Origin: Clavibacter californiensis | GTDB taxonomy: Bacteria > Actinomycetota > Actinomycetes > Actinomycetales > Microbacteriaceae | DNA: 64,000 bases | Assembly: GCF_021952865.1 (NCBI RefSeq) | Contig: NZ_CP040792.1 | Location: 434,001-498,000 of the forward strand | Reading direction: 5' to 3' | Shown here: positions 1 to 64,000 of the stretch, one piece after another | Position numbering within the stretch: position 1 is the first letter of the stretch | Layout of the letters: each line of letters starts with the position of its first letter | Position numbers and translations under genes: made by a program | The notes under the pieces: model-generated | What the model saw: only the letters and a program-made list of their open reading frames with translations | Database searches by the model: none | What the model was told of the DNA's origin: nothing

Positions 1-2
1 AC

Positions 3-1742
3 GATCGCGCCCCTGACGACCGGCCCGCCGCCGAGGATCCGGCCATCGTCCCGGAGCCCGCGCCGGGCCCCGAGCCCGAGGACGCGCTCCGCGTCGCCCG
101 CGAGTCCTTCGGCTGGGACGAGCTGCACGACGGCCAGGTGCGCACGATCGGCCCGCTCGTCCGCGGCCGCGACGCGCTCGTCGTGATGCCCACGGGCTAC
201 GGCAAGTCGGCGATCTACCAGGTCGCCACCGTGCTGATGGACGGCCTCACCGTCGTCGTCTCGCCGCTCATCGCGCTGCAGGCCGACCAGGTGCAGAACC
301 TCGAGGACGCGCCCGCCGCGCCGCCCGCGCGCGTGATCAACAGCACGATCCGCGGGGCGGCGCTCGAGGAGGCCTGGGCGACCGTGGAGGAGCCGGGCGC
401 GCGGATCGTGTTCCTCACGCCCGAGCAGCTGGCCCGCGACGCGGTCGTCGACCGGCTCGTGGCGCGCGGGGTGTCGCTCGTGGTGATCGACGAGGCGCAC
501 TGCGTCGCGTCGTGGGGCCACGACTTCCGGCCCGACTACCTGGGGCTCGGCGGCGTGATCGACGCGCTCGGGCACCCGCCCACCGTCGCGATGACGGCGA
601 CCGGATCCACCCCCATCCGCACCGAGATCGAGGAGCGGCTGGGCCTCCGCGACCCGTTCGTGCTGTCATCCGGCTTCGATCGGCCGAACATCCGCCTCGA
701 GGTGCGGCGGCACACCGAGGAGGCCGAGAAGCGGCGCGCGATCGTCGCGCACGTGATGGGGCAGACCCAGCCGGGCCTCGTCTACGTCGCGACGCGCAAG
801 GACGCCGAGGACTACGCCGACGAGATCCGCGCGGCCGGCCTCCGGGTCGACGCCTACCACGCGGGCCTGCCGGCCGCCGAGCGCGAGCGCGTGCAGACCG
901 CGTTTCACGAGGACGACGTGGACGTGGTGGTCGCGACGAGCGCGTTCGGCATGGGCATCGACAAGCCGACCGTGCGGTACGTGATCCACGCGGCGCCGCC
1001 CGAGTCGGTGGACGCGTACTACCAGGAGGTCGGGCGCGCGGGCCGCGACGGGGAGCCGGCGGTCGGGATCCTGCACTACCGCGCCGAGGACCTCGGCCTC
1101 CGCCGCTTCTTCGCGGCGCGCACGCCCCGGCCGGCGAGCCTCCGCGAAGTGTACGCGGCGGTCGCGGTGGCGGGCGTCGACGGACCCGTGCGGCCCGCGG
1201 CGGTCGCCGAGCGCGCGGGCATGTCGGCGCGCACGGTCGGCGGCGTGCTCAACCTGCTCGTCGACGCGGGCGTGCTCGGATCCGACCGCGACGGCGCCTT
1301 CGTGCGTGAGGAGCTGGATCCGCGCGAGGCAGCCGCCCGGGGCAAGCACGTCGCTCAGGAGCGCGAGCGCATCGAGGTCTCGCGGCTGGACATGATGCGC
1401 GGCTACGCCGAGACGCCGCAGTGCCGCCGCCAGTACCTGCTCGGCTACTTCGGCGAGGAGTCGCCGGAGAGATGCGGCAACTGCGACGCGTGCGACCGGC
1501 TAGACGCGGAGGACGCGCACGAGGAGGCGATGGGGACCGGGGCCGACGCGCCCGCGGACGCGCCCGCGGCCGTCGCCGACGACCCGTTCTCGCCGCAGTC
1601 CGCCGTCACCCACGCGGAGTGGGGCCCCGGCACCGTGATGAGCGCGGAGGACGACCGCATCACCGTCTTCTTCGAGAGCGAGGGGTACCGCGTGCTGTCG
1701 CGGAGGCTCGTGGCGGAGGGGCGGCTGCTGCAGCCGGCGTGA
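3..1742 (+). CDS. recQ: RecQ-family ATP-dependent DNA helicase (5' end cut by window)
   Basis: A 3'-5' superfamily 2 DNA helicase of recombination and repair. The frame is open to the window edge, so the true start lies upstream; the first GTG at 138 would drop the FGWDELHDGQ segment typical of the RecQ Q-motif region. Visible motifs are Walker A TGYGKS, DEAHC (motif II), ATSAFGMGIDKPTVRYVIH (motif V) and QEVGRAGRDG (motif VI). The zinc-binding module has CRRQ and CGNCDAC cysteines. The last ~45 residues (HAEWGPGTVM...VFFESEGYRVLS) look like the small Tudor-type tail known from PcrA/UvrD rather than a classical HRDC domain. It converges on the oxidoreductase gene downstream. Family assignment is secure; the tail is inference. 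Confidence 0.95.
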   Translation, partial: DRAPDDRPAAEDPAIVPEPAPGPEPEDALRVARESFGWDELHDGQVRTIGPLVRGRDALVVMPTGYGKSAIYQVATVLMDGLTVVVSPLIALQADQVQNLEDAPAAPPARVINSTIRGAALEEAWATVEEPGARIVFLTPEQLARDAVVDRLVARGVSLVVIDEAHCVASWGHDFRPDYLGLGGVIDALGHPPTVAMTATGSTPIRTEIEERLGLRDPFVLSSGFDRPNIRLEVRRHTEEAEKRRAIVAHVMGQTQPGLVYVATRKDAEDYADEIRAAGLRVDAYHAGLPAAERERVQTAFHEDDVDVVVATSAFGMGIDKPTVRYVIHAAPPESVDAYYQEVGRAGRDGEPAVGILHYRAEDLGLRRFFAARTPRPASLREVYAAVAVAGVDGPVRPAAVAERAGMSARTVGGVLNLLVDAGVLGSDRDGAFVREELDPREAAARGKHVAQERERIEVSRLDMMRGYAETPQCRRQYLLGYFGEESPERCGNCDACDRLDAEDAHEEAMGTGADAPADAPAAVADDPFSPQSAVTHAEWGPGTVMSAEDDRITVFFESEGYRVLSRRLVAEGRLLQPA

Positions 1743-1745
1743 GGA

Positions 1746-1777
1746 GCGGGGTCCGGACGCCGGACGCCGGGCCCCGC
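1746..1777. terminator. hairpin between convergent recQ and oxidoreductase genes
   Basis: An 11-bp GC-rich stem (one G-U pair, arms 1746-1756 and 1767-1777) with a 10-nt loop sits just after the recQ stop and 12 nt before the end of the opposite-strand gene. It has no T-run, as is common in this genome, so it is a probable bidirectional terminator. Confidence 0.55.
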
Positions 1778-1788
1778 CGCCTGGCGCC

Positions 1789-2868
1789 TCAGTCCAGCCG
1801 CACCTCGCGCCCGCTGGCGGCCGACGCGTAGACGGCCTCGAGGATCCGCGCCAGGTGCAGCCCGTGCGCGGCCGGCGCGACCGACGGGATCTCGCCGCGC
1901 ACCGTGCGCACGAACGTGTCGATCTCCACCTGGAAGCCCTCGTCGAGGTCGAAGCTGAGCGCGTCGATGTTCGGCGCGATCTCCACCACGGTGTCGTGGA
2001 GCTCGGTCGTGATCCGCAGCTCCGGTTCCAGCGTCGCCCCGCCGCGCTCGCCGAACACCTCGAACGACTGGCTGTCGCGGCCGTGCAGCGAGTACGAGGT
2101 CTCGATGGAGAGCACGGCGCCGTCGGCGAAGCGCACGAGCGCGCCCGCGAGGTCCTCCACGGGGTCGTCGGACGGCGTCTGGTCGGCGCTGAGGTAGCGC
2201 GTGAGCCCGCGGATGTTGCCGCGGCTGCCCAGCCGGTGGAACGTGAACCCGGTCACGGCGACGGGCTCCGGGAAGCCCATGAGCCAGAGCGCCATGTCGA
2301 GGAAGTGCACGCCGAGGTCGATGAGCGGGCCGCCGCCCGAGACGGAGCGGTTCGAGAACCAGCCGCCCGGATCCCCGGCCTGCCGGAGGAACACCGCCCG
2401 CGCGTAGTAGATGGGTCCGAGGTCGCCCGCGTCGGCGAAGCGCTTGAGGGTGACCGCGTTCGAGGAGTGACGGCGCACGTAGCCGACCTGCACGGATCCG
2501 GCGCTCGCCGCCTCCGCCCGCACGATGGCCTCGGCCTCGGCGACCGTCACGGCCATGGGCTTCTCGAGGAGGACGCTCTTGCCGGCCCCGAGCGCCGCTA
2601 TCGCGACCTCAGCGTGGGTGTCGTTGCGCGTGCAGACGCTGACGGCGTCGATGGACGGATCCGCGACGAACGCGCGGAAGTCGGTGGACACGAGCGCGGC
2701 CCCGTGCAGGGCGGCGCGGGCGGCCGCGCGCTCGCCGTCGATGTCGCAGATCCCCGCGACCACCACGCCGGGGTTCCGGGCGTAGGCGGCGAGGTGCAGG
2801 CCCGCGATGGTGCCGGCGCCGACGACGCCGACGCGGACGGGAGCGGGGGAGGCGGCGGGCGCGCTCAT
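1789..2868 (-). CDS. Gfo/Idh/MocA family NAD(P)-dependent oxidoreductase
   Basis: Predicted 359-residue cytosolic sugar or inositol dehydrogenase. The N-terminal Rossmann fold carries VGVVGAGTIAGLHL, followed by the family's EKPMAVT loop with the catalytic-region lysine, and then the C-terminal alpha/beta substrate domain with GGPLIDLGVHFLDMALW, where the Asp and His are typical active-site residues. The ATG at 2868 overlaps the stop of the upstream isomerase gene by ATGA, so the two are translationally coupled. The pairing with a xylose-isomerase-like TIM barrel suggests stepwise oxidation and isomerisation of an unusual sugar or inositol. The substrate cannot be read from sequence. Confidence 0.9.
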   Translation of the reverse strand: MSAPAASPAPVRVGVVGAGTIAGLHLAAYARNPGVVVAGICDIDGERAAARAALHGAALVSTDFRAFVADPSIDAVSVCTRNDTHAEVAIAALGAGKSVLLEKPMAVTVAEAEAIVRAEAASAGSVQVGYVRRHSSNAVTLKRFADAGDLGPIYYARAVFLRQAGDPGGWFSNRSVSGGGPLIDLGVHFLDMALWLMGFPEPVAVTGFTFHRLGSRGNIRGLTRYLSADQTPSDDPVEDLAGALVRFADGAVLSIETSYSLHGRDSQSFEVFGERGGATLEPELRITTELHDTVVEIAPNIDALSFDLDEGFQVEIDTFVRTVRGEIPSVAPAAHGLHLARILEAVYASAASGREVRLD

Positions 2869-3725
2869 CGGATCGCCGCCGCCGCGAGGCGCTGCGCGGC
2901 GGCGAGGCCCTGGGTGAAGCCCGTCATCGGGTCCTCGAGCCCCTCGAACTCGATCGACACCGGCCCGTCGAAGCCGGACGCGGCGACGAGCGCGAGCAGC
3001 TCGCCGAGCGGCAGGTCGCCCGCGCCGACGACGGCGCCGCGGATCCCGCGCCCGCCGAGGGTCGTCATCCACGTGTCGTCCGGCGGCACGTCGCGCACGT
3101 CGAAGTCCTTGAGGTGCACGACCGCGGCGTGCGGGAGGAGGCGAGGCACGGCGGCGAGCGGGTCCTCGTCGACGCAGAGGGAGTTGCCCACGTCGAGCGT
3201 GACGCGGAAGGCCGGCCGATCGACGGCCTCGACGAGGCGCAGGATCCGGTCGCTCGCGTTCATGCTCATGCCGTGGTTCTCGATGGTGGTGGCGATGCCG
3301 AGCGTCGCGGCGTGGTCGGCGAGGTCGCGGCACACGGGCACGATCGTGGTCATCGCGCGCTCGAACGCGTCGTCGTCGGCCTCGCGCCAGGGCCAGGCGA
3401 ACACGTCGTGGCGGAGCAGCGGGATCCCGAGCTCGTGCGCCACGCCCAGGTGCGCGTGCAGCCGGGCGACCTGCGCGTCGAGGTCCGGGTCGAGGAGGTC
3501 GGCGCCGACCGCGTAGTTGGCGAGCTCGACGCCGCGCGCGTCGGCGCGGGCGCGGATCGCGGCCACCAGCCCCGGGTCGTCGACGAGCTCGCTGCCGAGC
3601 CCGGCGATCGAGATCTCCAGGTGGCTGGCGTCGGAGTCGGCGACCAGGTCGACGACGTCGGGCACGGTCAGGGCGCCCGATTCGAGGGCCGGGGCGAACG
3701 TGTACGAGCTGACGCCTAAGCGCAT
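2865..3725 (-). CDS. sugar phosphate isomerase/epimerase (xylose-isomerase-like TIM barrel)
   Basis: Predicted 286-residue AP endonuclease 2 / xylose isomerase-like TIM-barrel protein. It begins MRLGVSSYTFAPALESG and has metal-site segments typical of the family (ATTIENHGMSMNASD, VTLDVGNSLCVDE, VVHLKDFD). I chose the ATG at 3725 because GGAAGGAAGG precedes it; the longer frame upstream is read-through of the divergent region. First gene of a two-gene unit with the oxidoreductase, overlapping by ATGA. Its closest functional partner in the window is the similar gene at 13877. Substrate unknown. Confidence 0.88.
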   Translation of the reverse strand: MRLGVSSYTFAPALESGALTVPDVVDLVADSDASHLEISIAGLGSELVDDPGLVAAIRARADARGVELANYAVGADLLDPDLDAQVARLHAHLGVAHELGIPLLRHDVFAWPWREADDDAFERAMTTIVPVCRDLADHAATLGIATTIENHGMSMNASDRILRLVEAVDRPAFRVTLDVGNSLCVDEDPLAAVPRLLPHAAVVHLKDFDVRDVPPDDTWMTTLGGRGIRGAVVGAGDLPLGELLALVAASGFDGPVSIEFEGLEDPMTGFTQGLAAAQRLAAAAIR

Positions 3726-3924
3726 GGGCGGCCTTCCTTCCGCGGCCGCCGGGCGGTCGGCCGTGCCCCCACGGTAGGCACGGGCGCGGGCGGCGGCGTT
3801 CCTGCACGACCGGTTTAACGGAGACGTAACGACGGGCCGGCCGGCGGCGTCTCGAGGGTCCATATGGTGAGGGGGACCCGGCAGGAGGGCGGCGACCGCG
3901 GCCCGCGCCGGAGGATGAGGACCC
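3726..3924. promoter_or_regulatory. divergent intergenic region with AT-rich imperfect palindrome
   Basis: This 199-nt spacer separates the isomerase/oxidoreductase pair from the divergent M81 gene. Around 3812-3832 is the only AT-leaning stretch (GTTTAACGGAGACGTAAC), an imperfect inverted repeat that could be a shared operator. No regulator gene lies beside it, so the site is only a candidate. Confidence 0.3.
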
Positions 3925-5421
3925 ATGCCGCACCGTCCCCGGATCGTCTCGCTCGGCATGTCGCTCGAGGCCAGCGTGTACTCGCCGGCCGTGACGCGCA
4001 TCGACCAGTTCGTGCGCACCGAGGGCGACGCCTACCTCGCCGGGCGCCCGTTCCTCGCGGCCGGCCAGCCGCTGCGCGAGCGCGCGGACTGGACGGCGCT
4101 GCCGCACTTCCGCGCCATCCCGGGCGGCCCCGTGCCGGCGGACGACCACCGCGCGATCCTCGACGACATGCTGGGCGCCCTGGAGCGCACGCTCGCGGAG
4201 GGCGGGAGAGTCGACGGCGTGCTCCTCGACGTGCACGGCGCCATGAGCGTGATCGGCACGGACGACCCCGAGGGCGCGCTCGCCGCGAGGATCCGCGAGC
4301 TCGTCGGCCCCGACGCGCTCATCTCGGCGACCATGGACCTGCACGGCAACGTGACGCCGCTGCTCGCGCGCGCGGTCGACCTGATCACCTGCTACCGCCT
4401 GGCGCCGCACGAGGACGCCCTCGAGACGGTCGAACGGGCCGTGCGGAACCTCGTCGACCGGCTCACGGGGCCGCGCCGCGACGAGCCGGTCGCGACCGCG
4501 TGGGTGCCCGTCCCGATCCTGCTGCCGGGGGAGAAGACGAGCACGCGCGACGAGCCGGCCAAGGGGCTGTACGGGCGGATCCCTGGGATCACGGCGCGCG
4601 ACGGCGTGATCGACGCCGGGATCTGGATCGGCTACGCGTGGGCGGACGAGCCGCGCAACCACGCGGCCGTGGTCGTGACCGGCGACGATCCCGCGGTCGT
4701 GGCGGCGTCCGCCGAGGAGCTCGCCGCGGAGCTCTGGCGCGTGCGGGACGACTTCGCGTTCGTCGCGCCGGTCGGCACGCTCGACGCGTGCCTCGATGCC
4801 GCGATCGCGAGCGACGCGCGGCCCTTCCTCATCAGCGACTCGGGTGACAACCCCACGGCGGGCGGCGCGGGCGACGCCACGGGCACGCTGCGGGCGCTCG
4901 TCGCGCGGCCGGAGATCGCGTCGGGTGCCGTGCAGGCGGTGTACGCGTCGATCCCGGATCCGGGGGCGATCGCGGCGTGCGTGGCGGCCGGGGTCGGCGG
5001 CGCGGTCGAGATCCGTGCGGGCGCGCTCGTCGACGACACGGTCGCGCCGCCGGCGGAGCTGCGCGGGACGGTGGAGCACATCGCGCACGGGGATCCGGCC
5101 GCGGACGTCGAGGCGGTCGTGCGCGTGGGCGGGCTCCGCGTGATCCTCACCGCCCGCCGGAAGCCGTACCACCTGGAGGGCGACTTCACCCGGAACGGCA
5201 TCGACGCACGCGCGGCCGACGTCGTCGTGGTGAAGATCGGCTACCTCGAGCCCGAGCTGCACGCGATGGCGGCCGACTGGATGATGGCGCTCACGCCCGG
5301 CGGGGTCGACCAGGACCTCGCGCGGCTGCCGCACCACCGCATCATCCGGCCGATGGTGCCGTTCGACGAGGTGACGCAGACCCCCGATCTCTCCGCGCGG
5401 ATGCTGACGCGCGCGCGCTGA
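3925..5421 (+). CDS. M81 family metallopeptidase (MlrC/microcystinase C-like)
   Basis: 498-residue protein of the M81/MlrC family, which includes microcystinase C and many uncharacterised amidase-like enzymes. Family hallmarks are LLDVHGAMSV, TMDLHGNVTP and ITCYRLAPHED in the N-terminal DUF1485 half, where the Asp and His residues form the predicted zinc site, followed by DSGDNPTAGGAGD, and the C-terminal MlrC half with VVVKIGYLEPEL. GGATGAGGA precedes the ATG at 3925. The gene diverges from the sugar isomerase/oxidoreductase pair. The family is often placed near small-molecule transport and catabolism, so it may deamidate or hydrolyse a small amide, but no substrate is evident. Confidence 0.9.
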   Translation: MPHRPRIVSLGMSLEASVYSPAVTRIDQFVRTEGDAYLAGRPFLAAGQPLRERADWTALPHFRAIPGGPVPADDHRAILDDMLGALERTLAEGGRVDGVLLDVHGAMSVIGTDDPEGALAARIRELVGPDALISATMDLHGNVTPLLARAVDLITCYRLAPHEDALETVERAVRNLVDRLTGPRRDEPVATAWVPVPILLPGEKTSTRDEPAKGLYGRIPGITARDGVIDAGIWIGYAWADEPRNHAAVVVTGDDPAVVAASAEELAAELWRVRDDFAFVAPVGTLDACLDAAIASDARPFLISDSGDNPTAGGAGDATGTLRALVARPEIASGAVQAVYASIPDPGAIAACVAAGVGGAVEIRAGALVDDTVAPPAELRGTVEHIAHGDPAADVEAVVRVGGLRVILTARRKPYHLEGDFTRNGIDARAADVVVVKIGYLEPELHAMAADWMMALTPGGVDQDLARLPHHRIIRPMVPFDEVTQTPDLSARMLTRAR

Positions 5422-5448
5422 GGGGCGGGCGGCCCGGCGCGCGGCCGC

Positions 5449-6738
5449 TCAGTACAGCCGCGCGAGCGCCTTCCGCAGGCAGAGCTGGCCGATGCCGAGC
5501 ACGCCCGCGTCCACCCCGGCCTCGCTCTGCTGGATGCGGATCGACGTGGTCGCGAGCGGGTGGCAGCTCTCGTAGAGCTGCGAGCGGACCGCCGCGACGA
5601 ACGGCTCGACCGTGGAGAGCATCCCGCCGATCACCACCACCTCGGGGTTGAAGAAGTTGACGACGGCCGCGAGGGTGTCGCCCACCGTGCGGCCGACCTG
5701 GCGCAGCCGCGTGGTGGCGCGCGGATCCCCGTCGTGCGCGAGCCGCACCACCTCCGGCAGGTCGCGCACGGGAGCGCCCGCGGCCCGGAGCCCCGCGACG
5801 ATGCCGGTGGCGCCCACGATCGTCTCGAGGCAGCCGGTGTTGCCGCAGTTGCACGGCATCCCGACCGCGGCGGCGACCCGCACGTGCGCGATGTCGCCCG
5901 CCAGCGCGGTCGCGCCGCGGTACACGTGCCCGTTGATGACGATCCCGCAGCCGACCGACGCGCCCGCCTTGAGGAACAGCAGGCTGCCGACGCGCACGCG
6001 TGCTCCCGCCGCCCGGCGGTCGAGGGTGGCGTGCTCGCCGAGGCCCATCATGTTGGCGTCGTTGTCGACCACGGCGACGGCGTCGAACTCCGCCTCCAGC
6101 CACCCGACGACGTCGAACCGGTGCCAGCCCGGCATCGACGCGGGCGACTCGACCATGCCGCGGGCGGTGTCCACCGGCCCGGGCAGGCACATGCCGACGC
6201 CGCGGACCACCGGATCCCCGGAGGCGGCGACGAGCGCGTGCAGGGCCTCGGCGACCAGCGCGAGCACGCCGTCCGGGCCCGTGCCGATGTCGATCGGGAT
6301 GGTGCGCGCGTCGACGATGGTGCCGGACATGCCGAGCAGCGCCAGCCGCGCGTGGCTGCGGCCGAGGTCGGCGGCGAGCATCACGCCGGCGTCGTCGCGG
6401 AGGTGCAGCACGCGGGGGCGGCGGCCGCCCGTGGGGTCGCCGGACCCGCGCTCCTCGACGAGGCCGGCGCGCAGCAGCTGCGTGATCTTCCCGGTGATGG
6501 TCGAGGGCGGCAGGCCGAGCGTGCGGGCGAGGTCGGCGCGGTTCGTGGCCGAGCCGGTGGCGATCATGTAGAGCAGCGCCGACGCGGTCTCGCCGGCGAT
6601 CTCGCTGTCGGGGGTCGCGCGCCGGATCCGCGGGGGCGGCGGCAGGCGGGATCCGCCGAGGAGGCGCTCGGGGACGCGTCCGGCGGGCGGGCCGAGCGCA
6701 CCCGGCGCGCCCAGCGGGCCCTTCGGCGGCGCGGTCAC
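5449..6738 (-). CDS. ROK family transcriptional regulator (NagC/XylR type)
   Basis: 429-residue sugar-sensing repressor: an N-terminal winged helix-turn-helix (residues ~40-100, ALLYMIATGSATNRADLARTLGLPPSTITGKI, quoted in part) then a ROK ATPase-like fold with a CNCGNTGCLE zinc motif and VVVIGGMLS near the end. The GTG start at 6738 overlaps the stop of the ROK kinase gene by GTGA. It is the last gene of a sugar ABC operon, which suggests autoregulation by a product or substrate of the pathway. The N-terminal ~35 residues are proline-rich and poorly conserved in look, so a slightly later start is possible. Confidence 0.88.
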   Translation of the reverse strand: MTAPPKGPLGAPGALGPPAGRVPERLLGGSRLPPPPRIRRATPDSEIAGETASALLYMIATGSATNRADLARTLGLPPSTITGKITQLLRAGLVEERGSGDPTGGRRPRVLHLRDDAGVMLAADLGRSHARLALLGMSGTIVDARTIPIDIGTGPDGVLALVAEALHALVAASGDPVVRGVGMCLPGPVDTARGMVESPASMPGWHRFDVVGWLEAEFDAVAVVDNDANMMGLGEHATLDRRAAGARVRVGSLLFLKAGASVGCGIVINGHVYRGATALAGDIAHVRVAAAVGMPCNCGNTGCLETIVGATGIVAGLRAAGAPVRDLPEVVRLAHDGDPRATTRLRQVGRTVGDTLAAVVNFFNPEVVVIGGMLSTVEPFVAAVRSQLYESCHPLATTSIRIQQSEAGVDAGVLGIGQLCLRKALARLY

Positions 6739-7739
6739 GCGGGTGCGTCCCGGCCGACCGCGGTGCCCGCGAGGTCCGCGGCGCCCGCGTCCGCCGGCAG
6801 CTGCCCCGCGATGAGCGCCGACGCGATGACGCCGGCCTGCCCGCCGAAGCGCGCCGCGACCACGAGCGGGCGCCGCTGGAAGGTGAGGAGCCCGTCGAGC
6901 CGCTCGCGCAGCGGCCCGAGCAGCTGCTCGCCGGCGCGCGACAGGCCGCCAGCCACGACCACGACCTCGGGGGAGAGGATCGCCGTCAGCTGCGCGAAGG
7001 CGAGCGCGAGCGCGTCGATGCACGCGTCCACCACCTGCTGCGCGGCCGGATCCCCGTCGGCCGCCGCGGCGAACACGCGGGCCGCGCCGCCCTCGGTCGT
7101 CGTGCCGCCGGTGGCGCGCGCATACGCGTCGGCGACGCCCTTCGCGGAGGCCACGGTCTCCAGGCACCCGGATCCGCCGCACGCGCAGCGGACGCCCGCC
7201 GTGGATCCGACGGGCGTGGTGCGCATGTGCCCGATCTCGGCGCCCCGGCCGCCCGCGGTGTAGAGCCGGCCGTCGACGAAGACGGCCGCGCCGATCCCCG
7301 TGCCGATGCTCACCACGACCGCGTCGCGGGCCCCGCGCGCGGCGCCCATCCCGAACTCGGCCACCCCCGCGCCGCGCGCGTCGTTGCCGAACGCGACCGG
7401 CAGCCCGGTGGCGTCCGCCAGCAGGTCGCGCATGGGCACGTCGCGGAGGCCCACGTGCTCGGCGAGCACGACCACGCCGCGGTCATCGTCGACCACGCCG
7501 GCCACGTGCACGCCCACCGCGGCGGGGGCGGCGGCCGGGTGGTCGCGGGCGGCGTCCGAGACGGCGGAGGCGAGCGCGGCGACGAGCGCCGCGGCGTCGT
7601 GCCGGGGCGTGGGCACGGAGCGCGCCTCGACGACCTCGCCCCGGGCGTCCACCACGGCGATCTTGATGTCGGTGCCGCCGATGTCGAACGCGATGACGGG
7701 CCGCGGCACCCGCAGCTCCAGCCGCGGGTGGGCCGTCAC
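6735..7739 (-). CDS. ROK family sugar kinase
   Basis: 334-residue ROK protein without an HTH, so a kinase rather than a regulator. It has the phosphate-binding AFDIGGTDIKIAVVD start, the catalytic-region FGNDARGAG, SIGTGIGAAVF, the zinc motif CACGGSGCLE and VVVAGGLSRAG. It probably phosphorylates the sugar imported by the ABC genes directly upstream. The GTG start at 7739 overlaps the permease stop (GTGA), and its own stop overlaps the regulator start, so the three genes are translationally coupled. Glucokinase, N-acetylmannosamine kinase or allose kinase activities are all possible for this family. Confidence 0.88.
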   Translation of the reverse strand: MTAHPRLELRVPRPVIAFDIGGTDIKIAVVDARGEVVEARSVPTPRHDAAALVAALASAVSDAARDHPAAAPAAVGVHVAGVVDDDRGVVVLAEHVGLRDVPMRDLLADATGLPVAFGNDARGAGVAEFGMGAARGARDAVVVSIGTGIGAAVFVDGRLYTAGGRGAEIGHMRTTPVGSTAGVRCACGGSGCLETVASAKGVADAYARATGGTTTEGGAARVFAAAADGDPAAQQVVDACIDALALAFAQLTAILSPEVVVVAGGLSRAGEQLLGPLRERLDGLLTFQRRPLVVAARFGGQAGVIASALIAGQLPADAGAADLAGTAVGRDAPA

Positions 7740-8668
7740 TTGACCGCGCCCGCGGTGAGGCCCGTCGCCATGCGCTTCTGCACGATGAGGAAGAGGACCA
7801 CCACGGGGAGCGCCATGAGCGTCGATCCTGCCATGATGCCGCCCCAGTCGGTCTCCTGCATCTGGCCCCGGAAGCCCTGCAGCCAGAGCGGCAGCGTGCG
7901 GCTGTCGTCGGCGGAGAGCGTCACGAGCGCGAGCGTGAACTCGTTCCACGCGGCCAGGAAGCTGAAGATGCTGGAGGCGACGAGCCCGGATCCGAGCAGC
8001 GGCAGCGTCACCCGGCGGAACGCGCCGACGCGGCTGCAGCCGTCGAGCATGGCGGCCTCCTCGAGCTCCACGGGGATCCCGTCGACGAAGCCCTTCAGCA
8101 CCCAGATCGTGAACGGCACGTTGGCCGCGAGGTACAGGATGCTCAGGCCGAGCACCGAGTTGAGCAGGCCCCAGCCGTCGAGCATGCGGTACTGCGAGAT
8201 GAAGAGCGCCTCGGCGGGGATCATCTGGATCACGAGCACGGCCACGATCATCGACGTGCGCCCGCGGAAGCGGAACCGGCTGAGCGCGAACGCCGCGACG
8301 ACGCCGAACGCGAGCGACCCCGCCACCACGACCAGCGCGATGAGCGTGCTCATCCGGAGCGCCGACCAGAAGCGGGCGTCGCCCAGCACGCGCGCGAAGT
8401 GCTCCGTCGTGCCGCCGACGGGGAACCACGTGGGCGTGCGCGACGACAGCTGCTCGGGCGTGAGGAATGCCGCGTCGACCATCCAGTAGACCGGGAAGAG
8501 CCAGACGAGGCCGAACGCGACGGCGACGACGTCGAGCGCGATCCGGCCGGGCGAGCGGCGGCGGCGGGCGCGGGGCGCGCGTCCGGTCGGGGCGGTGGGC
8601 GGTGCGGCGGTCGACGACCCGGCGGGCGCGGCGGTCCCGATCGGCGTGCGGGCGATGGTGGCGGTCAT
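7736..8668 (-). CDS. carbohydrate ABC transporter permease (MalG family)
   Basis: 310-residue inner-membrane subunit with six predicted helices (first LDVVAVAFGLVWLFPVYWMV after a ~45-residue Ala/Pro/Arg-rich cytosolic tail). The EAA coupling loop is ELEEAAMLDGCSRVGAFRRV, ending with the LPLL that contacts the ATPase. Start ATG at 8668 overlaps the upstream permease stop by ATGA. Works with the MalF-type subunit and lipoprotein. No ATPase gene is in the operon, so a shared MsiK-type ATPase encoded elsewhere is likely. Confidence 0.93.
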   Translation of the reverse strand: MTATIARTPIGTAAPAGSSTAAPPTAPTGRAPRARRRRSPGRIALDVVAVAFGLVWLFPVYWMVDAAFLTPEQLSSRTPTWFPVGGTTEHFARVLGDARFWSALRMSTLIALVVVAGSLAFGVVAAFALSRFRFRGRTSMIVAVLVIQMIPAEALFISQYRMLDGWGLLNSVLGLSILYLAANVPFTIWVLKGFVDGIPVELEEAAMLDGCSRVGAFRRVTLPLLGSGLVASSIFSFLAAWNEFTLALVTLSADDSRTLPLWLQGFRGQMQETDWGGIMAGSTLMALPVVVLFLIVQKRMATGLTAGAVK

Positions 8669-9627
8669 CGGGCGTCCCCCTCGGTCAGCAGCGCGCGGAT
8701 GTAGCGCCAGGTGAGCAGCAGGCTGACCGCGAGCATGATCATGGCGGCCGCCGAGGCGACGCCGTAGTTCCCGCCGGAGAGCCCGATCTGGTAGACGAAG
8801 GTGCCGAGCACGTTGGTCTGGTCGGTGATGCCGCTGCTCTGCTGGAGGATGTGGATCTGCGTGAACACCCGCAGGTCCCAGATCACCTGCAGCAGGCTCA
8901 CGAGCAGGAGCACGGGGGCGACGGACGGCGCCACGATGTGCAGGAAGCGCTGCCGGGCGTCGGCGCCGTCGAGCTGGGCCGCCTCCATCATCGACTCGTC
9001 GAGCTGCGTCACGGAGGCGTAGACCATGAAGACCACGAGCGGCACGCTCATCCACGTGATGAGGAGGCCCGCGACCACGAAGAACGTCACCGGGTCCGAG
9101 AGCCAGTTGTAGCCGACCATGCCGTCGGCGCCGAGCAGCCCGAGGGTCCAGCCGACGACGCCGCTGCGCGGGTCGAACAGCAGCTGGAACACCTGCAGCG
9201 AGCTGAGCACGGGCATCGCCCACGCCACGAGCATCACGATCTGCACGCCCACCGCGATGGACCGGCGCACCTGCGTGAGCAGCATCGCGCCGGCCGTGCC
9301 GATGACCACGGTCGCCGCGGCGCACGCGAGGCAGAAGCCCACAGACCGTCCGAGCGACGCCCAGAACGCCGGGTCGCCGAGCACCTGCGCGTAGTTGGCG
9401 ATCCCCACCATCTCCGGCGCCTGCCCGAACTGCTGGGCCAGACCGAACCGCTGGAACGACATGATCACCTGGCGCGCCAGCGGGTAGCCGAGGCCGACCG
9501 CGACGATCGCGATGGCCGGCAGGACGAGCGCCCACGCGAGCCGGCGCTCGGCCCGCGGGCTCCGCGGCGCCTCGAGGGCCGGCGCGGGCGACGGCGTCGA
9601 GGTGGACGTGCTGAGGACGGCGCTCAC
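8665..9627 (-). CDS. carbohydrate ABC transporter permease (MalF family)
   Basis: 320-residue membrane subunit with a cytosolic N-terminus and six predicted helices. The EAA loop is SMMEAAQLDGADARQRFLHI, followed by a serine-proline linker (VAPSVAPVLLL). The GTG start at 9627 lies 7 nt after the solute-binding lipoprotein stop. It forms the heteromeric channel with the product of the next gene, with which it overlaps by 4 nt. The typical MalF-like length supports an intact gene. Confidence 0.92.
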   Translation of the reverse strand: MSAVLSTSTSTPSPAPALEAPRSPRAERRLAWALVLPAIAIVAVGLGYPLARQVIMSFQRFGLAQQFGQAPEMVGIANYAQVLGDPAFWASLGRSVGFCLACAAATVVIGTAGAMLLTQVRRSIAVGVQIVMLVAWAMPVLSSLQVFQLLFDPRSGVVGWTLGLLGADGMVGYNWLSDPVTFFVVAGLLITWMSVPLVVFMVYASVTQLDESMMEAAQLDGADARQRFLHIVAPSVAPVLLLVSLLQVIWDLRVFTQIHILQQSSGITDQTNVLGTFVYQIGLSGGNYGVASAAAMIMLAVSLLLTWRYIRALLTEGDAR

Positions 9628-9634
9628 GGGCGGA

Positions 9635-10921
9635 TCACGCCTGGCCGAGCAGGCTCGTGAGCTTGGCGTCGGCGGCGGACGCGAGGGCGACGGGATCGCC
9701 GCCGGCCGCGATCGCGACGTAGAAGTCGTCGATGACCCGCGCGCCCTCGACGAGCGCCCAGTTCTGCGCGGCGGGCGTGCCGACCGAGTTGCGCACGGCC
9801 TCCGTGGTGAGGGTCGCGAGCTCGTCGGTGCCGAGCGCGCCGGCGTAGTCGAGGTTGCCGGGGACCCAGCCGCCCTGGGTGGCGAAGTACTCCTGGAAGG
9901 GCTGGGAGAAGATCAGCTTCATGACCTCCTTGGCGAGGTCCTGGTTCTTGGAGCGGGCGGAGATCGCGACGTTGGATCCGCCTGCGAACGGGTGCCCGAC
10001 GTCGCCGCCCGCGGCGGCCGGGAAGCCGAAGTAGCCGACGTCGCCGGCGTCCACCAGGGCCTTGTCGATGTTGTCGAGCTGCCAGTTGAACCCGAAGAAC
10101 ATCGCGGTCTCGCCGGAGTTGAACGGCACCCACGGCATGTCGGAGACCTCGCTGTCGGTCACGGTGCCCGCGGTGGATCCCGTCTTCCAGAGCTCCTGCA
10201 GCGTCTGGAACGCCTTCTGGCTCTCGGGGCTGGAGAGCGAGCCCTTCCAGGTGTCGCCGTCCTGCTCGGCGAGGCGTCCGCCCTCGGTGAACTGCCACGC
10301 GAGGGCGGACTGCCACGAGATGCCGGGGAGGTAGAGGCCCGAGAACCCGGGGTCGCCCGCGTGCGCGGCCTGCAGCTTCGCGGCCGCGGCCGTGAGCTCC
10401 TCGACGGTCGTGGGGACGGCGACGCCCGCCTGGGCGAACATGTCCTTGCGGTAGAAGAACAGGCGGCTGCCGGCGTAGAACGGGGCTGCGTACATCTGCC
10501 CGTCGTGGGAGCCGAGCTCCACGAGCGACTGCGTGAGGCTGGATCCGCCCAGCTCCTCCTTCATGTCCTCGAGGCTCGTGAGCGCCCCGACCGCGCAGAA
10601 CGTGGGGGCCTGCGTGTTGCCGAGCTCGACGATGTCGGGGGTGGAGTCGGCGCTCGCGAGCGAGGTCTGGAGCTTCGACACGATGCCGTCCCACACCTGC
10701 AGCTCGATCGTGAGCGTGGATCCGGGGTGCTGCTCCTCGAACGTCTTCTTCAGCCAGTCGCGCGCCTCCTGGGAGACCGAGTCGGTCACCATCCAGACGC
10801 GGAGGTCGGCGGTGGCGGGGCCGCCCCCGCCGCTGGATCCGGAGGCGCAGGCGGCGAGGAGGGCGCTGAGCCCGAAGGCCCCTCCGAGGCCGATGGCGGT
10901 GCGGCGGGTGATGTCGGCCAT
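9635..10921 (-). CDS. extracellular sugar-binding lipoprotein of ABC transporter
   Basis: 428-residue family 1 solute-binding protein. It begins MADITRRTAIGLGG (a twin-arginine-like RR) with lipobox LAAC, so it is lipidated and surface-held. I placed the start at the ATG at 10921 because AGGAG lies 9 nt upstream; the in-frame ATG at 10993 lacks a good ribosome-binding site. DLRVWMVTDS and later GGSNVAISARSKN are typical of sugar-binding family members. First gene of the operon binding protein-permease-permease-ROK kinase-ROK regulator. The identity of the sugar is not visible. Confidence 0.92.
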   Translation of the reverse strand: MADITRRTAIGLGGAFGLSALLAACASGSSGGGGPATADLRVWMVTDSVSQEARDWLKKTFEEQHPGSTLTIELQVWDGIVSKLQTSLASADSTPDIVELGNTQAPTFCAVGALTSLEDMKEELGGSSLTQSLVELGSHDGQMYAAPFYAGSRLFFYRKDMFAQAGVAVPTTVEELTAAAAKLQAAHAGDPGFSGLYLPGISWQSALAWQFTEGGRLAEQDGDTWKGSLSSPESQKAFQTLQELWKTGSTAGTVTDSEVSDMPWVPFNSGETAMFFGFNWQLDNIDKALVDAGDVGYFGFPAAAGGDVGHPFAGGSNVAISARSKNQDLAKEVMKLIFSQPFQEYFATQGGWVPGNLDYAGALGTDELATLTTEAVRNSVGTPAAQNWALVEGARVIDDFYVAIAAGGDPVALASAADAKLTSLLGQA

Positions 10922-11076
10922 GACGTGTCTCCTGGGGTCGCGGTGCGGGAGCGGGTGGACCCATCGTGCGAGCGCCAGGGCCCGCGCAGGCACGCGCCGT
11001 GTTAAATCGCGCCTGCATAAACATGTTCTTCATCTGCGGCGCCGCCGGATCCGGGCGCCCGTGCTTCCATGGGCCC
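10922..11076. promoter_or_regulatory. divergent promoter region of sugar ABC operon and cutC
   Basis: A 155-nt spacer with the only AT-rich patch nearby at about 11000-11035 (GTTAAATC, CATAAACATGTTCTTC). The patch contains the palindrome AACATGTT. It is a reasonable location for promoters in both directions and for the operator of the ROK regulator encoded at the far end of the operon. The site assignment is inference. Confidence 0.35.
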
Positions 11077-11826
11077 ATGACGCGACCGGCCGACCCGTCC
11101 CGTGCCCGCCGCGTGGCGGTCGAGATCGCCGTGCAGGACGCGGCCTCCGCGCGCACCGCTCGCGACGCCGGCGCCGACCGCGTCGAGCTGTGCTCCGCGC
11201 TCGCCGCGACGGGCGGCGTGACCTCGAGCATCGGGCTCGTGGAGGCCGTGGTCGCCGTCGGGCTGCCCGTGCACGTGCTGATCCGGCCGCGGCCCGGCGG
11301 GTTCGTGCACGACGCCGGGGAGCGCGCCGTCATGCTGCGCGACGTGCGGGCGGCGCTCGGCGCGGGGGCCGCGGGCATCGTCTCCGGGGGGCTCACCGAG
11401 GACGGCCGCGTGGACGCGGACCTCCTCGCCCGGCTCGTCGACGCGGCGGGCGATGCCGTGTTCACCTTCCACCGCGCGATCGACGCGGTCGACGACCGGC
11501 CGGCCGGGCTCGACGCGCTCCTCGCCGCGGGCGCCGGCCGCGTGCTCACGTCCGGCGGCGCGGACCGGGCGGGCGACGGGGTGCCGGCGCTCGCGGAGCT
11601 GGTGGCGCGCGCCGACGGGCGGATCGAGATCCAGGCCGGAGGGGGAGTGACGGTCGACGCGATCCCGGCGCTCGTCCGCGCGGGCGTCGACGCGATCCAC
11701 CTCTCGGCCCGGCGGCGCGTGGCTGCCGCGCGCGTGGGGCCGGGCGGCGGCGAGGCGGCGCACGACGTGACCGACTGCGGGATCGTCGCGGCGGCGGTGG
11801 CCGCGGTGCGGGCTGCAGCCGGGTGA
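11077..11826 (+). CDS. cutC: CutC family protein (copper homeostasis-like TIM barrel)
   Basis: 249-residue CutC-like TIM barrel. Family segments are VEIAVQDAASARTARDAGADRVELCSAL (quoted in part), VHVLIRPRPGGFVH, FTFHRAID and the C-terminal IHLSARR. CutC was named from copper sensitivity, but its biochemical role remains uncertain, and many homologues lie next to sugar genes as here. The ATG at 11077 follows GGGCCC and has no clear ribosome-binding site. It is divergent from the sugar ABC operon and may be regulated with it. Its downstream neighbour is a decayed gene on the other strand. Confidence 0.9.
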   Translation: MTRPADPSRARRVAVEIAVQDAASARTARDAGADRVELCSALAATGGVTSSIGLVEAVVAVGLPVHVLIRPRPGGFVHDAGERAVMLRDVRAALGAGAAGIVSGGLTEDGRVDADLLARLVDAAGDAVFTFHRAIDAVDDRPAGLDALLAAGAGRVLTSGGADRAGDGVPALAELVARADGRIEIQAGGGVTVDAIPALVRAGVDAIHLSARRRVAAARVGPGGGEAAHDVTDCGIVAAAVAAVRAAAG

Positions 11827-11858
11827 CGCGTGTCGGACCGGCCGGGCGGGCGGCTGGC

Positions 11859-12117
11859 TCAGCCCGCGAGCAGCCCGGCGCCGAGGTTCGCCGCCGCGTG
11901 CGTGAGAGCGCCCGGCACCACGTTCCTCGAGCGGTCGCGGAGCCATCCGAGCATCAGCGCGGCCAGGGACTGCACCGGCGGGATCGGCCAGATCGCCGCG
12001 TCCACGAGGAGCAGCGGCAGGTGCGGGATCAGGAAGACGAGCGCCTGCACGAGGTTCCCGCGAGCGAACCCGAGCCGTCGGACGAGCACGCCGCCGTTGA
12101 GGCCGCGGGACGGCCTG
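11859..12117 (-). pseudogene. 5'-truncated CPBP-family intramembrane protease remnant
   Basis: An open stretch encodes only the C-terminal half of a CPBP (CAAX-like, Abi) membrane protease: RGLNGGVLVRRLGF, the helix ALVFLIPHLPLLLVD with the second-motif His, MLGWLRDRSRNVVPG and ALTHAAANLGAGLL with the third-motif His and Asn. The first motif (EExxxR) and preceding helices are missing, because the frame runs straight into the 3' end of the hydrolase gene at 12118. A GTG at 12089 could still start a 76-residue product. Best read as a deletion remnant; a deliberate short gene is less likely. Confidence 0.6.
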
Positions 12118-13155
12118 TCAGCCGCGCCCGGTCGTCCGACGGCGCGCGCCCCGGCGCCGGGCCCGCTCGGCCGCATCCGCCATCGCCTCCGCGTGCGCGG
12201 TCTTGGCGCGGCCGATCGCGTCGTCGTCGTCGCGGCGGATCGCGATGCCCTCGGCCACCTGCGCGCGCAGTGCCCGGATCGAGTCCCGGAACGTGGGGGC
12301 GAAGTGCGCCTGCTCCCCGTCCCGCTCCTCCTCGCCCACCGGGAACCGCCGCAGCTCCGCCGACGCGTCCTCGGTCGACGAGCCCTCGGCCGGCGGCCGC
12401 TCGAGGTGGGCCAGGCAGAGGCGGGCGACCTCGTCGGCGTGGTCGTGCATCACCGAGTGCGCGGCGCCCGGGATCTCCCACAGCCGCGCGCGCGGCAGCA
12501 GCCGCCCCATCTCCTCCACCCACGCGCGCGGGACGACGGCGTCGTGCTCGCCGCGGATCACGAGGGCGCTGGCACGGATGTCGGGCAGGCGCGCCTCGAT
12601 CCGGAACGACATCATCCGCGGGAGCACCCGGAGGAACCAGCGCACGCCGCAGACGAGGTAGGCGCGGATGGCGAGCACCTGGATCCGGCGGGGTTCGTGC
12701 AGCGACGACCGCAGGAACCGCACGGCGGCCACCGGCACGGAGCGCGCGGCCGGATCCACCACCGGGCTGATCATGACGAGCGTGCTGATCCCGGGGCGCC
12801 TCGCCGCGAGATCCGCCACCATCTGCGTGCCCATGGAGTGGCCGACGAGCACCGGGTCGTCGAGGCCTAGCTCGTCGATCGCGGCGCCCACGAGGTCGGC
12901 GTACTCGCGGATCGCGAGCGCCCGCCCGGGGTGGCGCACGCCCGCGAACCCCGGCAGGTCGAGGGCGTGCACGGTGCCGTGCCCGTCGAGGCGCGGCGCG
13001 AGGCGCTCGAAGTAGTCGGAGCTCACGCCGATGCCGGGCACGAGCACGAACGCGCGGCCGTCGGGGCTGCCGAGGGTGCTGATCCGCACGGTGAGGCCGC
13101 GGTGCACGAGGCGCGTGACGCGGACGGTCGTGGCGGGGCGGCCGTGCTCGGTCAT
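12118..13155 (-). CDS. alpha/beta-fold hydrolase
   Basis: 345-residue cytosolic hydrolase with oxyanion segment LVPGIGVSSDYF, nucleophile elbow VGHSMGTQ (Ser), an acid in RGEHDAVVP and the His in PGAAHSVM, completing the triad. After residue ~270 it carries an extra ~75-residue charged tail rich in Arg and Glu (RRDDDDAIGRAKTAHAEAM...) not needed for the fold. Start ATG at 13155. A remnant CPBP gene abuts its 3' end, so the tail may have been altered by the same deletion. Substrate unknown. Confidence 0.85.
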   Translation of the reverse strand: MTEHGRPATTVRVTRLVHRGLTVRISTLGSPDGRAFVLVPGIGVSSDYFERLAPRLDGHGTVHALDLPGFAGVRHPGRALAIREYADLVGAAIDELGLDDPVLVGHSMGTQMVADLAARRPGISTLVMISPVVDPAARSVPVAAVRFLRSSLHEPRRIQVLAIRAYLVCGVRWFLRVLPRMMSFRIEARLPDIRASALVIRGEHDAVVPRAWVEEMGRLLPRARLWEIPGAAHSVMHDHADEVARLCLAHLERPPAEGSSTEDASAELRRFPVGEEERDGEQAHFAPTFRDSIRALRAQVAEGIAIRRDDDDAIGRAKTAHAEAMADAAERARRRGARRRTTGRG

Positions 13156-13250
13156 GCGGTGCCTCCTGCGGCGGACGGGTCGTCGGGTGCGATCCGCGAG
13201 GCGTCCACGCTAGGGCACGGCGCCTGCGGCCCAGCCGATCCCGCACGCGG

Positions 13251-13640
13251 CTACGTCCCCGCGTCCCCGCCCGACACGCACAGGCAGAACGGGTGCCCCG
13301 CCGGATCCGCGTACACGTCGAAGCGGTCGGCCGCCGTCGGGTCCGCCGCGGGCTGGAGCAGGCGGCCGCCGAGGGCGAGCACGCGCTCGCGGCCCTCGGC
13401 GAGGTCGTCGACATAGAAGTCGAGGTGGATCTGCTGCTGCTGGCGCGGGCCATCGCCCGGCCACACGGGCGGCACGAAGTCGGGCGCGAGCTGGATCCCG
13501 ATCCTCCACTCGCCGTCGACGCGGACGCTGTGCCAGTCGTCCTCCGCGTGCACCTCGCCGTCGAGGAGCCCGGCCCAGAAGGCGCTCTCCGCGGCCAGGT
13601 CAGGTGCGTCGAGCACCACGATCGCCTGCCGGATCCTCAT
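13251..13640 (-). CDS. VOC family protein (glyoxalase/bleomycin-resistance fold)
   Basis: 129-residue single-chain vicinal oxygen chelate protein with two beta-alpha-beta-beta-beta modules: IRQAIVVLDAPDLAAESAFWAGLL and IHLDFYVDDLAEGRERVLALGG (both quoted near their full length), ending in YADPAGHPFCLC, where the Gly-His-Pro-Phe segment is typical of the fold. Such proteins dimerise to act as metal-dependent lyases, dioxygenases or drug-binding proteins. Monocistronic, ATG at 13640. A precise role cannot be given. Confidence 0.85.
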   Translation of the reverse strand: MRIRQAIVVLDAPDLAAESAFWAGLLDGEVHAEDDWHSVRVDGEWRIGIQLAPDFVPPVWPGDGPRQQQQIHLDFYVDDLAEGRERVLALGGRLLQPAADPTAADRFDVYADPAGHPFCLCVSGGDAGT

Positions 13641-13876
13641 GCGCTGTCCTTCTCTCGTCGTCGAGCGGGTGCTGTCAGCCTGGCACCGGCGTCCGACACC
13701 GACCAGGATCCGCGGCCCGCGCCCCTGGGATCCGGACCCCGACCACCGGTAGGTTTGACACCACGGCGCGTCTCGCGCCGGAACACCCTGCGGGCATCGT
13801 GGCTCAGCCGTCGTACGCGACGGCGGGAGCGTGCGGTGGCCGTCGGGCCACCAGTCACCTCCTGAAAGGAGCGACC

Positions 13877-14683
13877 ATGACCGCCCCCTCCGTCCAGCTC
13901 TACACGGTCCGCGACGCTGTCTCCGCGGACCTGCAGGGCGCCGTCGCCCGCGTCGCCGAGATCGGCTACGCGCAGGTCGAGCCGTACGCGTTCGTCGAGC
14001 GCGCCGACGAGTTCGCCGCCGCGTTCGCCGCGTCCGGCGTGACCGCGCCCTCCGGTCACGCGCCCGTCATCGACGGCGACGACGACCAGGCCGCCCGCAC
14101 CTTCGACGCCGCCGCGAAGCTCGGGATCCAGACGGTCATCGACCCCTTCATCCCCTCCGAGCGCTGGCAGACCGCCGACGACGCGCACAGGATCGCCGAC
14201 CGCGTCAACGAGCTGCAGGTGCAGGCCGCCGCGCGCGGCCTCGCCTTCGGGTACCACAACCACCAGTGGGAGTTCGCGAACAAGGTCGACGGCCGGCCGA
14301 TCTACGAGCTCTTCGTCGAGCGCCTCGACGCCGACGTCGTGCTCGAGCTCGACGCGTTCTGGTCGACCGTCGGCGGCATGGACACCCCCGCGCTCCTCCG
14401 CCAGCTCGGCGACCGCGTGCAGTTCCTGCACGTGAAGGACGGCAAGATCTCCGACGCGATCGCCAAGGTGCTGCCGAGCGCCGAGTCCGCGCTGGTCGTG
14501 CCGCCGGAGCTCGCGCAGGCCTTCAAGATGCAGGAGCCCGCGGGCCAGGGCGACGTCGACGTCGCCGCCGTGCTCGCGGCAGCTCCCCACGCGCTGCGCG
14601 TCGTCGAGTTCGACGACTACGCGGGCGACGTCTTCGACGGCATCGCGGCGTCCCTCGCCTGGCTGCAGGAGAACGACAAGTGA
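13877..14683 (+). CDS. sugar phosphate isomerase/epimerase
   Basis: 268-residue xylose-isomerase-like TIM barrel, starting MTAPSVQLYTVRDAVSADL, with GYAQVEPYAF, GYHNHQWEF, VLELDAFWSTVGG and FLHVKDGKI supplying the usual metal-binding Glu, His and Asp positions. GAAAGGA lies 7 nt before the ATG at 13877. Its stop overlaps the GTG of the following Gfo/Idh/MocA gene. The pair has the same order as 3725-1789, so this is a second copy of that functional module. Probable step in catabolism of an inositol or keto-sugar. Confidence 0.9.
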   Translation: MTAPSVQLYTVRDAVSADLQGAVARVAEIGYAQVEPYAFVERADEFAAAFAASGVTAPSGHAPVIDGDDDQAARTFDAAAKLGIQTVIDPFIPSERWQTADDAHRIADRVNELQVQAAARGLAFGYHNHQWEFANKVDGRPIYELFVERLDADVVLELDAFWSTVGGMDTPALLRQLGDRVQFLHVKDGKISDAIAKVLPSAESALVVPPELAQAFKMQEPAGQGDVDVAAVLAAAPHALRVVEFDDYAGDVFDGIAASLAWLQENDK

Positions 14684-15789
14684 CCGGCGGCACCGGCCGC
14701 GTCGGCGTCGGCGTGATCGGCGCGGGCGTCATCTCGGGCACGTATCTCGAGAACATGACGGCGATGCCGGACCTCGAGGTCCTGTTCGTCGCCGACATCG
14801 ACCTCGACCGCGCCCGCTCGCGCGCCGAGGAGCACGGCGTGCCGAACCACGGCACCGTCGAGGAGCTCCTCGCCATGGACGAGATCGAGATCGTCGTGAA
14901 CCTCACGCTGCCCGCCACGCACGCGGAGGTGGGCCGGCGGATCGTCGCGGCCGGCAAGCACGTGTGGAGCGAGAAGCCGCTGGCGCTGGATCACGAGTCC
15001 GGCCAGGACCTGCTCGAGGCGGCACGCGCGGCCGGCGTGCAGGTCGCGTGCGCGCCCGACACCGTGCTCGGCGCGGGGATCCAGTCGGCCATGCGCGCCA
15101 TCGCCCGCGGCGACATCGGCGAGCCGCTCACGGCGACGACGCTCTTCCACGTGCCCGGCCCCGACGCCTGGCACCCGAACCCCGAGTTCCTGTTCGCGCA
15201 CGGCGCCGGACCCCTGTTCGACATGGGCCCGTACTACGTCACCACGCTCGTGCACGCGTTCGGCGCGGCGGAGACGGTGAGCGCGGTCTCCTCGACCTCG
15301 CGCACCACGCGCACCATCGGCAGCGGACCCCGCGCGGGCACCGACTTCCCGGTGGAGGTGCCGACGCACCACGCGGCGCTCATCTCGTTCGCGGGCGGGC
15401 AGTCGGCGCAGTCGACGTTCAGCTTCCAGAACGCGCTGCCGCGCATGGGCTTCGTCGAGATCTCGGGCAGCGAGGGCACCATCGTGCTCCCCGACCCGAA
15501 CACCTTCGAGGGCGACAGCCAGCTGTGGCGCTTCGGGCAGCAGGAGCCGGAGACGCTGACGGCGGCTGGATCCACGTACGGCCGCGGCTCCGGCGTGCTG
15601 GACCTCGCGCGCAGCATCCGCGGCGGCGACCCGGTGCGCGCATCCGGCGAGGTCGCGGCGCACGTGCTCGACGTGCTGCTCGCGATCCGCGACGCGGCCG
15701 ACAGCCGCGAGGTCGTGAAGGTCGCGTCGAGCGTCGCGAAGCCGACGCCGCTCGCCGAGGACTGGGACCCGGCGGCGGCGACGCTGTAG
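14680..15789 (+). CDS. Gfo/Idh/MocA family oxidoreductase
   Basis: 369-residue NAD(P)-dependent dehydrogenase. Rossmann motif GVIGAGVISGTYLENM, VWSEKPLALDH loop with the conserved Lys, and GPLFDMGPYYVTTLVH in the C-terminal domain. The GTG start at 14680 overlaps the isomerase stop (GTGA), so expression is coupled. It ends PLAEDWDPAAATL, and a stem-loop terminator follows. It differs clearly from the enzyme at 1789 in the C-terminal domain, so it probably has a different substrate. Confidence 0.9.
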   Translation: MTGGTGRVGVGVIGAGVISGTYLENMTAMPDLEVLFVADIDLDRARSRAEEHGVPNHGTVEELLAMDEIEIVVNLTLPATHAEVGRRIVAAGKHVWSEKPLALDHESGQDLLEAARAAGVQVACAPDTVLGAGIQSAMRAIARGDIGEPLTATTLFHVPGPDAWHPNPEFLFAHGAGPLFDMGPYYVTTLVHAFGAAETVSAVSSTSRTTRTIGSGPRAGTDFPVEVPTHHAALISFAGGQSAQSTFSFQNALPRMGFVEISGSEGTIVLPDPNTFEGDSQLWRFGQQEPETLTAAGSTYGRGSGVLDLARSIRGGDPVRASGEVAAHVLDVLLAIRDAADSREVVKVASSVAKPTPLAEDWDPAAATL

Positions 15790-15809
15790 CGCGGCACCCG
15801 CTCGGACCG

Positions 15810-15842
15810 ACGGCCCCGCATCCGGTGACGGATGCGGGCCGT
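15810..15842 (+). terminator. stem-loop after isomerase/oxidoreductase pair
   Basis: A 14-bp stem with one bulged C (arms 15810-15824 and 15829-15842) and a GTGA loop begins 21 nt after the oxidoreductase stop. No T-run follows. Probable intrinsic terminator of the two-gene unit. Confidence 0.6.
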
Positions 15843-15884
15843 CCCGCGCTCGGCACCCGACGGCACGCGGGGGAGACTGGACCC

Positions 15885-16616
15885 ATGCAGCTGCACCGCG
15901 TCACCACCGGATCCGGCGCGCGCCACGTCGGCCTCGTGCACGGCCTCGGCGCGGACGGCGCGACGTGGGCGCCCGTCGTGGAGAGGCTCGTCGCGACCGG
16001 CCGGTTCACCGTCACGACAGTCGACCTCCGCGGGCACGGGGAGAGCGACCGTGTTGGCTCCTACGGCATCGAGGAGATGGCCGACGACGTGGTGGCGTCG
16101 GTGCCGCGCGGGCTCGACGCGGTCGTCGGGCACTCCCTCGGCGGATCCGTGCTGGTGCGCGCCGTCGCCCGCCTCGAGCCCGCGCGCGCCATCTACCTCG
16201 ACCCCGGGTTCCGGCTCGCGCTGCCGACCACGGGGATCCGCGGCCGCCTGTTCTGGGCGGCGCCGCTCGTGGGGCTCGCCGCCGCGCAGATCCCGCGGGC
16301 CCGCGCCGCCGCTCGTGTGCGCGCCGCCTACCCGGCCGCCGTCCGCGCATCGCTCGACGCCGCGCAGGCGCGCTTCGACCGCGGCATGGCGGTCGGCGTC
16401 TTCCGCGACGTGGCCTTCCACCCGCTCGCGGTGAGCGCGCCCGCCGTGCCGTCCACGATCGTGCTGTCCGACGACGCGCCCTCGGTGCTGCCCGCTGCGT
16501 GCGCGGCGGATCTCGAACGGCACGGGTGGGACGTCCGCCGGCTGCCGGGGATCCACCACGACATGCAGCTCGAGGACCCCGACCGGGTGCTCGCCGCGAT
16601 CGAGGACGTGCTGTGA
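15885..16616 (+). CDS. alpha/beta hydrolase
   Basis: 243-residue hydrolase: oxyanion segment LVHGLGADGATW, nucleophile elbow VGHSLGGS and a C-terminal PGIHHDMQLED providing the His. GGGAGA precedes the ATG at 15885. Its stop overlaps the GTG of the HEAT-repeat gene. The family covers esterases, haloperoxidase-like enzymes and lactonases, and nothing here narrows the substrate. Confidence 0.87.
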   Translation: MQLHRVTTGSGARHVGLVHGLGADGATWAPVVERLVATGRFTVTTVDLRGHGESDRVGSYGIEEMADDVVASVPRGLDAVVGHSLGGSVLVRAVARLEPARAIYLDPGFRLALPTTGIRGRLFWAAPLVGLAAAQIPRARAAARVRAAYPAAVRASLDAAQARFDRGMAVGVFRDVAFHPLAVSAPAVPSTIVLSDDAPSVLPAACAADLERHGWDVRRLPGIHHDMQLEDPDRVLAAIEDVL

Positions 16617-17338
16617 CGGACGCGCCGCGCGAACCCCAGCCCTCCGACCGCCCCGCCGACGCCGAGATCGCCGCCCGGCTGGCCGCCGCCCTCCGCGCGC
16701 CCGGCGCGTCCTCCCGGCTGCAGGCCGCGCTCACCGCGGGCACCCGGCCGGATCCCGCGCTCGTCGAGGGCCTCATCCACCGCTGCCGCGTCGAGCCCGA
16801 CCTGAACGTGCGGGAGATGCTCACGTGGGCGCTGATCCGCCACGACCCCGAGCAGACGATCCCGGCGCTCATCGCCGAGCTGGCGTCGCCCATCCCGCAG
16901 GCGCGCAGCCAGGCGCTGCACACGCTCTCCAAGATCGGCGACCGGCGCGCGCTGCCCGCGATCACGCCCGCGCTGCTGCGGGATCCGGACGACCACGTCG
17001 CGCGCACCGCATGGCGCACGGCGTCGGGCCTCGTCGACGGCGACCGGGATCCGTCCGGCGCGCGCTGGCTGTCGCAGCAGCTCGCGTCGCAGCTCGGCCG
17101 CGGCGACCGCGACACCCAGGCGAGCCTCGCGCGGGCCTTCGCGAGCGTCGGCCGGGCGGCGCTGCCGGTGCTCGAGCGGTCGCGGCGCGCGGCGGACGCC
17201 CGGGTGCGGATCCACGCGCTCGCCGTGATCGCGCAGCTCGCCGACCCGGAGCTCCGCTTCGACGACGCGATGGACGAGGCCCGCCGCACCTCCTTCGGCG
17301 CGCACCTCGCCCGGCGGCCGGGCTTGCACCTCCCGTAG
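16613..17338 (+). CDS. HEAT-repeat domain protein
   Basis: 241-residue all-helical protein with HEAT-like repeats, for example PALIAELASPIPQARSQALHTL, then DRRALPAITPALLRDPDDHV. A GTG start at 16613 overlaps the hydrolase stop by 4 nt. HEAT arrays are scaffolds for protein-protein contact and, in PBS-lyase-like forms, for tetrapyrrole-binding partners; no catalytic residues are apparent. Coupling to the hydrolase suggests a shared pathway of unknown nature. The next gene (MerR) starts 22 nt later and may be co-transcribed. Confidence 0.8.
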   Translation: MTDAPREPQPSDRPADAEIAARLAAALRAPGASSRLQAALTAGTRPDPALVEGLIHRCRVEPDLNVREMLTWALIRHDPEQTIPALIAELASPIPQARSQALHTLSKIGDRRALPAITPALLRDPDDHVARTAWRTASGLVDGDRDPSGARWLSQQLASQLGRGDRDTQASLARAFASVGRAALPVLERSRRAADARVRIHALAVIAQLADPELRFDDAMDEARRTSFGAHLARRPGLHLP

Positions 17339-17360
17339 CGTCATGTGATCGGGTGGTCCC

Positions 17361-18353
17361 ATGACCCACCCCGCCGAGACCCACCCGACCGAGGGCGACC
17401 CCGTCGTGACCGACTCCCCGATCCCCATGCCGACCCCGCCCCGCCGGGTCCGGATCGGCGACGCCGCCGCGTTCGTCGGCGTCACGCCGCGGACCATCCG
17501 CCACTACCACCAGATCGGCCTGATCCCCGAGCCCGAGCGCGGCACCGACGACCGCCGTCGGTACGGGTACGCCGACATGGTGCGGCTGATGTGGATCCGG
17601 CGCATGGCCGACGCCGGGATCGCCCTCGAGGACATCCGCGCCGCCTTCGCCGACCCGGAGTCGGGGGAGGGTGCCGCTGCCGCCACGGCTCCCGCTGCCG
17701 CTCCCGCCGAGGACGACGACGTCGCCGACGTCCTCGGTCGGCTCGAGGCGACCCTCGCGGCCCAGGAGGCGGAGCTGCGGCGACAGCGGGACGCCGTGCG
17801 TCGGCTGCGCGCCCGGGGCAGCCGGCTGGGCCTCCTCTCCGACCTCGTCGCCCGCCGCCTCGAGGGCCTGCCCGAGGGATCCCTCCGCCAGCCCGACCTC
17901 GACGCCCTGCTGGTCATGGAGCGCAGCCTCGGCACGCTCGTCGCGGCGCTCAACGCCACCCGGTACATCGCCATCGCCACCCTGCCGGGACTGCGCGAGG
18001 CGTCCGACCGGGTCGACGCCGCCGAGGAGGCGCTCGACGACACGGTCGCCGTCGACGACCCCCGCGTGGCGGAGGTCGCGGCCGGGCGGCGCGCGTTAGA
18101 GGAGGCGCTGCAGGCGGCGATCGACGCGTCCGACCTCCCGCGGCAGGACGAGGAGCTCGTCGCCGCCTGGGACGAGCTGCACCCCGACGGCGATGAGGAC
18201 GAGGAGGGGACCCGGGGCGGCTCCGGCCGGCCCGCATGGTCCCTGAGCGCGATGGACGCCTTCGCGAGGATGCCCTACGACTTCTCCCCGGCCCGCCTCC
18301 GCTCCATGGAGCTGGCCATGGACTTCGTGGTGTGGGGGCCGCCCGCGCGGTGA
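17361..18353 (+). CDS. MerR-family transcriptional regulator
   Basis: 330-residue regulator with a MerR winged helix at residues ~30-100 (RIGDAAAFVGVTPRTIRHYH, then RRYGYADMVRLMWIRRMADAG), followed by a coiled-coil-prone segment (LEATLAAQEAELRRQRDAVRR) that would form the antiparallel dimer helix. The long C-terminal region lacks the conserved cysteines of metal sensors, so it probably senses an organic ligand. GTCATG and CATGAC flank the start (17340-17365) as an inverted repeat, which could be its own operator. Confidence 0.85.
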   Translation: MTHPAETHPTEGDPVVTDSPIPMPTPPRRVRIGDAAAFVGVTPRTIRHYHQIGLIPEPERGTDDRRRYGYADMVRLMWIRRMADAGIALEDIRAAFADPESGEGAAAATAPAAAPAEDDDVADVLGRLEATLAAQEAELRRQRDAVRRLRARGSRLGLLSDLVARRLEGLPEGSLRQPDLDALLVMERSLGTLVAALNATRYIAIATLPGLREASDRVDAAEEALDDTVAVDDPRVAEVAAGRRALEEALQAAIDASDLPRQDEELVAAWDELHPDGDEDEEGTRGGSGRPAWSLSAMDAFARMPYDFSPARLRSMELAMDFVVWGPPAR

Positions 18354-18486
18354 GCGGCATCGGCGTCGCGGATCCCGGCGTCCGGGCCGATCGAACAGCG
18401 GAGCCGCGGAGTAGGTTCGCGGCACGGCGCCCCGCGACGGGAGCGCCCGGATCCGCGCCCGTGCGCGGCCGACGAGAGGCGCGCCC

Positions 18487-19077
18487 ATGGCCGAGATCGT
18501 GCTGTTCCACCACGTGCAGGGCGCGACCCCCGGGGTCCACGCCTTCGCCGACGCGCTCCGGGACGGCGGGCACACCGTGCACGTCCCCGACCTGTTCGAC
18601 GGCGCGCTGCCCGAGTCCATCGAGGCGGGCCTCGCGCTGATGGCGGGCCTCGCCGACCACGTCGTCGCCGAGCGCACCGCGCGCGCCCTCGACGGGCTGC
18701 CCGCCGAGCTGGTGTACGCCGGCTTCTCGTGGGGCGGGTCCATCGCCCAGCGCCTCGCGCAGACCCGGCGAGGTGCCCGCGGCGCGCTCCTCTACGAGTC
18801 GTTCGTGTCGCTCAGCGCGGAGTGGTCCTTCGGGCCATGGCCGGCGGGGCTCCCGGTGCAGGTGCACGGCATGGCGCGGGATCCGTTCTTCGCGGGCGAG
18901 GGCGACCTCGACGCGGCCCGCGAGCTGGTCGCCGAGGTCGGCCCGGAGCTCGCCGAGGTCTTCGTCTACGACGGCGACGCGCACCTGTTCACGGACGCGT
19001 CGCTGCCGTCGTCGGATCCGGTCGCCACGGCCCTCGTGCTCGAGCGGTCGCTCGAGCTGCTGGCGCGCCTCGGCTGA
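18487..19077 (+). CDS. dienelactone hydrolase family protein
   Basis: 196-residue alpha/beta hydrolase of the DLH type: VLFHHVQGATPGVHAFAD at the start, nucleophile elbow GFSWGGS (Ser in place of the classical DLH Cys), acid and His in YDGDAHLFTD. Short relative to true dienelactone hydrolases (~230). ATG at 18487 follows GAGAGGCGC. It converges on the MFS gene, with only 22 nt between stops. Confidence 0.85.
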   Translation: MAEIVLFHHVQGATPGVHAFADALRDGGHTVHVPDLFDGALPESIEAGLALMAGLADHVVAERTARALDGLPAELVYAGFSWGGSIAQRLAQTRRGARGALLYESFVSLSAEWSFGPWPAGLPVQVHGMARDPFFAGEGDLDAARELVAEVGPELAEVFVYDGDAHLFTDASLPSSDPVATALVLERSLELLARLG

Positions 19078-19099
19078 TCCGCCCGGGCCCCGCGACCGC

Positions 19100-20587
19100 T
19101 CACGCGGCGAAGCGCGCGGCCTCGTCGGACGGGGTCGGCTCCTCCGTCGCGCGCGAATCCGTGAGCGACAGCGCGCCGACCGTCGTGATCACGCCCGTGA
19201 GCACGGCGACGACGAGGTAGGCGGTCCGCTCGCCCGCGAAGAAGGAGTGGATCAGGTCGGCGCTCCACGCGCCCGCGGGGAGCGCGGTGGTGACGAGCGC
19301 CGCGATGAGCGTCCCGACGACCGCCGTGCCGAGGCTGGTGCCGAGCTCCTGCGCGGTGTCGTTGAGGGCGGCGCCGATCGAGGTGCGGTTCGCGGGCATC
19401 GACTCGACCAGGGCGACCGCGCAGATGGTCATGATCGTCCGCAGCCCGACGGTGAACACGATCATCGTCGCCATGATGGCGAGGTAGCCGTGCTCGACCG
19501 CCCAGGCCAGGCCGAGCAGCCCGCCCACCAGGAAGCCGGTTCCGACGAGGCAGGCCATGCGGTGGCCGAGGCGCGTGGCGAACCGCTCGGCGATCGGGCT
19601 CGCGGCGATCATCGTGACGATGATGGGCAGGTTCGCGAGGCCGGCCCGCATCGGGCTCCAGCCGTACGCGTACTGGAAGTGCAGGATCAGCCCGAACAGG
19701 ATGCTCGCGAACGCGACCGACGCCCCGAGCTGCGTGAGCGCCGCGCCGCGGACGGGTCCCGCGCGGAAGATCGCGAGGTCGATCATCGGCGCGGCCGCGC
19801 GGCGCTCGCGGAGGACGAAGCCCGCGACCGCCGCGACGGCGCCGAGCGCGCAGGCGAGGGTGACGGGCGCGAGCCAGCCGCGCTCCACGCCGCTCGTGAG
19901 CGTGTAGCAGCCGAGCCCGATCGCGGCGACGGTGAGCACGGTGCCGGGGAGGTCGAGGCGCTCGGAGGTGAGGTCCTCACGGCGGTCGGCGGGGACGCCG
20001 GCGCGCACGCCGATCCACACCAGCAGCGCCAGGGGCGCGTTGACGGCGAGCAGCCACTGCCAGCTGACGGCGCCGAGGATCGAGCCGCCGAGGAGCGGGC
20101 CGAGGACGAAGCCGGACATGCCGACGACCATGACGATGGTGATCGAGCGCATGCGCAGCTTGTCGTCGTCGAACAGGCGGAAGATCAGCGACATCGTGAC
20201 GGGCGCCATGGCCGCCGCCGCCGCTCCGAGCGCCGCGCGAAGGGCGATGAGCTGGCCGATGTCGGTGACGAGGACGACGGCGACGCTGATGAGGCCGAAG
20301 GCCGCGAGGCCGATCAGCAGGACGCGGCGGCGGCCGAACCGGTCGGCGGCGGATCCCGCGGTCAGCAGCAGGCCACCGAAGGTGAGCGAGTAGGCGCCCG
20401 TCACCCACTGGAGACCCGTCGTGCCGCTGTCCAGCGCTCGTCCGATCGTGGGCAGCGCGATCGACAGCAGCGTGTTGTCGACCATCTCGACGAAGAAGGC
20501 CAGGCAGAGCGCGGCGAGCGGGAGGGCTGCGGCTCGGAGGGAGGCGTAGCCGCGGGGTGGCGCGGAGGTGATCGTGGGGGTGCTCAT
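19100..20587 (-). CDS. MFS multidrug-type transporter (DHA2, EmrB/QacA-like, 14 TM)
   Basis: 495-residue proton-coupled exporter of the 14-helix DHA2 family. Signature segments are MVDNTLLSIALPTIGRAL in helix 1, SAADRFGRRRVLLIG after helix 2 (motif A) and a motif C-like GFVLGPLLGGSI in helix 5. The gene is divergent from the TetR regulator at 20670, and the 82-nt spacer is full of repeats, so TetR-controlled drug or metabolite efflux is likely. The ATG at 20587 lies just before a CGAACG operator half site. Confidence 0.92.
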   Translation of the reverse strand: MSTPTITSAPPRGYASLRAAALPLAALCLAFFVEMVDNTLLSIALPTIGRALDSGTTGLQWVTGAYSLTFGGLLLTAGSAADRFGRRRVLLIGLAAFGLISVAVVLVTDIGQLIALRAALGAAAAAMAPVTMSLIFRLFDDDKLRMRSITIVMVVGMSGFVLGPLLGGSILGAVSWQWLLAVNAPLALLVWIGVRAGVPADRREDLTSERLDLPGTVLTVAAIGLGCYTLTSGVERGWLAPVTLACALGAVAAVAGFVLRERRAAAPMIDLAIFRAGPVRGAALTQLGASVAFASILFGLILHFQYAYGWSPMRAGLANLPIIVTMIAASPIAERFATRLGHRMACLVGTGFLVGGLLGLAWAVEHGYLAIMATMIVFTVGLRTIMTICAVALVESMPANRTSIGAALNDTAQELGTSLGTAVVGTLIAALVTTALPAGAWSADLIHSFFAGERTAYLVVAVLTGVITTVGALSLTDSRATEEPTPSDEAARFAA

Positions 20588-20601
20588 CGGGGTCCTCTTC
20601 C

Positions 20602-20658
20602 TATCGAACGCCGCACGAGTATCGGACGACGTTCGATATTATGGAACGGCGTTCGGTA
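20602..20658. promoter_or_regulatory. TetR-type operator repeats in MFS/tetR divergent promoter
   Basis: TATCGAACG (20602-20610) and CGTTCGATA (20630-20638) are a perfect 9-bp inverted repeat. CGTTCGGTA (20650-20658) repeats the second arm exactly 20 bp further on, and GAACGGCGTTC (20644-20654) is another short palindrome. A TATTAT -10-like hexamer (20636-20641) lies among them. This fits binding of two repressor dimers controlling both genes. Confidence 0.7.
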
Positions 20659-20669
20659 AGGTGCAAGGC

Positions 20670-21413
20670 ATGGCCTCGAATGGATCCCCGAAGAAGGAGA
20701 GCACCCCCACGCCGCCCGCCCGCGCCCGAGGCCGTCAGCGGGCGTCGCACTCGCTCGACACCGTGCTGGCGGAGGCCATCGCGATCCTCGACGAGTCGGG
20801 GGAGAGGGCATTGACCTTCCGGGCTCTCGCAGCACGGCTCGGCGGCGGCGTGGCGAGCATCTACTGGTACGTCGCGAGCCGCGACGAGCTGCTCGAGAAG
20901 GTGACCGAGGAGGTGATGGGCCGGGTCCTCGCGGAGACCGAGCCGCTGACCCGCGGATCCGACCCGGTCGACAACGTGCGCGCCGTCGCGCTCGCGCTCT
21001 TCGACGAGCTCGTGCGCCGGCCCTGGTTCGGGCAGTACATGCTCCGGAACAACGGGCTGCAGCCCAACTCGATGATGATGTACGAGCGCATCGGCCAGCA
21101 GCTGCTCCGGCTCGACCTCACGTCCCGGCAGCGGTTCCACGCGGTGTCGTCCATCGTCAGCTACGTCGTCGGGGTCGCGGCCGACCTCGCGGAGCCGCCG
21201 CCGCAGGAGTTCCTGGAGAGCGGGCTGGACCGGGAGGGGTTCCTGGGGACGCTCGCCGACCGCTGGCGGGAGCTCGATCCCGAGGAGTACCCGTTCGCGC
21301 ACGACGCCGCGGGCGAGATGGCGACGCACGACGACCTCGACGTCTTCCGCTCCGGGCTCGACCTGCTGCTGGCCGGGGTGCGCCAGCAGGCGGGGCTGCC
21401 GCCGGCGGCGTGA
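20670..21413 (+). CDS. TetR/AcrR-family repressor of the divergent MFS exporter
   Basis: 247-residue regulator: an N-terminal ~25-residue charged arm, then the TetR helix-turn-helix (LTFRALAARLGGGVASIYWYVASRDELLEKV, quoted in pieces) with the family's YWYV recognition helix, and a C-terminal ligand domain typical of the tetracycline-repressor-like C-terminal families. I start at the ATG at 20670, since the frame upstream runs through operator repeats. The adjacent divergent exporter is its probable target, derepressed by an exported compound. Confidence 0.88.
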   Translation: MASNGSPKKESTPTPPARARGRQRASHSLDTVLAEAIAILDESGERALTFRALAARLGGGVASIYWYVASRDELLEKVTEEVMGRVLAETEPLTRGSDPVDNVRAVALALFDELVRRPWFGQYMLRNNGLQPNSMMMYERIGQQLLRLDLTSRQRFHAVSSIVSYVVGVAADLAEPPPQEFLESGLDREGFLGTLADRWRELDPEEYPFAHDAAGEMATHDDLDVFRSGLDLLLAGVRQQAGLPPAA

Positions 21414-21447
21414 CCCGGGTCGTGATCGGCGTCGCCGAGGGCGCGGG

Positions 21448-22143
21448 CTAGAGCGCGGGCGCCGCCGCCAGCAGCTCCTCGGCGTCGCGACGCGCCACCG
21501 CGATCTCCGCCGTCGCCAGCCCGCACGCCCGCAGGCACGTGGCCGCGATGGCGTCGCGGTCGGCGTCACCCGGCTCGCCGCGGCGGCGCAGCTGGATCAC
21601 GAGCTCGGCCAGCTGGATCAGCACGGCCCCCAGCGCATCCGGCCCGATGGCCGCCCGGACGTCGGCGCTCGCCGCCGCCGTGCCGATTCGCCCGTACGCG
21701 TCCTGCAGCTCCCGGCGCTGCTGGCGGAAGCCGTCGTAGCGCTCGCCCTGCACCTCCGGCAGCAGGTAGAGCGTGCCGATGTTGTGCGGGGTGTCGGCGA
21801 GCGTGCGGAAGTCGACCATCACGAGCGCGTGCAGGGCGGCGGCCGCGGTGGCGCGGTCGGGCACGAGGTCCTCGATGCCGCGCACCACGTCGAGGCTGGG
21901 GCGCACGGAGCGCGTGAGCAGCTCGACGAGCAGGTCGTCCTTGCCGGCGAAGTGGTAGTAGAGGGACGCCTGCCTGATCCCGACCCGTTCGGCGATCGCC
22001 CGCGTGGACGTGCCGCTCAGCCCGTGCTCCGCGAAGAGCGCTGCGGCGGCGTCGAGGATCTGCTCGCGCGGGCTCAGGGGGGATCCGGCGTCGGGCACCG
22101 CGCGGGGGCGACCGACGCGGGCCGGCTTGTCGTCCTTGGCCAT
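21448..22143 (-). CDS. TetR-family regulator of the carboxylase operon
   Basis: 231-residue TetR protein: ILDAAAALFAEHGLSGTSTR, then AIAERVGIRQASLYYHFAGKDDL (quoted as the family's HTH), followed by an all-helical ligand domain. I use the ATG at 22143, with GAGGATGG upstream, rather than 22170. It is encoded 76 nt downstream of the urea/guanidine carboxylase gene on the same strand, so it is likely the last gene and the local regulator of that operon. The palindrome at 29080 is its plausible operator. Confidence 0.88.
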   Translation of the reverse strand: MAKDDKPARVGRPRAVPDAGSPLSPREQILDAAAALFAEHGLSGTSTRAIAERVGIRQASLYYHFAGKDDLLVELLTRSVRPSLDVVRGIEDLVPDRATAAAALHALVMVDFRTLADTPHNIGTLYLLPEVQGERYDGFRQQRRELQDAYGRIGTAAASADVRAAIGPDALGAVLIQLAELVIQLRRRGEPGDADRDAIAATCLRACGLATAEIAVARRDAEELLAAAPAL

Positions 22144-22219
22144 CCGGCCATCCTCGCAGGTGAGGATCACGGGGCGACCCGCGTGGCCAGCCGGCGCGCG
22201 ACGCGGAGCGCGGCGCGGA

Positions 22220-25200
22220 TCACGACGCGGCGCCGATCACCGCGAGCACCTGCCCGGGCGCGACCTGCTCCCCGGGCCGGATGTGCACGTCGAGCACCCG
22301 CCCCGCGACCGGGGCGCCGACGACGGACTCCATCTTCATGGCCTCCACCGCGAGCACGGCGTCGCCGACGCCGACGAGGTCCCCCGGGCGCACGTCCACG
22401 CGCCAGACGGTCGAGGTGAACGGCGCCGTGACCGCCGTCGCGCCCGGCGGGATCGGCACGGTCGCGGCCTCGACGACGGGCGGCTCGTCGCGCACGTCGA
22501 ACTCGCCCGACAGACGCCAGCGCGCCTTCTCCTCCTCGAACGCGCGGGTCTGCGTGTCGCGGAAGTCGCGGATCGACGCGTCGTTCGCGGCGAGGAACGC
22601 GTGGTGGTCGGCGATGGAGAACTCGCCGTCCTCCGTCTCGTAGTGCCCGCGTCCGGCGTCCGTCTCGGCGCGCAGCTCCAGCAGCTCCTCGGCGCCGACC
22701 GGGTACCACTCGATGCGGTCGAAGAAGCGCAGCGCCCACGGGTCCTCCTGGAAGAGGCCGCCGCGGCGGAAGCGGTTCCAGATCTGCACCGTGCGGCCGA
22801 CGAACTGGTAGCCGCCCGGCCCCTCCATCCCGTAGATGCAGAGGTACGCGCCGCCGATGCCGACCGAGTTCTCCGCGGTCCAGGTGCGCGCCGGGTTGTA
22901 CTTCGTGGTCACCAGGCGGTGGCGCGGATCCAGCGGCGTGGCCACGGGCGCGCCGAGGTACACGTCGCCGAGGCCGAGCACGAGGTAGCTGGCGTCGAAG
23001 ACCGTGCGGAAGACGTCGTCGACCGAGTCGAGGCCGTTGATCCGGCGGATGAACTCGATGTTCCACGGCGTCCACGGCGCGTCGTCGCGGACGCCGGCCA
23101 TGTAGCGCTCGATCGCGAGGCGCGTCGCCGGATCGTCCCAGGACAGCGGGAGCCGCACCTTCCGCGACGGCACGACGAGCTGCCCGGTGGGCGGGATCTC
23201 GTCCTCCAGCTCCTGCATCAGGCGCGTGACGGCCGTGGCCTTCAGCATGCGCGCGTCGGTGCGGACCTGGAGCGAGCGGATCCCCGGCGTCACCTCGAGC
23301 ACGCCGGCTGGCATGTGCTCCTGCAGCCGGGTCATGAGCGCGTGCACGCGCATGCGCAGCGCGATGTCGAGGGTCATGTCGCCGTACTCGACGAGCACGT
23401 TGTCGTCGCCGTCGCGGCGGTAGGCGACACCCGGGCGCGCGTCGGTCGGCTCGAGCCGGCCGATCACGCCGTCGTCGCCATCGCCGCCCGCGCGGATCAC
23501 CTGGAGCGAGGCGCGCGCGTCCACGAGCGACGCCGCCGCGGCCTCCGTCACGGGCACGAACCGCACCGTGTCGCCGGGCCGCAGCTGGCCGAGCTTCCAC
23601 AGCTCGCCGCTCGCCACGACCGCCGGGCACACGAAGCCGCCGAGGGACGGTCCGTCGGGCCCGAGGATGATCGGGGTGTCGCCCGTGAAGTCGATCGCGC
23701 CGACCGCGTACGGGGTGTCGTGGATGTTCGACGGGTGCAGCCCCGCCTCGCCGCCGTCCTCGCGCGCCCAGGCGGGTCGCGGGCCGATGAGCCGGATCCC
23801 CGTGCGTGCCGAGTTGTGGTGCACGCCGTAGTCGGTGGCGTAGAGCACGTCGATGTCGGCGCGCGTGAAGAAGTCGGGCGCCGCGTGCGGGCCCTCGGTG
23901 ACGCCGATCTCCCACGTGGAGGTGAGCGCGGGCCGGCGGTGCGCGGGGGTCGGGCCGCCGATGATCCCGAGGCGCGCGCCCGCGGGGAACGCGGGGTGCG
24001 CGGCATCGGAGTCGGGGGATCCGGGCCGCAGCACGTCGCCCGCGAGCAGCGCGCGGCCAGCGTGGCCGCCGAAGCGGCCGAGCGTGAAGGTGGACGCGGA
24101 TCCCAGGTACGCGGGCACGTCGATCCCGCCGCGGACGGCCAGGAACAGGCGGAGCCCGGGCCCGTCGGCGCGGCCGATCGCGAGCGTCTGCCCGGCGGCG
24201 ACCTCGAGCGGCTCCCACATCGGGGCTGCGTCGCCGTCGATCGTGACCGGCGCGGGCGCTCCCGTCACAGCGACCACGGACGCGGTCGAGAAGCGCAGCA
24301 CGGGTCCGTCGACCGTGATCTCGAGCCCCGGCGCGCCCTCCGGGTTGCCGACGGCGAGGTTCGCCTCCGCGAGCGAGACGGGATCGAAGGGGCCGCTCGG
24401 TGGCACGCCCACCTGCCAGTACCCGAGCCGGCCGGGGAGGTCCTGCACGGTGGTCATGGTGCCGGGGGAGACCACGTCGATGCGCGGCGCCGGGTCGTCC
24501 GTCTCGTCGAGCGTGGACGTGGAGTGCGTGGCGGTGCGCAGCTCGATGTCGTCGGTGAGCGCCCGGAGCAGGCCGATGTTCGTCACGATCCCGTCGATCC
24601 GGGAGCCGTCGAGCGCCTCGCCCAGGAGGTCGAGCGCGTCGTCGCGGGTCTCGCCCGTCGCGATGACCTTCGCGAGCAGCGGGTCGTAGGATGCGGAGAC
24701 CTCGAGGCCGGTCTCGATCCAGCCGTCGACGCGGATCCCGGGCCCGGCCGGCAGCACGGCCTGCGTCACGAGGCCGCTCGACGGCAGCGATCCCTTGGCC
24801 GGGTCCTCCGCGTAGACGCGGGCCTCGACGGCGTGGCCCTCCGGGATCCACTCCCGCGTGAAGAGGTCGTCGGGGAGCCCGGCGGCGCCGTCGCGGGCGA
24901 GACGCAGCATGAGCTCCACGAGGTCGACGCCGTGCACCTCCTCGGTGACGGGATGCTCGACCTGCAGGCGCGTGTTCACCTCGAGGAACGCCGCCTCCTC
25001 GCGCACCGGGTCGTAGACGAACTCGACCGTGCCGGCGCTGCGGTAGGAGACCGACTCCGCGAGCGCGCGGGCCGAGTCGTGCAGCTGCGCGCGCACGCGG
25101 TCGGGCAGCGCGGGGGCGGGCGCCTCCTCGATCACCTTCTGGTTGCGGCGCTGGAGGGAGCAGTCGCGGTCGCCGATCACGGCCACGCGCCCCTCGCCGT

Positions 25201-25891
25201 CGCCCACGAGCTGCACCTCCACGTGCCGCGCCGGGCGCACGAGCCGCTCGAGGAAGATGCCGGTGGATCCGAACGCCGACTCCGCGAGCCGCGTCACCCG
25301 CCCGAACGCCTCCCGCACCTCGTCGGCCGTCGCGCACGCCTGCATGCCGATGCCGCCCCCGCCGCCCGTGGCCTTGAGCATCACGGGCAGGCCGATGCGC
25401 TCGGCCTCCGCGACGGCCTCGTCGGCGTCCGCGAGGAGCCCGGTCCCGGCGAGCAGGGGCACGCCCGCCGCCTCGGCCAGCTCGCGCGCGGTGTGCTTGG
25501 CGCCGAACGCGAGGATCTGGTCGGCGGTCGGCCCGACGAAGCGGATCCCCGCCTCCTCGCAGACGTGCGCGAACTCGAGGTTCTCGCTGAGGAACCCGTA
25601 GCCGGGGTGGATGAGGCCGGCGCCGGTCGCGCGCGCCGCCTCGATGATCGCGTCGATGCGCAGGTACGACTCGCGCGGCGCCGCCGGGCCCAGCCGCACG
25701 GCCTCGTCGGCCTCGCGCACGTGGGGCGCTGCCCGGTCGGCGTCGGAGAAGACCGCGACCGTGCGCATCCCCATGGCCTTCGCGGTGCGGATCACGCGGC
25801 AGGCGATCTCGCCGCGGTTGGCGACGAGGACGGTGTCGAGGTCGAGCGCGCGGCGCTCGCCGGCGGCGGCGGCGCTCACGAGCGCGCTCAC
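22220..25891 (-). CDS. biotin-dependent urea/guanidine carboxylase
   Basis: 1223-residue multidomain enzyme that adds carbon dioxide to urea or guanidine with ATP. In order: biotin carboxylase (VLVANRGEIACRVIRTAKAM at ~38, KATGGGGGIGMQ, FLEVNTRLQVEHPVTE), a carboxyltransferase part made of a KipA/AHS2-like domain (VSPGTMTTVQDLPGRLGYWQ), then KipI/AHS1-like (VEYGDMTLDIALRMRVHALM), and a C-terminal biotinyl domain with VEAMKMES, whose Lys is biotinylated. GTG at 25891 overlaps the upstream DUF1989 stop. Co-occurrence with two DUF1989 genes points to guanidine as substrate (established for such gene sets); the assignment here is inference. No allophanate hydrolase gene follows. Confidence 0.93.
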   Translation of the reverse strand: MSALVSAAAAGERRALDLDTVLVANRGEIACRVIRTAKAMGMRTVAVFSDADRAAPHVREADEAVRLGPAAPRESYLRIDAIIEAARATGAGLIHPGYGFLSENLEFAHVCEEAGIRFVGPTADQILAFGAKHTARELAEAAGVPLLAGTGLLADADEAVAEAERIGLPVMLKATGGGGGIGMQACATADEVREAFGRVTRLAESAFGSTGIFLERLVRPARHVEVQLVGDGEGRVAVIGDRDCSLQRRNQKVIEEAPAPALPDRVRAQLHDSARALAESVSYRSAGTVEFVYDPVREEAAFLEVNTRLQVEHPVTEEVHGVDLVELMLRLARDGAAGLPDDLFTREWIPEGHAVEARVYAEDPAKGSLPSSGLVTQAVLPAGPGIRVDGWIETGLEVSASYDPLLAKVIATGETRDDALDLLGEALDGSRIDGIVTNIGLLRALTDDIELRTATHSTSTLDETDDPAPRIDVVSPGTMTTVQDLPGRLGYWQVGVPPSGPFDPVSLAEANLAVGNPEGAPGLEITVDGPVLRFSTASVVAVTGAPAPVTIDGDAAPMWEPLEVAAGQTLAIGRADGPGLRLFLAVRGGIDVPAYLGSASTFTLGRFGGHAGRALLAGDVLRPGSPDSDAAHPAFPAGARLGIIGGPTPAHRRPALTSTWEIGVTEGPHAAPDFFTRADIDVLYATDYGVHHNSARTGIRLIGPRPAWAREDGGEAGLHPSNIHDTPYAVGAIDFTGDTPIILGPDGPSLGGFVCPAVVASGELWKLGQLRPGDTVRFVPVTEAAAASLVDARASLQVIRAGGDGDDGVIGRLEPTDARPGVAYRRDGDDNVLVEYGDMTLDIALRMRVHALMTRLQEHMPAGVLEVTPGIRSLQVRTDARMLKATAVTRLMQELEDEIPPTGQLVVPSRKVRLPLSWDDPATRLAIERYMAGVRDDAPWTPWNIEFIRRINGLDSVDDVFRTVFDASYLVLGLGDVYLGAPVATPLDPRHRLVTTKYNPARTWTAENSVGIGGAYLCIYGMEGPGGYQFVGRTVQIWNRFRRGGLFQEDPWALRFFDRIEWYPVGAEELLELRAETDAGRGHYETEDGEFSIADHHAFLAANDASIRDFRDTQTRAFEEEKARWRLSGEFDVRDEPPVVEAATVPIPPGATAVTAPFTSTVWRVDVRPGDLVGVGDAVLAVEAMKMESVVGAPVAGRVLDVHIRPGEQVAPGQVLAVIGAAS

Positions 25892-26580
25892 GGCTGCACC
25901 ACGATCATCCGCAGCGGAGTGCAGCTGAAGTCGTTGCACGGGTTGTTCATCTGCGGGCAGTTGGACACGATCACCAGCACGTCACGCTCGGCGCGCAACG
26001 CGACCCGCTTCCCGGGCGCGCTGAGGCCGTCGACGATCCCGAGGGATCCGTCCTCCTCCACGGGCACGTTCATGAACCAGTTGATGTTCGACACGATGTC
26101 GCGCGCGCCCAGCCCGTGCCGCGACGCCTCGGTCAGGAAGTTCTCGCGGCAGCCGTGCTGGTACGCGGTGTGGTGCCCGTAGCGGAGCGTGTTCGACTCC
26201 TTCGAGCACGCGCCGCCGAGGGTGTCCTGGCGGTCGATCTCGTTGCCGACCACGGTCATCAGCGGCCGCCCCTCGCTCGACATGAGCACGGTGCCGGTGC
26301 GGATGTAGGCGTTGCCCTGCGCCACGAGGGTGTCGGGGACGCTGTAGCACTCGTCCGGATCCACGGCGTCGTAGACCAGGCAGTCGGCGGACTGGTTGCC
26401 GCCCACGTCCACGATCGTGAGCACCTCGCCGGCGCGCACGACGGCGGACCAGGGCGCGAGCGGCGCGACGCGGTCGTCGCGCACGACGGTGCCCACCACG
26501 AGCGACGAGCCCCAGTCGAGCACCGCATCGGGCGCGTGCACGGCGCCGGTCGGGACGGGGGATGCCACGGTCCGGGTCAT
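25888..26580 (-). CDS. DUF1989 protein, urea amidolyase-associated type (carboxyguanidine deiminase subunit-like)
   Basis: 230-residue cupin-like DUF1989 member. Segments VDVGGNQSADCLVYDA, GGACSKESNTLRYG, GCRENFLTEASRHGL, NINWFMNVPV and NCPQMNNPCNDF carry the His, Cys, Asn and Asp residues expected for the metal site. Proteins of this pair are established as the two subunits of carboxyguanidine deiminase when found beside a guanidine carboxylase. ATG at 26580 overlaps the first DUF1989 stop by ATGA, and its own stop overlaps the carboxylase GTG. The gene order permease-DUF1989-DUF1989-carboxylase is typical. Confidence 0.88.
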   Translation of the reverse strand: MTRTVASPVPTGAVHAPDAVLDWGSSLVVGTVVRDDRVAPLAPWSAVVRAGEVLTIVDVGGNQSADCLVYDAVDPDECYSVPDTLVAQGNAYIRTGTVLMSSEGRPLMTVVGNEIDRQDTLGGACSKESNTLRYGHHTAYQHGCRENFLTEASRHGLGARDIVSNINWFMNVPVEEDGSLGIVDGLSAPGKRVALRAERDVLVIVSNCPQMNNPCNDFSCTPLRMIVVQP

Positions 26581-27419
26581 CGGGTTCCTCTCGCTTCGCA
26601 GTGGTCGATCGAGTTCAGGTAGGCGCGCGTCAGCTCGGGTGTCGCGTGGAAGCGCGCGTCGGCGGGGCCGGTGGGGGAGCCGCGCCAGGCGTGGATCCGC
26701 AGCGGGCCGACGACGTGGTCGGGCCGCGGATCCAGCGGATGCGGCACGTTCGCGAGCAGCACGAGGAGCGGCATCTCGGCCACGAGCGTCACGTGCGTGC
26801 CGGGCCCAGCGGATCCTGTGGGCCGCAGCGCGCCGTCCTCCTCCACCCGCACGCCCTGGAAGAGGGAGACGCCGGGCGGCAGGTCGCGCCGGGTGAGGCC
26901 GTGCTTCGCGGCGGCCTTCACGAGCAGCGACCGGCCGCTCGGCGTGGGGCCCTCTGGCGCGGATCCGCCGTAGCGCCGGTCGTTGAGCGCGTCGGTCGAG
27001 GTGCCGCAGAGGGCGTCGTGGTGGCCCGAGGTGTCCTCGACGATGCTCGCGAGGATCCGGCCGTCCCCGCTCAGCAGCGGGGAGCCCTCGCCGAGGTACG
27101 CCTGCCACGGGATCTTGACGGTGTCGGCGACGTTCAGCCGCTCCCACGGGGCCTCCGCGTCGTAGAGCACGAGGTGCGCGCACGCGTCGCCCGTGGGGTC
27201 GTCGAGGCGGAGGCGGGATCCGCGCGCCAGCACCCGGTGCGCGTACCCGCCGGGCGCCACGGTCTCGGCCCAGGTGAGCTCCTCCGCCGCGACGCCCTCG
27301 GGCCGGAACGGGGACGAGGACGCAGGCACGTACGGCATCCACTCGCTCCGGCGGTCGGCCTGCGCGCGGGCGTCCGCGCGGGAGGCGGTGACGCTGTCGG
27401 TCGTGCGCAGGTCCCTCAT
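26577..27419 (-). CDS. DUF1989 protein, urea amidolyase-associated (second deiminase subunit-like)
   Basis: 280-residue DUF1989 member with a ~50-residue N-terminal extension. Conserved parts are GDACAHLVLYDA, ERLNVADTVKIPWQ, TSGHHDALCGTST, GVSLFQGVRVEEDG and VLLANVPHPLDPRP. Partner of the next gene; together they would convert carboxyguanidine to allophanate. The ATG at 27419 overlaps the permease stop by ATGA. A role in plain urea breakdown would not require these proteins. Confidence 0.87.
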   Translation of the reverse strand: MRDLRTTDSVTASRADARAQADRRSEWMPYVPASSSPFRPEGVAAEELTWAETVAPGGYAHRVLARGSRLRLDDPTGDACAHLVLYDAEAPWERLNVADTVKIPWQAYLGEGSPLLSGDGRILASIVEDTSGHHDALCGTSTDALNDRRYGGSAPEGPTPSGRSLLVKAAAKHGLTRRDLPPGVSLFQGVRVEEDGALRPTGSAGPGTHVTLVAEMPLLVLLANVPHPLDPRPDHVVGPLRIHAWRGSPTGPADARFHATPELTRAYLNSIDHCEARGTR

Positions 27420-29011
27420 CGGATGGACGCCCCCGCGGGCTCGACCACCGGGATCGTCGCCGTGGTCGGCACCTCCGTGAGCTGGATGGGCCCGTCGGAG
27501 CGGTGCCGCCACGCGTGGTAGCCCCATCCGACCAGCAGCGTCGCGCCGATGAAGAGGAGCGCGCTGTACTGCAGCCACCAGGACTCGCCCGTGAGGTCGT
27601 AGATCTCGGGGCGCGGCCAGATCAGGTTCACGGCCATGCCCGCCTGGAAGAGCACGGCGACGGCGTTGATCGGGATCCCCCAGCGGCCGAGCGTGAACAG
27701 CGGCTTGCCGTCCTCGTCGACGCCGCCGGCCGGGAAGCGGCCGCGGATCCGGGCGACCAGCAGCGGGCCGGTGACGCCGAGGTAGGCGAGGTACAGCATC
27801 GCGATACAGAGGCTCGAGAGCGCCGTGAAGATCGCCGACTGCCCGGCGTTGACCGCGAGCGCGAGCACCGCGCCGACCCCGACCACGACGGAGGTGAGCA
27901 CCGGCGTGCCCGTGCGCGGCGACACGCGCGCGAGCTGGCGGTGGAACGGCAGCGCCTTCTCGCGTGCCATCGAGTAGATCATCCGGGTGCCCGAGGTCTG
28001 CACGGCGAGCGTGCACGCGAACACCGCCACGGCGACCGCGCAGAGCAGCAGTCGGCCGCCGACCTCGCCGGCGACCGAGGTGATCACCCAGGCGAGGCCC
28101 TGCGTGGCGAGCTGCCCGTCGGTGAGGCTCGGTGCCGCGACGAGCGCGCCCACGATGAGCAGCGCCCCGCCGAGTCCGGAGACCGTGAGCGCCCGGATGA
28201 TCGTCTTGGGCGTCGTCTTCCGGGGGCTGTGGGTCTCCTCGGCGAGCTCGCCCGCGGAGTCGAAGCCGACCATCACGTAGGCGGCCATGAGGGACGAGGC
28301 GAGGAAGGCCCACACATAGGGCTCCTCGCTCGCGGATCCCGCGGTCGTGAACACCACCTCGGGTCCGCGCTTCGGCAGCAGGAACAGCACGGCGACGAGC
28401 GCGACGACGCCCACCATCTCGATGGCGACGCCCGCGGTCGTGACCCGCGCCATGAGCCGCACGCTGAGGATGTTCACGACCGTCGTGATGGCCAGCATGA
28501 TGATCCCGAGCAGCACCGCGTTCGCGGAGCCCGTGGGGGAGGCGACGGACGGATCCGCGTCCGGCCCGCCCACGATCTGGAACCCGGCCCAGATGGACGG
28601 CAGCACGGCCTGCACGGCGATGGCCGCGACGGCGACCGTGAGGATCTGGCCGACGATCATCGTCCAGCCGGTGAACCAGCCGAACGTGGTGCCCGCCAAC
28701 CTGCTCGACCACTGGAAGATCGCGCCCGAGATGGGCCACGACGCGGCGAGCTGCGCGAAGTTCAGCGCCACGAGCAGCTGGCCCACGAACACGATCGGCC
28801 AGGCCCAGAAGAAGGCGGCGCCCCCCAGCCCGAAGCCGAGGCCGAAGAGCTGGAACACGGTCGTGAGGATCGAGACGAAGGAGAACCCGGCCGCGAAGGA
28901 GGAGAACGGACCCACACCGCGATGCAGCTCCTGGGCGTAGCCGGGCGGGACGACGGGGGCGGGGGCCGTGGTGGGTGCCGCGGCCGATGAGGGGAGGTTC
29001 GGGGTGCTCAA
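27416..29011 (-). CDS. APC-superfamily amino acid/guanidine-type permease
   Basis: 531-residue membrane transporter with 12 predicted helices (first at ~38-60 FSSFAAGFSFVSILTTVFQL). The GFDSAGELAEETHSPRK segment between helices 6 and 7 is typical of the APC branch that sits beside urea/guanidine carboxylase genes. The start is a TTG at 29011, supported by GAGAGG 8 nt upstream; a GTG at 29027 lies in another frame. It is the first gene of the carboxylase operon and so the probable importer of its substrate. The promoter and operator lie at 29076-29120. Confidence 0.88.
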   Translation of the reverse strand: MSTPNLPSSAAAPTTAPAPVVPPGYAQELHRGVGPFSSFAAGFSFVSILTTVFQLFGLGFGLGGAAFFWAWPIVFVGQLLVALNFAQLAASWPISGAIFQWSSRLAGTTFGWFTGWTMIVGQILTVAVAAIAVQAVLPSIWAGFQIVGGPDADPSVASPTGSANAVLLGIIMLAITTVVNILSVRLMARVTTAGVAIEMVGVVALVAVLFLLPKRGPEVVFTTAGSASEEPYVWAFLASSLMAAYVMVGFDSAGELAEETHSPRKTTPKTIIRALTVSGLGGALLIVGALVAAPSLTDGQLATQGLAWVITSVAGEVGGRLLLCAVAVAVFACTLAVQTSGTRMIYSMAREKALPFHRQLARVSPRTGTPVLTSVVVGVGAVLALAVNAGQSAIFTALSSLCIAMLYLAYLGVTGPLLVARIRGRFPAGGVDEDGKPLFTLGRWGIPINAVAVLFQAGMAVNLIWPRPEIYDLTGESWWLQYSALLFIGATLLVGWGYHAWRHRSDGPIQLTEVPTTATIPVVEPAGASIR

Positions 29012-29075
29012 TGTTCTGGCCTCTCACGAGGGCGCGGTGGAGCAGGTGCGCCGGAGATCCGGTTGCCCGGTCGGA

Positions 29076-29120
29076 GTATCTATCGAGCGATAGGTATTTC
29101 CGTCCAGTGTGGTTCTGCCC
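29076..29120 (-). promoter_or_regulatory. predicted promoter and TetR-type operator of the guanidine/urea operon
   Basis: The perfect palindrome CTATCGAGCGATAG (29080-29093) lies between a minus-strand -35-like TGGACG and a -10-like TAGATA separated by 18 nt, about 65 nt before the TTG start. This is the classic layout for steric repression. The TetR protein at 21448 is the natural candidate to bind it. No guanidine-I riboswitch hallmarks are seen in this leader. Confidence 0.6.
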
Positions 29121-29288
29121 GGTATCGCCGCCGTTTCCCTCGTGTTACCGGCGTGTATCTTCTCCGGCGCGACGGATCCCGTGCCCGGCGGGGCCCGCCC
29201 GGGTGCCCGTCCGCCGGCCCGGTGCTCCTCCGGATCGGCTCCCGGGGGTGGGCGGCGGCGTCGCGGGTCGCCGGGAGGTGCGGTCGCG

Positions 29289-30077
29289 TCAGGCGCTGAC
29301 CGGCGGCAGCTCCGCCACGGCGACGCGGTCGCCCGCGGCGTCGCGGATCTCGACGGACGCGGCATCCTGGCGCAGCACGTCGGCGTTGAGGCGGCAGTCG
29401 ATGCGCACGGCGGATCCGAGCATCGTGCCGGAGGGGTGCTCGCCCCCCGCGGCGTCGACGACGACCACGGAGTAGCTGTCGCCGACCGTCAGGCCGTCGA
29501 CCGTGAGCAGCGTCTCCGTGCCCCAGGTGTGCGCGACGACCTCGCCCTCCACATCGACGCCCGCGGGCGCGCCCGCGAAGGACACGCCCTCGACGGCACC
29601 GAGCGTGCCGGCCGGTCCGGTCGCGACGTCGGCGCGCGGGGTCGCGAGGAACGCCCCGCCTGCCGCGCCGATGGCGAGGCAGGCTGCGGCGCCCGCGATC
29701 AGGAGCGCGACGCGGCGGGGGCGGGATCCACGGCGCGCGCGGTGCGCGTCGAGGTCTGCGGGCCGGTCCTCCGGCGTCGTCGTCGGGGTCGCCGCCGTGG
29801 GCTCGGCCTCGCCGCGCCCGTCCGCGATCAGGCCGACCCGGCGAGCCAGCTCGTCGCTGGGCTCCGCCTCCTGCCAGGCGCCGACGCCGCGGATCGCTGA
29901 CGGCAGCCCGCCGAGGAGCGCGAGCTCCTCGTCGATCGTCGGGTCGGCCGCGCGCATCGCATCCAGCTCCGCCGTCTCGGCGGGGGAGAGGTCGTCGGCG
30001 AGGGCAGCGGCGATGAGCTCGCCGCGGCGGTCCTCGGGCTCGAGCCCGTGCGGATCGGGTGTGCGGTCGTCGGTCAT
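29289..30077 (-). CDS. RskA-like membrane anti-sigma factor
   Basis: 262-residue single-pass protein. The cytosolic N-terminus (residues 1-~120) contains an anti-sigma segment (LSPAETAELDAMRAADPTID) without the zinc-binding HxxxCxxC, as in RskA. One membrane helix follows at ~126-146 (VALLIAGAAACLAIGAAGGAF), then an extracytosolic RskA-type beta domain (LTVDGLTVGDSYSVVVVDAA, HPSGTM). ATG at 30077 overlaps the sigma gene stop by ATGA. It should hold the ECF sigma factor at the membrane until proteolysis or an outside signal releases it. Confidence 0.88.
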   Translation of the reverse strand: MTDDRTPDPHGLEPEDRRGELIAAALADDLSPAETAELDAMRAADPTIDEELALLGGLPSAIRGVGAWQEAEPSDELARRVGLIADGRGEAEPTAATPTTTPEDRPADLDAHRARRGSRPRRVALLIAGAAACLAIGAAGGAFLATPRADVATGPAGTLGAVEGVSFAGAPAGVDVEGEVVAHTWGTETLLTVDGLTVGDSYSVVVVDAAGGEHPSGTMLGSAVRIDCRLNADVLRQDAASVEIRDAAGDRVAVAELPPVSA

Positions 30078-30625
30078 GCGGGATCCACTTCGTCGAGATG
30101 CGTGCGGAGGGCGCGGAGCGCGTGGAAGACGCGCGTGCGCAGGGTGGCGACGGGCACACCCGTGGCCGTGGAGAGCTCCTGGTAGCTGAGCCCGGTGAGA
30201 TGCACCGCGACGACGGCCTCGCGGTGCGCGTCGCTCAGGCGCGCGAGGCCCTCGACGAGACGCAGCCGGTCGAGCGGATCCGCATCCCGCGTCGCCTGCT
30301 CGGGCGCCTCGTCCTCGGCCACGATGCGCGGCGTGCGGGCCCGGGCGCGGTGCACGTCGAGGATCACCCGGCGCTCGATCGCGAACAGCCAGGTGCGCGC
30401 GCTGCCGCGCTCGCCGTCGAAGGAGTCCCGGGCGCGCCAGGCGCGGAGGAACGTCTCCTGCACGCAGTCCTCGGCGAGGCCGCGATCCTGCAGGGCGTTG
30501 ACCGCGAAGCCGAGCAGCGCACCGCCGTGCTCCGCGAACGCCTCGTGCACGTCGAAGCCGGGCGGGGACGCGCTCATCGTGCTCCGCTCGGGTGCAGGGG
30601 TCGGACGCGTCAGGACGAGCGCCAT
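30074..30625 (-). CDS. ECF RNA polymerase sigma factor (SigK/SigL-like, ECF19 group)
   Basis: 183-residue group 4 sigma factor: region 2 with LGFAVNALQDRGLAEDCVQETFLRAWRAR (quoted in part; the VQETFLRAW core is diagnostic), region 4 with LSYQELSTATGVPVATLRTRVFHALRALR. I keep the ATG at 30625 because GAGGGG lies 7 nt upstream; an ATG at 30577 is possible. Preceded by a TGAACG-N16-CGTATC promoter that matches the one in front of the divergent CHRD gene, so it appears autoregulated. Partner of the overlapping anti-sigma gene. Confidence 0.92.
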   Translation of the reverse strand: MALVLTRPTPAPERSTMSASPPGFDVHEAFAEHGGALLGFAVNALQDRGLAEDCVQETFLRAWRARDSFDGERGSARTWLFAIERRVILDVHRARARTPRIVAEDEAPEQATRDADPLDRLRLVEGLARLSDAHREAVVAVHLTGLSYQELSTATGVPVATLRTRVFHALRALRTHLDEVDPA

Positions 30626-30670
30626 CGTGATCCCCTCAGCCTAGGCGGCGGGTGCGCGCCCTCACCGGGG

Positions 30671-30698
30671 GATACGTCGGCGGGGGGCCCGGCGTTCA
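30671..30698 (-). promoter_or_regulatory. predicted ECF promoter of the sigma/anti-sigma operon
   Basis: Reading on the minus strand, TGAACG (30693-30698) and CGTATC (30671-30676) are separated by exactly 16 nt. The element lies 46 nt before the sigma gene start. It resembles the SigL consensus of mycobacteria (TGAACC-N16-CGT), and the same pattern occurs at 30764, which supports autoregulation. Confidence 0.75.
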
Positions 30699-30763
30699 TC
30701 CGTCGGGTGGGGAGGGACCGCGGATCGCCGCGACACGTGTCCCCGATCGATCTCGGTGACCGA

Positions 30764-30791
30764 TGAACGCCCGCCGCCTCCCGTGCGTATG
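30764..30791 (+). promoter_or_regulatory. predicted ECF promoter of the CHRD-protein gene
   Basis: TGAACG (30764-30769) and CGTATG (30786-30791) with a 16-nt spacer, 53 nt before the ATG at 30845. Eleven of twelve hexamer positions equal those of the promoter at 30671-30698, while the spacers differ, which is the signature of a shared sigma factor rather than a duplication. Confidence 0.75.
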
Positions 30792-30844
30792 CCCTGTCAG
30801 AAGCGGTGCCCACTCGGGTGCCCCACCACGAGAGGCTGCACGCG

Positions 30845-31555
30845 ATGACGCACACGAGACTCGTCCGGAACATGACCATCGGGGGCGCCGCCGCGGCCGC
30901 CCTCACCCTCCTCGCCGCGACGCCCGCGTCCGCCGAGACCACCGTCCCCGAGCCCGACCGCTTCACGAGCGCGTTCACCGTGATGGCCACGCCCGACCAG
31001 GTGCTCAACGCCGACGGCGTCGCGACCCCCGGCGAGCCCGGCGCCACCGGCCGCTTCGACCTCCGCCTCGACTCCGCGTCGAACACCATCTGCTACGACA
31101 TCACCCTCACGGGCGTCACCGGCGACTACCAGAGCCCGGCGAAGACGGCCACGCACATCCACCAGGCCGCCGTCGGCAAGGCCGGCCCGCCCCGCATCGC
31201 CTTCCCCAACCCGGTGGACGCCGGCAACGGCACCCGCACCAGCTCCGGCTGCATGCAGGGCCCCTTCACCACCGGGATCATGAACGCGCAGAACGAGGAC
31301 ACGGGCACGGGCTTCACGGTCGCGCAGATCGAGGCCGACCCGGCCTCGTTCGCGGCCGACACCCACACCGCGCCGTTCACGGCCGGTGCCGTGCGCGGCC
31401 AGCTGACCCAGGTGCCGGTCGGCGGCGTCGACACGGGCGCCGGCGGATCCGCGACCACGACCTCGGCCCTCCCGCTCGTCGCGGGCGGCGGTGCCGTCGC
31501 GCTCGCCGCGGCCGGCGTCGTCCTGATGCGCCGCCGCCTGGCGCAGGAGTCCTGA
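30845..31555 (+). CDS. secreted CHRD-domain protein
   Basis: 236-residue exported protein. Signal peptide ends at TPASAETT (residues ~1-32), the CHRD domain follows (FDLRLDSASNTICYDITLTG, THIHQAAVGKAGPPRIAFPNP with the characteristic His-Ile-His), and a C-terminal membrane helix LPLVAGGGAVALAAAGVVLM with an RRR stop anchors it. The true start is the ATG at 30845 (GAGAGG upstream). CHRD domains were described in chordin; bacterial forms are secreted and their ligand is unknown. Regulated by the neighbouring ECF sigma factor, to judge from its promoter, and followed by a sortase. Confidence 0.87.
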   Translation: MTHTRLVRNMTIGGAAAAALTLLAATPASAETTVPEPDRFTSAFTVMATPDQVLNADGVATPGEPGATGRFDLRLDSASNTICYDITLTGVTGDYQSPAKTATHIHQAAVGKAGPPRIAFPNPVDAGNGTRTSSGCMQGPFTTGIMNAQNEDTGTGFTVAQIEADPASFAADTHTAPFTAGAVRGQLTQVPVGGVDTGAGGSATTTSALPLVAGGGAVALAAAGVVLMRRRLAQES

Positions 31556-31560
31556 TCCCC

Positions 31561-32229
31561 GTGCACCGCAGCCCGGCTGGCGCGTCGCCCGCGCGGCACG
31601 CCCGCCGGGCCGTGGTGCTCGCGGCCGCGCTGATCCCGCTGGTCGCGCTCGCGGGCTGCGCTCCCGCGGAGCTCGAGGCGGCTCCTGCCGTCCCACCCGC
31701 GGCGGTCTCCGCCGAGCCGTCCGCGCCACCGACCGCCGCGCCGAGCGTCCGTCCCACGACCTCCCCCACGGTCGTGCAGGGTCTCGGCGCGGTCCCCACG
31801 AGCGTCGCCATCCCCGCCATCGACCTCGACCAGCCGCTCATCGACCTCGGGATCGCATCCGACGGCCGCATGGAGGTGCCCGTCGACTTCGACGACGTCG
31901 GCTGGTTCACGGGCGGCGGGCGTCCCGGCGGGCGCGGACCCACCGTGATCGCCGCGCACGTCGACTCGCGCGTGGGACCCGCCGCGTTCAGCCGGCTCGC
32001 CGAGCTCGGCGTGGGCGACGAGGTCACCGTGCAGCACGTCGACGGCGGATCCACGCGCTACGCCGTGACCGAGGTCGCCGACTTCGCCAAGGCCGACTTC
32101 CCGACCGCGCGCGTGTTCGGCGCGCAGCCCACCGACCAGCTGCGCCTCATCACCTGCGGCGGGATCTTCGACCGGAGCGTCGGCCACTACGAGGACAACC
32201 GCGTCGTGTTCGCGGAGCCCGTGGCCTGA
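31561..32229 (+). CDS. class F sortase, lipoprotein form
   Basis: 222-residue sortase. Lipobox LAGC (Cys33) and a Pro/Ala/Thr-rich linker to ~75, then the sortase barrel starting VAIPAIDLDQPLIDLG. Catalytic His133 in AAHVDS, Cys199 in LITCGG, and an Arg after it (Arg205 or Arg214). GTG at 31561, 5 nt after the CHRD stop, so the genes are probably one transcript and share the ECF promoter. Class F sortases have poorly known substrates. The LPVTG protein encoded at 45863 is a possible target. Confidence 0.87.
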   Translation: MHRSPAGASPARHARRAVVLAAALIPLVALAGCAPAELEAAPAVPPAAVSAEPSAPPTAAPSVRPTTSPTVVQGLGAVPTSVAIPAIDLDQPLIDLGIASDGRMEVPVDFDDVGWFTGGGRPGGRGPTVIAAHVDSRVGPAAFSRLAELGVGDEVTVQHVDGGSTRYAVTEVADFAKADFPTARVFGAQPTDQLRLITCGGIFDRSVGHYEDNRVVFAEPVA

Positions 32230-32255
32230 TCGGCGCGGCGCGGCGCGTGCGCGCG

Positions 32256-32522
32256 TCAGGCGGCCGGATCCTCGGGATCCACGCCGCCGGTGTCCGGCAG
32301 CCCCGCGCGCAGCCGCGCCGTGCGCTCGCGCACCAGCTCGAGCCGGGCCTCGTCGAGCGCGGCGGATGCGGCGAGCGTGCGGCGACCGCCGAACGCGACC
32401 CGCACCAGCACGACGAGCAGGACCGCGCCGAGCGCCACCAGCGCGACGGCGACGACCAGGACGATCGACCACCCGATGTCGTATGCGGTGGGCAGCAGGA
32501 TGCTGTCGGTGGTGTCGCCCAC
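32256..32522 (-). CDS. small single-pass membrane protein (tandem copy 2)
   Basis: 88 residues: a long hydrophobic helix IVLVVAVALVALGAVLLVVL, an FGGRRTLAASAAL junction, then an amphipathic cytosolic helix DEARLELVRERTARLRAGLP. It shares the order and the -EARLEL-RE-TARL- core with the protein encoded immediately upstream, so the two are tandem paralogues. GTG at 32522 lies 2 nt after the upstream stop. No known function. Confidence 0.75.
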   Translation of the reverse strand: MGDTTDSILLPTAYDIGWSIVLVVAVALVALGAVLLVVLVRVAFGGRRTLAASAALDEARLELVRERTARLRAGLPDTGGVDPEDPAA

Positions 32523-32524
32523 GC

Positions 32525-32788
32525 TCAGGCCGCCGGTCCTACGGGACCGGCGCCCGGGGCGTAGGGCCCGCTCGCCGCGTCCCCGTCGTCGGCCTGGAGC
32601 CGGGCGGTCTGCTCGCGGATGAGCTCGAGGCGCGCCTCCTGCAGCTCGGTCGTGACGAGCAGCGTGCGCCGCGCGACGATCGCGAGCCGGATGAGCACCA
32701 CGGTCGCGACGACCGAGAGGGCCACGAGCGCGAGGATCACGAGGATGTAGAGGGCGATGCCGATGCTGGCGCCGGAGGAGGAGATCAT
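32525..32788 (-). CDS. small single-pass membrane protein (tandem copy 1)
   Basis: 87 residues: N-terminal helix IGIALYILVILALVALSVVATVV, VARRTLLVTTELQ, then EARLELIREQTARLQADDGD. Paralogue of the next gene; the coiled-coil-prone segment could pair the two into a heterodimer. No enzymatic motif. Ends in a Gly/Pro-rich tail. ATG at 32788, monocistronic start after a spacer containing a terminator of another gene. Confidence 0.78.
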   Translation of the reverse strand: MISSSGASIGIALYILVILALVALSVVATVVLIRLAIVARRTLLVTTELQEARLELIREQTARLQADDGDAASGPYAPGAGPVGPAA

Positions 32789-32851
32789 CCCCCGAAGCTA
32801 TAGGCCGGGAGCGCTCCCCGGCGAGGGCCCTCCCGCACGGGGTCGGACGCC

Positions 32852-32886
32852 GACGGGCCCGGCCCCGTGGAGGAGCCGGGCCCGTC
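32852..32886 (-). terminator. hairpin after the first Ig-like repeat gene
   Basis: Perfect 12-bp GC stem (GACGGGCCCGGC at 32852-32863 and its complement at 32875-32886) with an 11-nt loop, 17 nt after the end of the gene at 32903. No T-run, probable terminator. Confidence 0.65.
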
Positions 32887-32902
32887 GCGGGTCGGATGCG
32901 GG

Positions 32903-34174
32903 TCAGCGCACCGTGACGCCTGCGCTCGCGCGCGCCTGGTTGTCGTACAGGTAGATGACGCCGCTGACCACGACGGTCACGGTGTGCCCGCGGTCCGCCT
33001 CCGTCAGCGTGTAGGTCTTCGCGGTCGCTCCGGTGATGGCCTTCCCGTCGCGCTTCCACTGGTAGCCGAGCTCGAGCGACGACGGCTTCCAGATGCCGGG
33101 CTGGGCGCTCAGCGTGCGGCCGACGACCGGGTTGCCGGTGATGCGCGGCGTGCCCGCGGTGATGACGGGCGCGGCGACCTTCTTCGTCTGCCCCGACGTG
33201 CGGGTCACGGGGACGTAGCCGTCGCGGGATCCGCGCACGGACACCGTGAGGCGGTGCCCGGCGTCGTATGCGTCGACCGTGCGGGTGGCGCCGGTCGCGC
33301 CGGGGATCCGCTCGCCGTCGCGGAACCACTGGTACTCGAGCGTCACGGGCGCGGGCTGCCAGAGGCCGGTGCGCACGGTGAGGGTGGATCCGTACTCGAC
33401 CGTCCCCAGGATCTGGGGCTGCGGAGCGGACGTGAGGGCCTGCGCGCCCGGCGCGCTCGCCGTGTCGCCCTCGATGTGCACGTAGCGCCAGGCGTCCGGG
33501 ATCGGGCCGAAGGTCAGGTCGAAGGCCACGCGCTTGCCGTAGCCCGGGGTGACGGTGACGGATCCGGTGCCGCCCGCGTCCACGAGCGCGCCGCCGTCGA
33601 TCTGGTAGAAGATGTCGCTCTCCTCGGGCGTGAAGCCGTTGAGGGCCGCGCGCACGTCCCAGCGGAACGTGACGGACGGGCCGTCCACGACCACCTCGGG
33701 CGTGTACTCGTCGGGGCCGCCGACCGACCGGACCTTCGTGGGCGCGGATGCCGTGCCGGTGACGGCGACGCCGTCCACGGTCCCGGCGACGCGCACGCTG
33801 ATGAGGTGCTCGCCGGGGGAGGCCGGGATGAAGACCTCGTCCTCGTCGCCGGAGACGCTGCCGGTCCCGTCCGAGAGCCAGGGGCCCACGCCGTCGAGCT
33901 GGTACTCGTAGCGCAGCCCGGTGTTGTCGTCGATGCCGCCGAGGTCCACCGAGATCACGCCGTGGAAGTTCGCGTCGGCGCCGTAGTCGAAGCCGTAGCC
34001 GCGCACGGTGGGCGCGGCGATGACGATCGCGGCTGCCTCGGTCGTCGAGTCGGCGGCGGGTGCGGGGGCGTCGGCCGCCTGCGCGGGCCCGACGCCCGCG
34101 AACGCGGTGCCCGCGGCGACCACGAGGCCGAGCGCGGTGAGGGGGAGCCGTCGTCCCCGTGTGGTGCGGATCAT
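32903..34174 (-). CDS. secreted Ig-like repeat protein (tandem paralogue A)
   Basis: 423-residue exported protein: signal peptide with cleavage near VGPAQAAD, a first part (residues ~50-240) with LRYEYQLDGVGPWLSDG and YTPEVVVDGPSVTFRWDVR, and two C-terminal repeats of the actinobacterial TGLWQPAPVTLEYQWFRDG type (GTVEYGSTLTVRTGLWQPAP, then RITGNPVVGRTLSAQPGIW). No cell-wall anchor. Same length and layout as the gene at 34283, so a recent tandem duplication that has since diverged. Probably a surface or secreted binding protein. Confidence 0.85.
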   Translation of the reverse strand: MIRTTRGRRLPLTALGLVVAAGTAFAGVGPAQAADAPAPAADSTTEAAAIVIAAPTVRGYGFDYGADANFHGVISVDLGGIDDNTGLRYEYQLDGVGPWLSDGTGSVSGDEDEVFIPASPGEHLISVRVAGTVDGVAVTGTASAPTKVRSVGGPDEYTPEVVVDGPSVTFRWDVRAALNGFTPEESDIFYQIDGGALVDAGGTGSVTVTPGYGKRVAFDLTFGPIPDAWRYVHIEGDTASAPGAQALTSAPQPQILGTVEYGSTLTVRTGLWQPAPVTLEYQWFRDGERIPGATGATRTVDAYDAGHRLTVSVRGSRDGYVPVTRTSGQTKKVAAPVITAGTPRITGNPVVGRTLSAQPGIWKPSSLELGYQWKRDGKAITGATAKTYTLTEADRGHTVTVVVSGVIYLYDNQARASAGVTVR

Positions 34175-34235
34175 GTGCGTTCCTTCTCTCCGGGGCTCCG
34201 GCGCCCCCGTCGATCCTCCCGACGGGTGCCCGCGA

Positions 34236-34266
34236 GCGCATGACCCCAGTCCGGGCCCCCACGGCG
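34236..34266 (-). promoter_or_regulatory. conserved upstream element of Ig-like gene A
   Basis: The minus-strand sequence CGCCGTGGG(GG)CCCG-AC-GGGG--ATGCGC lies 62-92 nt before the start. A near copy occupies the same distance in front of gene B (35621-35648). Both leaders also hold a small hairpin next to the start. This is a likely shared promoter or regulator site. Confidence 0.45.
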
Positions 34267-34282
34267 TGATGGAGGCGACCGT

Positions 34283-35554
34283 CTACGCGACCCGGTGGCC
34301 GGCGCTCACCGCGTCCCGGCCGACGCCGCCGAGGGGCGTGTACGCGCCCGTCACGCGCACGCTCAGCAGTCGCCCGCGGTCTGCCTCGGTGATCGCGTAG
34401 GTGCTCGCGGTCGCGCCGGGGATGGGGCGGCCGTCGCGGAGCCAGGCGTACGTGAACGCCACGGGTCCGGGGCGCCAGGATCCCGTCCGCGCGGTCACGG
34501 TGCGCCCGACGGCGGCCACGCCGGTCACGAACGGGGAGCCGACCGTGATGACCGGCTGCGGCACGCGCGGCGTCGGCGCGGAGGTGCGCGTCGTGGACAG
34601 GTAGCCGTCGCGGGCTCCGCGCACCGACACGGTGATCCGCGCGCCGATCTGGTCGGAGGAGAGGGCGAACGTACCGCCGGTCGCGCCGAAGATCGGCCGT
34701 CCGTCGGCGTACCACTGGTACGTGAGGCGCACCGGGGCCGGCTGCCACAGCCCGGTCCGCACCGCGAGCGTGGCGCCCACCGACGAGCGCCCGATGATCG
34801 CGGGCGGCGGCGTGGAGGTGAGGGGCGCCGATCCGGGCGCGCTCCCCGTGGTGCCGATCGCCCGTGCGTTCGCCCACAGGTCGGGCACGACGCCGTACGT
34901 GAGCTCGAGCGCGACCGACGCGTCGTACCCGGCGTCGACGGTCACGGATCCCACTGCGTCCGCGAAGACGAAGTCGCCGCTCCGGTCGAGCTCGTAGAAG
35001 ATCTGGCTGTCCTCGGGCAGGTTGCCGTTGAGGGCCTCGCGCACGTCCCAGCTGAAGGTGACGCGGGTGCCGTCCACGAGCACCTGCGGCGTGTACGGCC
35101 GGGAGAAGCCGCTCGACCGCACCGGCTCGCGGGTGGTCGCCGCGCCGACGACCGGCACGCCGCCGATCGTGCCGGCGATCCGGATGCTGAAGAGGTGCGC
35201 TCCCGCGGTCGCGGGCACGACGAGCGGACCCCCGGTGGTCCGGACGGACGGGGTTCCCTCGGTGAGCCAGGGACCCGCGCCATCGAGCTGGTACTCGTAC
35301 CGGAGGCCCGAGGCGTCGGCGATGCCACTGAGGTCCGGTGTGACGAAGCCGTCGATGGTGGGCTCGATCTCCGTGCCGTAGCCGGAGAACTCCGTCGTGG
35401 GCGCCGGGATCGTCACGGCGGCCTGCGTCGACGCATCACCCGCCGGCTTCCCCTGGGCGCCCGCGGGCGCGACGCCGGTGAGCGAGAGACCGGCCACGAG
35501 CGCGAGGCTGGTGGCGACGGCCGCGAGAGGGCGTCTGCTGGCAGTGCGGATCAT
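34283..35554 (-). CDS. secreted Ig-like repeat protein (tandem paralogue B)
   Basis: 423-residue exported protein beginning MIRTASRRPLAAVATSLALV with cleavage near PAGAQGK. Domain order equals paralogue A: LRYEYQLDGAGPWLTEG, YTPQVLVDGTRVTFSWDVR, then two repeats (SSVGATLAVRTGLWQPAPV and AAVGRTVTARTGSWRPGPV). No LPXTG motif or terminal membrane helix. Both genes keep matching leaders, so they are probably co-regulated but separately transcribed. Homology to the repeat units common in Microbacteriaceae surface proteins is clear; ligand unknown. Confidence 0.85.
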   Translation of the reverse strand: MIRTASRRPLAAVATSLALVAGLSLTGVAPAGAQGKPAGDASTQAAVTIPAPTTEFSGYGTEIEPTIDGFVTPDLSGIADASGLRYEYQLDGAGPWLTEGTPSVRTTGGPLVVPATAGAHLFSIRIAGTIGGVPVVGAATTREPVRSSGFSRPYTPQVLVDGTRVTFSWDVREALNGNLPEDSQIFYELDRSGDFVFADAVGSVTVDAGYDASVALELTYGVVPDLWANARAIGTTGSAPGSAPLTSTPPPAIIGRSSVGATLAVRTGLWQPAPVRLTYQWYADGRPIFGATGGTFALSSDQIGARITVSVRGARDGYLSTTRTSAPTPRVPQPVITVGSPFVTGVAAVGRTVTARTGSWRPGPVAFTYAWLRDGRPIPGATASTYAITEADRGRLLSVRVTGAYTPLGGVGRDAVSAGHRVA

Positions 35555-35620
35555 CGTCGAACCGTCCATCCTCGGGCTCCATCGCCCGATGGTGCGCATC
35601 CTCGTCCTGTCGGGCGCCTG

Positions 35621-35648
35621 GCGCATCCCCCCGTTCGGGCCCACGGCG
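35621..35648 (-). promoter_or_regulatory. conserved upstream element of Ig-like gene B
   Basis: Near copy of the element at 34236-34266, 67-94 nt upstream of the ATG at 35554, differing mainly by a 2-nt gap. It lies in the 180-nt spacer divergent to pcp. Confidence 0.45.
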
Positions 35649-35734
35649 CCGCGAGGCGTAGCGTGGATCCCGCCCACCCGACTCGTCAGCCCGTCGGACG
35701 CACGCCCACCACGATCCGCACCAGGAGCCCCGCC

Positions 35735-36376
35735 ATGCCCACCGTCCTCCTCACCGGTTTCGAGCCCTTCGACGGCGACACCAGCAACCCGTCGTGGACC
35801 GCCGTCCAGGAGGTCCGCGACCGCTGGGACGGCGACGCCGAGATCCAGGTGCGGCAGCTGCCCGTCGACTTCGCGAAGGTCGATGACGCGCTGCGGGCCG
35901 CGCTCGCCGAGGTGGACCCCGACGTCGTGATCTCCGTCGGCCTCGCCGGCGGCATCGAGACGCTCGAGGTGGAGCGCGTCGCGATCAACGTCGACGACGC
36001 CCGCATCCCGGACAACACGGGGTTCCAGCCCATCGACGAGCCGGTCGTCGACGGCGGCCCCGCGGCCTACTTCAGCACCCTGCCGATCAAGGCGGCGGTC
36101 CAGGCCGTGCGCACGAAGGGGATCCCCGCGGTCGTCTCGCAGACCGCCGGCACCTACACCTGCAACCACGTCTTCTACCTGCTGATGCACGAGCTGCGCG
36201 ACCGTCCGGGGACCCGCGGCGGCTTCGTCCACATCCCGTACTCCACGGAGGAGGCGATCGGCACCGACCGCCCCTACATGCGCATGGAGCAGCTCGCGAC
36301 GGCGCTCACGGCCGTGGTGCGCGCGACGCTCGCGAACGCGACGGACGTGAAGGTGGGCGGCGGGTCGCTCGACTGA
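35735..36376 (+). CDS. pcp: pyrrolidone-carboxylate peptidase (pyroglutamyl peptidase I)
   Basis: 213-residue cytosolic cysteine peptidase (C15) that removes N-terminal pyroglutamate. Catalytic triad is visible: Glu80 in LEVERVAIN, Cys143 in GTYTCNHVFY and His166 in GFVHIPY. Begins VLLTGFEPFDG as expected. I use the ATG at 35735 (AGGAG upstream); the longer frame upstream is antisense to the Ig-like gene. Length is normal for the family. Stands alone, converging on the MFS gene after 12 nt. Confidence 0.95.
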   Translation: MPTVLLTGFEPFDGDTSNPSWTAVQEVRDRWDGDAEIQVRQLPVDFAKVDDALRAALAEVDPDVVISVGLAGGIETLEVERVAINVDDARIPDNTGFQPIDEPVVDGGPAAYFSTLPIKAAVQAVRTKGIPAVVSQTAGTYTCNHVFYLLMHELRDRPGTRGGFVHIPYSTEEAIGTDRPYMRMEQLATALTAVVRATLANATDVKVGGGSLD

Positions 36377-36388
36377 TCCGCCGCGGCG

Positions 36389-37783
36389 TCACGCCGCCCG
36401 CGCGTCCGTCCCGCGCACCCGCGTCATGAGCAGCAGCCCCGCGAGCAGCACGATCACGATGCCGATGATCCCGAAGCGCGTGTCGCCCGTGATGGCCACC
36501 GCGATGCCGAACAGGCCGGGCGCCAGGAACGAGACCGCGCGGCCCGTGGTCGTGTAGAGCCCGAACATCTCGCCCTCGTGGCCGGCCGGGGAGATGCGCG
36601 CGAGGAACGTCCGGCTCGACGACTGCACGGGTCCCACGAACAGGCAGAGGAACAGGCCCGTCGCCCAGAAGCCCGCCTTGGCGTCGCCGACCGCGAGCAC
36701 CGTGGATCCGCCGAGGATGAGGCAGACGAGCGAGACGAGGATGACGGGCTTCGCGCCGAACCGGTCGTCGAACCAGCCGGCCGCGAACGTGCCGATGCCG
36801 GCGACCACGTTCGCCGCGACGCCGAAGAGCAGCACCTCGGTGGTCGTGAACCCGAAGACCTGCGCCGCGATGATGGCCCCGAACGTGAACACGGCCGCGA
36901 GCCCGTCGCGGAACACGGCGCTCGCGACGAGGAACACGATGACGCGCGGCGACTCCCGGTAGAGCTCCGCGATCCGGCGGAACAGCGCGCCGTAGGACGC
37001 GAGGATGCCCTCCCGCTTCCGCCCCGGCGCGGCGGGGATCTCGGGCACGCCCACCAGCACGGGGATCGAGAACACGGCGCACCAGATGGCGGCCACGAGG
37101 ATCGCGACGCGCACGTCGAGCGCGCCGCCCGCCGCCCCCGAGGGCAGGCCGAGGAGCCCGGATGCGCCGGGCGTCCCGAAGTCGAAGAGGAAGAGGCCGA
37201 GCAGCAGCGCGAGCAGCACGATCCCGCCGACGTAGCCCATGCCCCAGCCGAGGCCGGACACACGGCCGACCGTGCGCGGCGTGCTCACCTGCACGAGCAT
37301 CGCGTTGTAGTTCACGCTCGCGAACTCGAAGAACACGTTGCCGGTCGCGAGCAGCACGGCGCCCAGCCACAGGTAGGAGGGCACGGGCTCGACGAACACC
37401 ATGCCGAGCATCGCGAGCACGACGATGCCCGTGTTGATCCCGAGCCAGAGGCGGCGCCGCCCTGACCCGTCCGAGCGCTGCCCGAGCACGGGCGCGAGCA
37501 CCGCGATGAGGAGGCCCGCGAGGGTGAGCGCGAGCGAGATGACGCCGGAGGTGTCGGCCTTCGCGGCCACGAGCGCCGGGTTCCGCGCGTCGTCGCCGGC
37601 GGCCGCGACGATCGCGGGATCCACGAACAGGCTGCTCGCGAGGTACGTGCTGAAGACGAAGGTGGTGACCACCGCGTTGAAGGCCGCGGACCCCCAGTCC
37701 CACAGCGCCCACGCGGCGACCCGTCGGCGGGGCGGTGCGGCGGGATCGGGCTCGGCGACGGCGGCGGGCGCGGTGGTGCTCAT
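36389..37783 (-). CDS. MFS transporter, UMF1/Atg22-like family
   Basis: 464-residue 12-helix transporter. WALWDWGSAAFNAVVTTFVFS at the start is the UMF1 family signature (unknown major facilitator 1, related to yeast Atg22), with QRSDGSGRRRLWLG after helix 3 and GLGWGMGYVGG in helix 6. Family members are thought to export amino acids or other small solutes, but no substrate is proven. Divergent from the phosphotransferase with a 72-nt spacer. Confidence 0.88.
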   Translation of the reverse strand: MSTTAPAAVAEPDPAAPPRRRVAAWALWDWGSAAFNAVVTTFVFSTYLASSLFVDPAIVAAAGDDARNPALVAAKADTSGVISLALTLAGLLIAVLAPVLGQRSDGSGRRRLWLGINTGIVVLAMLGMVFVEPVPSYLWLGAVLLATGNVFFEFASVNYNAMLVQVSTPRTVGRVSGLGWGMGYVGGIVLLALLLGLFLFDFGTPGASGLLGLPSGAAGGALDVRVAILVAAIWCAVFSIPVLVGVPEIPAAPGRKREGILASYGALFRRIAELYRESPRVIVFLVASAVFRDGLAAVFTFGAIIAAQVFGFTTTEVLLFGVAANVVAGIGTFAAGWFDDRFGAKPVILVSLVCLILGGSTVLAVGDAKAGFWATGLFLCLFVGPVQSSSRTFLARISPAGHEGEMFGLYTTTGRAVSFLAPGLFGIAVAITGDTRFGIIGIVIVLLAGLLLMTRVRGTDARAA

Positions 37784-37855
37784 GGTCGCAACCTAGTCGG
37801 TGGACGTGTCGCGGCAGGGTCGCCGGGCGCGCGACCCCGCCCCTACGCTGGCCCG

Positions 37856-38602
37856 ATGGACGGACCCCTCGAAGGCGGCAACATGAACCGCGTCGAGCGT
37901 GAGGGCGACACCGTCACCCGCGACGCCGGCCCGTGGACCCCGACCGTGCACCGCTGGCTCCGGCACCTCGCGCTCGCGGGCGTCGACGGCATCCCCGAGC
38001 CGCTCGGCATCGAGGGCGGCCGCGAGCGGCTGGCGTTCATGCACGGCGACGTGCCCGTCTACCCGCTGCCGCGCTGGATCTGGGCTGACGACGTGCTCGT
38101 GCAGGCCGGCCGCCGCCTGCGCGAGCTGCACGACGCGAGCATCGGCTTCGCGCTCGACGGCGCGGTCTGGCAGTCGGTCGCCAAGGTGCCGAGCGAGGTG
38201 ATCTGCCACAACGACTTCGCGCCGCACAACCTCGTCTTCGAAGACGGTCGGCTCACGGGCGTGATCGACATGGACATGGCCTCGCCCGGACCGCGCATCT
38301 GGGACATCGCGTACCTCGCGACGCGCGCGGTGCCGCTGTCCGGCTCCGCGCAGGACGGCGCGCCCGGCATGGACCACGCCCGCCGCCGCGTCGCGCTGCT
38401 CCTCGACGCGTACGGATCCGACGCCACCTGGGCCGACGTCCTCCGCATCGCGATCCTGCGCCTGCACGACCTCGCCGGCATCTCGATCGAGAAGGCCGAC
38501 GAGCTGGGCAAGCCGCATCTCCGCGACGAGGCCGCCCACTACTCGGCCGACGTCGCGTTCCTCCGCGGGATCCTCGACGCCGAGCGCGCGCACCCGGCGT
38601 GA
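37856..38602 (+). CDS. phosphotransferase (aminoglycoside phosphotransferase-like fold)
   Basis: 248-residue APH-family kinase. Brenner motif VICHNDFAPHNLVF with the catalytic Asp and following Asn, then the metal-binding GVIDMDMASPGPRIWD (DFG-like). The N-terminal lobe is short (starts MDGPLEGGNMNRVEREG), as in many environmental members acting on sugars, choline or amino alcohols rather than drugs. Resistance should not be assumed from the fold. Single gene, converging on the Nudix gene. Confidence 0.88.
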   Translation: MDGPLEGGNMNRVEREGDTVTRDAGPWTPTVHRWLRHLALAGVDGIPEPLGIEGGRERLAFMHGDVPVYPLPRWIWADDVLVQAGRRLRELHDASIGFALDGAVWQSVAKVPSEVICHNDFAPHNLVFEDGRLTGVIDMDMASPGPRIWDIAYLATRAVPLSGSAQDGAPGMDHARRRVALLLDAYGSDATWADVLRIAILRLHDLAGISIEKADELGKPHLRDEAAHYSADVAFLRGILDAERAHPA

Positions 38603-38606
38603 CGGC

Positions 38607-39008
38607 TCAGCCCCGCGCGATCCGCCCCGCGACCTCCCGCAGCACGTCCGCGTCCTCGTAGGCCAGCTCCATCCCGACCGCGTCGCCCACCGGGAACCAC
38701 GCGACGCGCTGCCCCTCCGTGAGCCGGATGTCCTCCGCCGCCACGTCGAGCCGCGCCGTGAACGTGTGCTCGATCCCGTAGGAGCGCGTGCGCGTCATGA
38801 GGTGCGCGACCTCGGCCGGCGGGATCCGCGCCCCCAGCTCCTCCTCGACCTCCCGCACGATGCACGCGAGCGGCGTCTCGCCCGGCTCGAGCATGCCGCC
38901 GGGGATCGCCCACATGCCGGGGAAGGGGATGGTCGGGATGTCGTCGCGCAGCTGAAGCAGGATCCGCCCGGCCGCGTCGACGAGCACGACCTGGCAGCCC
39001 TCGCTCAC
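38607..39008 (-). CDS. Nudix hydrolase
   Basis: 133-residue pyrophosphohydrolase with a complete Nudix box, GGMLEPGETPLACIVREVEEELG (first residues G-x5-E-x7-REVxEELG read in order). Compact single domain, MutT/NADH-type architecture; WFPVGDAVGMELAYEDADVL closes the fold. GTG at 39008 overlaps the MarR gene stop (GTGA), so it is the second gene of a two-gene unit. Substrate nucleotide unknown. Confidence 0.92.
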   Translation of the reverse strand: MSEGCQVVLVDAAGRILLQLRDDIPTIPFPGMWAIPGGMLEPGETPLACIVREVEEELGARIPPAEVAHLMTRTRSYGIEHTFTARLDVAAEDIRLTEGQRVAWFPVGDAVGMELAYEDADVLREVAGRIARG

Positions 39009-39499
39009 GCGGGCGCGCCCGCATCCGGCCCGTCGATGGTGTGCGCGGTCATGGCGATCGCGGCGCGCGCGATGTCCTCGGCCGTCTCCTCGGTGCCGAG
39101 CGCGGGGGAGGCCCGGAGCGCCACGGCGGCCGCCTCCCGGTAGTCGGCCTCCATGCGGGCGAGCGTCTTCCGTCCGGCGTCGGTGAGCTCGAGGAAGACG
39201 CTGCGGCGGTCCTTCGGGTTGGGCACGCGGTCGAGGTGCCCGGCGCCGACCAGCCGGTCGATCACGGCGGTCACCGCGCCCGTGCCCATCGAGATCTCGA
39301 CGGCCAGGTGCTTGGGCGTCATGCGGTGCAGGTCGCCGACCACGCTGATCACGGTCAGGTCGGTCACGTTCACGCCGATGTCCTGCGCGATGCGCGTGCG
39401 CAGGTGGCGCTGCGCGGTCTCGATCATGTGCAGCGCGTTCGCGAGGGACTCCACGGCCGCGGCGTCGTCGCGGCGAAGGGCGGTTCTCTGCGGGCTCAT
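39005..39499 (-). CDS. MarR-family transcriptional regulator
   Basis: 164-residue winged-helix regulator: LTVISVVGDLHRMTPKHLAV, the recognition helix MGTGAVTAVIDRLVGAGHLD and wing RVPNPKDRRSVFLELTDAG are all characteristic. I set the start at the ATG at 39499; the frame upstream (to 39667) is proline/arginine-rich and crosses the regulatory region. The following Nudix gene overlaps it. A palindromic site lies upstream (39628-39654) between it and the divergent TasA-like gene. Confidence 0.87.
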   Translation of the reverse strand: MSPQRTALRRDDAAAVESLANALHMIETAQRHLRTRIAQDIGVNVTDLTVISVVGDLHRMTPKHLAVEISMGTGAVTAVIDRLVGAGHLDRVPNPKDRRSVFLELTDAGRKTLARMEADYREAAAVALRASPALGTEETAEDIARAAIAMTAHTIDGPDAGAPA

Positions 39500-39627
39500 C
39501 TCGGGTGTCCCTGTGTCGGCGGATCCGGGCGGGATCCGTGGGCGGTCCAGCGACTGTAACGCGCCGTCGCGGCCGCGATCCCCTCGACGAACGACTGCCC
39601 CCCGCAGTGGGGGGATTGCGCGGAATC

Positions 39628-39654
39628 CAAGTAGCTGTATCTTCGAGTTACTTG
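39628..39654. promoter_or_regulatory. inverted repeat CAAGTA...TACTTG in marR/TasA-like divergent region
   Basis: CAAGTA (39628-39633) and TACTTG (39649-39654) form an inverted repeat in an AT-leaning stretch of an otherwise GC-rich 231-nt spacer. On the plus strand TTGCGC and TATCTT, 16 nt apart, overlap it as a possible promoter for 39731. MarR-type operators have this size, so the MarR protein may also affect the surface-protein gene. Confidence 0.5.
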
Positions 39655-39730
39655 CAAAGCGAGTCACCGAGCTTCTTCTCCTGAGGGGCTCACCCAGCCC
39701 CTTCCTCTCCTACAGACCCGGAGTCAGACC

Positions 39731-40399
39731 ATGTCGCACCACATCGCCCCCGCCGTCAAGACCAAGCGCGTCCGCTTCGCCCCCCTCGCCATCGCGACCG
39801 GCGTCGCCGCCGCCGTCCTCCTCTCCGTCTCGATGTCCGGCACGCTGTCGGGCTTCGTCGCCTCGATCACCAACGACACCAACACGGCGGCCTCCGGCTC
39901 GCTCGTCATGCAGGAGTCGCAGGCCGGCGCCAACGGCGCCCCGACCGTCACCTGCCTCAGCACGAGCGCCACGTCCGGCGTCGACTCCAACGCCGCCACC
40001 TGCTCCACCATCAACAAGTTCGGCGGCTCGACCACGATGATCCCCGGCCAGACGGTCACGAGCGTCGTGAACATCAAGAACGTCGGCACCTCCAAGGCCT
40101 CGACCTTCACGCTGACCCCCGGCGCGGCCTGCACGCAGACCAAGAACGGCACCGTCAACGGCTCGGCCACCGACTTCTGCGCCAAGCTCAACGTCGTCAT
40201 CACCGCGGCCGGCAGCGCGACCCCGGTCTACTCGGGCACCGCGGCGGCCCTCGCCGGATCCTCCGCCAAGACGCTGACCGCCCTCGCCGCCAACGGCAGC
40301 ACCGACTTCACCTTCGCCGTCACGCTCGACGCCTCCGCCGGCAACACGTACCAGGGCCTCGGCGCCTCGCTGCCCCTCACCTGGACCTTCGCCGCCTAG
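39731..40399 (+). CDS. TasA/camelysin-like secreted protein with SipW-type signal
   Basis: 222-residue exported protein, first gene of locus 1 of the surface system. Signal helix FAPLAIATGVAAAVLLSVSM, then the junction GFVASITNDTNTAASGSL, then a beta-rich, Ser/Thr/Ala-rich body with four Cys (TCLSTS, ATCSTI, ACTQT, FCAKL) and IPGQTVTSVVNIKNVGTSKA, a segment typical of camelysin/TasA-like proteins. TasA forms amyloid-like matrix fibres in Bacillus after SipW cleavage (established). Here the following gene is a SipW-type peptidase and the next secreted protein has the same junction. Confidence 0.82.
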   Translation: MSHHIAPAVKTKRVRFAPLAIATGVAAAVLLSVSMSGTLSGFVASITNDTNTAASGSLVMQESQAGANGAPTVTCLSTSATSGVDSNAATCSTINKFGGSTTMIPGQTVTSVVNIKNVGTSKASTFTLTPGAACTQTKNGTVNGSATDFCAKLNVVITAAGSATPVYSGTAAALAGSSAKTLTALAANGSTDFTFAVTLDASAGNTYQGLGASLPLTWTFAA

Positions 40400-40460
40400 C
40401 CCCCGCCAGCCCACCCAGCTGGATCCCCCCCCGCCAGCCCACCCAGCTGGATCCCCCCCC
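40400..40460 (+). repeat. tandem direct repeat of about 30 bp
   Basis: Two copies of a unit containing CCGCCAGCCCACCCAGCTGG followed by ATCCCCCC lie back to back (about 40401-40430 and 40431-40460) right after the stop of the TasA-like gene. They precede the hairpin at 40461. Likely a slippage product. Confidence 0.85.
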
Positions 40461-40486
40461 GCGGGGCCGCCGAGAGGCGGCCCCGC
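40461..40486 (+). terminator. perfect 11-bp hairpin between TasA-like and signal peptidase genes
   Basis: GCGGGGCCGCC, loop GAGA, and the exact complement. No T-run follows. It could reduce read-through so that the abundant secreted protein is made in excess over the peptidase, or protect the 3' end of the upstream message. Confidence 0.65.
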
Positions 40487-40510
40487 ACCCCTTGACCCGG
40501 GAGGTGCCCC

Positions 40511-41542
40511 ATGACCGACATCCAGGACCGCTCGCCCGCCCCCACGGCCGGCACCGCTCCGATCGACGCCCTCGAGCTGGAGGCGGCGCTCGCCCTGGAC
40601 CTGGACCTCGAGCTCGACCTCCTCGCCGAGGAGCTCCTCCTCGACCCGGCCGCCCCGGTGCTCCCCGCACCCGGCCTCCCCGTGCGCGGCGCGACCCGAC
40701 GCGCCGCGCGCACCTCCCGCACGATCCGCCGCCGCACCGTCCTGATGTGGGCCGCCACCGTCCTCCTCACGGCCCTCGTCGCGGTGACGCTCCTCTTCCA
40801 GGCGTCCGGCGGCCGCTGGTTCGTCGTGCAGACCCCGTCGATGGGCACCACTGCCCCCGTCGGCACGCTGCTGCTCACGACCCCCGTCCTCCTCGAGGAC
40901 CTTCACGTCGGCGACGTCGTCAGCTTCCACCCCTCCACCACGCCGGACGAGACCTACACGCACCGCGTCATCGCGGTCGACGCCGACGGGATCACCACCC
41001 GGGGCGACATCAACGGCGCCGTGGATCCGTGGAAGACCGACCAGGCCCACCTCGTCGGCGAGGCCACGACGATCCTCCCCGGCTTCGGCTGGCTCGCGAA
41101 GGGAGTGCCGCTGCTGCTCGCCGGCCTCGTCATCGTGATGGTCCTCACCCGCCCCATCGGCTCGCCGACGCACCGCGCCTCCATGCGCATGCTCGGCGGC
41201 GCGCTCGTCGCCGCGCTCACGGTCTTCCTGCTCAAGCCCTTCGTCGGCCTCGTCGTGCTCGACGCGGCGACCCGCGGCAGCGACGTGGAGGCGACGGTCG
41301 TCTCGACCGGCATGCTCCCCATCCGCATCGCGGCCGAGGGCGGCACCCACACGACGCTCGCGGCCGGCCAGGTCGGCACGATCACCGCGCCCGCGGCCGA
41401 GGCGGGCCGCTTCCACGACGTGACGTCCACGCTCGACCTGCCGCTCTGGGGCTGGATCCTCTTCTTCGGCCTCTGCGCGCTCCCCCTCCTCTGGACCCTC
41501 GCGGTCGGACTCCCCGCCGAGCGCGAGGAGCGCCGCGCATGA
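40511..41542 (+). CDS. SipW/ER-type signal peptidase I (Ser-His), N-terminally extended
   Basis: 343-residue membrane peptidase. Nucleophile Ser110 in VQTPSMG and general base His151 in YTHRVIAV replace the bacterial Ser-Lys pair, the mark of the SipW/ER group. Membrane helices at ~77-98, ~165-185, ~200-225 and near the end. The first 75 residues are unusual: acidic and leucine-rich (LELEAALALDLDLELDLLAE), then Arg-rich. RBS GGGAGG upstream of the ATG at 40511. It should process the TasA-like and LamG proteins on either side; the stop overlaps the next ATG (ATGA). Confidence 0.88.
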   Translation: MTDIQDRSPAPTAGTAPIDALELEAALALDLDLELDLLAEELLLDPAAPVLPAPGLPVRGATRRAARTSRTIRRRTVLMWAATVLLTALVAVTLLFQASGGRWFVVQTPSMGTTAPVGTLLLTTPVLLEDLHVGDVVSFHPSTTPDETYTHRVIAVDADGITTRGDINGAVDPWKTDQAHLVGEATTILPGFGWLAKGVPLLLAGLVIVMVLTRPIGSPTHRASMRMLGGALVAALTVFLLKPFVGLVVLDAATRGSDVEATVVSTGMLPIRIAAEGGTHTTLAAGQVGTITAPAAEAGRFHDVTSTLDLPLWGWILFFGLCALPLLWTLAVGLPAEREERRA

Positions 41543-42390
41543 CCGTCGCCTCCCGCCTCGCCGCGATCGCCGCGTCCGTCTCCGCGGTCGCCCTCGGCGC
41601 CGTCCTCCTCCTCGCGCCCGGGACGAACGGCGCGTACACCGCCGCCATCACGAACACGAACAACACGGCCGCGTCGTCCGCCGCGTACTTCACCTGCACG
41701 AGCGCGCTCGCAGCCGACCGGGCCGACGCGCTCTTCGCCTACGCGTTCACGGAGGCCGCCGGTTCCACGCGCGCCACGGACAGCGACTCGGGTGCGTACC
41801 CCGGCACCTACCGCGGCACCATGCGCACCACGACCACCTCCCCGCAGGCGTGCCCGCGCGACTCGGGCTCGTCATACCTCCTCGACGGCTTCTCGAGCCA
41901 GGTGACCAACGCCCTGCAGCAGAACTCGCCGGGCGAGTTCTCGACCGAGCTGTGGTTCAAGACCACTGTCAGGGGCGGGAAGCTCATCGGCTTCGGCGAC
42001 AGCCAGGCCGGCCTGTCGAGCTCGTACGACCGCCACACGTACATCAACACCGCGGGCCAGCTCGTGTTCGGCACCTACACGCCGGCTACCGGGATCATGA
42101 CCGTCACGAGCCCCGGCACCGTGACGGACGGTGCCTGGCACCACGTCGTCTCGACGATGTCGCCCACCGCGGGCATGACCCTGTGGCTCGACGGGGTGGC
42201 CGTCGCGGCGAACCCGTCCTACCGCACCGCGGAGGGCACGAGGGGCTGGTGGCGCATCGGCTACGACAACCTCGACACGTGGCCGGGCGCCGGCAACCGC
42301 TTCTTCGCGGGCAGCATGCGCTTCGCGGCCGTGTACTCCGTGGCCCTCACCGGCCAGCAGGTGCGGAACCACTACAACGCCGGCCGCTGA
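41539..42390 (+). CDS. secreted LamG-fold (concanavalin-like) protein with SipW-type signal
   Basis: 283-residue exported protein. Signal helix LAAIAASVSAVALGAVLLLA, junction GAYTAAITNTNNTAASSA, which copies the one in the TasA-like protein (SITNDTNTAAS), then a LamG/laminin-G-like jelly roll of ~200 residues: FSTELWFKTTVRGGKLIGFG, WHHVVSTMSPTAGMTLWLDG, MRFAAVYSVALTGQQVRNHY. LamG domains usually bind carbohydrate or matrix proteins. Third gene of locus 1, overlapping the peptidase by 4 nt. Confidence 0.87.
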   Translation: MTVASRLAAIAASVSAVALGAVLLLAPGTNGAYTAAITNTNNTAASSAAYFTCTSALAADRADALFAYAFTEAAGSTRATDSDSGAYPGTYRGTMRTTTTSPQACPRDSGSSYLLDGFSSQVTNALQQNSPGEFSTELWFKTTVRGGKLIGFGDSQAGLSSSYDRHTYINTAGQLVFGTYTPATGIMTVTSPGTVTDGAWHHVVSTMSPTAGMTLWLDGVAVAANPSYRTAEGTRGWWRIGYDNLDTWPGAGNRFFAGSMRFAAVYSVALTGQQVRNHYNAGR

Positions 42391-42393
42391 CGC

Positions 42394-42427
42394 GACGACG
42401 GGACGGTCGCGTGACCGTCCCGTCGTC
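42394..42427. terminator. strong bidirectional terminator hairpin
   Basis: Perfect 15-bp stem (GACGACGGGACGGTC and its complement) with a GCGT loop lies between the convergent LamG and SnoaL-like lipoprotein genes. Confidence 0.8.
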
Positions 42428-42442
42428 CGTGCGTGCTCCGGA

Positions 42443-43426
42443 TCAGCTCGCGGGCACCACGTCCCAGTGCTCGCGGATGAGGTCGCCGTCGACCCGGAAG
42501 ATGTCGGCGGCGAGGAACGGGTCGTCCGCCTTCGCGCCGACCGGCTGCGAGAAGGTCCAGACGAGGTCGTCGTCGGCGATCGAGATCACCGACTGCTGCG
42601 CCGGGAACTGCGCGCCCCCGGAGAAGAAGGCCTTGAGCGCCGCCGTGCCGTTCGCGGCGACCGTGTTGTGCTGCAGGTACGCCGGGTCGAACGAGCGGTC
42701 GAGCACGCTCGCGTCGTGATCCCGGAAGAGCGTGTCGTAGGCGCCCACGGCCAGCTGCCGGTTCGCCTCCTCCTGCTGCTCGGTCAGCTCGGGCGCGTCG
42801 GCCTCGCCCTGGTAGAGGTCGCTGAACATCGTGTTCGTGTTGCCGCTCGCGGGCGTGCCCTGCGGGATCGGCTGGTCGAACGTCCAACGCGCGGTGACCT
42901 TGCCGTCCGCGAGGCGGAAGAGGTCGACCGCGGCCTCGCCGGTGCGCTCGTCGTCGGGGTTCGACGCGACCTGCCAGTGCACGGCCACGAGGTCTCCGTC
43001 GGCGGCGATGTGCTTGATCACGGCGTGCGCGCCGGGCACCCGCTGGTGCGCCGTGGCGAACTCGTCGAGCACGCCGCTCGGGCCGGCCTTCGCCCCGACG
43101 CCGTTCGCGGTCGAGTCGGGGGCGACGGCTGCCAGCACGGCGGCCTGCGCGCCGGCGGAGGCGGGATCCGGGAACGCGTCCGTGAACAGCGTCGAGATGA
43201 TGGTCGCGTTCCGGTCCTCCGTGTCCGAGTCGGCGCGGTCTGCCGTGGTGCCGCCGTCGCCCGCCGAGCCGGGGGCGGCGGTGGCGACGGCGGTGGTCGC
43301 GTCGGGGGTGGTGTCTGAGGCGGCCGAGGCCGCGCCGGGAGCGGAGCATCCGGCCAGGACGACCACTCCGGCGAGGGCGGCGGTGCCGCGGGCGAGCAGG
43401 GAGACGGGGATTCGTTGAACGCTCAT
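42443..43426 (-). CDS. lipoprotein with two SnoaL-like (NTF2 fold) domains
   Basis: 327-residue lipoprotein: VVVLAGCSAPG lipobox, Ala/Thr/Asp-rich linker to ~75, then two related NTF2-like modules, each with an incoming helix and curved sheet: IKHIAADGDLVAVHWQVASN with DLFRLADGKVTARWTFDQP, and YDTLFRDHDASVLDRSFDP with VISIADDDLVWTFSQPVG and DIFRVDGDLIREHWDVVP. Such cup-shaped domains bind small molecules or act as polyketide cyclase-like enzymes. A duplicated, membrane-anchored form is unusual. Single gene between the two surface loci. Confidence 0.83.
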   Translation of the reverse strand: MSVQRIPVSLLARGTAALAGVVVLAGCSAPGAASAASDTTPDATTAVATAAPGSAGDGGTTADRADSDTEDRNATIISTLFTDAFPDPASAGAQAAVLAAVAPDSTANGVGAKAGPSGVLDEFATAHQRVPGAHAVIKHIAADGDLVAVHWQVASNPDDERTGEAAVDLFRLADGKVTARWTFDQPIPQGTPASGNTNTMFSDLYQGEADAPELTEQQEEANRQLAVGAYDTLFRDHDASVLDRSFDPAYLQHNTVAANGTAALKAFFSGGAQFPAQQSVISIADDDLVWTFSQPVGAKADDPFLAADIFRVDGDLIREHWDVVPAS

Positions 43427-43796
43427 GCACGTACGATGCGACCCGCGGCTGTGAGCCTCCGATGTGCATGGATGCGGCGCTCGCGCGCGTCTCCTGCTAT
43501 GTCACGCGCGGGTGCGTCATCCGGTGACGACCATGCGGGGCGGCCCGCCCGCCCTATCGTCCCTCCGTTCCGAAGCCCATGCGCCGGGTCCGAGTCGCCT
43601 GGCAGGGGCCTCCTCGTTGCGCATGCGAGGGGGCTTCCCTGCGTCCGGGGCCGGGATGCTCCCGCGTGCGCGCCGCCCCGGCCGCCGTCGCCGTCGCCGT
43701 CGCCGTCGCCGGCTCCCGGGCGCACGACGAACGGCCCGGCGTCGTGGGCCGGGCCGTTCGTGGTGGTGCTGTGCCGGGGTCGAGCCCGGGTGGGTG
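43427..43796. other. 370-nt intergenic region, short GCCGTC tract and a terminator
   Basis: No gene is supported. A four-copy GCCGTC microrepeat lies at 43684-43707 and the terminator at 43727-43761 (listed separately). The stretch beginning at the start of the SnoaL-like gene should hold its promoter, but I see no clear hexamers. Confidence 0.6.
43727..43761 (-). terminator. 14-bp perfect hairpin after lipoprotein gene 43797
   Basis: ACGAACGGCCCGGC, a 7-nt loop and the exact complement begin 36 nt past the stop of the minus-strand lipoprotein gene. Strong intrinsic-type hairpin without T-run. Confidence 0.75.
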
Positions 43797-44489
43797 CTAC
43801 TTGGTGTTGACGGTGATCTTGGCGATGCCGACGACGAGCTGGTCGGTGACCGCGGTCGTGCCGAACGTGCTGTTCAGGAGGCTGGCGGCGTCGGGGCTGA
43901 CCTTGACCGTGGTGCCCTCGAGGACGGCGTTGTCGCCCTCCATGGCGAGGGGCTTCAGGGTCGTGCCGTCGAGGTTGAAGATGTAGACGTCCTTCATGAC
44001 CTCGCCGTCGCCGACCTGGACCGAGCCCGTGAGGCGGCTGGTGCCGGGGTCGATGACGAAGTCGGTGAGCTTCACGACGGTGGAGCCGGCGGTGAGGCTG
44101 ATGCCGGAGCCGGAGTGGTCGATCTCGCCCTGGACGTAGGGGCGGTAGGACTGCTCGGGGTCGAAGTACTTCACGTTGCCGCCGGTGATGGGGAACGCGA
44201 GGGTGCCGGTGGCGCCGTCGAGGGTCGCGGTGCCGATGACGCCGGGGGTCAGGCCCAGGGTCGTGAGGGCGCCGGTGAAGCCGGAGTCGAGGGTGACCTG
44301 GGTGTCGACGCCGGTCAGGGTCGGGATCGTCGCGAGCGGCGTGGGGTTGGCCTCGGTCGTCGCGGTCGCGGCGGGTGTGGAGGAGGTCGAGGACGAGGGG
44401 GTCTCGGCGGGGGTCGAGCAGGCCGCGAGGCCGACGACGAGGAAGCCCGCGGTGGCGAGGCCGAAGACGGACTTGGTGAGGTTGCGCAT
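43797..44489 (-). CDS. secreted lipoprotein of unknown function
   Basis: 230 residues: signal peptide and lipobox VVGLAACSTPAE, a Ser/Thr/Pro-rich linker to ~55, then a single beta-rich domain (VTLDSGFTGALTTLGLTPGV, SGISLTAGSTVVKLTDFVID, GSVQVGDGEVMKDVYIFNLDG, LVVGIAKITVNTK). Unlike its neighbours it has Lys, Ile and Phe in fair number. RBS GAAGGAT precedes the ATG at 44489. I do not recognise the family. Lies between the two SipW loci on the same strand as locus 2, but a 166-nt gap separates them. Confidence 0.78.
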   Translation of the reverse strand: MRNLTKSVFGLATAGFLVVGLAACSTPAETPSSSTSSTPAATATTEANPTPLATIPTLTGVDTQVTLDSGFTGALTTLGLTPGVIGTATLDGATGTLAFPITGGNVKYFDPEQSYRPYVQGEIDHSGSGISLTAGSTVVKLTDFVIDPGTSRLTGSVQVGDGEVMKDVYIFNLDGTTLKPLAMEGDNAVLEGTTVKVSPDAASLLNSTFGTTAVTDQLVVGIAKITVNTK

Positions 44490-44655
44490 GATGGATCCTT
44501 CTCATTTCAGGGCGGCCGACGTGGTCGCCGGTTGGAGTCGGATGGTGCTTCGGTGCCCGTCGCCGGGCCGATGGGTCCCGTGATGCTTTCGTGACCCTGG
44601 GCGTCTGATCCGCGGCCGTCGCGGCCGTCGCGGCGCCGAGCGCGAGCCGCGAGGG
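44490..44655. other. 166-nt spacer, promoter of the lipoprotein gene
   Basis: Contains the ribosome-binding site for 44489 and a doubled GGCCGTCGC near 44620. No other structure is clear. Confidence 0.4.
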
Positions 44656-45279
44656 TCAGCGCTGGATGCCCGGGCGCTGGTTGCCGTCGACCCGGAGGGT
44701 CACGGATCCGGTGGCGCCCTGCCCGGTGGTCGGCGCGGAGGCGGCCAGCCGCACCGTGAGGCGCAGGTGATCCCGGCCGCCGGCCGCGAGGGCAGGGGAT
44801 CCGGGCAGCGCGACGCGTCCGATGGCGGGCCGGTCGGCCACCACCGAGGTGATCGTGCCCGAGCAGGTGGCGGTGCCGGGCGCGCCGGTCCACGCGACCG
44901 TGCAGCGGTCGAACGCCACCTGGAGGCCGTCGGACGTGCTCGCGACGGCCGTGCCGCTGAGCGTGACCATGAGCTCGGACACCGTGACGGTGCCGGTGTT
45001 CGCCAGGTCCACGAGCCGCACCTGGGATTCGCCCGGCCGGAGCCCCACGACCGGGACGGTCAGCTGGTCCGCGCCGCCCCCGCCCCAGTCGAGCTCCACG
45101 GCGCCGGCCGTGACCGACGCGGTCGTGGCGGCCCGATCGCTGAAGACGGCGTACGCGGCGCCGGCGCCCGAGAGCGCGAGGGCGACGGCCATCGCCGGGA
45201 CGAGCAGCGGGCGCAGGCGCGCGCCCGGTTCGCGCACGTGGCGTCCCCGGCCTCCGCGATGGCGGGCACCGCCGCTCAT
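44656..45279 (-). CDS. TasA-like secreted protein (locus 2, minor)
   Basis: 207-residue exported protein: Arg/His-rich start, helix LLVPAMAVALALSGAGAAYA, junction AVFSDRAATTASVTAGAVELDW. That junction is the SipW-cognate pattern of TasA/CalY proteins (F-[ST]-D after the helix, then a short polar stretch and AG-hydrophobic). The body is one beta domain with LVDLANTGTVTVSELMVTLSG and a Cys pair (RCTV, TCSGT). The ATG at 45279 overlaps the peptidase stop by ATGA. It is the last gene of the unit LPXTG protein-SipW-TasA-like. Confidence 0.82.
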   Translation of the reverse strand: MSGGARHRGGRGRHVREPGARLRPLLVPAMAVALALSGAGAAYAVFSDRAATTASVTAGAVELDWGGGGADQLTVPVVGLRPGESQVRLVDLANTGTVTVSELMVTLSGTAVASTSDGLQVAFDRCTVAWTGAPGTATCSGTITSVVADRPAIGRVALPGSPALAAGGRDHLRLTVRLAASAPTTGQGATGSVTLRVDGNQRPGIQR

Positions 45280-45866
45280 GCGCCCCCGCCGTCCACGGGG
45301 ATGGCGGGTGCCGGTCGGCGCCAGACGATGCTGAGCGCCCAGGCCGTGACGCCCGTGCCGGCCACGGCGAAGGCGATGAGCCGGAGGGTGGGGTCGCCCA
45401 TCCACACGAACGGCCAGCCCAGCACGGGCACGACGGCGCTGCGGCGCCACACGGCGTCGTCGCCGATGGTGACGATCCAGGGGTCGCCCGCCGGGTTGTT
45501 GTCGCCCTTGGTCTGGATGGCGAGGCGGTCCGCTGACCAGTCCTGGAGCTGATCCGCGTCGTCGGGGCCGAACACGCGCGTCACGCGGTGGATCACCCGG
45601 ACGCGCGGGCCGAGCGGGGCCGTGAAGACGACCACGTCGCCGACCGCGACGTCCGCCCGCGGCGCCGGCTCCGTGATCGCCAGCGAGCCGACGGGCATGC
45701 CGGGCGCCATCGAGTTCGAGAGCACGGGCACGAAGCGCGTGATGCCGAGCGCGGAGAGGGCGACCACGCCGACGACGGCGAGCACCAGGCCGACGGTCGC
45801 GATCCCGCCCAGGACGCCGAGCGCGCGCCGGAGGGGGCCGCGACGGGCGCCCCACCGGCGGGTCAC
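45276..45866 (-). CDS. SipW/ER-type signal peptidase I (Ser-His), locus 2
   Basis: 196-residue signal peptidase: membrane helix at ~18-42 (LGGIATVGLVLAVVGVVALS), Ser52 in VLSNSMAPGMPVGS, His93 in RVIHRVTRV, then ITKGD-like IQTKGDNNPAGDPWIV, and a second helix near 165-185. Ser-His chemistry marks it as SipW/ER group. The GTG at 45866 overlaps the LPXTG gene stop. It lacks the long acidic extension of the locus 1 enzyme, and its substrates carry a different junction motif. Confidence 0.9.
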   Translation of the reverse strand: MTRRWGARRGPLRRALGVLGGIATVGLVLAVVGVVALSALGITRFVPVLSNSMAPGMPVGSLAITEPAPRADVAVGDVVVFTAPLGPRVRVIHRVTRVFGPDDADQLQDWSADRLAIQTKGDNNPAGDPWIVTIGDDAVWRRSAVVPVLGWPFVWMGDPTLRLIAFAVAGTGVTAWALSIVWRRPAPAIPVDGGGA

Positions 45867-46660
45867 GAGGCGGCCTCGCCGTCGGAGCGGTCCCGGCGCG
45901 CAGCCAGGAAGAGGATCCCGCCGCCGAGGAGGGCGAGCAGGGCCCCCGCGAGCGCGGCGAAGACATCGCGTCCCGTGACGGGGAGGAGGTCGCGGGGGAC
46001 GTGGCCGGACGCGGTCGTGGATCCGCCGCACGGCGCGACGGGGGAGCCGGCCCCCGACCCGGGGACGGGGACCGCGCCGGCGTCGTCGGCGAGCGCGAAG
46101 CTCACCCGCAGCATGCCGGATGCGCGCTCCATGGCGTTGTCCGCCTCGGCGGGGAAGCGGATGCGCACGAGGATCCCGACGGTCTCGCCGGGCGCGAGGG
46201 GAGCTGTGGTGTCGACGTGGCCGAGCGTCGCGGCGGGGCCGGAGCCGAGGCGGTCGAGGGAGCCGGGGCAGCTCATCCAGGCGGGCGCGGGGTCGAAGCC
46301 GCCGTCGCAGAGGCGCACGTCGAGCTGGACGCCGCTCCGCGGATCGCCCGTCAGGACCATCGACCGCATGGCGTCGAGGCGCACGGTGAGCGGGCTCCCG
46401 TCGCCGGAGACGTTGGTGACGTCGGCGGCCCAGTCGATGGTGTCGCCGGGGGCGAGCCCGGAGAGCGGGATGTCGGGGTCCGTCCGCTCGACCACCTCGA
46501 GGGTGCCGTCGGCCGGGGCGAGAGGGGGCGTGACGTCCCACGGGGACGCCGGGGCGGCGGGCGGCGCGGCGGCGGCGGGGGATCCGGATGCCGGCGACGC
46601 GGTGGCGAGGGCGAGGCAGAGCGCGACGGTGCCGGTGCCGGTGCCGGTGCGTGCGCGCAT
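45863..46660 (-). CDS. LPXTG-anchored surface protein
   Basis: 265-residue secreted protein with a signal peptide (cleavage near ASGSPA) and a C-terminal sorting signal: LLPVTG, then the helix DVFAALAGALLALLGGGILF and the tail AARRDRSD. The body (residues ~45-200) is a beta sandwich like a pilin or TasA partner (DGTLEVVERTDPDIPLSGLA, PLTVRLDAMRSMVL, RIRFPAEADNAME). First gene of the overlapping trio with SipW and TasA-like genes. Sortase-dependent attachment is inferred; a class F sortase is encoded at 31561 in this window. Confidence 0.85.
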   Translation of the reverse strand: MRARTGTGTGTVALCLALATASPASGSPAAAAPPAAPASPWDVTPPLAPADGTLEVVERTDPDIPLSGLAPGDTIDWAADVTNVSGDGSPLTVRLDAMRSMVLTGDPRSGVQLDVRLCDGGFDPAPAWMSCPGSLDRLGSGPAATLGHVDTTAPLAPGETVGILVRIRFPAEADNAMERASGMLRVSFALADDAGAVPVPGSGAGSPVAPCGGSTTASGHVPRDLLPVTGRDVFAALAGALLALLGGGILFLAARRDRSDGEAAS

Positions 46661-46672
46661 GGTCGGGTCCTC

Positions 46673-46721
46673 GGGTGATGCGGTGCTGGGTGATGCTGGG
46701 CGGGTGATGCGGTGCTGGGTG
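46673..46721. repeat. short duplicated 20-mer upstream of LPXTG gene
   Basis: GGGTGATGCGGTGCTGGGTG occurs at 46673-46692 and again at 46702-46721. Similar GGTG-rich text lies at 47515-47565 upstream of the TasA-like gene. It could mark a regulator site or low-complexity slippage. Confidence 0.7.
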
Positions 46722-46738
46722 GTGCGGGGACGTGCGGG

Positions 46739-46774
46739 CCGATCGGGCCCCGGCGCGTGCCGGGGCCCGATCGG
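46739..46774 (-). terminator. 16-bp perfect hairpin after TasA-like gene 46781
   Basis: A perfect 16-bp stem with GCGT loop begins 6 nt past the stop of the TasA-like gene and precedes the LPXTG gene. It should separate expression of the abundant subunit from the downstream trio. Confidence 0.8.
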
Positions 46775-46780
46775 ACCCGG

Positions 46781-47488
46781 TCAGCGCTGCAGGCCGCCGC
46801 GCTGGATCGCGGCCGCCGTGAAGGTGAGCTGCGCGGACGCGTTCTCGTAGTCGCTGTCGGCGCCGGTCGGCAGCTGCAGCACCATCAGCGTGTTGAGCGT
46901 CACGTCGGCCGTGTCGCTCGGGAACGTGCCGTCGGCCGTGGGCGTGAGGCCGAAGGCCGCCGGCGTGAGCGTGGTGGAGTTGCCCGCGCCCGTGATGGAG
47001 GCGAGCGTGCCGCTGCCCGTCGTCTGCGTCGTCCCGCCGCACGTGTACGGACCCGCCGGCGTGGTCGTCGGGCCGGCCGTCCAGGTGCCGCCGACGCAGG
47101 TCAGCAGGCTGTAGGTGAGCCCGTCCGTGCCCGTGACGATCGACTCGCCCGCGCCGGGGACGTTCGGGTCGTCCGTCCCGACCGTCTGGCCGGTCACGGC
47201 GTACGACAGCTGGATCGACTGCACCAGGTTGCCGTCGTTCGTGGCGTTCGGCAGCTCGATCAGGATCGGGCGCTGCACGGTGTCGCCCGGCGCGATGTCC
47301 GCGACGGTGTAGCTGCCGGTCGCGGCGATGTCGAGCTGGCCCGCGTCGACGCCGAGCGTCGTCGAGGCCGAGTCGGTGAAGATGGCGAACGCCCCGCCGG
47401 CGAGGGCCCCGCCTCCCGCGATGATCGCGACGGTGGCGACGATCTTCTTCCAGGGGCGGCGCGTCTCGGCTGCTGTGGTGGTGCTCAT
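46781..47488 (-). CDS. TasA/camelysin-like secreted protein (locus 2, major)
   Basis: 235-residue exported protein: RRPWKKIVATVAIIAGGGAL, then GGAFAIFTDSASTTLGVDAGQLDI, the textbook SipW-cognate signal junction (F-T-D, later AGQLDI). The beta-rich body has IAPGDTVQRPILIELPNATN and a Cys pair (LLTCVGG, YTCGG). ATG at 47488. It resembles TasA/CosT-type fibre subunits in architecture. Bracketed by its own terminator and GGTG repeats, hence probably expressed separately and strongly. Cognate peptidase is at 45276. Confidence 0.85.
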   Translation of the reverse strand: MSTTTAAETRRPWKKIVATVAIIAGGGALAGGAFAIFTDSASTTLGVDAGQLDIAATGSYTVADIAPGDTVQRPILIELPNATNDGNLVQSIQLSYAVTGQTVGTDDPNVPGAGESIVTGTDGLTYSLLTCVGGTWTAGPTTTPAGPYTCGGTTQTTGSGTLASITGAGNSTTLTPAAFGLTPTADGTFPSDTADVTLNTLMVLQLPTGADSDYENASAQLTFTAAAIQRGGLQR

Positions 47489-47625
47489 GGTGGTGCTTCC
47501 TCTCGATGGGTCGTGCGATGCGATGCGTGCGGTGGTGCGGTGGGTGGTGCGGTGCTGTCGGCGGATCTGGTCGGATGGCCCGGTGCCGGGCGGCGGATGC
47601 GGCCTGGGGGGTCGTGGCGCGGGCA

Positions 47626-50600
47626 TCAGCAGCCCACCGCGGAGACGGTCGCCGGCTGGGCGACGGCGAGGGAGGGCGCGCTCGGGATGCCGACCCAGCG
47701 CTGCAGGTCGGGCCGGACGCGCCACTGGTAGGAGCGGGACTCGCCGAGACGGTCGTCCGAGAACGACGTCACGGTGCCGTCGAGGCGGGCGACGGTGATC
47801 CAGGCGCCGGGCGTCGTTCCCGCGACGCGCCGCTCGACGAGCTGGTCGGTGGCGCCCGGGACCGCGGTCCAGGCGAGCGCCGTGACCGGGCGGCCGGCGA
47901 CGCAGCCGGCGATCGCGCCGGTGACGGTCGTCGAGCTCGTCCAGGTGCCGGTGGAGGCGCCGAGGCTGGCGTCGTCCCGGTGCGTGAAGCCGCGGGGCAC
48001 GAGCGGGGCGGGATCCAGGAACACCGTGATGGTGGAGGACGCGGCGATCCCGGTGCCGGGCGCCGCCGGACGGTCGGTGATCGCGTAGGCGACGACGGAG
48101 GATCCCGGCGTCCCCGTGGCCGGCGGCTGGTAGGTGCACAGAACGGCCGTGCAGCCGAAGGACCCGGGCAGCGCGGCGGGCGGGGTGGCGCCGGTGATGG
48201 CGAGGGAGTCGCCGTCGACGTCGGTGTCGTTCGCGCGCGGGTCGATGGTCACGGCCGGCCCGCCGATCGTCGCCACCAGCCGGTCGGCCCGGGCGACGGC
48301 GGGGCGGTTGACGGCCGTGACCGTGATCGTGACCCGCACGTTCCACGTGCCCACGCCGCTCTGCAGCGCGTAGTCGAAGACGTCGACGCCCGTGAAGCCC
48401 TCGGCGGACCGGTAGGTGCACTTGCCGCGATCCGTGCCGCTCGCGACGCACGTGGCGCTGCCGGCCGTCGGCGACGCCGGCACGGGACCCGCGGCGCCGC
48501 CGACGAGGGCGGGCGTCGCCGAGAGCTGCGCTCGGCTGAGGGTCGCGCCCGTCGCGGCGCGTCCGTCGTTGGCGAGCACGTCGATCACCACGGGCACACC
48601 CTGCGGCGTCGTCGCGGCGTCGGGCAGCGGGTCGGCGACGGCGAGGACGGTCGCCGTCGCGGTGCCGCTGACCTGCCCGGTCGGCGCGGTCGCGGTCGCC
48701 GTCGCGGTGTTGACGATGGATCCGGCCGCCACGTCCGCGGTCGTGGCCGTGTACGTGGCGGTCGCCGTGACGACCTGGCCGGGCGCGAGCGTGCCCGCGG
48801 TCCCGGGCCACGTGTAGGCGAGCGCGGAGACGCCGGTGCGCGGATCCGCGATGGAGACGCTCGTGAGCGTCGTCGACCCGGTGTTCTGCAGCCGGAACGC
48901 GTACGTGACGACGCCGCCCGCCGCCGGCACGTTGCCGGGCGTCGCGGTCTTCGTGAAGGCGAGGGTCGCCGTGCGGTCGAGGGTCAGCGTGCGGGTTGCT
49001 GTGGCCTGCGCCTGGGTGCCGCCCGAGCTCGCGCCGCGCACGGTCGCGGTGTTCGCGATCTGCCCCGCGTCGACGTCGGCCTGCCGCACCGTGTAGCTCG
49101 CCGTCGCCGTGGCGGTGGCGCCTGCGGCGAGGGTCCCGGCCGTGCCCGGCCACGTGTACGTCACGGCCGACAGCCCGGGCAGCGGGTCCGTGAGCGCCAC
49201 CCCGGTCAGCGGCACCGTGCCGGTGTTCGTGATGGAGAAGGCGTACGCGACCGTCGAGCCGGCCTTCGATCCGCCCGTGAGCGTCGCGCCCTTGGTGAGC
49301 GTGAGGGCCGCGGATGCGTTGACGGGCGTGCTCGTCGACGAGCTCGCGGTCGGGGCGGGCACGTTGGCGAAGGTCTGGCCGGAGACGGTGGCGGTGTTCA
49401 CGATCGGCGTCGCGGCGTTCACGTCGGCCTGCGTCACGGTGTACGCCGTGGAGGTGAAGGTCTGCGAGGCGCCGGGCGCGAGGGTCACGGAGGCGGGGCT
49501 GATCCCGGTGACGCGCGGATCCGCGACCGCCACCTGCCGCAGCGACACGTTCCCGGCGTTGCGCGCGACGAACGAGTAGGCGATCCGCTCGCCGACGTCC
49601 GCCTTGCCGTTGCCGTTGGAGTCGGTGAGCGCGCCCGTCTTCGTGAGCGCGAGCGCGGGGGCGGGGGCCGCGATCGGCACCGTGACGGAGCTCGTGTTGC
49701 TCGTCACGCCCGCGAGCAGCGTGTTGACGCCGGTCGCGGTCGCGGTGTTCGTGAGCGTGGCGTTCACGGCCTCCGCGGGCGTCACGACGTGGATCCCCGT
49801 GCAGGTGATGGATCTGCCGCCGATGAACAGGCCAAGCCCGAGCAGGCCGCCCGGGCAGGAGACCGACGAGACCAGGGGATCGTTCACGGCGAGGTTCGAG
49901 AGCGTGAGCCCGCCGGTGTTGGTCAACACGAACTGGTAGCGGATCTCCTGCCCCTCGCCGTAGGCCGCCAGCTGCGCGGTCGACCGGTCGATCTGCTTCA
50001 CGAGGGTGAGGGTCGTGAGGTTGTCGAGGCTCGAGACGCTCACCTCGCGGATCAGGTGCGTGTCCCTGAACGTGCCCGTGGAGGCGAGGTAGCCGAACTT
50101 GTAGGAGGAGGGGGCGGGGGTCGTCATCGTGTACTGCAGGACCTGCGTGAGGGAGGCGGTGGATGCGCCGGCCGCCGCGCCCATGTAGACGGTGACGACG
50201 GGGAGCCGCGCCGACGAGACCGTGATGCGGATGGTCCGGCCGAGGTCCGTGGTGGGGGTGCTCAGGGTGGTGGTCGCGCGCAGGCTCGTCGCGGGCGAGA
50301 CGCCCGTCAGGTAGCAGTAGCCCGCGAGGCCCGTGCCGGGTCCGCGCAGCGCGATCGCGTTCGGACGCTGGCCGACGCCGGCGCTCGGGGTGGTGCAGCC
50401 CGTGCCGCGGCCCTCGGTGGGGCTCGAGAAGTTGCCGAACGCGTCGAGGCCGACGCCGAGGTAGCCGCCCGCGACGCCGGCCGCGGTCGTGGTCTGGGCG
50501 TAGCCGAGGCCTCCGCCGGACGGGCCCGCTGCGGTGAGCGGCACGGATCCGTCGGTGAGGAAGAACCCGATGCCGTCGGCGCCGCCGGAGGAGGTGCCGT

Positions 50601-51042
50601 ACTGGTACTGGTCGAACTTGACGTCGAGGCCGCCCGTGGCGGGGATCGCGTTGTCGTAGACCACGCCGCCGACCGCGTCGGCGCGGTTGTCGGTGAGCTG
50701 GAGGGCCCCCGGGTTCGCGCTCGCGGGCAGCGACTGGTCCCTGCTCGAGCACACGCCGATGGTCGACCCGCTCGTCGGGGCGGAGGTGGCGCGGGTGAGG
50801 CACGCGCTGCCGAGCGGCTTCCACGCGGCGTCCGCCACGGTCGTCCCGCTGAACGACTCGGCGACCAGCTGCGACGCGGCGGTCGCGGTCTGCGTGGGCA
50901 GGGTCACGAGGAGGGCGGCGGCGGCGACGGCGGCGGCGGCGAGCGCGGCCAGGCGGCGGATCCCGGGGCGGGAGCGCGCGCCGGACGCGACCGGACCCGG
51001 TGCGGCGGCATGGCGCGCACGCGTACCCACCACTTCGACCAC
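47626..51042 (-). CDS. large secreted lectin/DUF11-repeat surface protein (1138 aa)
   Basis: Signal peptide with helix LAALAAAAVAAAALLVTLP, cleavage near ATAASQ. Residues ~57-330 resemble an L-type (legume-type) lectin module (VAESFSGTTVADAAWKPLG, GIGFFLTDGSVPL, VGLDAFGNFSSPTEG). Four DUF11-like repeats follow, each of the type LTKTGALTDSNGNGKADVGE...VNTATVSG; then two cadherin-like modules (VVIDVLANDGRAATG, AVTIDPRANDTDVDGDSLAI), and a fibronectin-like end. No anchor motif. GTG at 51042 is weakly supported; a GTG at 51033 has GGGAG at better spacing. Architecture fits an adhesin, secreted near the TasA-like genes. Confidence 0.87.
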   Translation of the reverse strand: MVEVVGTRARHAAAPGPVASGARSRPGIRRLAALAAAAVAAAALLVTLPTQTATAASQLVAESFSGTTVADAAWKPLGSACLTRATSAPTSGSTIGVCSSRDQSLPASANPGALQLTDNRADAVGGVVYDNAIPATGGLDVKFDQYQYGTSSGGADGIGFFLTDGSVPLTAAGPSGGGLGYAQTTTAAGVAGGYLGVGLDAFGNFSSPTEGRGTGCTTPSAGVGQRPNAIALRGPGTGLAGYCYLTGVSPATSLRATTTLSTPTTDLGRTIRITVSSARLPVVTVYMGAAAGASTASLTQVLQYTMTTPAPSSYKFGYLASTGTFRDTHLIREVSVSSLDNLTTLTLVKQIDRSTAQLAAYGEGQEIRYQFVLTNTGGLTLSNLAVNDPLVSSVSCPGGLLGLGLFIGGRSITCTGIHVVTPAEAVNATLTNTATATGVNTLLAGVTSNTSSVTVPIAAPAPALALTKTGALTDSNGNGKADVGERIAYSFVARNAGNVSLRQVAVADPRVTGISPASVTLAPGASQTFTSTAYTVTQADVNAATPIVNTATVSGQTFANVPAPTASSSTSTPVNASAALTLTKGATLTGGSKAGSTVAYAFSITNTGTVPLTGVALTDPLPGLSAVTYTWPGTAGTLAAGATATATASYTVRQADVDAGQIANTATVRGASSGGTQAQATATRTLTLDRTATLAFTKTATPGNVPAAGGVVTYAFRLQNTGSTTLTSVSIADPRTGVSALAYTWPGTAGTLAPGQVVTATATYTATTADVAAGSIVNTATATATAPTGQVSGTATATVLAVADPLPDAATTPQGVPVVIDVLANDGRAATGATLSRAQLSATPALVGGAAGPVPASPTAGSATCVASGTDRGKCTYRSAEGFTGVDVFDYALQSGVGTWNVRVTITVTAVNRPAVARADRLVATIGGPAVTIDPRANDTDVDGDSLAITGATPPAALPGSFGCTAVLCTYQPPATGTPGSSVVAYAITDRPAAPGTGIAASSTITVFLDPAPLVPRGFTHRDDASLGASTGTWTSSTTVTGAIAGCVAGRPVTALAWTAVPGATDQLVERRVAGTTPGAWITVARLDGTVTSFSDDRLGESRSYQWRVRPDLQRWVGIPSAPSLAVAQPATVSAVGC

Positions 51043-51241
51043 TCCCTGGAGACCACGTCCTCGTCAAGGGCGTCCCGAGGCCCCCCGGCCTCGCGTCGGC
51101 AACGCTAAATCAGCAGGTCGACCCGGGAAAAGAGACCCAGTAGCGATCTAGGTGAACCAGTAGCCCCCGTCTCGGTCCTCCGGCCCCCCGGCCGGGGCAC
51201 ACCGCCTCCGCGGGAGCGGTCCGCCACCCGCGGATCCTGTG
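51043..51241. other. leader region of the lectin-repeat gene with direct repeats
   Basis: No gene is supported here. It contains the direct repeats listed at 51134-51164 and the only moderately AT-rich text between the two divergent genes. The dnaK control elements begin at 51242. Confidence 0.5.
51134..51164 (-). promoter_or_regulatory. 20-bp spaced direct repeats GCTACTGG(G/T)TC upstream of the lectin-repeat gene
   Basis: GACCCAGTAGC (51134-51144) and GAACCAGTAGC (51154-51164) are copies start-to-start 20 bp apart, about 90-120 nt upstream of the gene on the minus strand. Two-turn direct repeats are typical of LytTR and some LuxR/response-regulator binding sites. No such regulator is encoded in the window. 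Confidence 0.5.
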
Positions 51242-51264
51242 AGTTGAGCCGACATCGCTCAACT
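51242..51264 (+). promoter_or_regulatory. HAIR operator 1 (HspR)
   Basis: AGTTGAGC-N7-GCTCAACT is a perfect 8-bp inverted repeat of the CTTGAGT-N7-ACTCAAG class bound by HspR. It lies upstream of the -35 region of the dnaK promoter. Confidence 0.85.
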
Positions 51265-51278
51265 CCTGCGGCCGCGAC

Positions 51279-51306
51279 TTGACGCTCGCCGACGTCCGGG
51301 TAGAGT
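51279..51306 (+). promoter_or_regulatory. dnaK promoter
   Basis: TTGACG (51279-51284) and TAGAGT (51301-51306) with a 16-nt spacer. Both flanks carry HAIR sites, so HspR binding should block polymerase. The dnaK start is 133 nt downstream of the -10. Confidence 0.75.
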
Positions 51307-51326
51307 TGAGTCATCGCGGCTCAAGT
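51304..51326 (+). promoter_or_regulatory. HAIR operator 2 (HspR)
   Basis: AGTTGAGT-N7-GCTCAAGT, a slightly imperfect HAIR copy, overlaps the -10 hexamer of the dnaK promoter. Together with HAIR 1 it supports autoregulation by hspR at 55099. Confidence 0.85.
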
Positions 51327-51438
51327 AGCACGCCGCTGACGAAGCGGCACCGCGAGACAGACTCCGCGGGACACCCGCGTCACCACACGAAGCGACCCCC
51401 GTGATCCGGGCGCCGCGGCAACAGAAGGAGAACACCCC

Positions 51439-53306
<1,868 letters not shown>

Positions 53307-53310
<4 letters not shown>

Positions 53311-53960
53311 CCGAGGACACCGCGAACGGCGAGGGCCGCGTGCCCGAGGACGAGGGAGCCGAGCAGTCGGTCCCCGCGTCCTCGGACGGACCTGACGCCA
53401 CGGCGGACGAGGCGGCCGACCAGGCCTCCGTCCCCGGCGAGGACGGCGCGTTCGTCGAGGCCGAGGGCCCCGACGTCGAGACGACCGACGCCATGGACGA
53501 GGAGCTGCAGGACCTCATCGAGCAGACCCGGGCGGAGCCCGTCGAGGGCGACTCGGAGCACCTCGCGGACCTGAAGCGCGTCACCGCCGAGTACGCCAAC
53601 TACCGCAAGCGCACCGAGGCCAACCGCGAGATCGAGCGCCAGCGCGCGGTCGGCGACGTGGTCAAGGGCATCCTCCCGGTGCTCGACGACCTCGACCGCG
53701 CCGAGAAGCACGGCGACCTCGCGGAGGGCGGACCGCTCACCGCGATCGTCGCCAAGCTGCGGACGAACGTGGAGCGCATCGGGCTGGTCAAGGTGGGCGC
53801 CGTCGGCGACGCCTTCGACCCGCAGGTGCACGAGGCGATCTTCCAGAAGCCGAACCCCGAGGTCCAGGTGGACACCGTGGCGGACGTCGTCGAGAGTGGC
53901 TACTACATCGGCGAGACGCTGCTGCGGGCCGCGAAGGTCGTCGTCGACAAGCCGGAGTAG
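53307..53960 (+). CDS. grpE: nucleotide exchange factor GrpE
   Basis: 217 residues. The N-terminal ~70 residues are acidic and disordered-looking; a long coiled coil and the beta domain follow ([64 protein letters not shown]). It releases ADP from DnaK. Start overlaps the dnaK stop by 4 nt. Followed by a strong hairpin before dnaJ. Confidence 0.96.
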
Positions 53961-53993
53961 CGCCATCAACCGCAGCATCGATCCGGCTGCACC

Positions 53994-54039
53994 CACCCCG
54001 GTCCGGGCGTCCGCACGCGCGGGCGCCCGGACCGGGGTG
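53994..54039 (+). terminator. 16-bp perfect hairpin between grpE and dnaJ
   Basis: CACCCCGGTCCGGGCG and its exact complement flank a 14-nt loop. Being inside an operon, it may be an attenuator or a processing/stabilising site that sets the ratio of DnaK/GrpE to DnaJ rather than a complete stop. Confidence 0.7.
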
Positions 54040-54080
54040 TGCGGCCCCCACCACGAGACGAAGAAGAAGGGAGGCGTCTG

Positions 54081-55097
54081 ATGGCCAGCCAGGACTGGTT
54101 CGACAAGGACTTCTACAAGGTCCTCGGAGTGTCCAAGGACGTCTCGGAGGCCGACCTCAAGAAGGCCTACCGCAAGCTCGCGCGGCAGTACCACCCGGAC
54201 AGCAACCCGGATCCGTCGGCCGAGGCGCGCTTCAAGGAGATCAGCGAGGCGCACGCCGTGCTGGCCGACAAGGAGCAGCGCCGCGAGTACGACCAGATGC
54301 GGGCCATGGGATCCGGCGCGCGCTTCACCGCACCGGGTGCCGGCGGCGGACAGGCGGGTGGGTTCGAGGACGTGTTCGGCGGCATGTTCGGCCAGCAGGC
54401 CGGCGGCCGCGGGCGGCGCACGGCCGGGTTCGGTTCCGGCCAGCCGCAGTACAGCCAGGGCGGGTTCGAGGACATCCTCGGCGGCATGTTCGGCAACGGC
54501 GGCTTCGGCCAGTCGACCGGCGGCTACCGGGGCTATGGCGCGCCCACCAAGGGCCGCGACGTCACCGCGACCACCACGATCGACTTCCTCACCGCGGTGC
54601 AGGGCGACGTCGTGCGCCTGCAGGACTCCGACGGCCGGCCCCTCACGGTGCGCGTGCCGGCCGGGGTCTCCGACGGGCAGAAGATCCGCCTCGCCGGGAA
54701 GGGCGAGCCGTCGGGCGACGGCGGCGCGTCGGGGGACATCATCCTCACGGTCCACGTGCGATCGCACCCTGTGTTCGAGCGCGACGGGCTGAACCTCCGG
54801 GTCAACGTCCCCGTCACCTTCCCCGAGGCCGCGCTCGGCGCGACCATCGAGGTGCCCACGCTCGGCGGCGACCCGGTGCGGCTGAAGGTCGCGCCCGGCA
54901 CGTCCAGCGGGAAGGTGCTGCGCGTCAAGGGCCGCGGCGTCACGACCCCGAAGGGCACGGGCGACCTGCTCGCGCGCATCGAGGTCGCGGTGCCGTCGCG
55001 CCTCACCGACGCCCAGCGCGTGGCGCTCGACGCGTTCGCCAGCTCGGGCCCGGGCGAGGACCCGCGCCGCGAGCTCATCGAGCGGGCCAGGAGCTGA
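54081..55097 (+). CDS. dnaJ: DnaJ-family co-chaperone without zinc finger (CbpA-like)
   Basis: 338 residues. J domain at 1-~75 with the HPD motif (RQYHPDSNPD), a Gly/Phe-rich region with repeated GGFEDVFGGMFGQQ and GGFEDILGGMFGNG, then two C-terminal beta barrels (GRDVTATTTIDFLTAVQGDV, LNLRVNVPVTFPEAALGATI). There are no CxxCxGxG repeats, so it is a type II/CbpA-like J protein. GGGAGG precedes the ATG at 54081. It stimulates DnaK in the same operon. A zinc-finger DnaJ is expected elsewhere in the genome, as usual in actinobacteria. Confidence 0.94.
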   Translation: MASQDWFDKDFYKVLGVSKDVSEADLKKAYRKLARQYHPDSNPDPSAEARFKEISEAHAVLADKEQRREYDQMRAMGSGARFTAPGAGGGQAGGFEDVFGGMFGQQAGGRGRRTAGFGSGQPQYSQGGFEDILGGMFGNGGFGQSTGGYRGYGAPTKGRDVTATTTIDFLTAVQGDVVRLQDSDGRPLTVRVPAGVSDGQKIRLAGKGEPSGDGGASGDIILTVHVRSHPVFERDGLNLRVNVPVTFPEAALGATIEVPTLGGDPVRLKVAPGTSSGKVLRVKGRGVTTPKGTGDLLARIEVAVPSRLTDAQRVALDAFASSGPGEDPRRELIERARS

Positions 55098-55098
55098 C

Positions 55099-55572
55099 GT
55101 GGATCCCCGCGACACGATGGACGAGGACGCCCCCGTCTTCGTGATCTCCGTGGCGGCCGAGCTGTCGGGCATGCACCCGCAGACGCTCCGGCAGTACGAC
55201 CGCCTCGGACTCGTGTCGCCCACCCGCACCGCCGGGCGGAGCCGCCGCTACTCGATGCGCGACATCGTGCAGCTGCGGGAGGTCGCCCGGCTGGGCGGGG
55301 AGGGCGTGAGCCTGGAGGGCATCGCGCGGATCCTCGAGCTCGAGAACCAGGTGACGGAGCTCCGCGGCCGCGTGCGCCAGCTGGAGTCGGCGCTCGCCGA
55401 CGAGCTGCTGTCGCGGCCCGGCCGCCGCGTGTTCGCGGCACGCGGCGACGGCGACGTGGTGTCGCTGCGCGCGGGCGTGCGTCCGTCCCGGCCCACCGAG
55501 GTCGTGCTGTACCGGGCGGCGCTCGCCATGCCCGGCGACGACCGCGACGGCTCCGGGCGCGACGCGCGGTGA
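55099..55572 (+). CDS. hspR: heat-shock repressor HspR (MerR family)
   Basis: 157-residue MerR-type repressor: VFVISVAAELSGMHPQTLRQ is the diagnostic HspR helix-turn-helix start, then YDRLGLVSPTRTAGRSRRYS and a dimerisation helix (LELENQVTELRGRVRQLESA). HspR with DnaK as co-repressor shuts off this operon through HAIR sites (established); both sites are at 51242 and 51304. GTG at 55099 is one nt after the dnaJ stop; an ATG at 55117 is possible. Its stop overlaps the methyltransferase gene. Confidence 0.94.
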   Translation: MDPRDTMDEDAPVFVISVAAELSGMHPQTLRQYDRLGLVSPTRTAGRSRRYSMRDIVQLREVARLGGEGVSLEGIARILELENQVTELRGRVRQLESALADELLSRPGRRVFAARGDGDVVSLRAGVRPSRPTEVVLYRAALAMPGDDRDGSGRDAR

Positions 55573-56783
55573 GCGACGCTCGCGACTCCGCATCCGCCGC
55601 CGACGACCTGCTCGACCTCGGCGCGCTCCGCCGCCGCCCGGACGTCGAGGCCGAGAACCTCTTCGCCGTGGACGCCGCCGACCGGTTGCTCCTCGACGAG
55701 CTGGTCGCGCTGCTCGCCGCCGCGGCCGACGCGGGCCGCCCGGTGCGGCCCGAGGAGCTCGTCGTGATCGGCGACCAGTACGGCGCCCTCGCGCTGGGCG
55801 CTGCCGCCGCGCTGCGTCGAGCGGGGGCGCCGGATCCCGTGCGCATCCGCGTGCACCAGGACGCCCTCGCCTCCGAGACCGCGCTCCGCCTCAACGCGGA
55901 GCTGATCGGCGAGACCGCCGAGATCGCCCACCACGGGCTGGACGACGCGCTCGCCGCGGACGCCCGCGTTGTCATCGCGCGCCTGCCCCGCAGCCTCGAC
56001 GCCCTCGACGAGTGGGCCGGTGTGGTCGCGCGCGCCGCCGCCGACGACGTGACCGTGCTCGCCGGCGGCCGCGTCAAGCACATGACCCCCGCGATGACCG
56101 ACGTGCTCCGCCGCCGCTTCGGCGAGGTGCACGCCACACTCGCGCGGCAGAAGTCGCGGATCCTCGTCGCGCGCGAGCCGCTCTCCGCGACCGACGCCGC
56201 CGACGCCTACCCCCGCCACGAGTCGCACCCCGACCTCGGCCTCGAGGTGCGCGCGCACGGCGCCGCGTTCGCGGGCGCCCGCATCGACATCGGAACGCGC
56301 TTCCTCCTCTCCTTCCTGCCCGACCTGCCCGCTGGCGCGACGACCGCCGTCGACCTCGGCTGCGGCACGGGCGTCATCGCGTCGGCCGTCGCGCTCGCCC
56401 GGCCGGACCTCCGCGTGATCGCGACCGACCAGTCGTGGGCGGCCGTCGACTCGGCGCGCGCGACCGTCGCCGCCAACGGGCTCGCGGACCGGGTGACCGT
56501 GGTGCGCGACGACGCCGGATCCACCGTCCCCGACGGATCCGCCGACCTCGTGCTCCTGAACCCGCCGTTCCACACGGGCGCCACCGTGCACGCGGGCCTC
56601 GCGCCGCGCCTGTTCGCCGCCGCGGCCCGCATGCTCCGCCCCGGCGGCGAGCTCTGGACGGTCTACAACAGCCCGCTCGGCTACCGGCCGCAGCTCACGC
56701 GCATCGTCGGCCCCACGCGCGAGGCGGGTCGGAACGCGAAGTTCACGGTCGCCGTCTCGACGAAGCCCGAGTCGCGGGCCTAG
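55569..56783 (+). CDS. class I methyltransferase, RlmG/RsmC-like rRNA guanine-N2 type
   Basis: 404 residues. The N-terminal half is a degenerate methyltransferase-like domain (ELVVIGDQYGALALGAAAAL, ARVVIARLPRSLDALDEWAG); the C-terminal half is catalytic with SAM motif TTAVDLGCGTGVIASAVALA and substrate motif LLNPPFHTG, the NPPF of N2-guanine methyltransferases. This duplicated layout is that of RlmG and RsmC. GTG at 55569 overlaps the hspR stop, so it is part of the heat-shock operon, which suggests ribosome maintenance under heat. Exact rRNA position unknown. Confidence 0.85.
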   Translation: MSDARDSASAADDLLDLGALRRRPDVEAENLFAVDAADRLLLDELVALLAAAADAGRPVRPEELVVIGDQYGALALGAAAALRRAGAPDPVRIRVHQDALASETALRLNAELIGETAEIAHHGLDDALAADARVVIARLPRSLDALDEWAGVVARAAADDVTVLAGGRVKHMTPAMTDVLRRRFGEVHATLARQKSRILVAREPLSATDAADAYPRHESHPDLGLEVRAHGAAFAGARIDIGTRFLLSFLPDLPAGATTAVDLGCGTGVIASAVALARPDLRVIATDQSWAAVDSARATVAANGLADRVTVVRDDAGSTVPDGSADLVLLNPPFHTGATVHAGLAPRLFAAAARMLRPGGELWTVYNSPLGYRPQLTRIVGPTREAGRNAKFTVAVSTKPESRA

Positions 56784-56834
56784 CCTCGGATCCACCGTGG
56801 CCGCCCGAGTCGCGCCGCTCGCCGAGGAGCCCGC

Positions 56835-57275
56835 ATGCCCACCTTCCGCACCCGCGTCATGCAGGCCCGCGTCAACGCGACCGGGCTGCCCGTGCCGCCG
56901 GAGGCGCTCGACGAGCTGGGTGCCGGGAAGCGGCCCGCGGTCGTCGTCACCGTCGCGGGCTACACGTACCGCACGAGCGTCGGCGCGATGGGCGGACAGC
57001 ACCTCATCCCGCTGAGCGCCGCGCATCGCGCCGCGTCGGGGGTCGCCGCCGACGACGAGGTCGAGGTGACCATCGAGCTCGACGCGCAGCCCCGCGAGGC
57101 CGTGATCCCGGACGAGGTCGCCGCCGCCTTCGCCGCGGAGCCCGCCCTGGCTGACGCGTTCGGCGTGCTCTCGTCGAGCAGGCAGCGCGCCCTCGTGGAT
57201 CCGATCGCCGAGGCGAAGACCGCCGAGACCCGCGCGCGTCGCGTCGAGAAGGCGCTCGACGCGTTGCGCGCCTGA
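56835..57275 (+). CDS. DUF1905/YdeI-domain protein
   Basis: 146 residues: an N-terminal DUF1905 beta domain (VNATGLPVPPEALDELGAG, RPAVVVTVAGYTYRTSVGAM, HLIPLSAAHRAASGVAADDE, VEVTIELDAQPREAVIP) and a C-terminal YdeI/OmpD-associated helical part (VLSSSRQRALVDPIAEAKTAETRARRVEKAL, quoted in pieces). Cytosolic, no known reaction. ATG at 56835, 51 nt after the methyltransferase gene, possibly co-transcribed. Confidence 0.85.
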   Translation: MPTFRTRVMQARVNATGLPVPPEALDELGAGKRPAVVVTVAGYTYRTSVGAMGGQHLIPLSAAHRAASGVAADDEVEVTIELDAQPREAVIPDEVAAAFAAEPALADAFGVLSSSRQRALVDPIAEAKTAETRARRVEKALDALRA

Positions 57276-57302
57276 CCCCACCGCACGCGCGGGTCGCGCG
57301 CG

Positions 57303-57539
57303 TCAGGCCGCCGGCGGATCCAGCACCAGCAGGTCGCCGATCTCGCACTCCAGCGCGCGGCAGACCGCGACGAGGGTCGAGTAGCGGATCGCGCGGGCGC
57401 GGTCGTTCTTCAGGATCGACAGGTTGACCTGGCTCACGCCGACGATCGCGCTCAGCCGCGTGAGCGTCATGCCGCGCGCCGCGAGCAGCTCGTCGAGGCG
57501 GCAGTGGACGCCGGTGGGGCCCTCGTCGTCCGCGCCCAT
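57303..57539 (-). CDS. small XRE-type helix-turn-helix regulator (YozG-like)
   Basis: 78-residue Cro/C1-type protein that is almost only the HTH: LDELLAARGMTLTRLSAIVG, VSQVNLSILKNDRARAIRYS, TLVAVCRALECEIGDLLVLD. Its ATG at 57539 overlaps the stop of the DUF2975 gene by one base (TGATG). This membrane-protein/XRE pair is a recurring arrangement in which the small regulator acts on its own operon. Confidence 0.87.
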   Translation of the reverse strand: MGADDEGPTGVHCRLDELLAARGMTLTRLSAIVGVSQVNLSILKNDRARAIRYSTLVAVCRALECEIGDLLVLDPPAA

Positions 57540-58177
57540 CAGACCAGGCCGCGGGTGTCGCGCTGCAGGGTCTCGCCGTGCTCGACCACGAGGCCGACGA
57601 TCATCAGCGCGAAGCCGAGCGCGATGGTCGACGCGTCGACCTCCGCGACGACGGGCCAGAAGCCGTCGAGCCCGTCAGCGGGGTCGTTGAGCGCGTCCCC
57701 GACCATCCAGGCCACGCCCGTGCGCGCGGCGAGCGCGAGCAGCGCCGCGATCATCACGGTGCCGCCCGCGAGCGTGACCACGAGGCTGAGGCGGCGGGCG
57801 AGCGGATCCGGCCGGAGCAGCCGGCGGGCGAGGATCGCGACCGTGCCTGCGAGCGCGATGCCCACGGCGGCGTCCAGCGCGATGCGGACGACGTGCAGCG
57901 CGACGATGCCGCCCGGCAGCTCGCCCACCGCGACCTCGGCGGTGCGGTACGCGCCCGAGCGGAGGTCGGCGGGACCGGCGTCGGCCTCGGCGGGAAGGGA
58001 TCCGCGCATCTCGAGCGACGTGCTCACCACGCCGGTCCGCACGGTCTCGACCGCGCTCACGACGGCCGCCGCGGTCACCGCCAGCAGCACGAGCACGGCG
58101 ATCGCGAGGGCCGCCCAGAGAATGCCGCGCGTGACGCGCGCGGACGACCCGGTGCCGGCGAGGGGTGTGCGTGCCAT
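57539..58177 (-). CDS. DUF2975 four-helix membrane protein
   Basis: 212 residues with predicted helices at ~18-42, ~95-120, ~130-155 and ~180-200, beginning MARTPLAGTGSSARVTRGIL. DUF2975 proteins usually pair with a YozG-type XRE regulator, as here. ATG at 58177 (AGGA upstream) is preferred over the ATG at 58195, which lies inside the operator-like palindrome. Function unknown; likely a small membrane sensor or modulator of stress. Confidence 0.82.
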   Translation of the reverse strand: MARTPLAGTGSSARVTRGILWAALAIAVLVLLAVTAAAVVSAVETVRTGVVSTSLEMRGSLPAEADAGPADLRSGAYRTAEVAVGELPGGIVALHVVRIALDAAVGIALAGTVAILARRLLRPDPLARRLSLVVTLAGGTVMIAALLALAARTGVAWMVGDALNDPADGLDGFWPVVAEVDASTIALGFALMIVGLVVEHGETLQRDTRGLV

Positions 58178-58194
58178 GGGCGTCCTATCGATCA

Positions 58195-58206
58195 TCGTTA
58201 CAACGA
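58195..58206. promoter_or_regulatory. palindrome TCGTT-AC-AACGA, candidate XRE operator
   Basis: A perfect 5-bp inverted repeat with a 2-nt centre just upstream of the DUF2975 start, in one of the few AT-leaning stretches. It suits autoregulation by the small XRE protein. Confidence 0.5.
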
Positions 58207-58256
58207 ATGTCGATATGGTGGCACGCGGTCGGGCCCGGTGTCCAGGCCCGCGGGGA

Positions 58257-58676
58257 TCACGCCGGGTGCGTTCGAAACCACTCCAGCAGCCAGCGGGCGC
58301 GGGACGGCGCGTCCGGACGCGCCGCGGCGGACGCCGGGCGGTCGAGGAAGTCGTCGTAGCCGCGGAGCTGGCGGAGGGTCGCGTCGTCGACCGTGCGGAA
58401 GCCCATCGACCAGGCGGGGAACTGCCGGGCGGGGATCTCCTCGTCGAGCAGCAGCCGCACGTCGGTGTGCCGCTCATCGGCCTCGATGGCGGCGAACACC
58501 GACTCGACGGCGTCGTGCGGGCCCTCGAGCACCTGCATGAACGTGCCGTCACGGTGCAGCAGCAGGCCCGTGAGGCCGGCCTGCTCGTTGTTGCGGATGC
58601 ACTGGCCGAGGAGCTCGCCCAGCTCGTCGTCGGTCATCTGCCGTGTGGCCGTGCTCGTGTAGACGGTCGTCCGCAT
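58257..58676 (-). CDS. stand-alone BLUF-domain blue-light photoreceptor
   Basis: 139 residues, nearly all BLUF domain. The photochemical residues are present at canonical spacing: Tyr6 (VYTSTA), Asn30 (RNNEQAGLTGLLLH), Gln48 (GTFMQVLEG), Trp89 and Met91 (AWSMGF). Tyr-to-Gln is 42 residues and Gln-to-Trp 41, as in AppA. It should bind FAD and switch hydrogen bonding on blue light. No output domain, so it acts through a partner protein. ATG at 58676. A short PRARWLLEWFRTHPA tail may be the contact surface. Confidence 0.92.
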   Translation of the reverse strand: MRTTVYTSTATRQMTDDELGELLGQCIRNNEQAGLTGLLLHRDGTFMQVLEGPHDAVESVFAAIEADERHTDVRLLLDEEIPARQFPAWSMGFRTVDDATLRQLRGYDDFLDRPASAAARPDAPSRARWLLEWFRTHPA

Positions 58677-59091
58677 GGTGCCCCCTGGTGCTGTCCCCCC
58701 ATCCTCGCGCGTCGCGGGCGTGCACCGTGCACCGGATGCGCGCGCGGCGCGGGGCGGACATCACGGCGGCCGGGGATCCGCCGGGGTTCTGTCGTCCGGA
58801 CGGACGACAAGAGCCCGGCGCGTCCACGGGGACGGCGCGCGCCGGGCTCCTGCTGCTGCCGCGTCCGTTCGGGTCGGGTCGCGGAGGGATCTGATGAGCT
58901 GCCCCGCTCGGCGGGGGGACGCGTCGGGGCGCTCCTCGGGTATCCATTCGCACGGCGGCATCGGGGGAATCCGCTGTACGAAGAGGACTCTATGTCCCCT
59001 GTCCTCGCTTTGGGGGACAAGTCGTGCACGAATCGCGGGTGATCCGAGGGTGAGGGGAGGGTGAGAGTTCCCGTCCACCGCGGATCCGGGG
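58677..59091. other. 415-nt intergenic region with nested inverted repeats
   Basis: No gene is supported. It holds a 20-bp palindrome TGTCGTCCG-GA-CGGACGACA (58790-58809), immediately followed by a 12-bp stem-loop (58811-58849), and a weaker TGTCCCC...GGGGACA pair near 58992-59020 that may end the phosphoesterase gene. The two adjacent structures upstream of the BLUF gene could be a terminator/antiterminator pair or a small RNA. Confidence 0.6.
58811..58849. terminator. 12-bp stem-loop upstream of BLUF gene
   Basis: GAGCCCGGCGCG (58811-58822) and its exact complement (58838-58849) flank a 15-nt loop. It does not follow any annotated gene stop closely, so it may belong to a leader or small RNA rather than to a terminated gene. 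Confidence 0.5.
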
Positions 59092-59820
59092 TCAGTGCGA
59101 GCCGCCGCCGAGCGTCCAGGTGCGCACGTGCTCCCAGGTGAGGGTGTTCCACCAGCGGCCGGACCAGTCCGGGCTCGCGGTGCGGTACATGACGACCGTG
59201 TCGCCGACGAAGCCGGTCGGCACGGGCTCGTCGAGCTCGCGGATGAAGGCGCCGACCTCGTCGTGCAGGTCGGGGCGGACGAGGAGGTCGTGCGAGGCGA
59301 GCGAGAGGTGCGCCCGGAAGCGCGCGGGGTCGAACGAGTGGTGCTCGGGGGAGTCCATGGGACGCCGGAACGGGGCCGCGACGCGGTCGATGTCCGCCGC
59401 GAGCGCGAGCAGCTCGGCGTTCTGGCTGCCGTCCGGCAGGCCGTCCACGTCGTAGACGAAGCCGAAGCCGTGCTCGCGGACGCCTGCGTTGTGCACGGGG
59501 AACGCGGGGCGGTCGGCGAGGAGCTCGGTGACCGCCTCGATCACCCGCGCCTCGTCGTGCCCGAACGGCTGGCTCCCGATGAGCGTCGCGTGCGGGGGGA
59601 AGGCGCCGGCGGACACGAGGCCGTACTGCGCGCGGATCTGGTCGGTGACGACGGTCACGGCCCGGCAGGTGCGCGCGTCGGGGCGGAGGAAGATCCCGTA
59701 GCGGTAGGGGTCGCTGTCGTCGCGGGGGAGCAGCGACGGGCGCACCTCGACCCGGCTGGCCGACGCGGGCGCGGTGTCGGGGGCGGCGAGCGCGTGTGCG
59801 GTGTGGTCGTCGTGGTCCAT
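59092..59820 (-). CDS. 2H phosphoesterase / 2'-5' RNA ligase-like protein
   Basis: 242 residues. Two HxT/HxS motifs, PPHATLIG and FRAHLSLAS, are the signature of the 2H phosphoesterase superfamily (LigT, cyclic phosphodiesterases). The N-terminal ~45 residues are polar and variable. ATG at 59820 sits 29 nt downstream of a perfect LacI-type palindrome and is divergently spaced from no gene, but tandem with the LacI gene upstream. Probably hydrolyses a cyclic nucleotide phosphate or similar; substrate unknown. Confidence 0.86.
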   Translation of the reverse strand: MDHDDHTAHALAAPDTAPASASRVEVRPSLLPRDDSDPYRYGIFLRPDARTCRAVTVVTDQIRAQYGLVSAGAFPPHATLIGSQPFGHDEARVIEAVTELLADRPAFPVHNAGVREHGFGFVYDVDGLPDGSQNAELLALAADIDRVAAPFRRPMDSPEHHSFDPARFRAHLSLASHDLLVRPDLHDEVGAFIRELDEPVPTGFVGDTVVMYRTASPDWSGRWWNTLTWEHVRTWTLGGGSH

Positions 59821-59848
59821 GGGGATCCTCCAGGCGTCGAGCGAGCGC

Positions 59849-59862
59849 AGGGAACGTTCCCT
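59849..59862. promoter_or_regulatory. LacI-type operator AGGGAACGTTCCCT
   Basis: A perfect 14-bp palindrome with central CG, the classical form of LacI-family operators in actinobacteria, 29-42 nt upstream of the phosphoesterase start and 138 nt downstream of the LacI gene stop. Its placement predicts repression of 59820 and binding by the adjacent regulator. Confidence 0.75.
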
Positions 59863-59999
59863 ACGTGGCGACGTCGATGGTCCCACAGCGCGGATCGGCG
59901 AGGGCGGCCGCGGGGTGAACGGCGGGTGGACGCACGGTGCGCGGTGCGCGGGGGCGGTGCCTGAACGGCGCTCGCGCGACGAGCGTCGCACGACGTGCG

Positions 60000-61028
60000 T
60001 CAGGCGCGGAGGAGCGCGGCCGTGCGGCCCGGGATCAGCTCGCCGTCGACCGCGGTGTGGCGGGTGCCCGTGACGGTGCCGTCGATGCGGTCGACCACGG
60101 CGTCGACGGCGAGGGCGCCGATGACGGGGATGGGCTGGCGCCACGTGGTGAAGTCGAGGAGCGCGCTCGTGAAGGGCGGCAGGCCGTCGTAGCCGGTGAT
60201 GGAGACGCTGTCGGGGGCGGTGATGCCGCGGCGGCCGAGGCCGTCGAGGATCGCGAGGGCCCACCCGTCGCTCGGGGTCATGATCGCGGTGACGCCGCCC
60301 GCGTCGACGATCGCCTGCGCGATGCCGTCCGCCCCCTCGATGTGCCCGCCCCGGTGCTCCTCCCCGCGCACGTGCACGGCGTCGAGGCCGAGCTCGCGGA
60401 GGCGGTCGAGCATCGCGAGGGTGCGTGCGGACATCGTGAGGGAGATGGCGGGCGGGAGCGTGAGGACGGCGACGCGGCGGTGGCCGAGCGACGCCACGTG
60501 GTCGGCGAGACCGCGGCCGCCCGCCGTCTCGTCGCAGTAGACGCTGCTGAGCGACGCGTCCACCTCGGGGCGGCCGGCGACGACCGTGGGGATCCGGAGT
60601 GCGGACGGCAGGATGTCCGCGACCGGGAGCGCGCCGCTGCACACGATGAGCCCCTCGACCTGCAGCGAGACGAGCGTCTCGAGGGCCTTGCGCTCCTCCA
60701 TCACGTCGAACGCGCCGAAGCCCGTCGCCGTGACGACCCGGTACCCGCGCTCCGACGCCCGCTGCTGCAGCGCCGTGAGCAGGTGCCCGTAGAAGGGCGT
60801 GGACGCGTCGCGGACCAGGACGCCGAGCGTGTGGGTGCGGTGCGCCGACATCCCGCGCGCGTGGGCGTTGGCGACGTAGCCGAGCGCGGCCGCGGCGTCG
60901 CGGACCGTCTGCTGGGTGGCGGGGGCGACGCCGGGCGCGCCGGAGAGGGCGCGCGAGACGACGGACTTGGAGACCCCCGCGCGCGCGGCGACGTCGTGGA
61001 TGGTGGGGGCTGCGCCGGGGCGGCTCAT
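60000..61028 (-). CDS. LacI-family transcriptional regulator
   Basis: 342 residues: N-terminal HTH and hinge (TIHDVAARAGVSKSVVSRAL, LGYVANAHARGMSAHRT) and a periplasmic-binding-like sensor domain (HTLGVLVRDASTPFYGHLL, SITGYDGLPPFTSALLDFTT). Normal family length. ATG at 61028; upstream are G-rich tandem repeats. The palindrome at 59849 is a likely target. Ligand probably a sugar or sugar-phosphate. Confidence 0.92.
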   Translation of the reverse strand: MSRPGAAPTIHDVAARAGVSKSVVSRALSGAPGVAPATQQTVRDAAAALGYVANAHARGMSAHRTHTLGVLVRDASTPFYGHLLTALQQRASERGYRVVTATGFGAFDVMEERKALETLVSLQVEGLIVCSGALPVADILPSALRIPTVVAGRPEVDASLSSVYCDETAGGRGLADHVASLGHRRVAVLTLPPAISLTMSARTLAMLDRLRELGLDAVHVRGEEHRGGHIEGADGIAQAIVDAGGVTAIMTPSDGWALAILDGLGRRGITAPDSVSITGYDGLPPFTSALLDFTTWRQPIPVIGALAVDAVVDRIDGTVTGTRHTAVDGELIPGRTAALLRA

Positions 61029-61050
61029 GCGCGGATCCGCGGGGCGAGCT

Positions 61051-61144
61051 GCGCGGGGAGCGCGGCGGCGGGGACGGGGATCGGCGCGGGGAGCGCGGCG
61101 GCGGGGACGGGGATCGGCGCGGGGTGCGCGGCGGCGGCGGGGGG
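61051..61144. repeat. 33-bp tandem repeat upstream of LacI gene
   Basis: Two identical 33-bp units (61051-61083 and 61084-61116; each opens GCGCGGGGAGCGCGGCGGCG) plus a partial third copy to 61144. The period is a multiple of 3 but no gene product covers it convincingly. It sits 22 nt before the LacI start, so unit number could affect its expression. Confidence 0.85.
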
Positions 61145-61187
61145 CACGGGTCCACGGTAGCGATGCGGGGGCGCCGCGGGTGGCAGG

Positions 61188-61508
61188 TCAGGGGCGGTGC
61201 GGCGATGGACCGATGGCGGGCGGCGGATCCGCGACGGGCGCGGGATGCGCTCCTGCCGCGGGCTCCTGGACGGGCGGCAGGGGGAGGCCGGCCGCGCTGG
61301 CGCCGAGGCGGTGGAGGATCGCGCGGTACGCCTGGCGGAGCGGGCCGGCCGATCGCGGCGCGTGGGTCCCGCCGACGTCCCCGGCGGACGTCGCGCGTCG
61401 GATCGCGCGGAGCGGGTCGTCGTCGGCCGGATCCCCGGGCCACACGTCGTGCAGCGCGCGGAGCCGCTCCTGCAGGAGGTCGTCGTCGCGGTCGGGGCTG
61501 CTCAGCAC
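61188..61508 (-). CDS. hypothetical protein (106 aa)
   Basis: A plausible small cytosolic protein: VLSSPDRDDDLLQERLRALH, DDDPLRAIRRATSAGDVGGT, LRQAYRAILHRLGASAAGLP and a Pro/Ala-rich end. The composition (Asp/Glu near the front, varied residues) is more protein-like than antisense frames nearby, but no family is recognised. The start may be the GTG at 61508. It lies between the LacI repeats and the amidohydrolase promoter. Confidence 0.45.
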   Translation of the reverse strand: MLSSPDRDDDLLQERLRALHDVWPGDPADDDPLRAIRRATSAGDVGGTHAPRSAGPLRQAYRAILHRLGASAAGLPLPPVQEPAAGAHPAPVADPPPAIGPSPHRP

Positions 61509-61715
61509 GCGCGGGCTCCCGAGGGCGTGCGGCGCCGACGGCCGGGGTGCGCCGGGCGGACGCCGGGCGGCGTGCGCGGGTGCGGGGCGTGCGGCATGGG
61601 ACCTCGTGCTGCGGCTCGGACGGGAGGGGCACGAGGCTACGGGCCGCGCGGATCCGGCGGGGCGGCTCCTGCACACGCCGCGTCGCGCTAGGTTCGGCGG
61701 GACCCGGGGAGGCGC
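61509..61715. other. 207-nt spacer before the amidohydrolase gene
   Basis: Arg/Pro-rich frames on both strands but no supported gene. GGGGAGG near 61705 is the ribosome-binding site for 61716. Confidence 0.4.
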
Positions 61716-62753
61716 ATGGACCACGACGCCGTCGATGCCGCGCGCGACGCCCGCGGGGGCGTGTGGCGCGTGCGGGAGCTGCGGCTCGAGCGGATCCACC
61801 GGGACGTGGCCGTGCGGATCGCCGGCGGTCGCGTGACGCTCGCCGACCCCGCAGAGGAGGTGCTCGGGCGGCTCGACCTGGCGATCAGCGACGGCGTGGT
61901 CGACCGGCACGTGCACCTCGGGCTCGTGGATCGCGCGGCGCTCGCCGCATCGCCCGTCACGGCCGTGGTCGACCTCGGGTGGGATCCAGCGGAGATCGCC
62001 CGCATCGCGGCCCGTCCGCCGGAGGGCGTGGCCGTCCGCTACGCGGGTCCGTTCCACACCGCCCTGGGCGGTTACCCGTCGGATCGGGCGTGGGCGCCGG
62101 CAGCCGCGGTGCGCGAGGTGGCGCGCGCGGAGGACGCGGCGGCGGCCGTCGCGGAGGCGAGGGCTGGCGGATCCGGCGCGGTGAAGGTCGTGCTGCACGA
62201 CGGCGGACCGCTCCTCGCCGACGACGTGCTGGCCGCGCTCGTCGACGCCGCGCATGCCGCCGGCCTTCCCGCGGCCGTGCACGCGGAGGGCCAGGGGCAG
62301 GCGGCGCGCGCGCTCCGGGCGGGCGCCGACGTGCTCGTGCACGTGCCGTGGACCGAGCGGCTCGACGACGCCACGCTGCGGGAGTCCGTGGCGCGCGACG
62401 TGCTCTGGATCTCGACCCTGGCGATCCACGACGGCGCCGACCTCGCGACGGCCCTCGAGAACGCCCGGCGCCACGTCGCGGTCGGCGGCCGGATCGCGTA
62501 CGGCACCGACCTCGGCAACGGCGACCTCCCCGTGGGCCTGAACGCGCGGGAGGTCGAGCTGCTCGGCGAGGTCGGGCTGCGGGGCCCGGCGCTGCTCGAG
62601 GCCGTGCTGGGCAGCGCGCCCGGCGTCATCGCGCACGCGCTGGCGAGCGCGGAGCCGCTGCCGTCGTCCGCCGACGCCACCGCAGGGGAGCTGGTCTCGT
62701 GGCTGCGCGGGGCGCACCGGCTGGGCGCGGCCGACCTGCCACGGCGGGGTTGA
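61716..62753 (+). CDS. amidohydrolase-superfamily enzyme
   Basis: 345-residue metal-dependent hydrolase: the HxH of strand 1 is DRHVHLGLVD, a Lys/His set follows (VKVVLHDGGPLLADD, AVHAEGQGQAARAL, VLVHVPWTERLDD) and the late Asp in AYGTDLGNGD completes the site. Imidazolonepropionase-like and related deacylases look similar. A short N-terminal beta part is included (VRIAGGRVTLADPAEEVLG). ATG at 61716 with a good ribosome-binding site. Followed by the iron operon. Substrate unknown. Confidence 0.85.
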   Translation: MDHDAVDAARDARGGVWRVRELRLERIHRDVAVRIAGGRVTLADPAEEVLGRLDLAISDGVVDRHVHLGLVDRAALAASPVTAVVDLGWDPAEIARIAARPPEGVAVRYAGPFHTALGGYPSDRAWAPAAAVREVARAEDAAAAVAEARAGGSGAVKVVLHDGGPLLADDVLAALVDAAHAAGLPAAVHAEGQGQAARALRAGADVLVHVPWTERLDDATLRESVARDVLWISTLAIHDGADLATALENARRHVAVGGRIAYGTDLGNGDLPVGLNAREVELLGEVGLRGPALLEAVLGSAPGVIAHALASAEPLPSSADATAGELVSWLRGAHRLGAADLPRRG

Positions 62754-62797
62754 GCGGCCGACCGCACCCTCCCGCGACGCCGGGTTGTCGGCCCACA

Positions 62798-62816
62798 TGA
62801 GGTTAGGCTAACCTCA
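62798..62816 (+). promoter_or_regulatory. DtxR/IdeR iron box
   Basis: TGAGGTTAGGCTAACCTCA is a perfect 19-bp palindrome matching the TTAGGTTAGGCTAACCTAA consensus. It overlaps the -10 region (TAACCT, 62809-62814) with TTGTCG as -35 18 nt upstream. Iron-loaded DtxR would block transcription. Confidence 0.92.
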
Positions 62817-62822
62817 CCTACC

Positions 62823-63725
62823 GTGACCTCCCCCGCCTCGACCTCCCCGATCGCGCGCGCCGCGGACCCGGATCCGGCGCCGGCGTCACCCGCCGCATCC
62901 GCCCTCGAGGCCCGCGACATCACGGTCGCGTACGGCGACACGGAGGTCGTGCACGGTGCAGGGCTCGAGATCCGACCGGGCTGCGTCACCGCGCTCGTCG
63001 GGCCGAACGGCAGCGGGAAGTCGACGCTGCTGCGCACGATGGCCAGGCTCCAGGCGGCGCGCTCCGGGTCGCTCGTGCTGCGCGAGGAAGGCGCGGAGGC
63101 GGGCGAGTCCGACGCCCTCGACCTCTCCCTCCGCCGCTTCGCCCGCCGCGTCGCCCTCCTCACGCAGGGCCGGCCGACGCCCGGCGGCCTGAGCGTCCGC
63201 GACGTCGTCGAGTTCGGCCGCTACCCGCACCGCGGCCGCTTCGGCGGGGCGGATCCCGAGGGCAGGGCGGCGGTGGACCGCGCGCTCGACCTCACGGGCC
63301 TCGTCGCCCTCGCCGACCGGGGCGTCGACCAGCTCTCCGGCGGCCAGCTCCAGCGCGTGTGGCTCGCGAGCTGCCTCGCGCAGGAGACGGGCGTGCTGCT
63401 CCTCGACGAGCCGACCACGTACCTCGACCTCCGCTACCAGGTCGAGCTCCTCGACCTGGTGCGCGACCTCGCCGACGACGCATCGATCGCCGTCGGCGTC
63501 GTCCTCCACGACCTCGATCAGGCCGCCGCGCTCGCCGACACCGTCGCGCTGCTCTCCGACGGCCGGATCGTCAAGACCGGCACCCCATCCGAGGTGCTGA
63601 CCCCCGACCTCCTCACCGAGGTCTACGGCATCCCCGTCGAGGTCCACGCGGACCCGACGACGGGCAGCCTGCGCACCCGCGCGGTCGCCCGCCACCACCA
63701 CAGGAACGAGAGGCTCCACCCGTGA
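62823..63725 (+). CDS. siderophore ABC transporter ATP-binding protein (FecE/FhuC-like)
   Basis: 300 residues: after a ~30-residue Ala/Pro-rich tail, ALEARDITVAYGDTEVVHGA, Walker A VGPNGSGKSTLLRT, Q-loop ALLTQGRPTP, signature LSGGQLQRVWLASCLAQ, Walker B VLLLDEPTTYLDLRYQ and H-loop VLHDLDQAA. Resembles FecE/FhuC. The GTG at 62823 is only 7 nt past the iron box and about where transcription should start, so a leaderless message is likely. The stop overlaps the binding-protein GTG. Confidence 0.93.
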   Translation: MTSPASTSPIARAADPDPAPASPAASALEARDITVAYGDTEVVHGAGLEIRPGCVTALVGPNGSGKSTLLRTMARLQAARSGSLVLREEGAEAGESDALDLSLRRFARRVALLTQGRPTPGGLSVRDVVEFGRYPHRGRFGGADPEGRAAVDRALDLTGLVALADRGVDQLSGGQLQRVWLASCLAQETGVLLLDEPTTYLDLRYQVELLDLVRDLADDASIAVGVVLHDLDQAAALADTVALLSDGRIVKTGTPSEVLTPDLLTEVYGIPVEVHADPTTGSLRTRAVARHHHRNERLHP

Positions 63726-64000
63726 TCACGAGACGACGAACCCTGGCGATGACCGCCCTCGCCGCCGCGACAGCGCTCACGCTGACCGCGTGCGGCACCA
63801 CCGAGGAGGCGTCCACCGGCGCCGGGGCGACGCCGGCCGGCGAGCAGATCACGCTGACCGACGGCACCGGCGCGGAGGTCACGCTGGACGGGCCCGCGAC
63901 CAAGGTCGTCGGCACCGAGTGGAACGTCGTGGAGAACCTCGTGTCGCTGGGCGTGGATCCCGTGGGCGTCGCGGACGTGGCCGGCTACAGCGCCTGGTCG
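63722..64000 (+). CDS. iron-siderophore-binding lipoprotein (3' end beyond window)
   Basis: The first 93 residues of a class III periplasmic-type binding protein: VITRRRTLAMTALAAATALT, lipobox LTAC, then ITLTDGTGAEVTLDGPATKV, VVGTEWNVVENLVSLGV and PVGVADVAGYSAW, the standard start of FhuD/FecB-like proteins. GTG at 63722 overlaps the ATPase stop, with GAGAGG upstream. The permease genes should follow outside the window. Confidence 0.9.
   Translation, partial: MITRRRTLAMTALAAATALTLTACGTTEEASTGAGATPAGEQITLTDGTGAEVTLDGPATKVVGTEWNVVENLVSLGVDPVGVADVAGYSAWS

What the first reader, a model, noticed from the sequence alone, without database searches (positions are those of the whole stretch)
39731..47488. 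Two SipW-type secretion loci, each with its own substrate junction motif: a candidate surface-fibre system
Two Ser-His signal peptidases (40511, 45276) each sit with TasA/camelysin-like or partner secreted proteins. Locus 1 substrates share ITN(D/T)xNTAAS after the signal helix (SITNDTNTAAS and AITNTNNTAAS) although one body is camelysin-like and the other LamG. Locus 2 substrates share F(S/T)DxAxTT followed by AG(A/Q)(V/L). This predicts orthogonal peptidase-substrate pairs. TasA fibre formation after SipW cleavage is established in Bacillus; its transfer to this organism is inference.
Basis: partly seen in the sequence, partly recalled or inferred. Interest (0 to 1): 0.78.

Follow-up and report, generated by a model that had tools for sequence, protein, structure and literature searches.

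The report
TasA-like fibre cassette with lectin partner
A three-gene cassette in a plant-associated actinobacterium looks like a surface-fibre system: a fibre subunit related to the Bacillus biofilm protein TasA, a dedicated signal peptidase with an extra domain, and a lectin-like protein carrying the same start sequence that would let it plug into the fibre.

Summary
The genes and shared strings are real, but the locus-1 string is probably not a cleavage-site motif. Locus 1 is a conserved cassette: protein A, a long Ser-His (SipW/SEC11-type) peptidase, and LamG protein B. The genome holds four SipW-type loci, not two. ITNxxNTAA occurs only twice in it, both times in locus 1. Profile comparison puts the cut about five residues upstream, with A's Phe42 in the usual aromatic P2' place. 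The shared segment is then P4'-P15' of the mature protein, where the TasA donor strand lies. A is TasA-like: its AlphaFold model has one PDB match at E<=0.001, the TasA fibre. A and B share only this N-terminus. Strong A matches are in 32 of the 33 genomes (of 299) with a long peptidase. Three ORFs fuse the peptidase to B. Best reading: a donor-strand fibre (A) with a lectin terminal subunit (B) carrying the same strand, matured by a peptidase with an extra, perhaps Ig-like, domain. The locus-2 string is not conserved in the same locus of other Clavibacter genomes. Orthogonal peptidases stay possible but untested. Nothing is shown experimentally.

The parts
39005..39499 (-). MarR-family regulator, divergent from gene A
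   Evidence: Pfam MarR_2 1.8e-9; a relative lies divergently next to A in 61 of 92 long-peptidase loci with upstream data
39731..40399 (+). Gene A: TasA-like fibre subunit, 222 aa
39851..39898 (+). Predicted mature N-terminus of A, P1'-P16' (GFVASITNDTNTAASG): candidate donor strand
   Evidence: register from hhalign with TIGR04089 proteins; aligned ranges begin at model residue 44 and TasA residue 31
40511..41542 (+). Long SipW-type signal peptidase, 343 aa
   Evidence: Peptidase_S26 6.5e-8; nearest solved sequences SEC11C/SEC11A; model mean pLDDT 86.1
40838..40840 (+). Catalytic Ser110 codon of the long peptidase
   Evidence: invariant in the 27-row alignment, at least 90% in the 48-row one
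40961..40963 (+). Catalytic His151 codon of the long peptidase
   Evidence: invariant in alignments of 27 and 48 rows
41249..41434 (+). Extra ectodomain of the long peptidase (residues 247-308), perhaps Ig-like
41539..42390 (+). Gene B: LamG (ConA-like) protein with SipW-type signal, 283 aa
   Evidence: Laminin_G_3 6.9e-19; start overlaps the peptidase stop
41632..41679 (+). Predicted mature N-terminus of B, P1'-P16' (AYTAAITNTNNTAASS), same segment as in A
   Evidence: hhalign A family against B family: prob 94.5, E 7.8e-8, 45 N-terminal columns only
44656..45279 (-). Locus 2: camelysin-like protein 2b
   Evidence: PF12389 1.4e-7
45276..45866 (-). Locus 2: SipW2, ordinary short type
   Evidence: TIGR02228 63.6 bits, over cut-off; clade separate from the long type
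45863..46660 (-). Locus 2: secreted protein ending in LPVTG, hydrophobic stretch and basic tail (sortase-type anchor, by eye)
   Evidence: sequence; counterparts in the same place in two Rathayibacter genomes; no family hit
46781..47488 (-). Locus 2: camelysin-like protein 2a
   Evidence: PF12389 6.9e-7
47626..51042 (-). Locus 2: 1138-aa DUF7507/DUF11-repeat protein with a weak L-type-lectin match at its N-terminus
   Evidence: DUF7507 5e-93; Lectin_L-type_dom 35 bits, below its cut-off of 78; keeps its place in two Rathayibacter loci

Best explanation
Locus 1 is a donor-strand surface-fibre cassette of the TasA kind. A is the repeating subunit. The long SipW-type peptidase cuts A after Ser40 and B after Gly31, freeing an N-terminal strand (F/Y-x-A-x-I/V-x-N-x-x-N-T-A). 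That strand completes the beta-sandwich of the next A subunit. B has an unrelated lectin-like (LamG) body but the same strand, so it can join A only at one end, as TapA does for TasA; it would be the initiating lectin subunit, at the tip or at the base. The ITN motif is then an assembly strand shared by the parts of one fibre rather than a peptidase address. Shown here: gene order, conservation, co-occurrence, shared N-terminus with unrelated bodies, A's predicted TasA-like fold, the peptidase clade and its extra domain. Inferred: the cleavage site, donor-strand exchange, B as terminal subunit, and any role of the extra domain.
Against: No experiment. An A-B complex could not be modelled. A's sequence match to TasA is weak on its own (E 0.06) and the TM-score to the TasA fibre is moderate (0.46). 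The arm where the strand would lie is the least sure part of the model, so the register is weak. The cut site is inferred; a cut after Ala44 (then P2' = Ile46) is not excluded, and an aromatic P2' is no strict rule: 2b of 7 other Clavibacter loci has Leu there. Sharing of the mature N-terminus within a locus is slight in other SipW loci (2.38 against 2.01 of 13 positions, 1 of 500 shuffles as high), so the strong effect is special to the long type and could reflect recognition by its extra domain. In B the segment is no more conserved than the body (0.548 against 0.549). No anchor for the fibre is seen in the cassette.
Confidence: 0.6

Rival explanations
1. The shared segment is a recognition tag for the long peptidase: its extra ectodomain binds P4'-P15' of A and B and so gives it its own substrates. 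This and the best explanation could both hold.
For: Segment, extra domain and cassette go together in the long clade; A has Ser at P1 in 87 of 88 and B Ser or Gly in 76 of 90, where W-type substrates of other SipWs have Ala in 71 of 72 (that W-type pattern allowed only Ala or Ser at P1); peptidase-B fusions.
Against: The aromatic P2' can be read in all four loci of the genome; signal peptidase contacts usually end by about P3' (recalled); the extra domain shows no profile link to A, which does not bear on binding.
Confidence: 0.25
2. A and B share the N-terminus only because B arose by joining a LamG gene to a copied A signal region; the segment has no role beyond export.
For: Bodies are unrelated and the alignment is confined to the N-terminus. 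In B the segment is no more conserved than the body (0.548 against 0.549).
Against: P4' Ala (87 of 88 A, 88 of 90 B) and P8' Asn (88 of 88, 80 of 90) stay in both families across several families of Actinomycetota, whereas residues 1-36 of A drift (mean column identity 0.505 against 0.768 for P1'-P16').
Confidence: 0.1
3. A and B are separate secreted or membrane-bound adhesins or enzymes, not a fibre; PF12389 is named after a peptidase (camelysin).
For: Camelysin naming; no fibre is shown in this phylum by anything I read.
Against: The best fold matches to A include many donor-strand pilus subunits (TasA, P. calidifontis pili, Fim and CfaB proteins), though sugar-hydrolase domains and integrins lie among the lower rows too.
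Confidence: 0.15

Closest known systems
tapA-sipW-tasA of Bacillus subtilis (TasA fibre, donor-strand exchange)
   Same: Three genes: fibre subunit, dedicated signal peptidase of the same type, second substrate that shares the donor-strand segment; A model matches the TasA fibre
   Different: B has a ConA-like lectin body; long peptidase with extra ectodomain; A has four invariant cysteines (C75, C91, C134, C150); order A-peptidase-B; A is too far for the family models
TasA/CalY/CapP filament system of Bacillus cereus (PMC13082335, abstract only)
   Same: sortase-independent filament with a chaperone-like partner
   Different: no lectin partner named in the abstract; peptidase not compared here
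TIGR04089 exp_by_SipW_III / TIGR04088 SipW-dependent proteins of Actinomycetota
   Same: same signal architecture and aromatic P2'; remote profile match over most of the length
   Different: A is outside these models; P1 Ser instead of Ala; other mature N-terminus
[quoted passage not shown]
   Different: archaeal; no lectin partner known to me
Streptococcus pyogenes SipA, signal peptidase homologue needed for pilus polymerisation (4n31)
   Different: serves sortase pili and lacks such an extra domain (recalled)

Membership tests
SipW/ER-type (Ser-His) signal peptidase | S26 fold with Ser and His in place of Ser-Lys | tested here: met
   Peptidase_S26 above cut-off; S110 and H151 conserved; nearest PDB sequences SEC11
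SipW/ER-type (Ser-His) signal peptidase | TIGR02228 curated cut-off | tested here: not met
   long type 49.3 bits against 51.85, so not filed under that equivalog; SipW2 at 63.6 passes
TasA/camelysin donor-strand fibre proteins | TasA-like jelly-roll/Ig-type fold | tested here: met
TasA/camelysin donor-strand fibre proteins | Match to PF12389 or the TasA family model | tested here: not met
   window protein A has no hit; 3 of 48 relatives at E<=0.01
TasA/camelysin donor-strand fibre proteins | N-terminal strand inserted into the next subunit | not testable with these tools
   no complex prediction or experiment; a low-confidence arm without strands is only suggestive
TasA/camelysin donor-strand fibre proteins | export by a linked SipW | tested here: inconclusive
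   linkage and co-occurrence shown; cleavage not tested
TIGR04088/TIGR04089 SipW-dependent proteins | model match over cut-off | tested here: not met
   A family: neither model listed for any of 48 members at E<=0.01; the locus-3 protein passes both
TapA | TapA sequence family | not tested
   B is judged TapA-like in logic only

The most novel reading that the evidence does not exclude
Actinobacteria build adhesive pili by donor-strand exchange without usher or separate chaperone: one membrane protein is both signal peptidase and assembly platform (its Ig-like ectodomain holds the freshly cut strand), a lectin subunit starts the fibre, and each SipW locus in a genome has its own strand, so that several fibres can be built side by side without mixing.
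Probability: 0.25. Interest if true: 0.85.

Novelty: new variant of a known kind. Interest (0 to 1): 0.64.

Why it matters
It would extend TasA-type fibres to a large group of plant- and soil-associated Actinomycetota, with a lectin partner and a peptidase of a new architecture. It gives a concrete, testable rule (same mature N-terminus, same fibre) for reading this kind of SipW locus, and turns a motif that looked like a cleavage site into a candidate assembly code.

Tried and rejected

Rows dropped: one search used 136 of 174 peptidases (long ones over 80% alike and pieces under 150 aa removed). Alignments hold 47 of 49 and 47 of 56 listed rows, plus the window row each. Searches used 30 of 90 B proteins. 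One search used 88 of 91 motif-bearing upstream proteins (three with a start called too far downstream fell out) and 90 B proteins, chosen by a pattern that fixes P2', P6', P8', P11' and P12'; its W-type set of 72 was chosen by a pattern that fixes P1 (A or S) and P2' (W or F). One search is the check without the A/B pattern. Loci L038-L076 and L086-L165 overlap in part (same genomes); peptidases were made distinct by sequence, but gene counts were not. Non-long SipW sample: 60 regions covering 61 of 109 places, plus the own locus 3.

Literature: searches; LamG with SipW gave 0 papers. PMC9674648 and PMC10151520: passages; PMC10269814 and PMC13082335: abstract and outline. PMC9245690 is not held.

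Full report
What is there. In the 3.24 Mb genome that holds the window (2 contigs) the first-stage coordinates are right. Locus 1 (+) has gene A (39731-40399), a 343-aa peptidase (40511-41542) and gene B (41539-42390), whose start overlaps the peptidase stop. A divergent MarR-family gene lies upstream (39005-39499). Locus 2 (-) has, in transcription order, a 1138-aa DUF7507-repeat protein, camelysin-like 2a, a protein ending in an LPVTG-type signal, SipW2, and camelysin-like 2b. Named relatives of locus 1 point to the genus Clavibacter (75-81% identity in the best segment; Rathayibacter next at 58-62%). The genome has two more SipW-type loci (C1:~1727k, W-type substrates; C1:~281k, A|AWTD substrates) and one ordinary signal peptidase I.

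Is the shared string more than chance? Yes for locus 1. As DNA, ITNxxNTAA is found twice in the own genome, both in locus 1; the reversed control gives 0. In 18 of 18 genomes of the genus it occurs once or twice (place checked in seven). For locus 2 the exact string F(S/T)DxAxTT occurs in 2 of 2286 gene calls, both by SipW2, but it is not kept: in 7 of 7 other Clavibacter copies of 2b, Leu stands in place of the Phe.

Where does the string lie? A belongs to a family of its own: 48 rows aligned, I46 and N48 invariant, S40, F42, A44 and T52 at least 90%. Compared with the W-type SipW substrates of the same bacterial family (26 of 26 match TIGR04089), hhalign gives probability 82.8, E 9.4e-6, and lines up G-T-L-S40-G41-F42 with G-S-F-A-L-W. 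So Phe42 sits where the aromatic P2' residue of SipW substrates sits; TasA has Phe there (PMC10269814, abstract). In the structural alignment to the TasA fibre the ranges begin at model residue 44 and TasA residue 31; with mature TasA starting at 28 (PMC10151520, passage) both would be P4'. That part of the model has low confidence, so this is weak support. The cut is inferred after Ser40 in A and Gly31 in B, and ITN(D/T)xNTAAS is P6'-P15'. No cut was measured, and an aromatic P2' is not a strict rule, as the Leu in other 2b proteins shows.

What is B? A ConA-like protein: Laminin_G_3 in 27 of 30 scanned; the three without it (L070, L074, L136) have 3-keto-disac_hyd, which I recall as a fold of the same kind. 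A and B profiles align over 45 N-terminal columns only (probability 94.5, E 7.8e-8). Position tables: P2' F/Y/W, P4' Ala in 87 of 88 A and 88 of 90 B, P6' mostly I/V, P8' Asn (88 of 88, 80 of 90), P11' N/D, P12' mostly T/S; mean identity P3'-P13' is 0.506 between A and B, and 0.145 and 0.122 for A and B against W-type substrates (rows were picked by a pattern that fixes five of these positions). Within-locus A-B identity (0.54) exceeds all of 2000 re-pairings (mean 0.503), which shared ancestry alone could give. Without the pattern: an HMM of A residues 37-58 finds 60 of 117 non-A genes next to long peptidases at E<=0.1, none of 450 genes near other SipWs, and 2 of 1065 elsewhere, both B-like by sequence.

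The cassette. In 299 genomes of the bacterial family the peptidase search splits into a long type (E<1e-40, 33 genomes) and generic SipWs from E 1e-14 on, with two pieces of a broken long-type gene between. Strong A matches (E<1e-30) are in 32 genomes, all among those 33; the exception, G297, keeps peptidase and B but has a transposase-like fragment in place of A (by eye). One further genome (G074) has a weak A match (2.3e-8). Of 100 distinct long peptidases (this family and GTDB genomes), 92 have an upstream same-strand gene: 90 A-family, 91 with the motif. 97 have a downstream one: 90 with the motif. The seven misses downstream: two near-misses of the pattern (L047, L068), three where a second secreted gene with the motif or a near form lies upstream instead (L075, L152, L158), and two fusions (L154, L165). 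Generic-SipW neighbours: 17 of 338 by the loose pattern, 2 by the strict one, which from the listing are those beside the broken long-type gene; background 35 and 4 of 998. Three ORFs (Propionibacteriaceae MAG, Sinomonas, Actinomycetospora) carry in one frame the peptidase (240-288 bits by my long-type HMM; Pfam S26 did not reach E 0.001), a second hydrophobic helix, the motif or a near form and LamG.

Mechanism. In TasA, residues 28-38 (P1'-P11') leave one subunit and complete the next, and the TapA N-terminus resembles that strand and is modelled to give the first one (PMC9674648, passages); TapA can only be at the start of a filament (PMC10151520, passages). The A-B pattern repeats this: same strand, body of another fold. 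I therefore read A as fibre subunit and B as terminal lectin subunit. Whether B is at the tip or the base is open.

Locus 2 is a conserved module in its own right (same five genes in L237 and L239, Rathayibacter by contig match and genus label; four in G083). Across the own genome's four loci the first 15 residues are more alike within a locus than between loci, but over 53 generic loci this is slight.

Novelty. The held literature gave nothing on SipW with LamG (0 papers) and nothing in the rows shown on SipW loci in these genera (listings only, some cut to a few rows). The mechanism is of the TasA kind; the lectin partner, the peptidase architecture and the fusions are new to me. Hence: new variant of a known kind.

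Noticed in passing
window 44656-51042 (-); L237, L239, L238: Locus 2 is a conserved five-gene module with a giant DUF7507-repeat protein and a sortase-type anchored protein beside SipW2; the anchored protein may hold a second, different fibre on the cell wall.
   Followed up: partly
L236 (own genome C1:274000-290000): A fourth SipW-type locus with two substrates beginning A|AWTDxEW (222 and 617 aa), neither matching Pfam at E<=0.001.
   Followed up: partly
L154 3015-4733, L162 5935-7614, L165 5851-7683: Long peptidase and LamG protein fused in one ORF in genomes of three actinobacterial families.
   Followed up: yes
L042 (G297): Gene A is missing and a transposase-like fragment lies in its place, with peptidase and B kept.
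   Followed up: no
G016 C1:1224947-1225561 and C1:1901783-1902262; G201 C12:22559-23137: A-family genes not at the listed long-peptidase places.
   Followed up: no
L039-L044, L090 (2b gene): Camelysin-like 2b has Leu at the P2' place in seven other Clavibacter loci, against Phe in the window.
   Followed up: partly
L166-L225: Several generic SipW loci hold a third secreted protein of the type 'VSxDGxxF ... PGD' with an ordinary signal peptide next to SipW (by eye).
   Followed up: no
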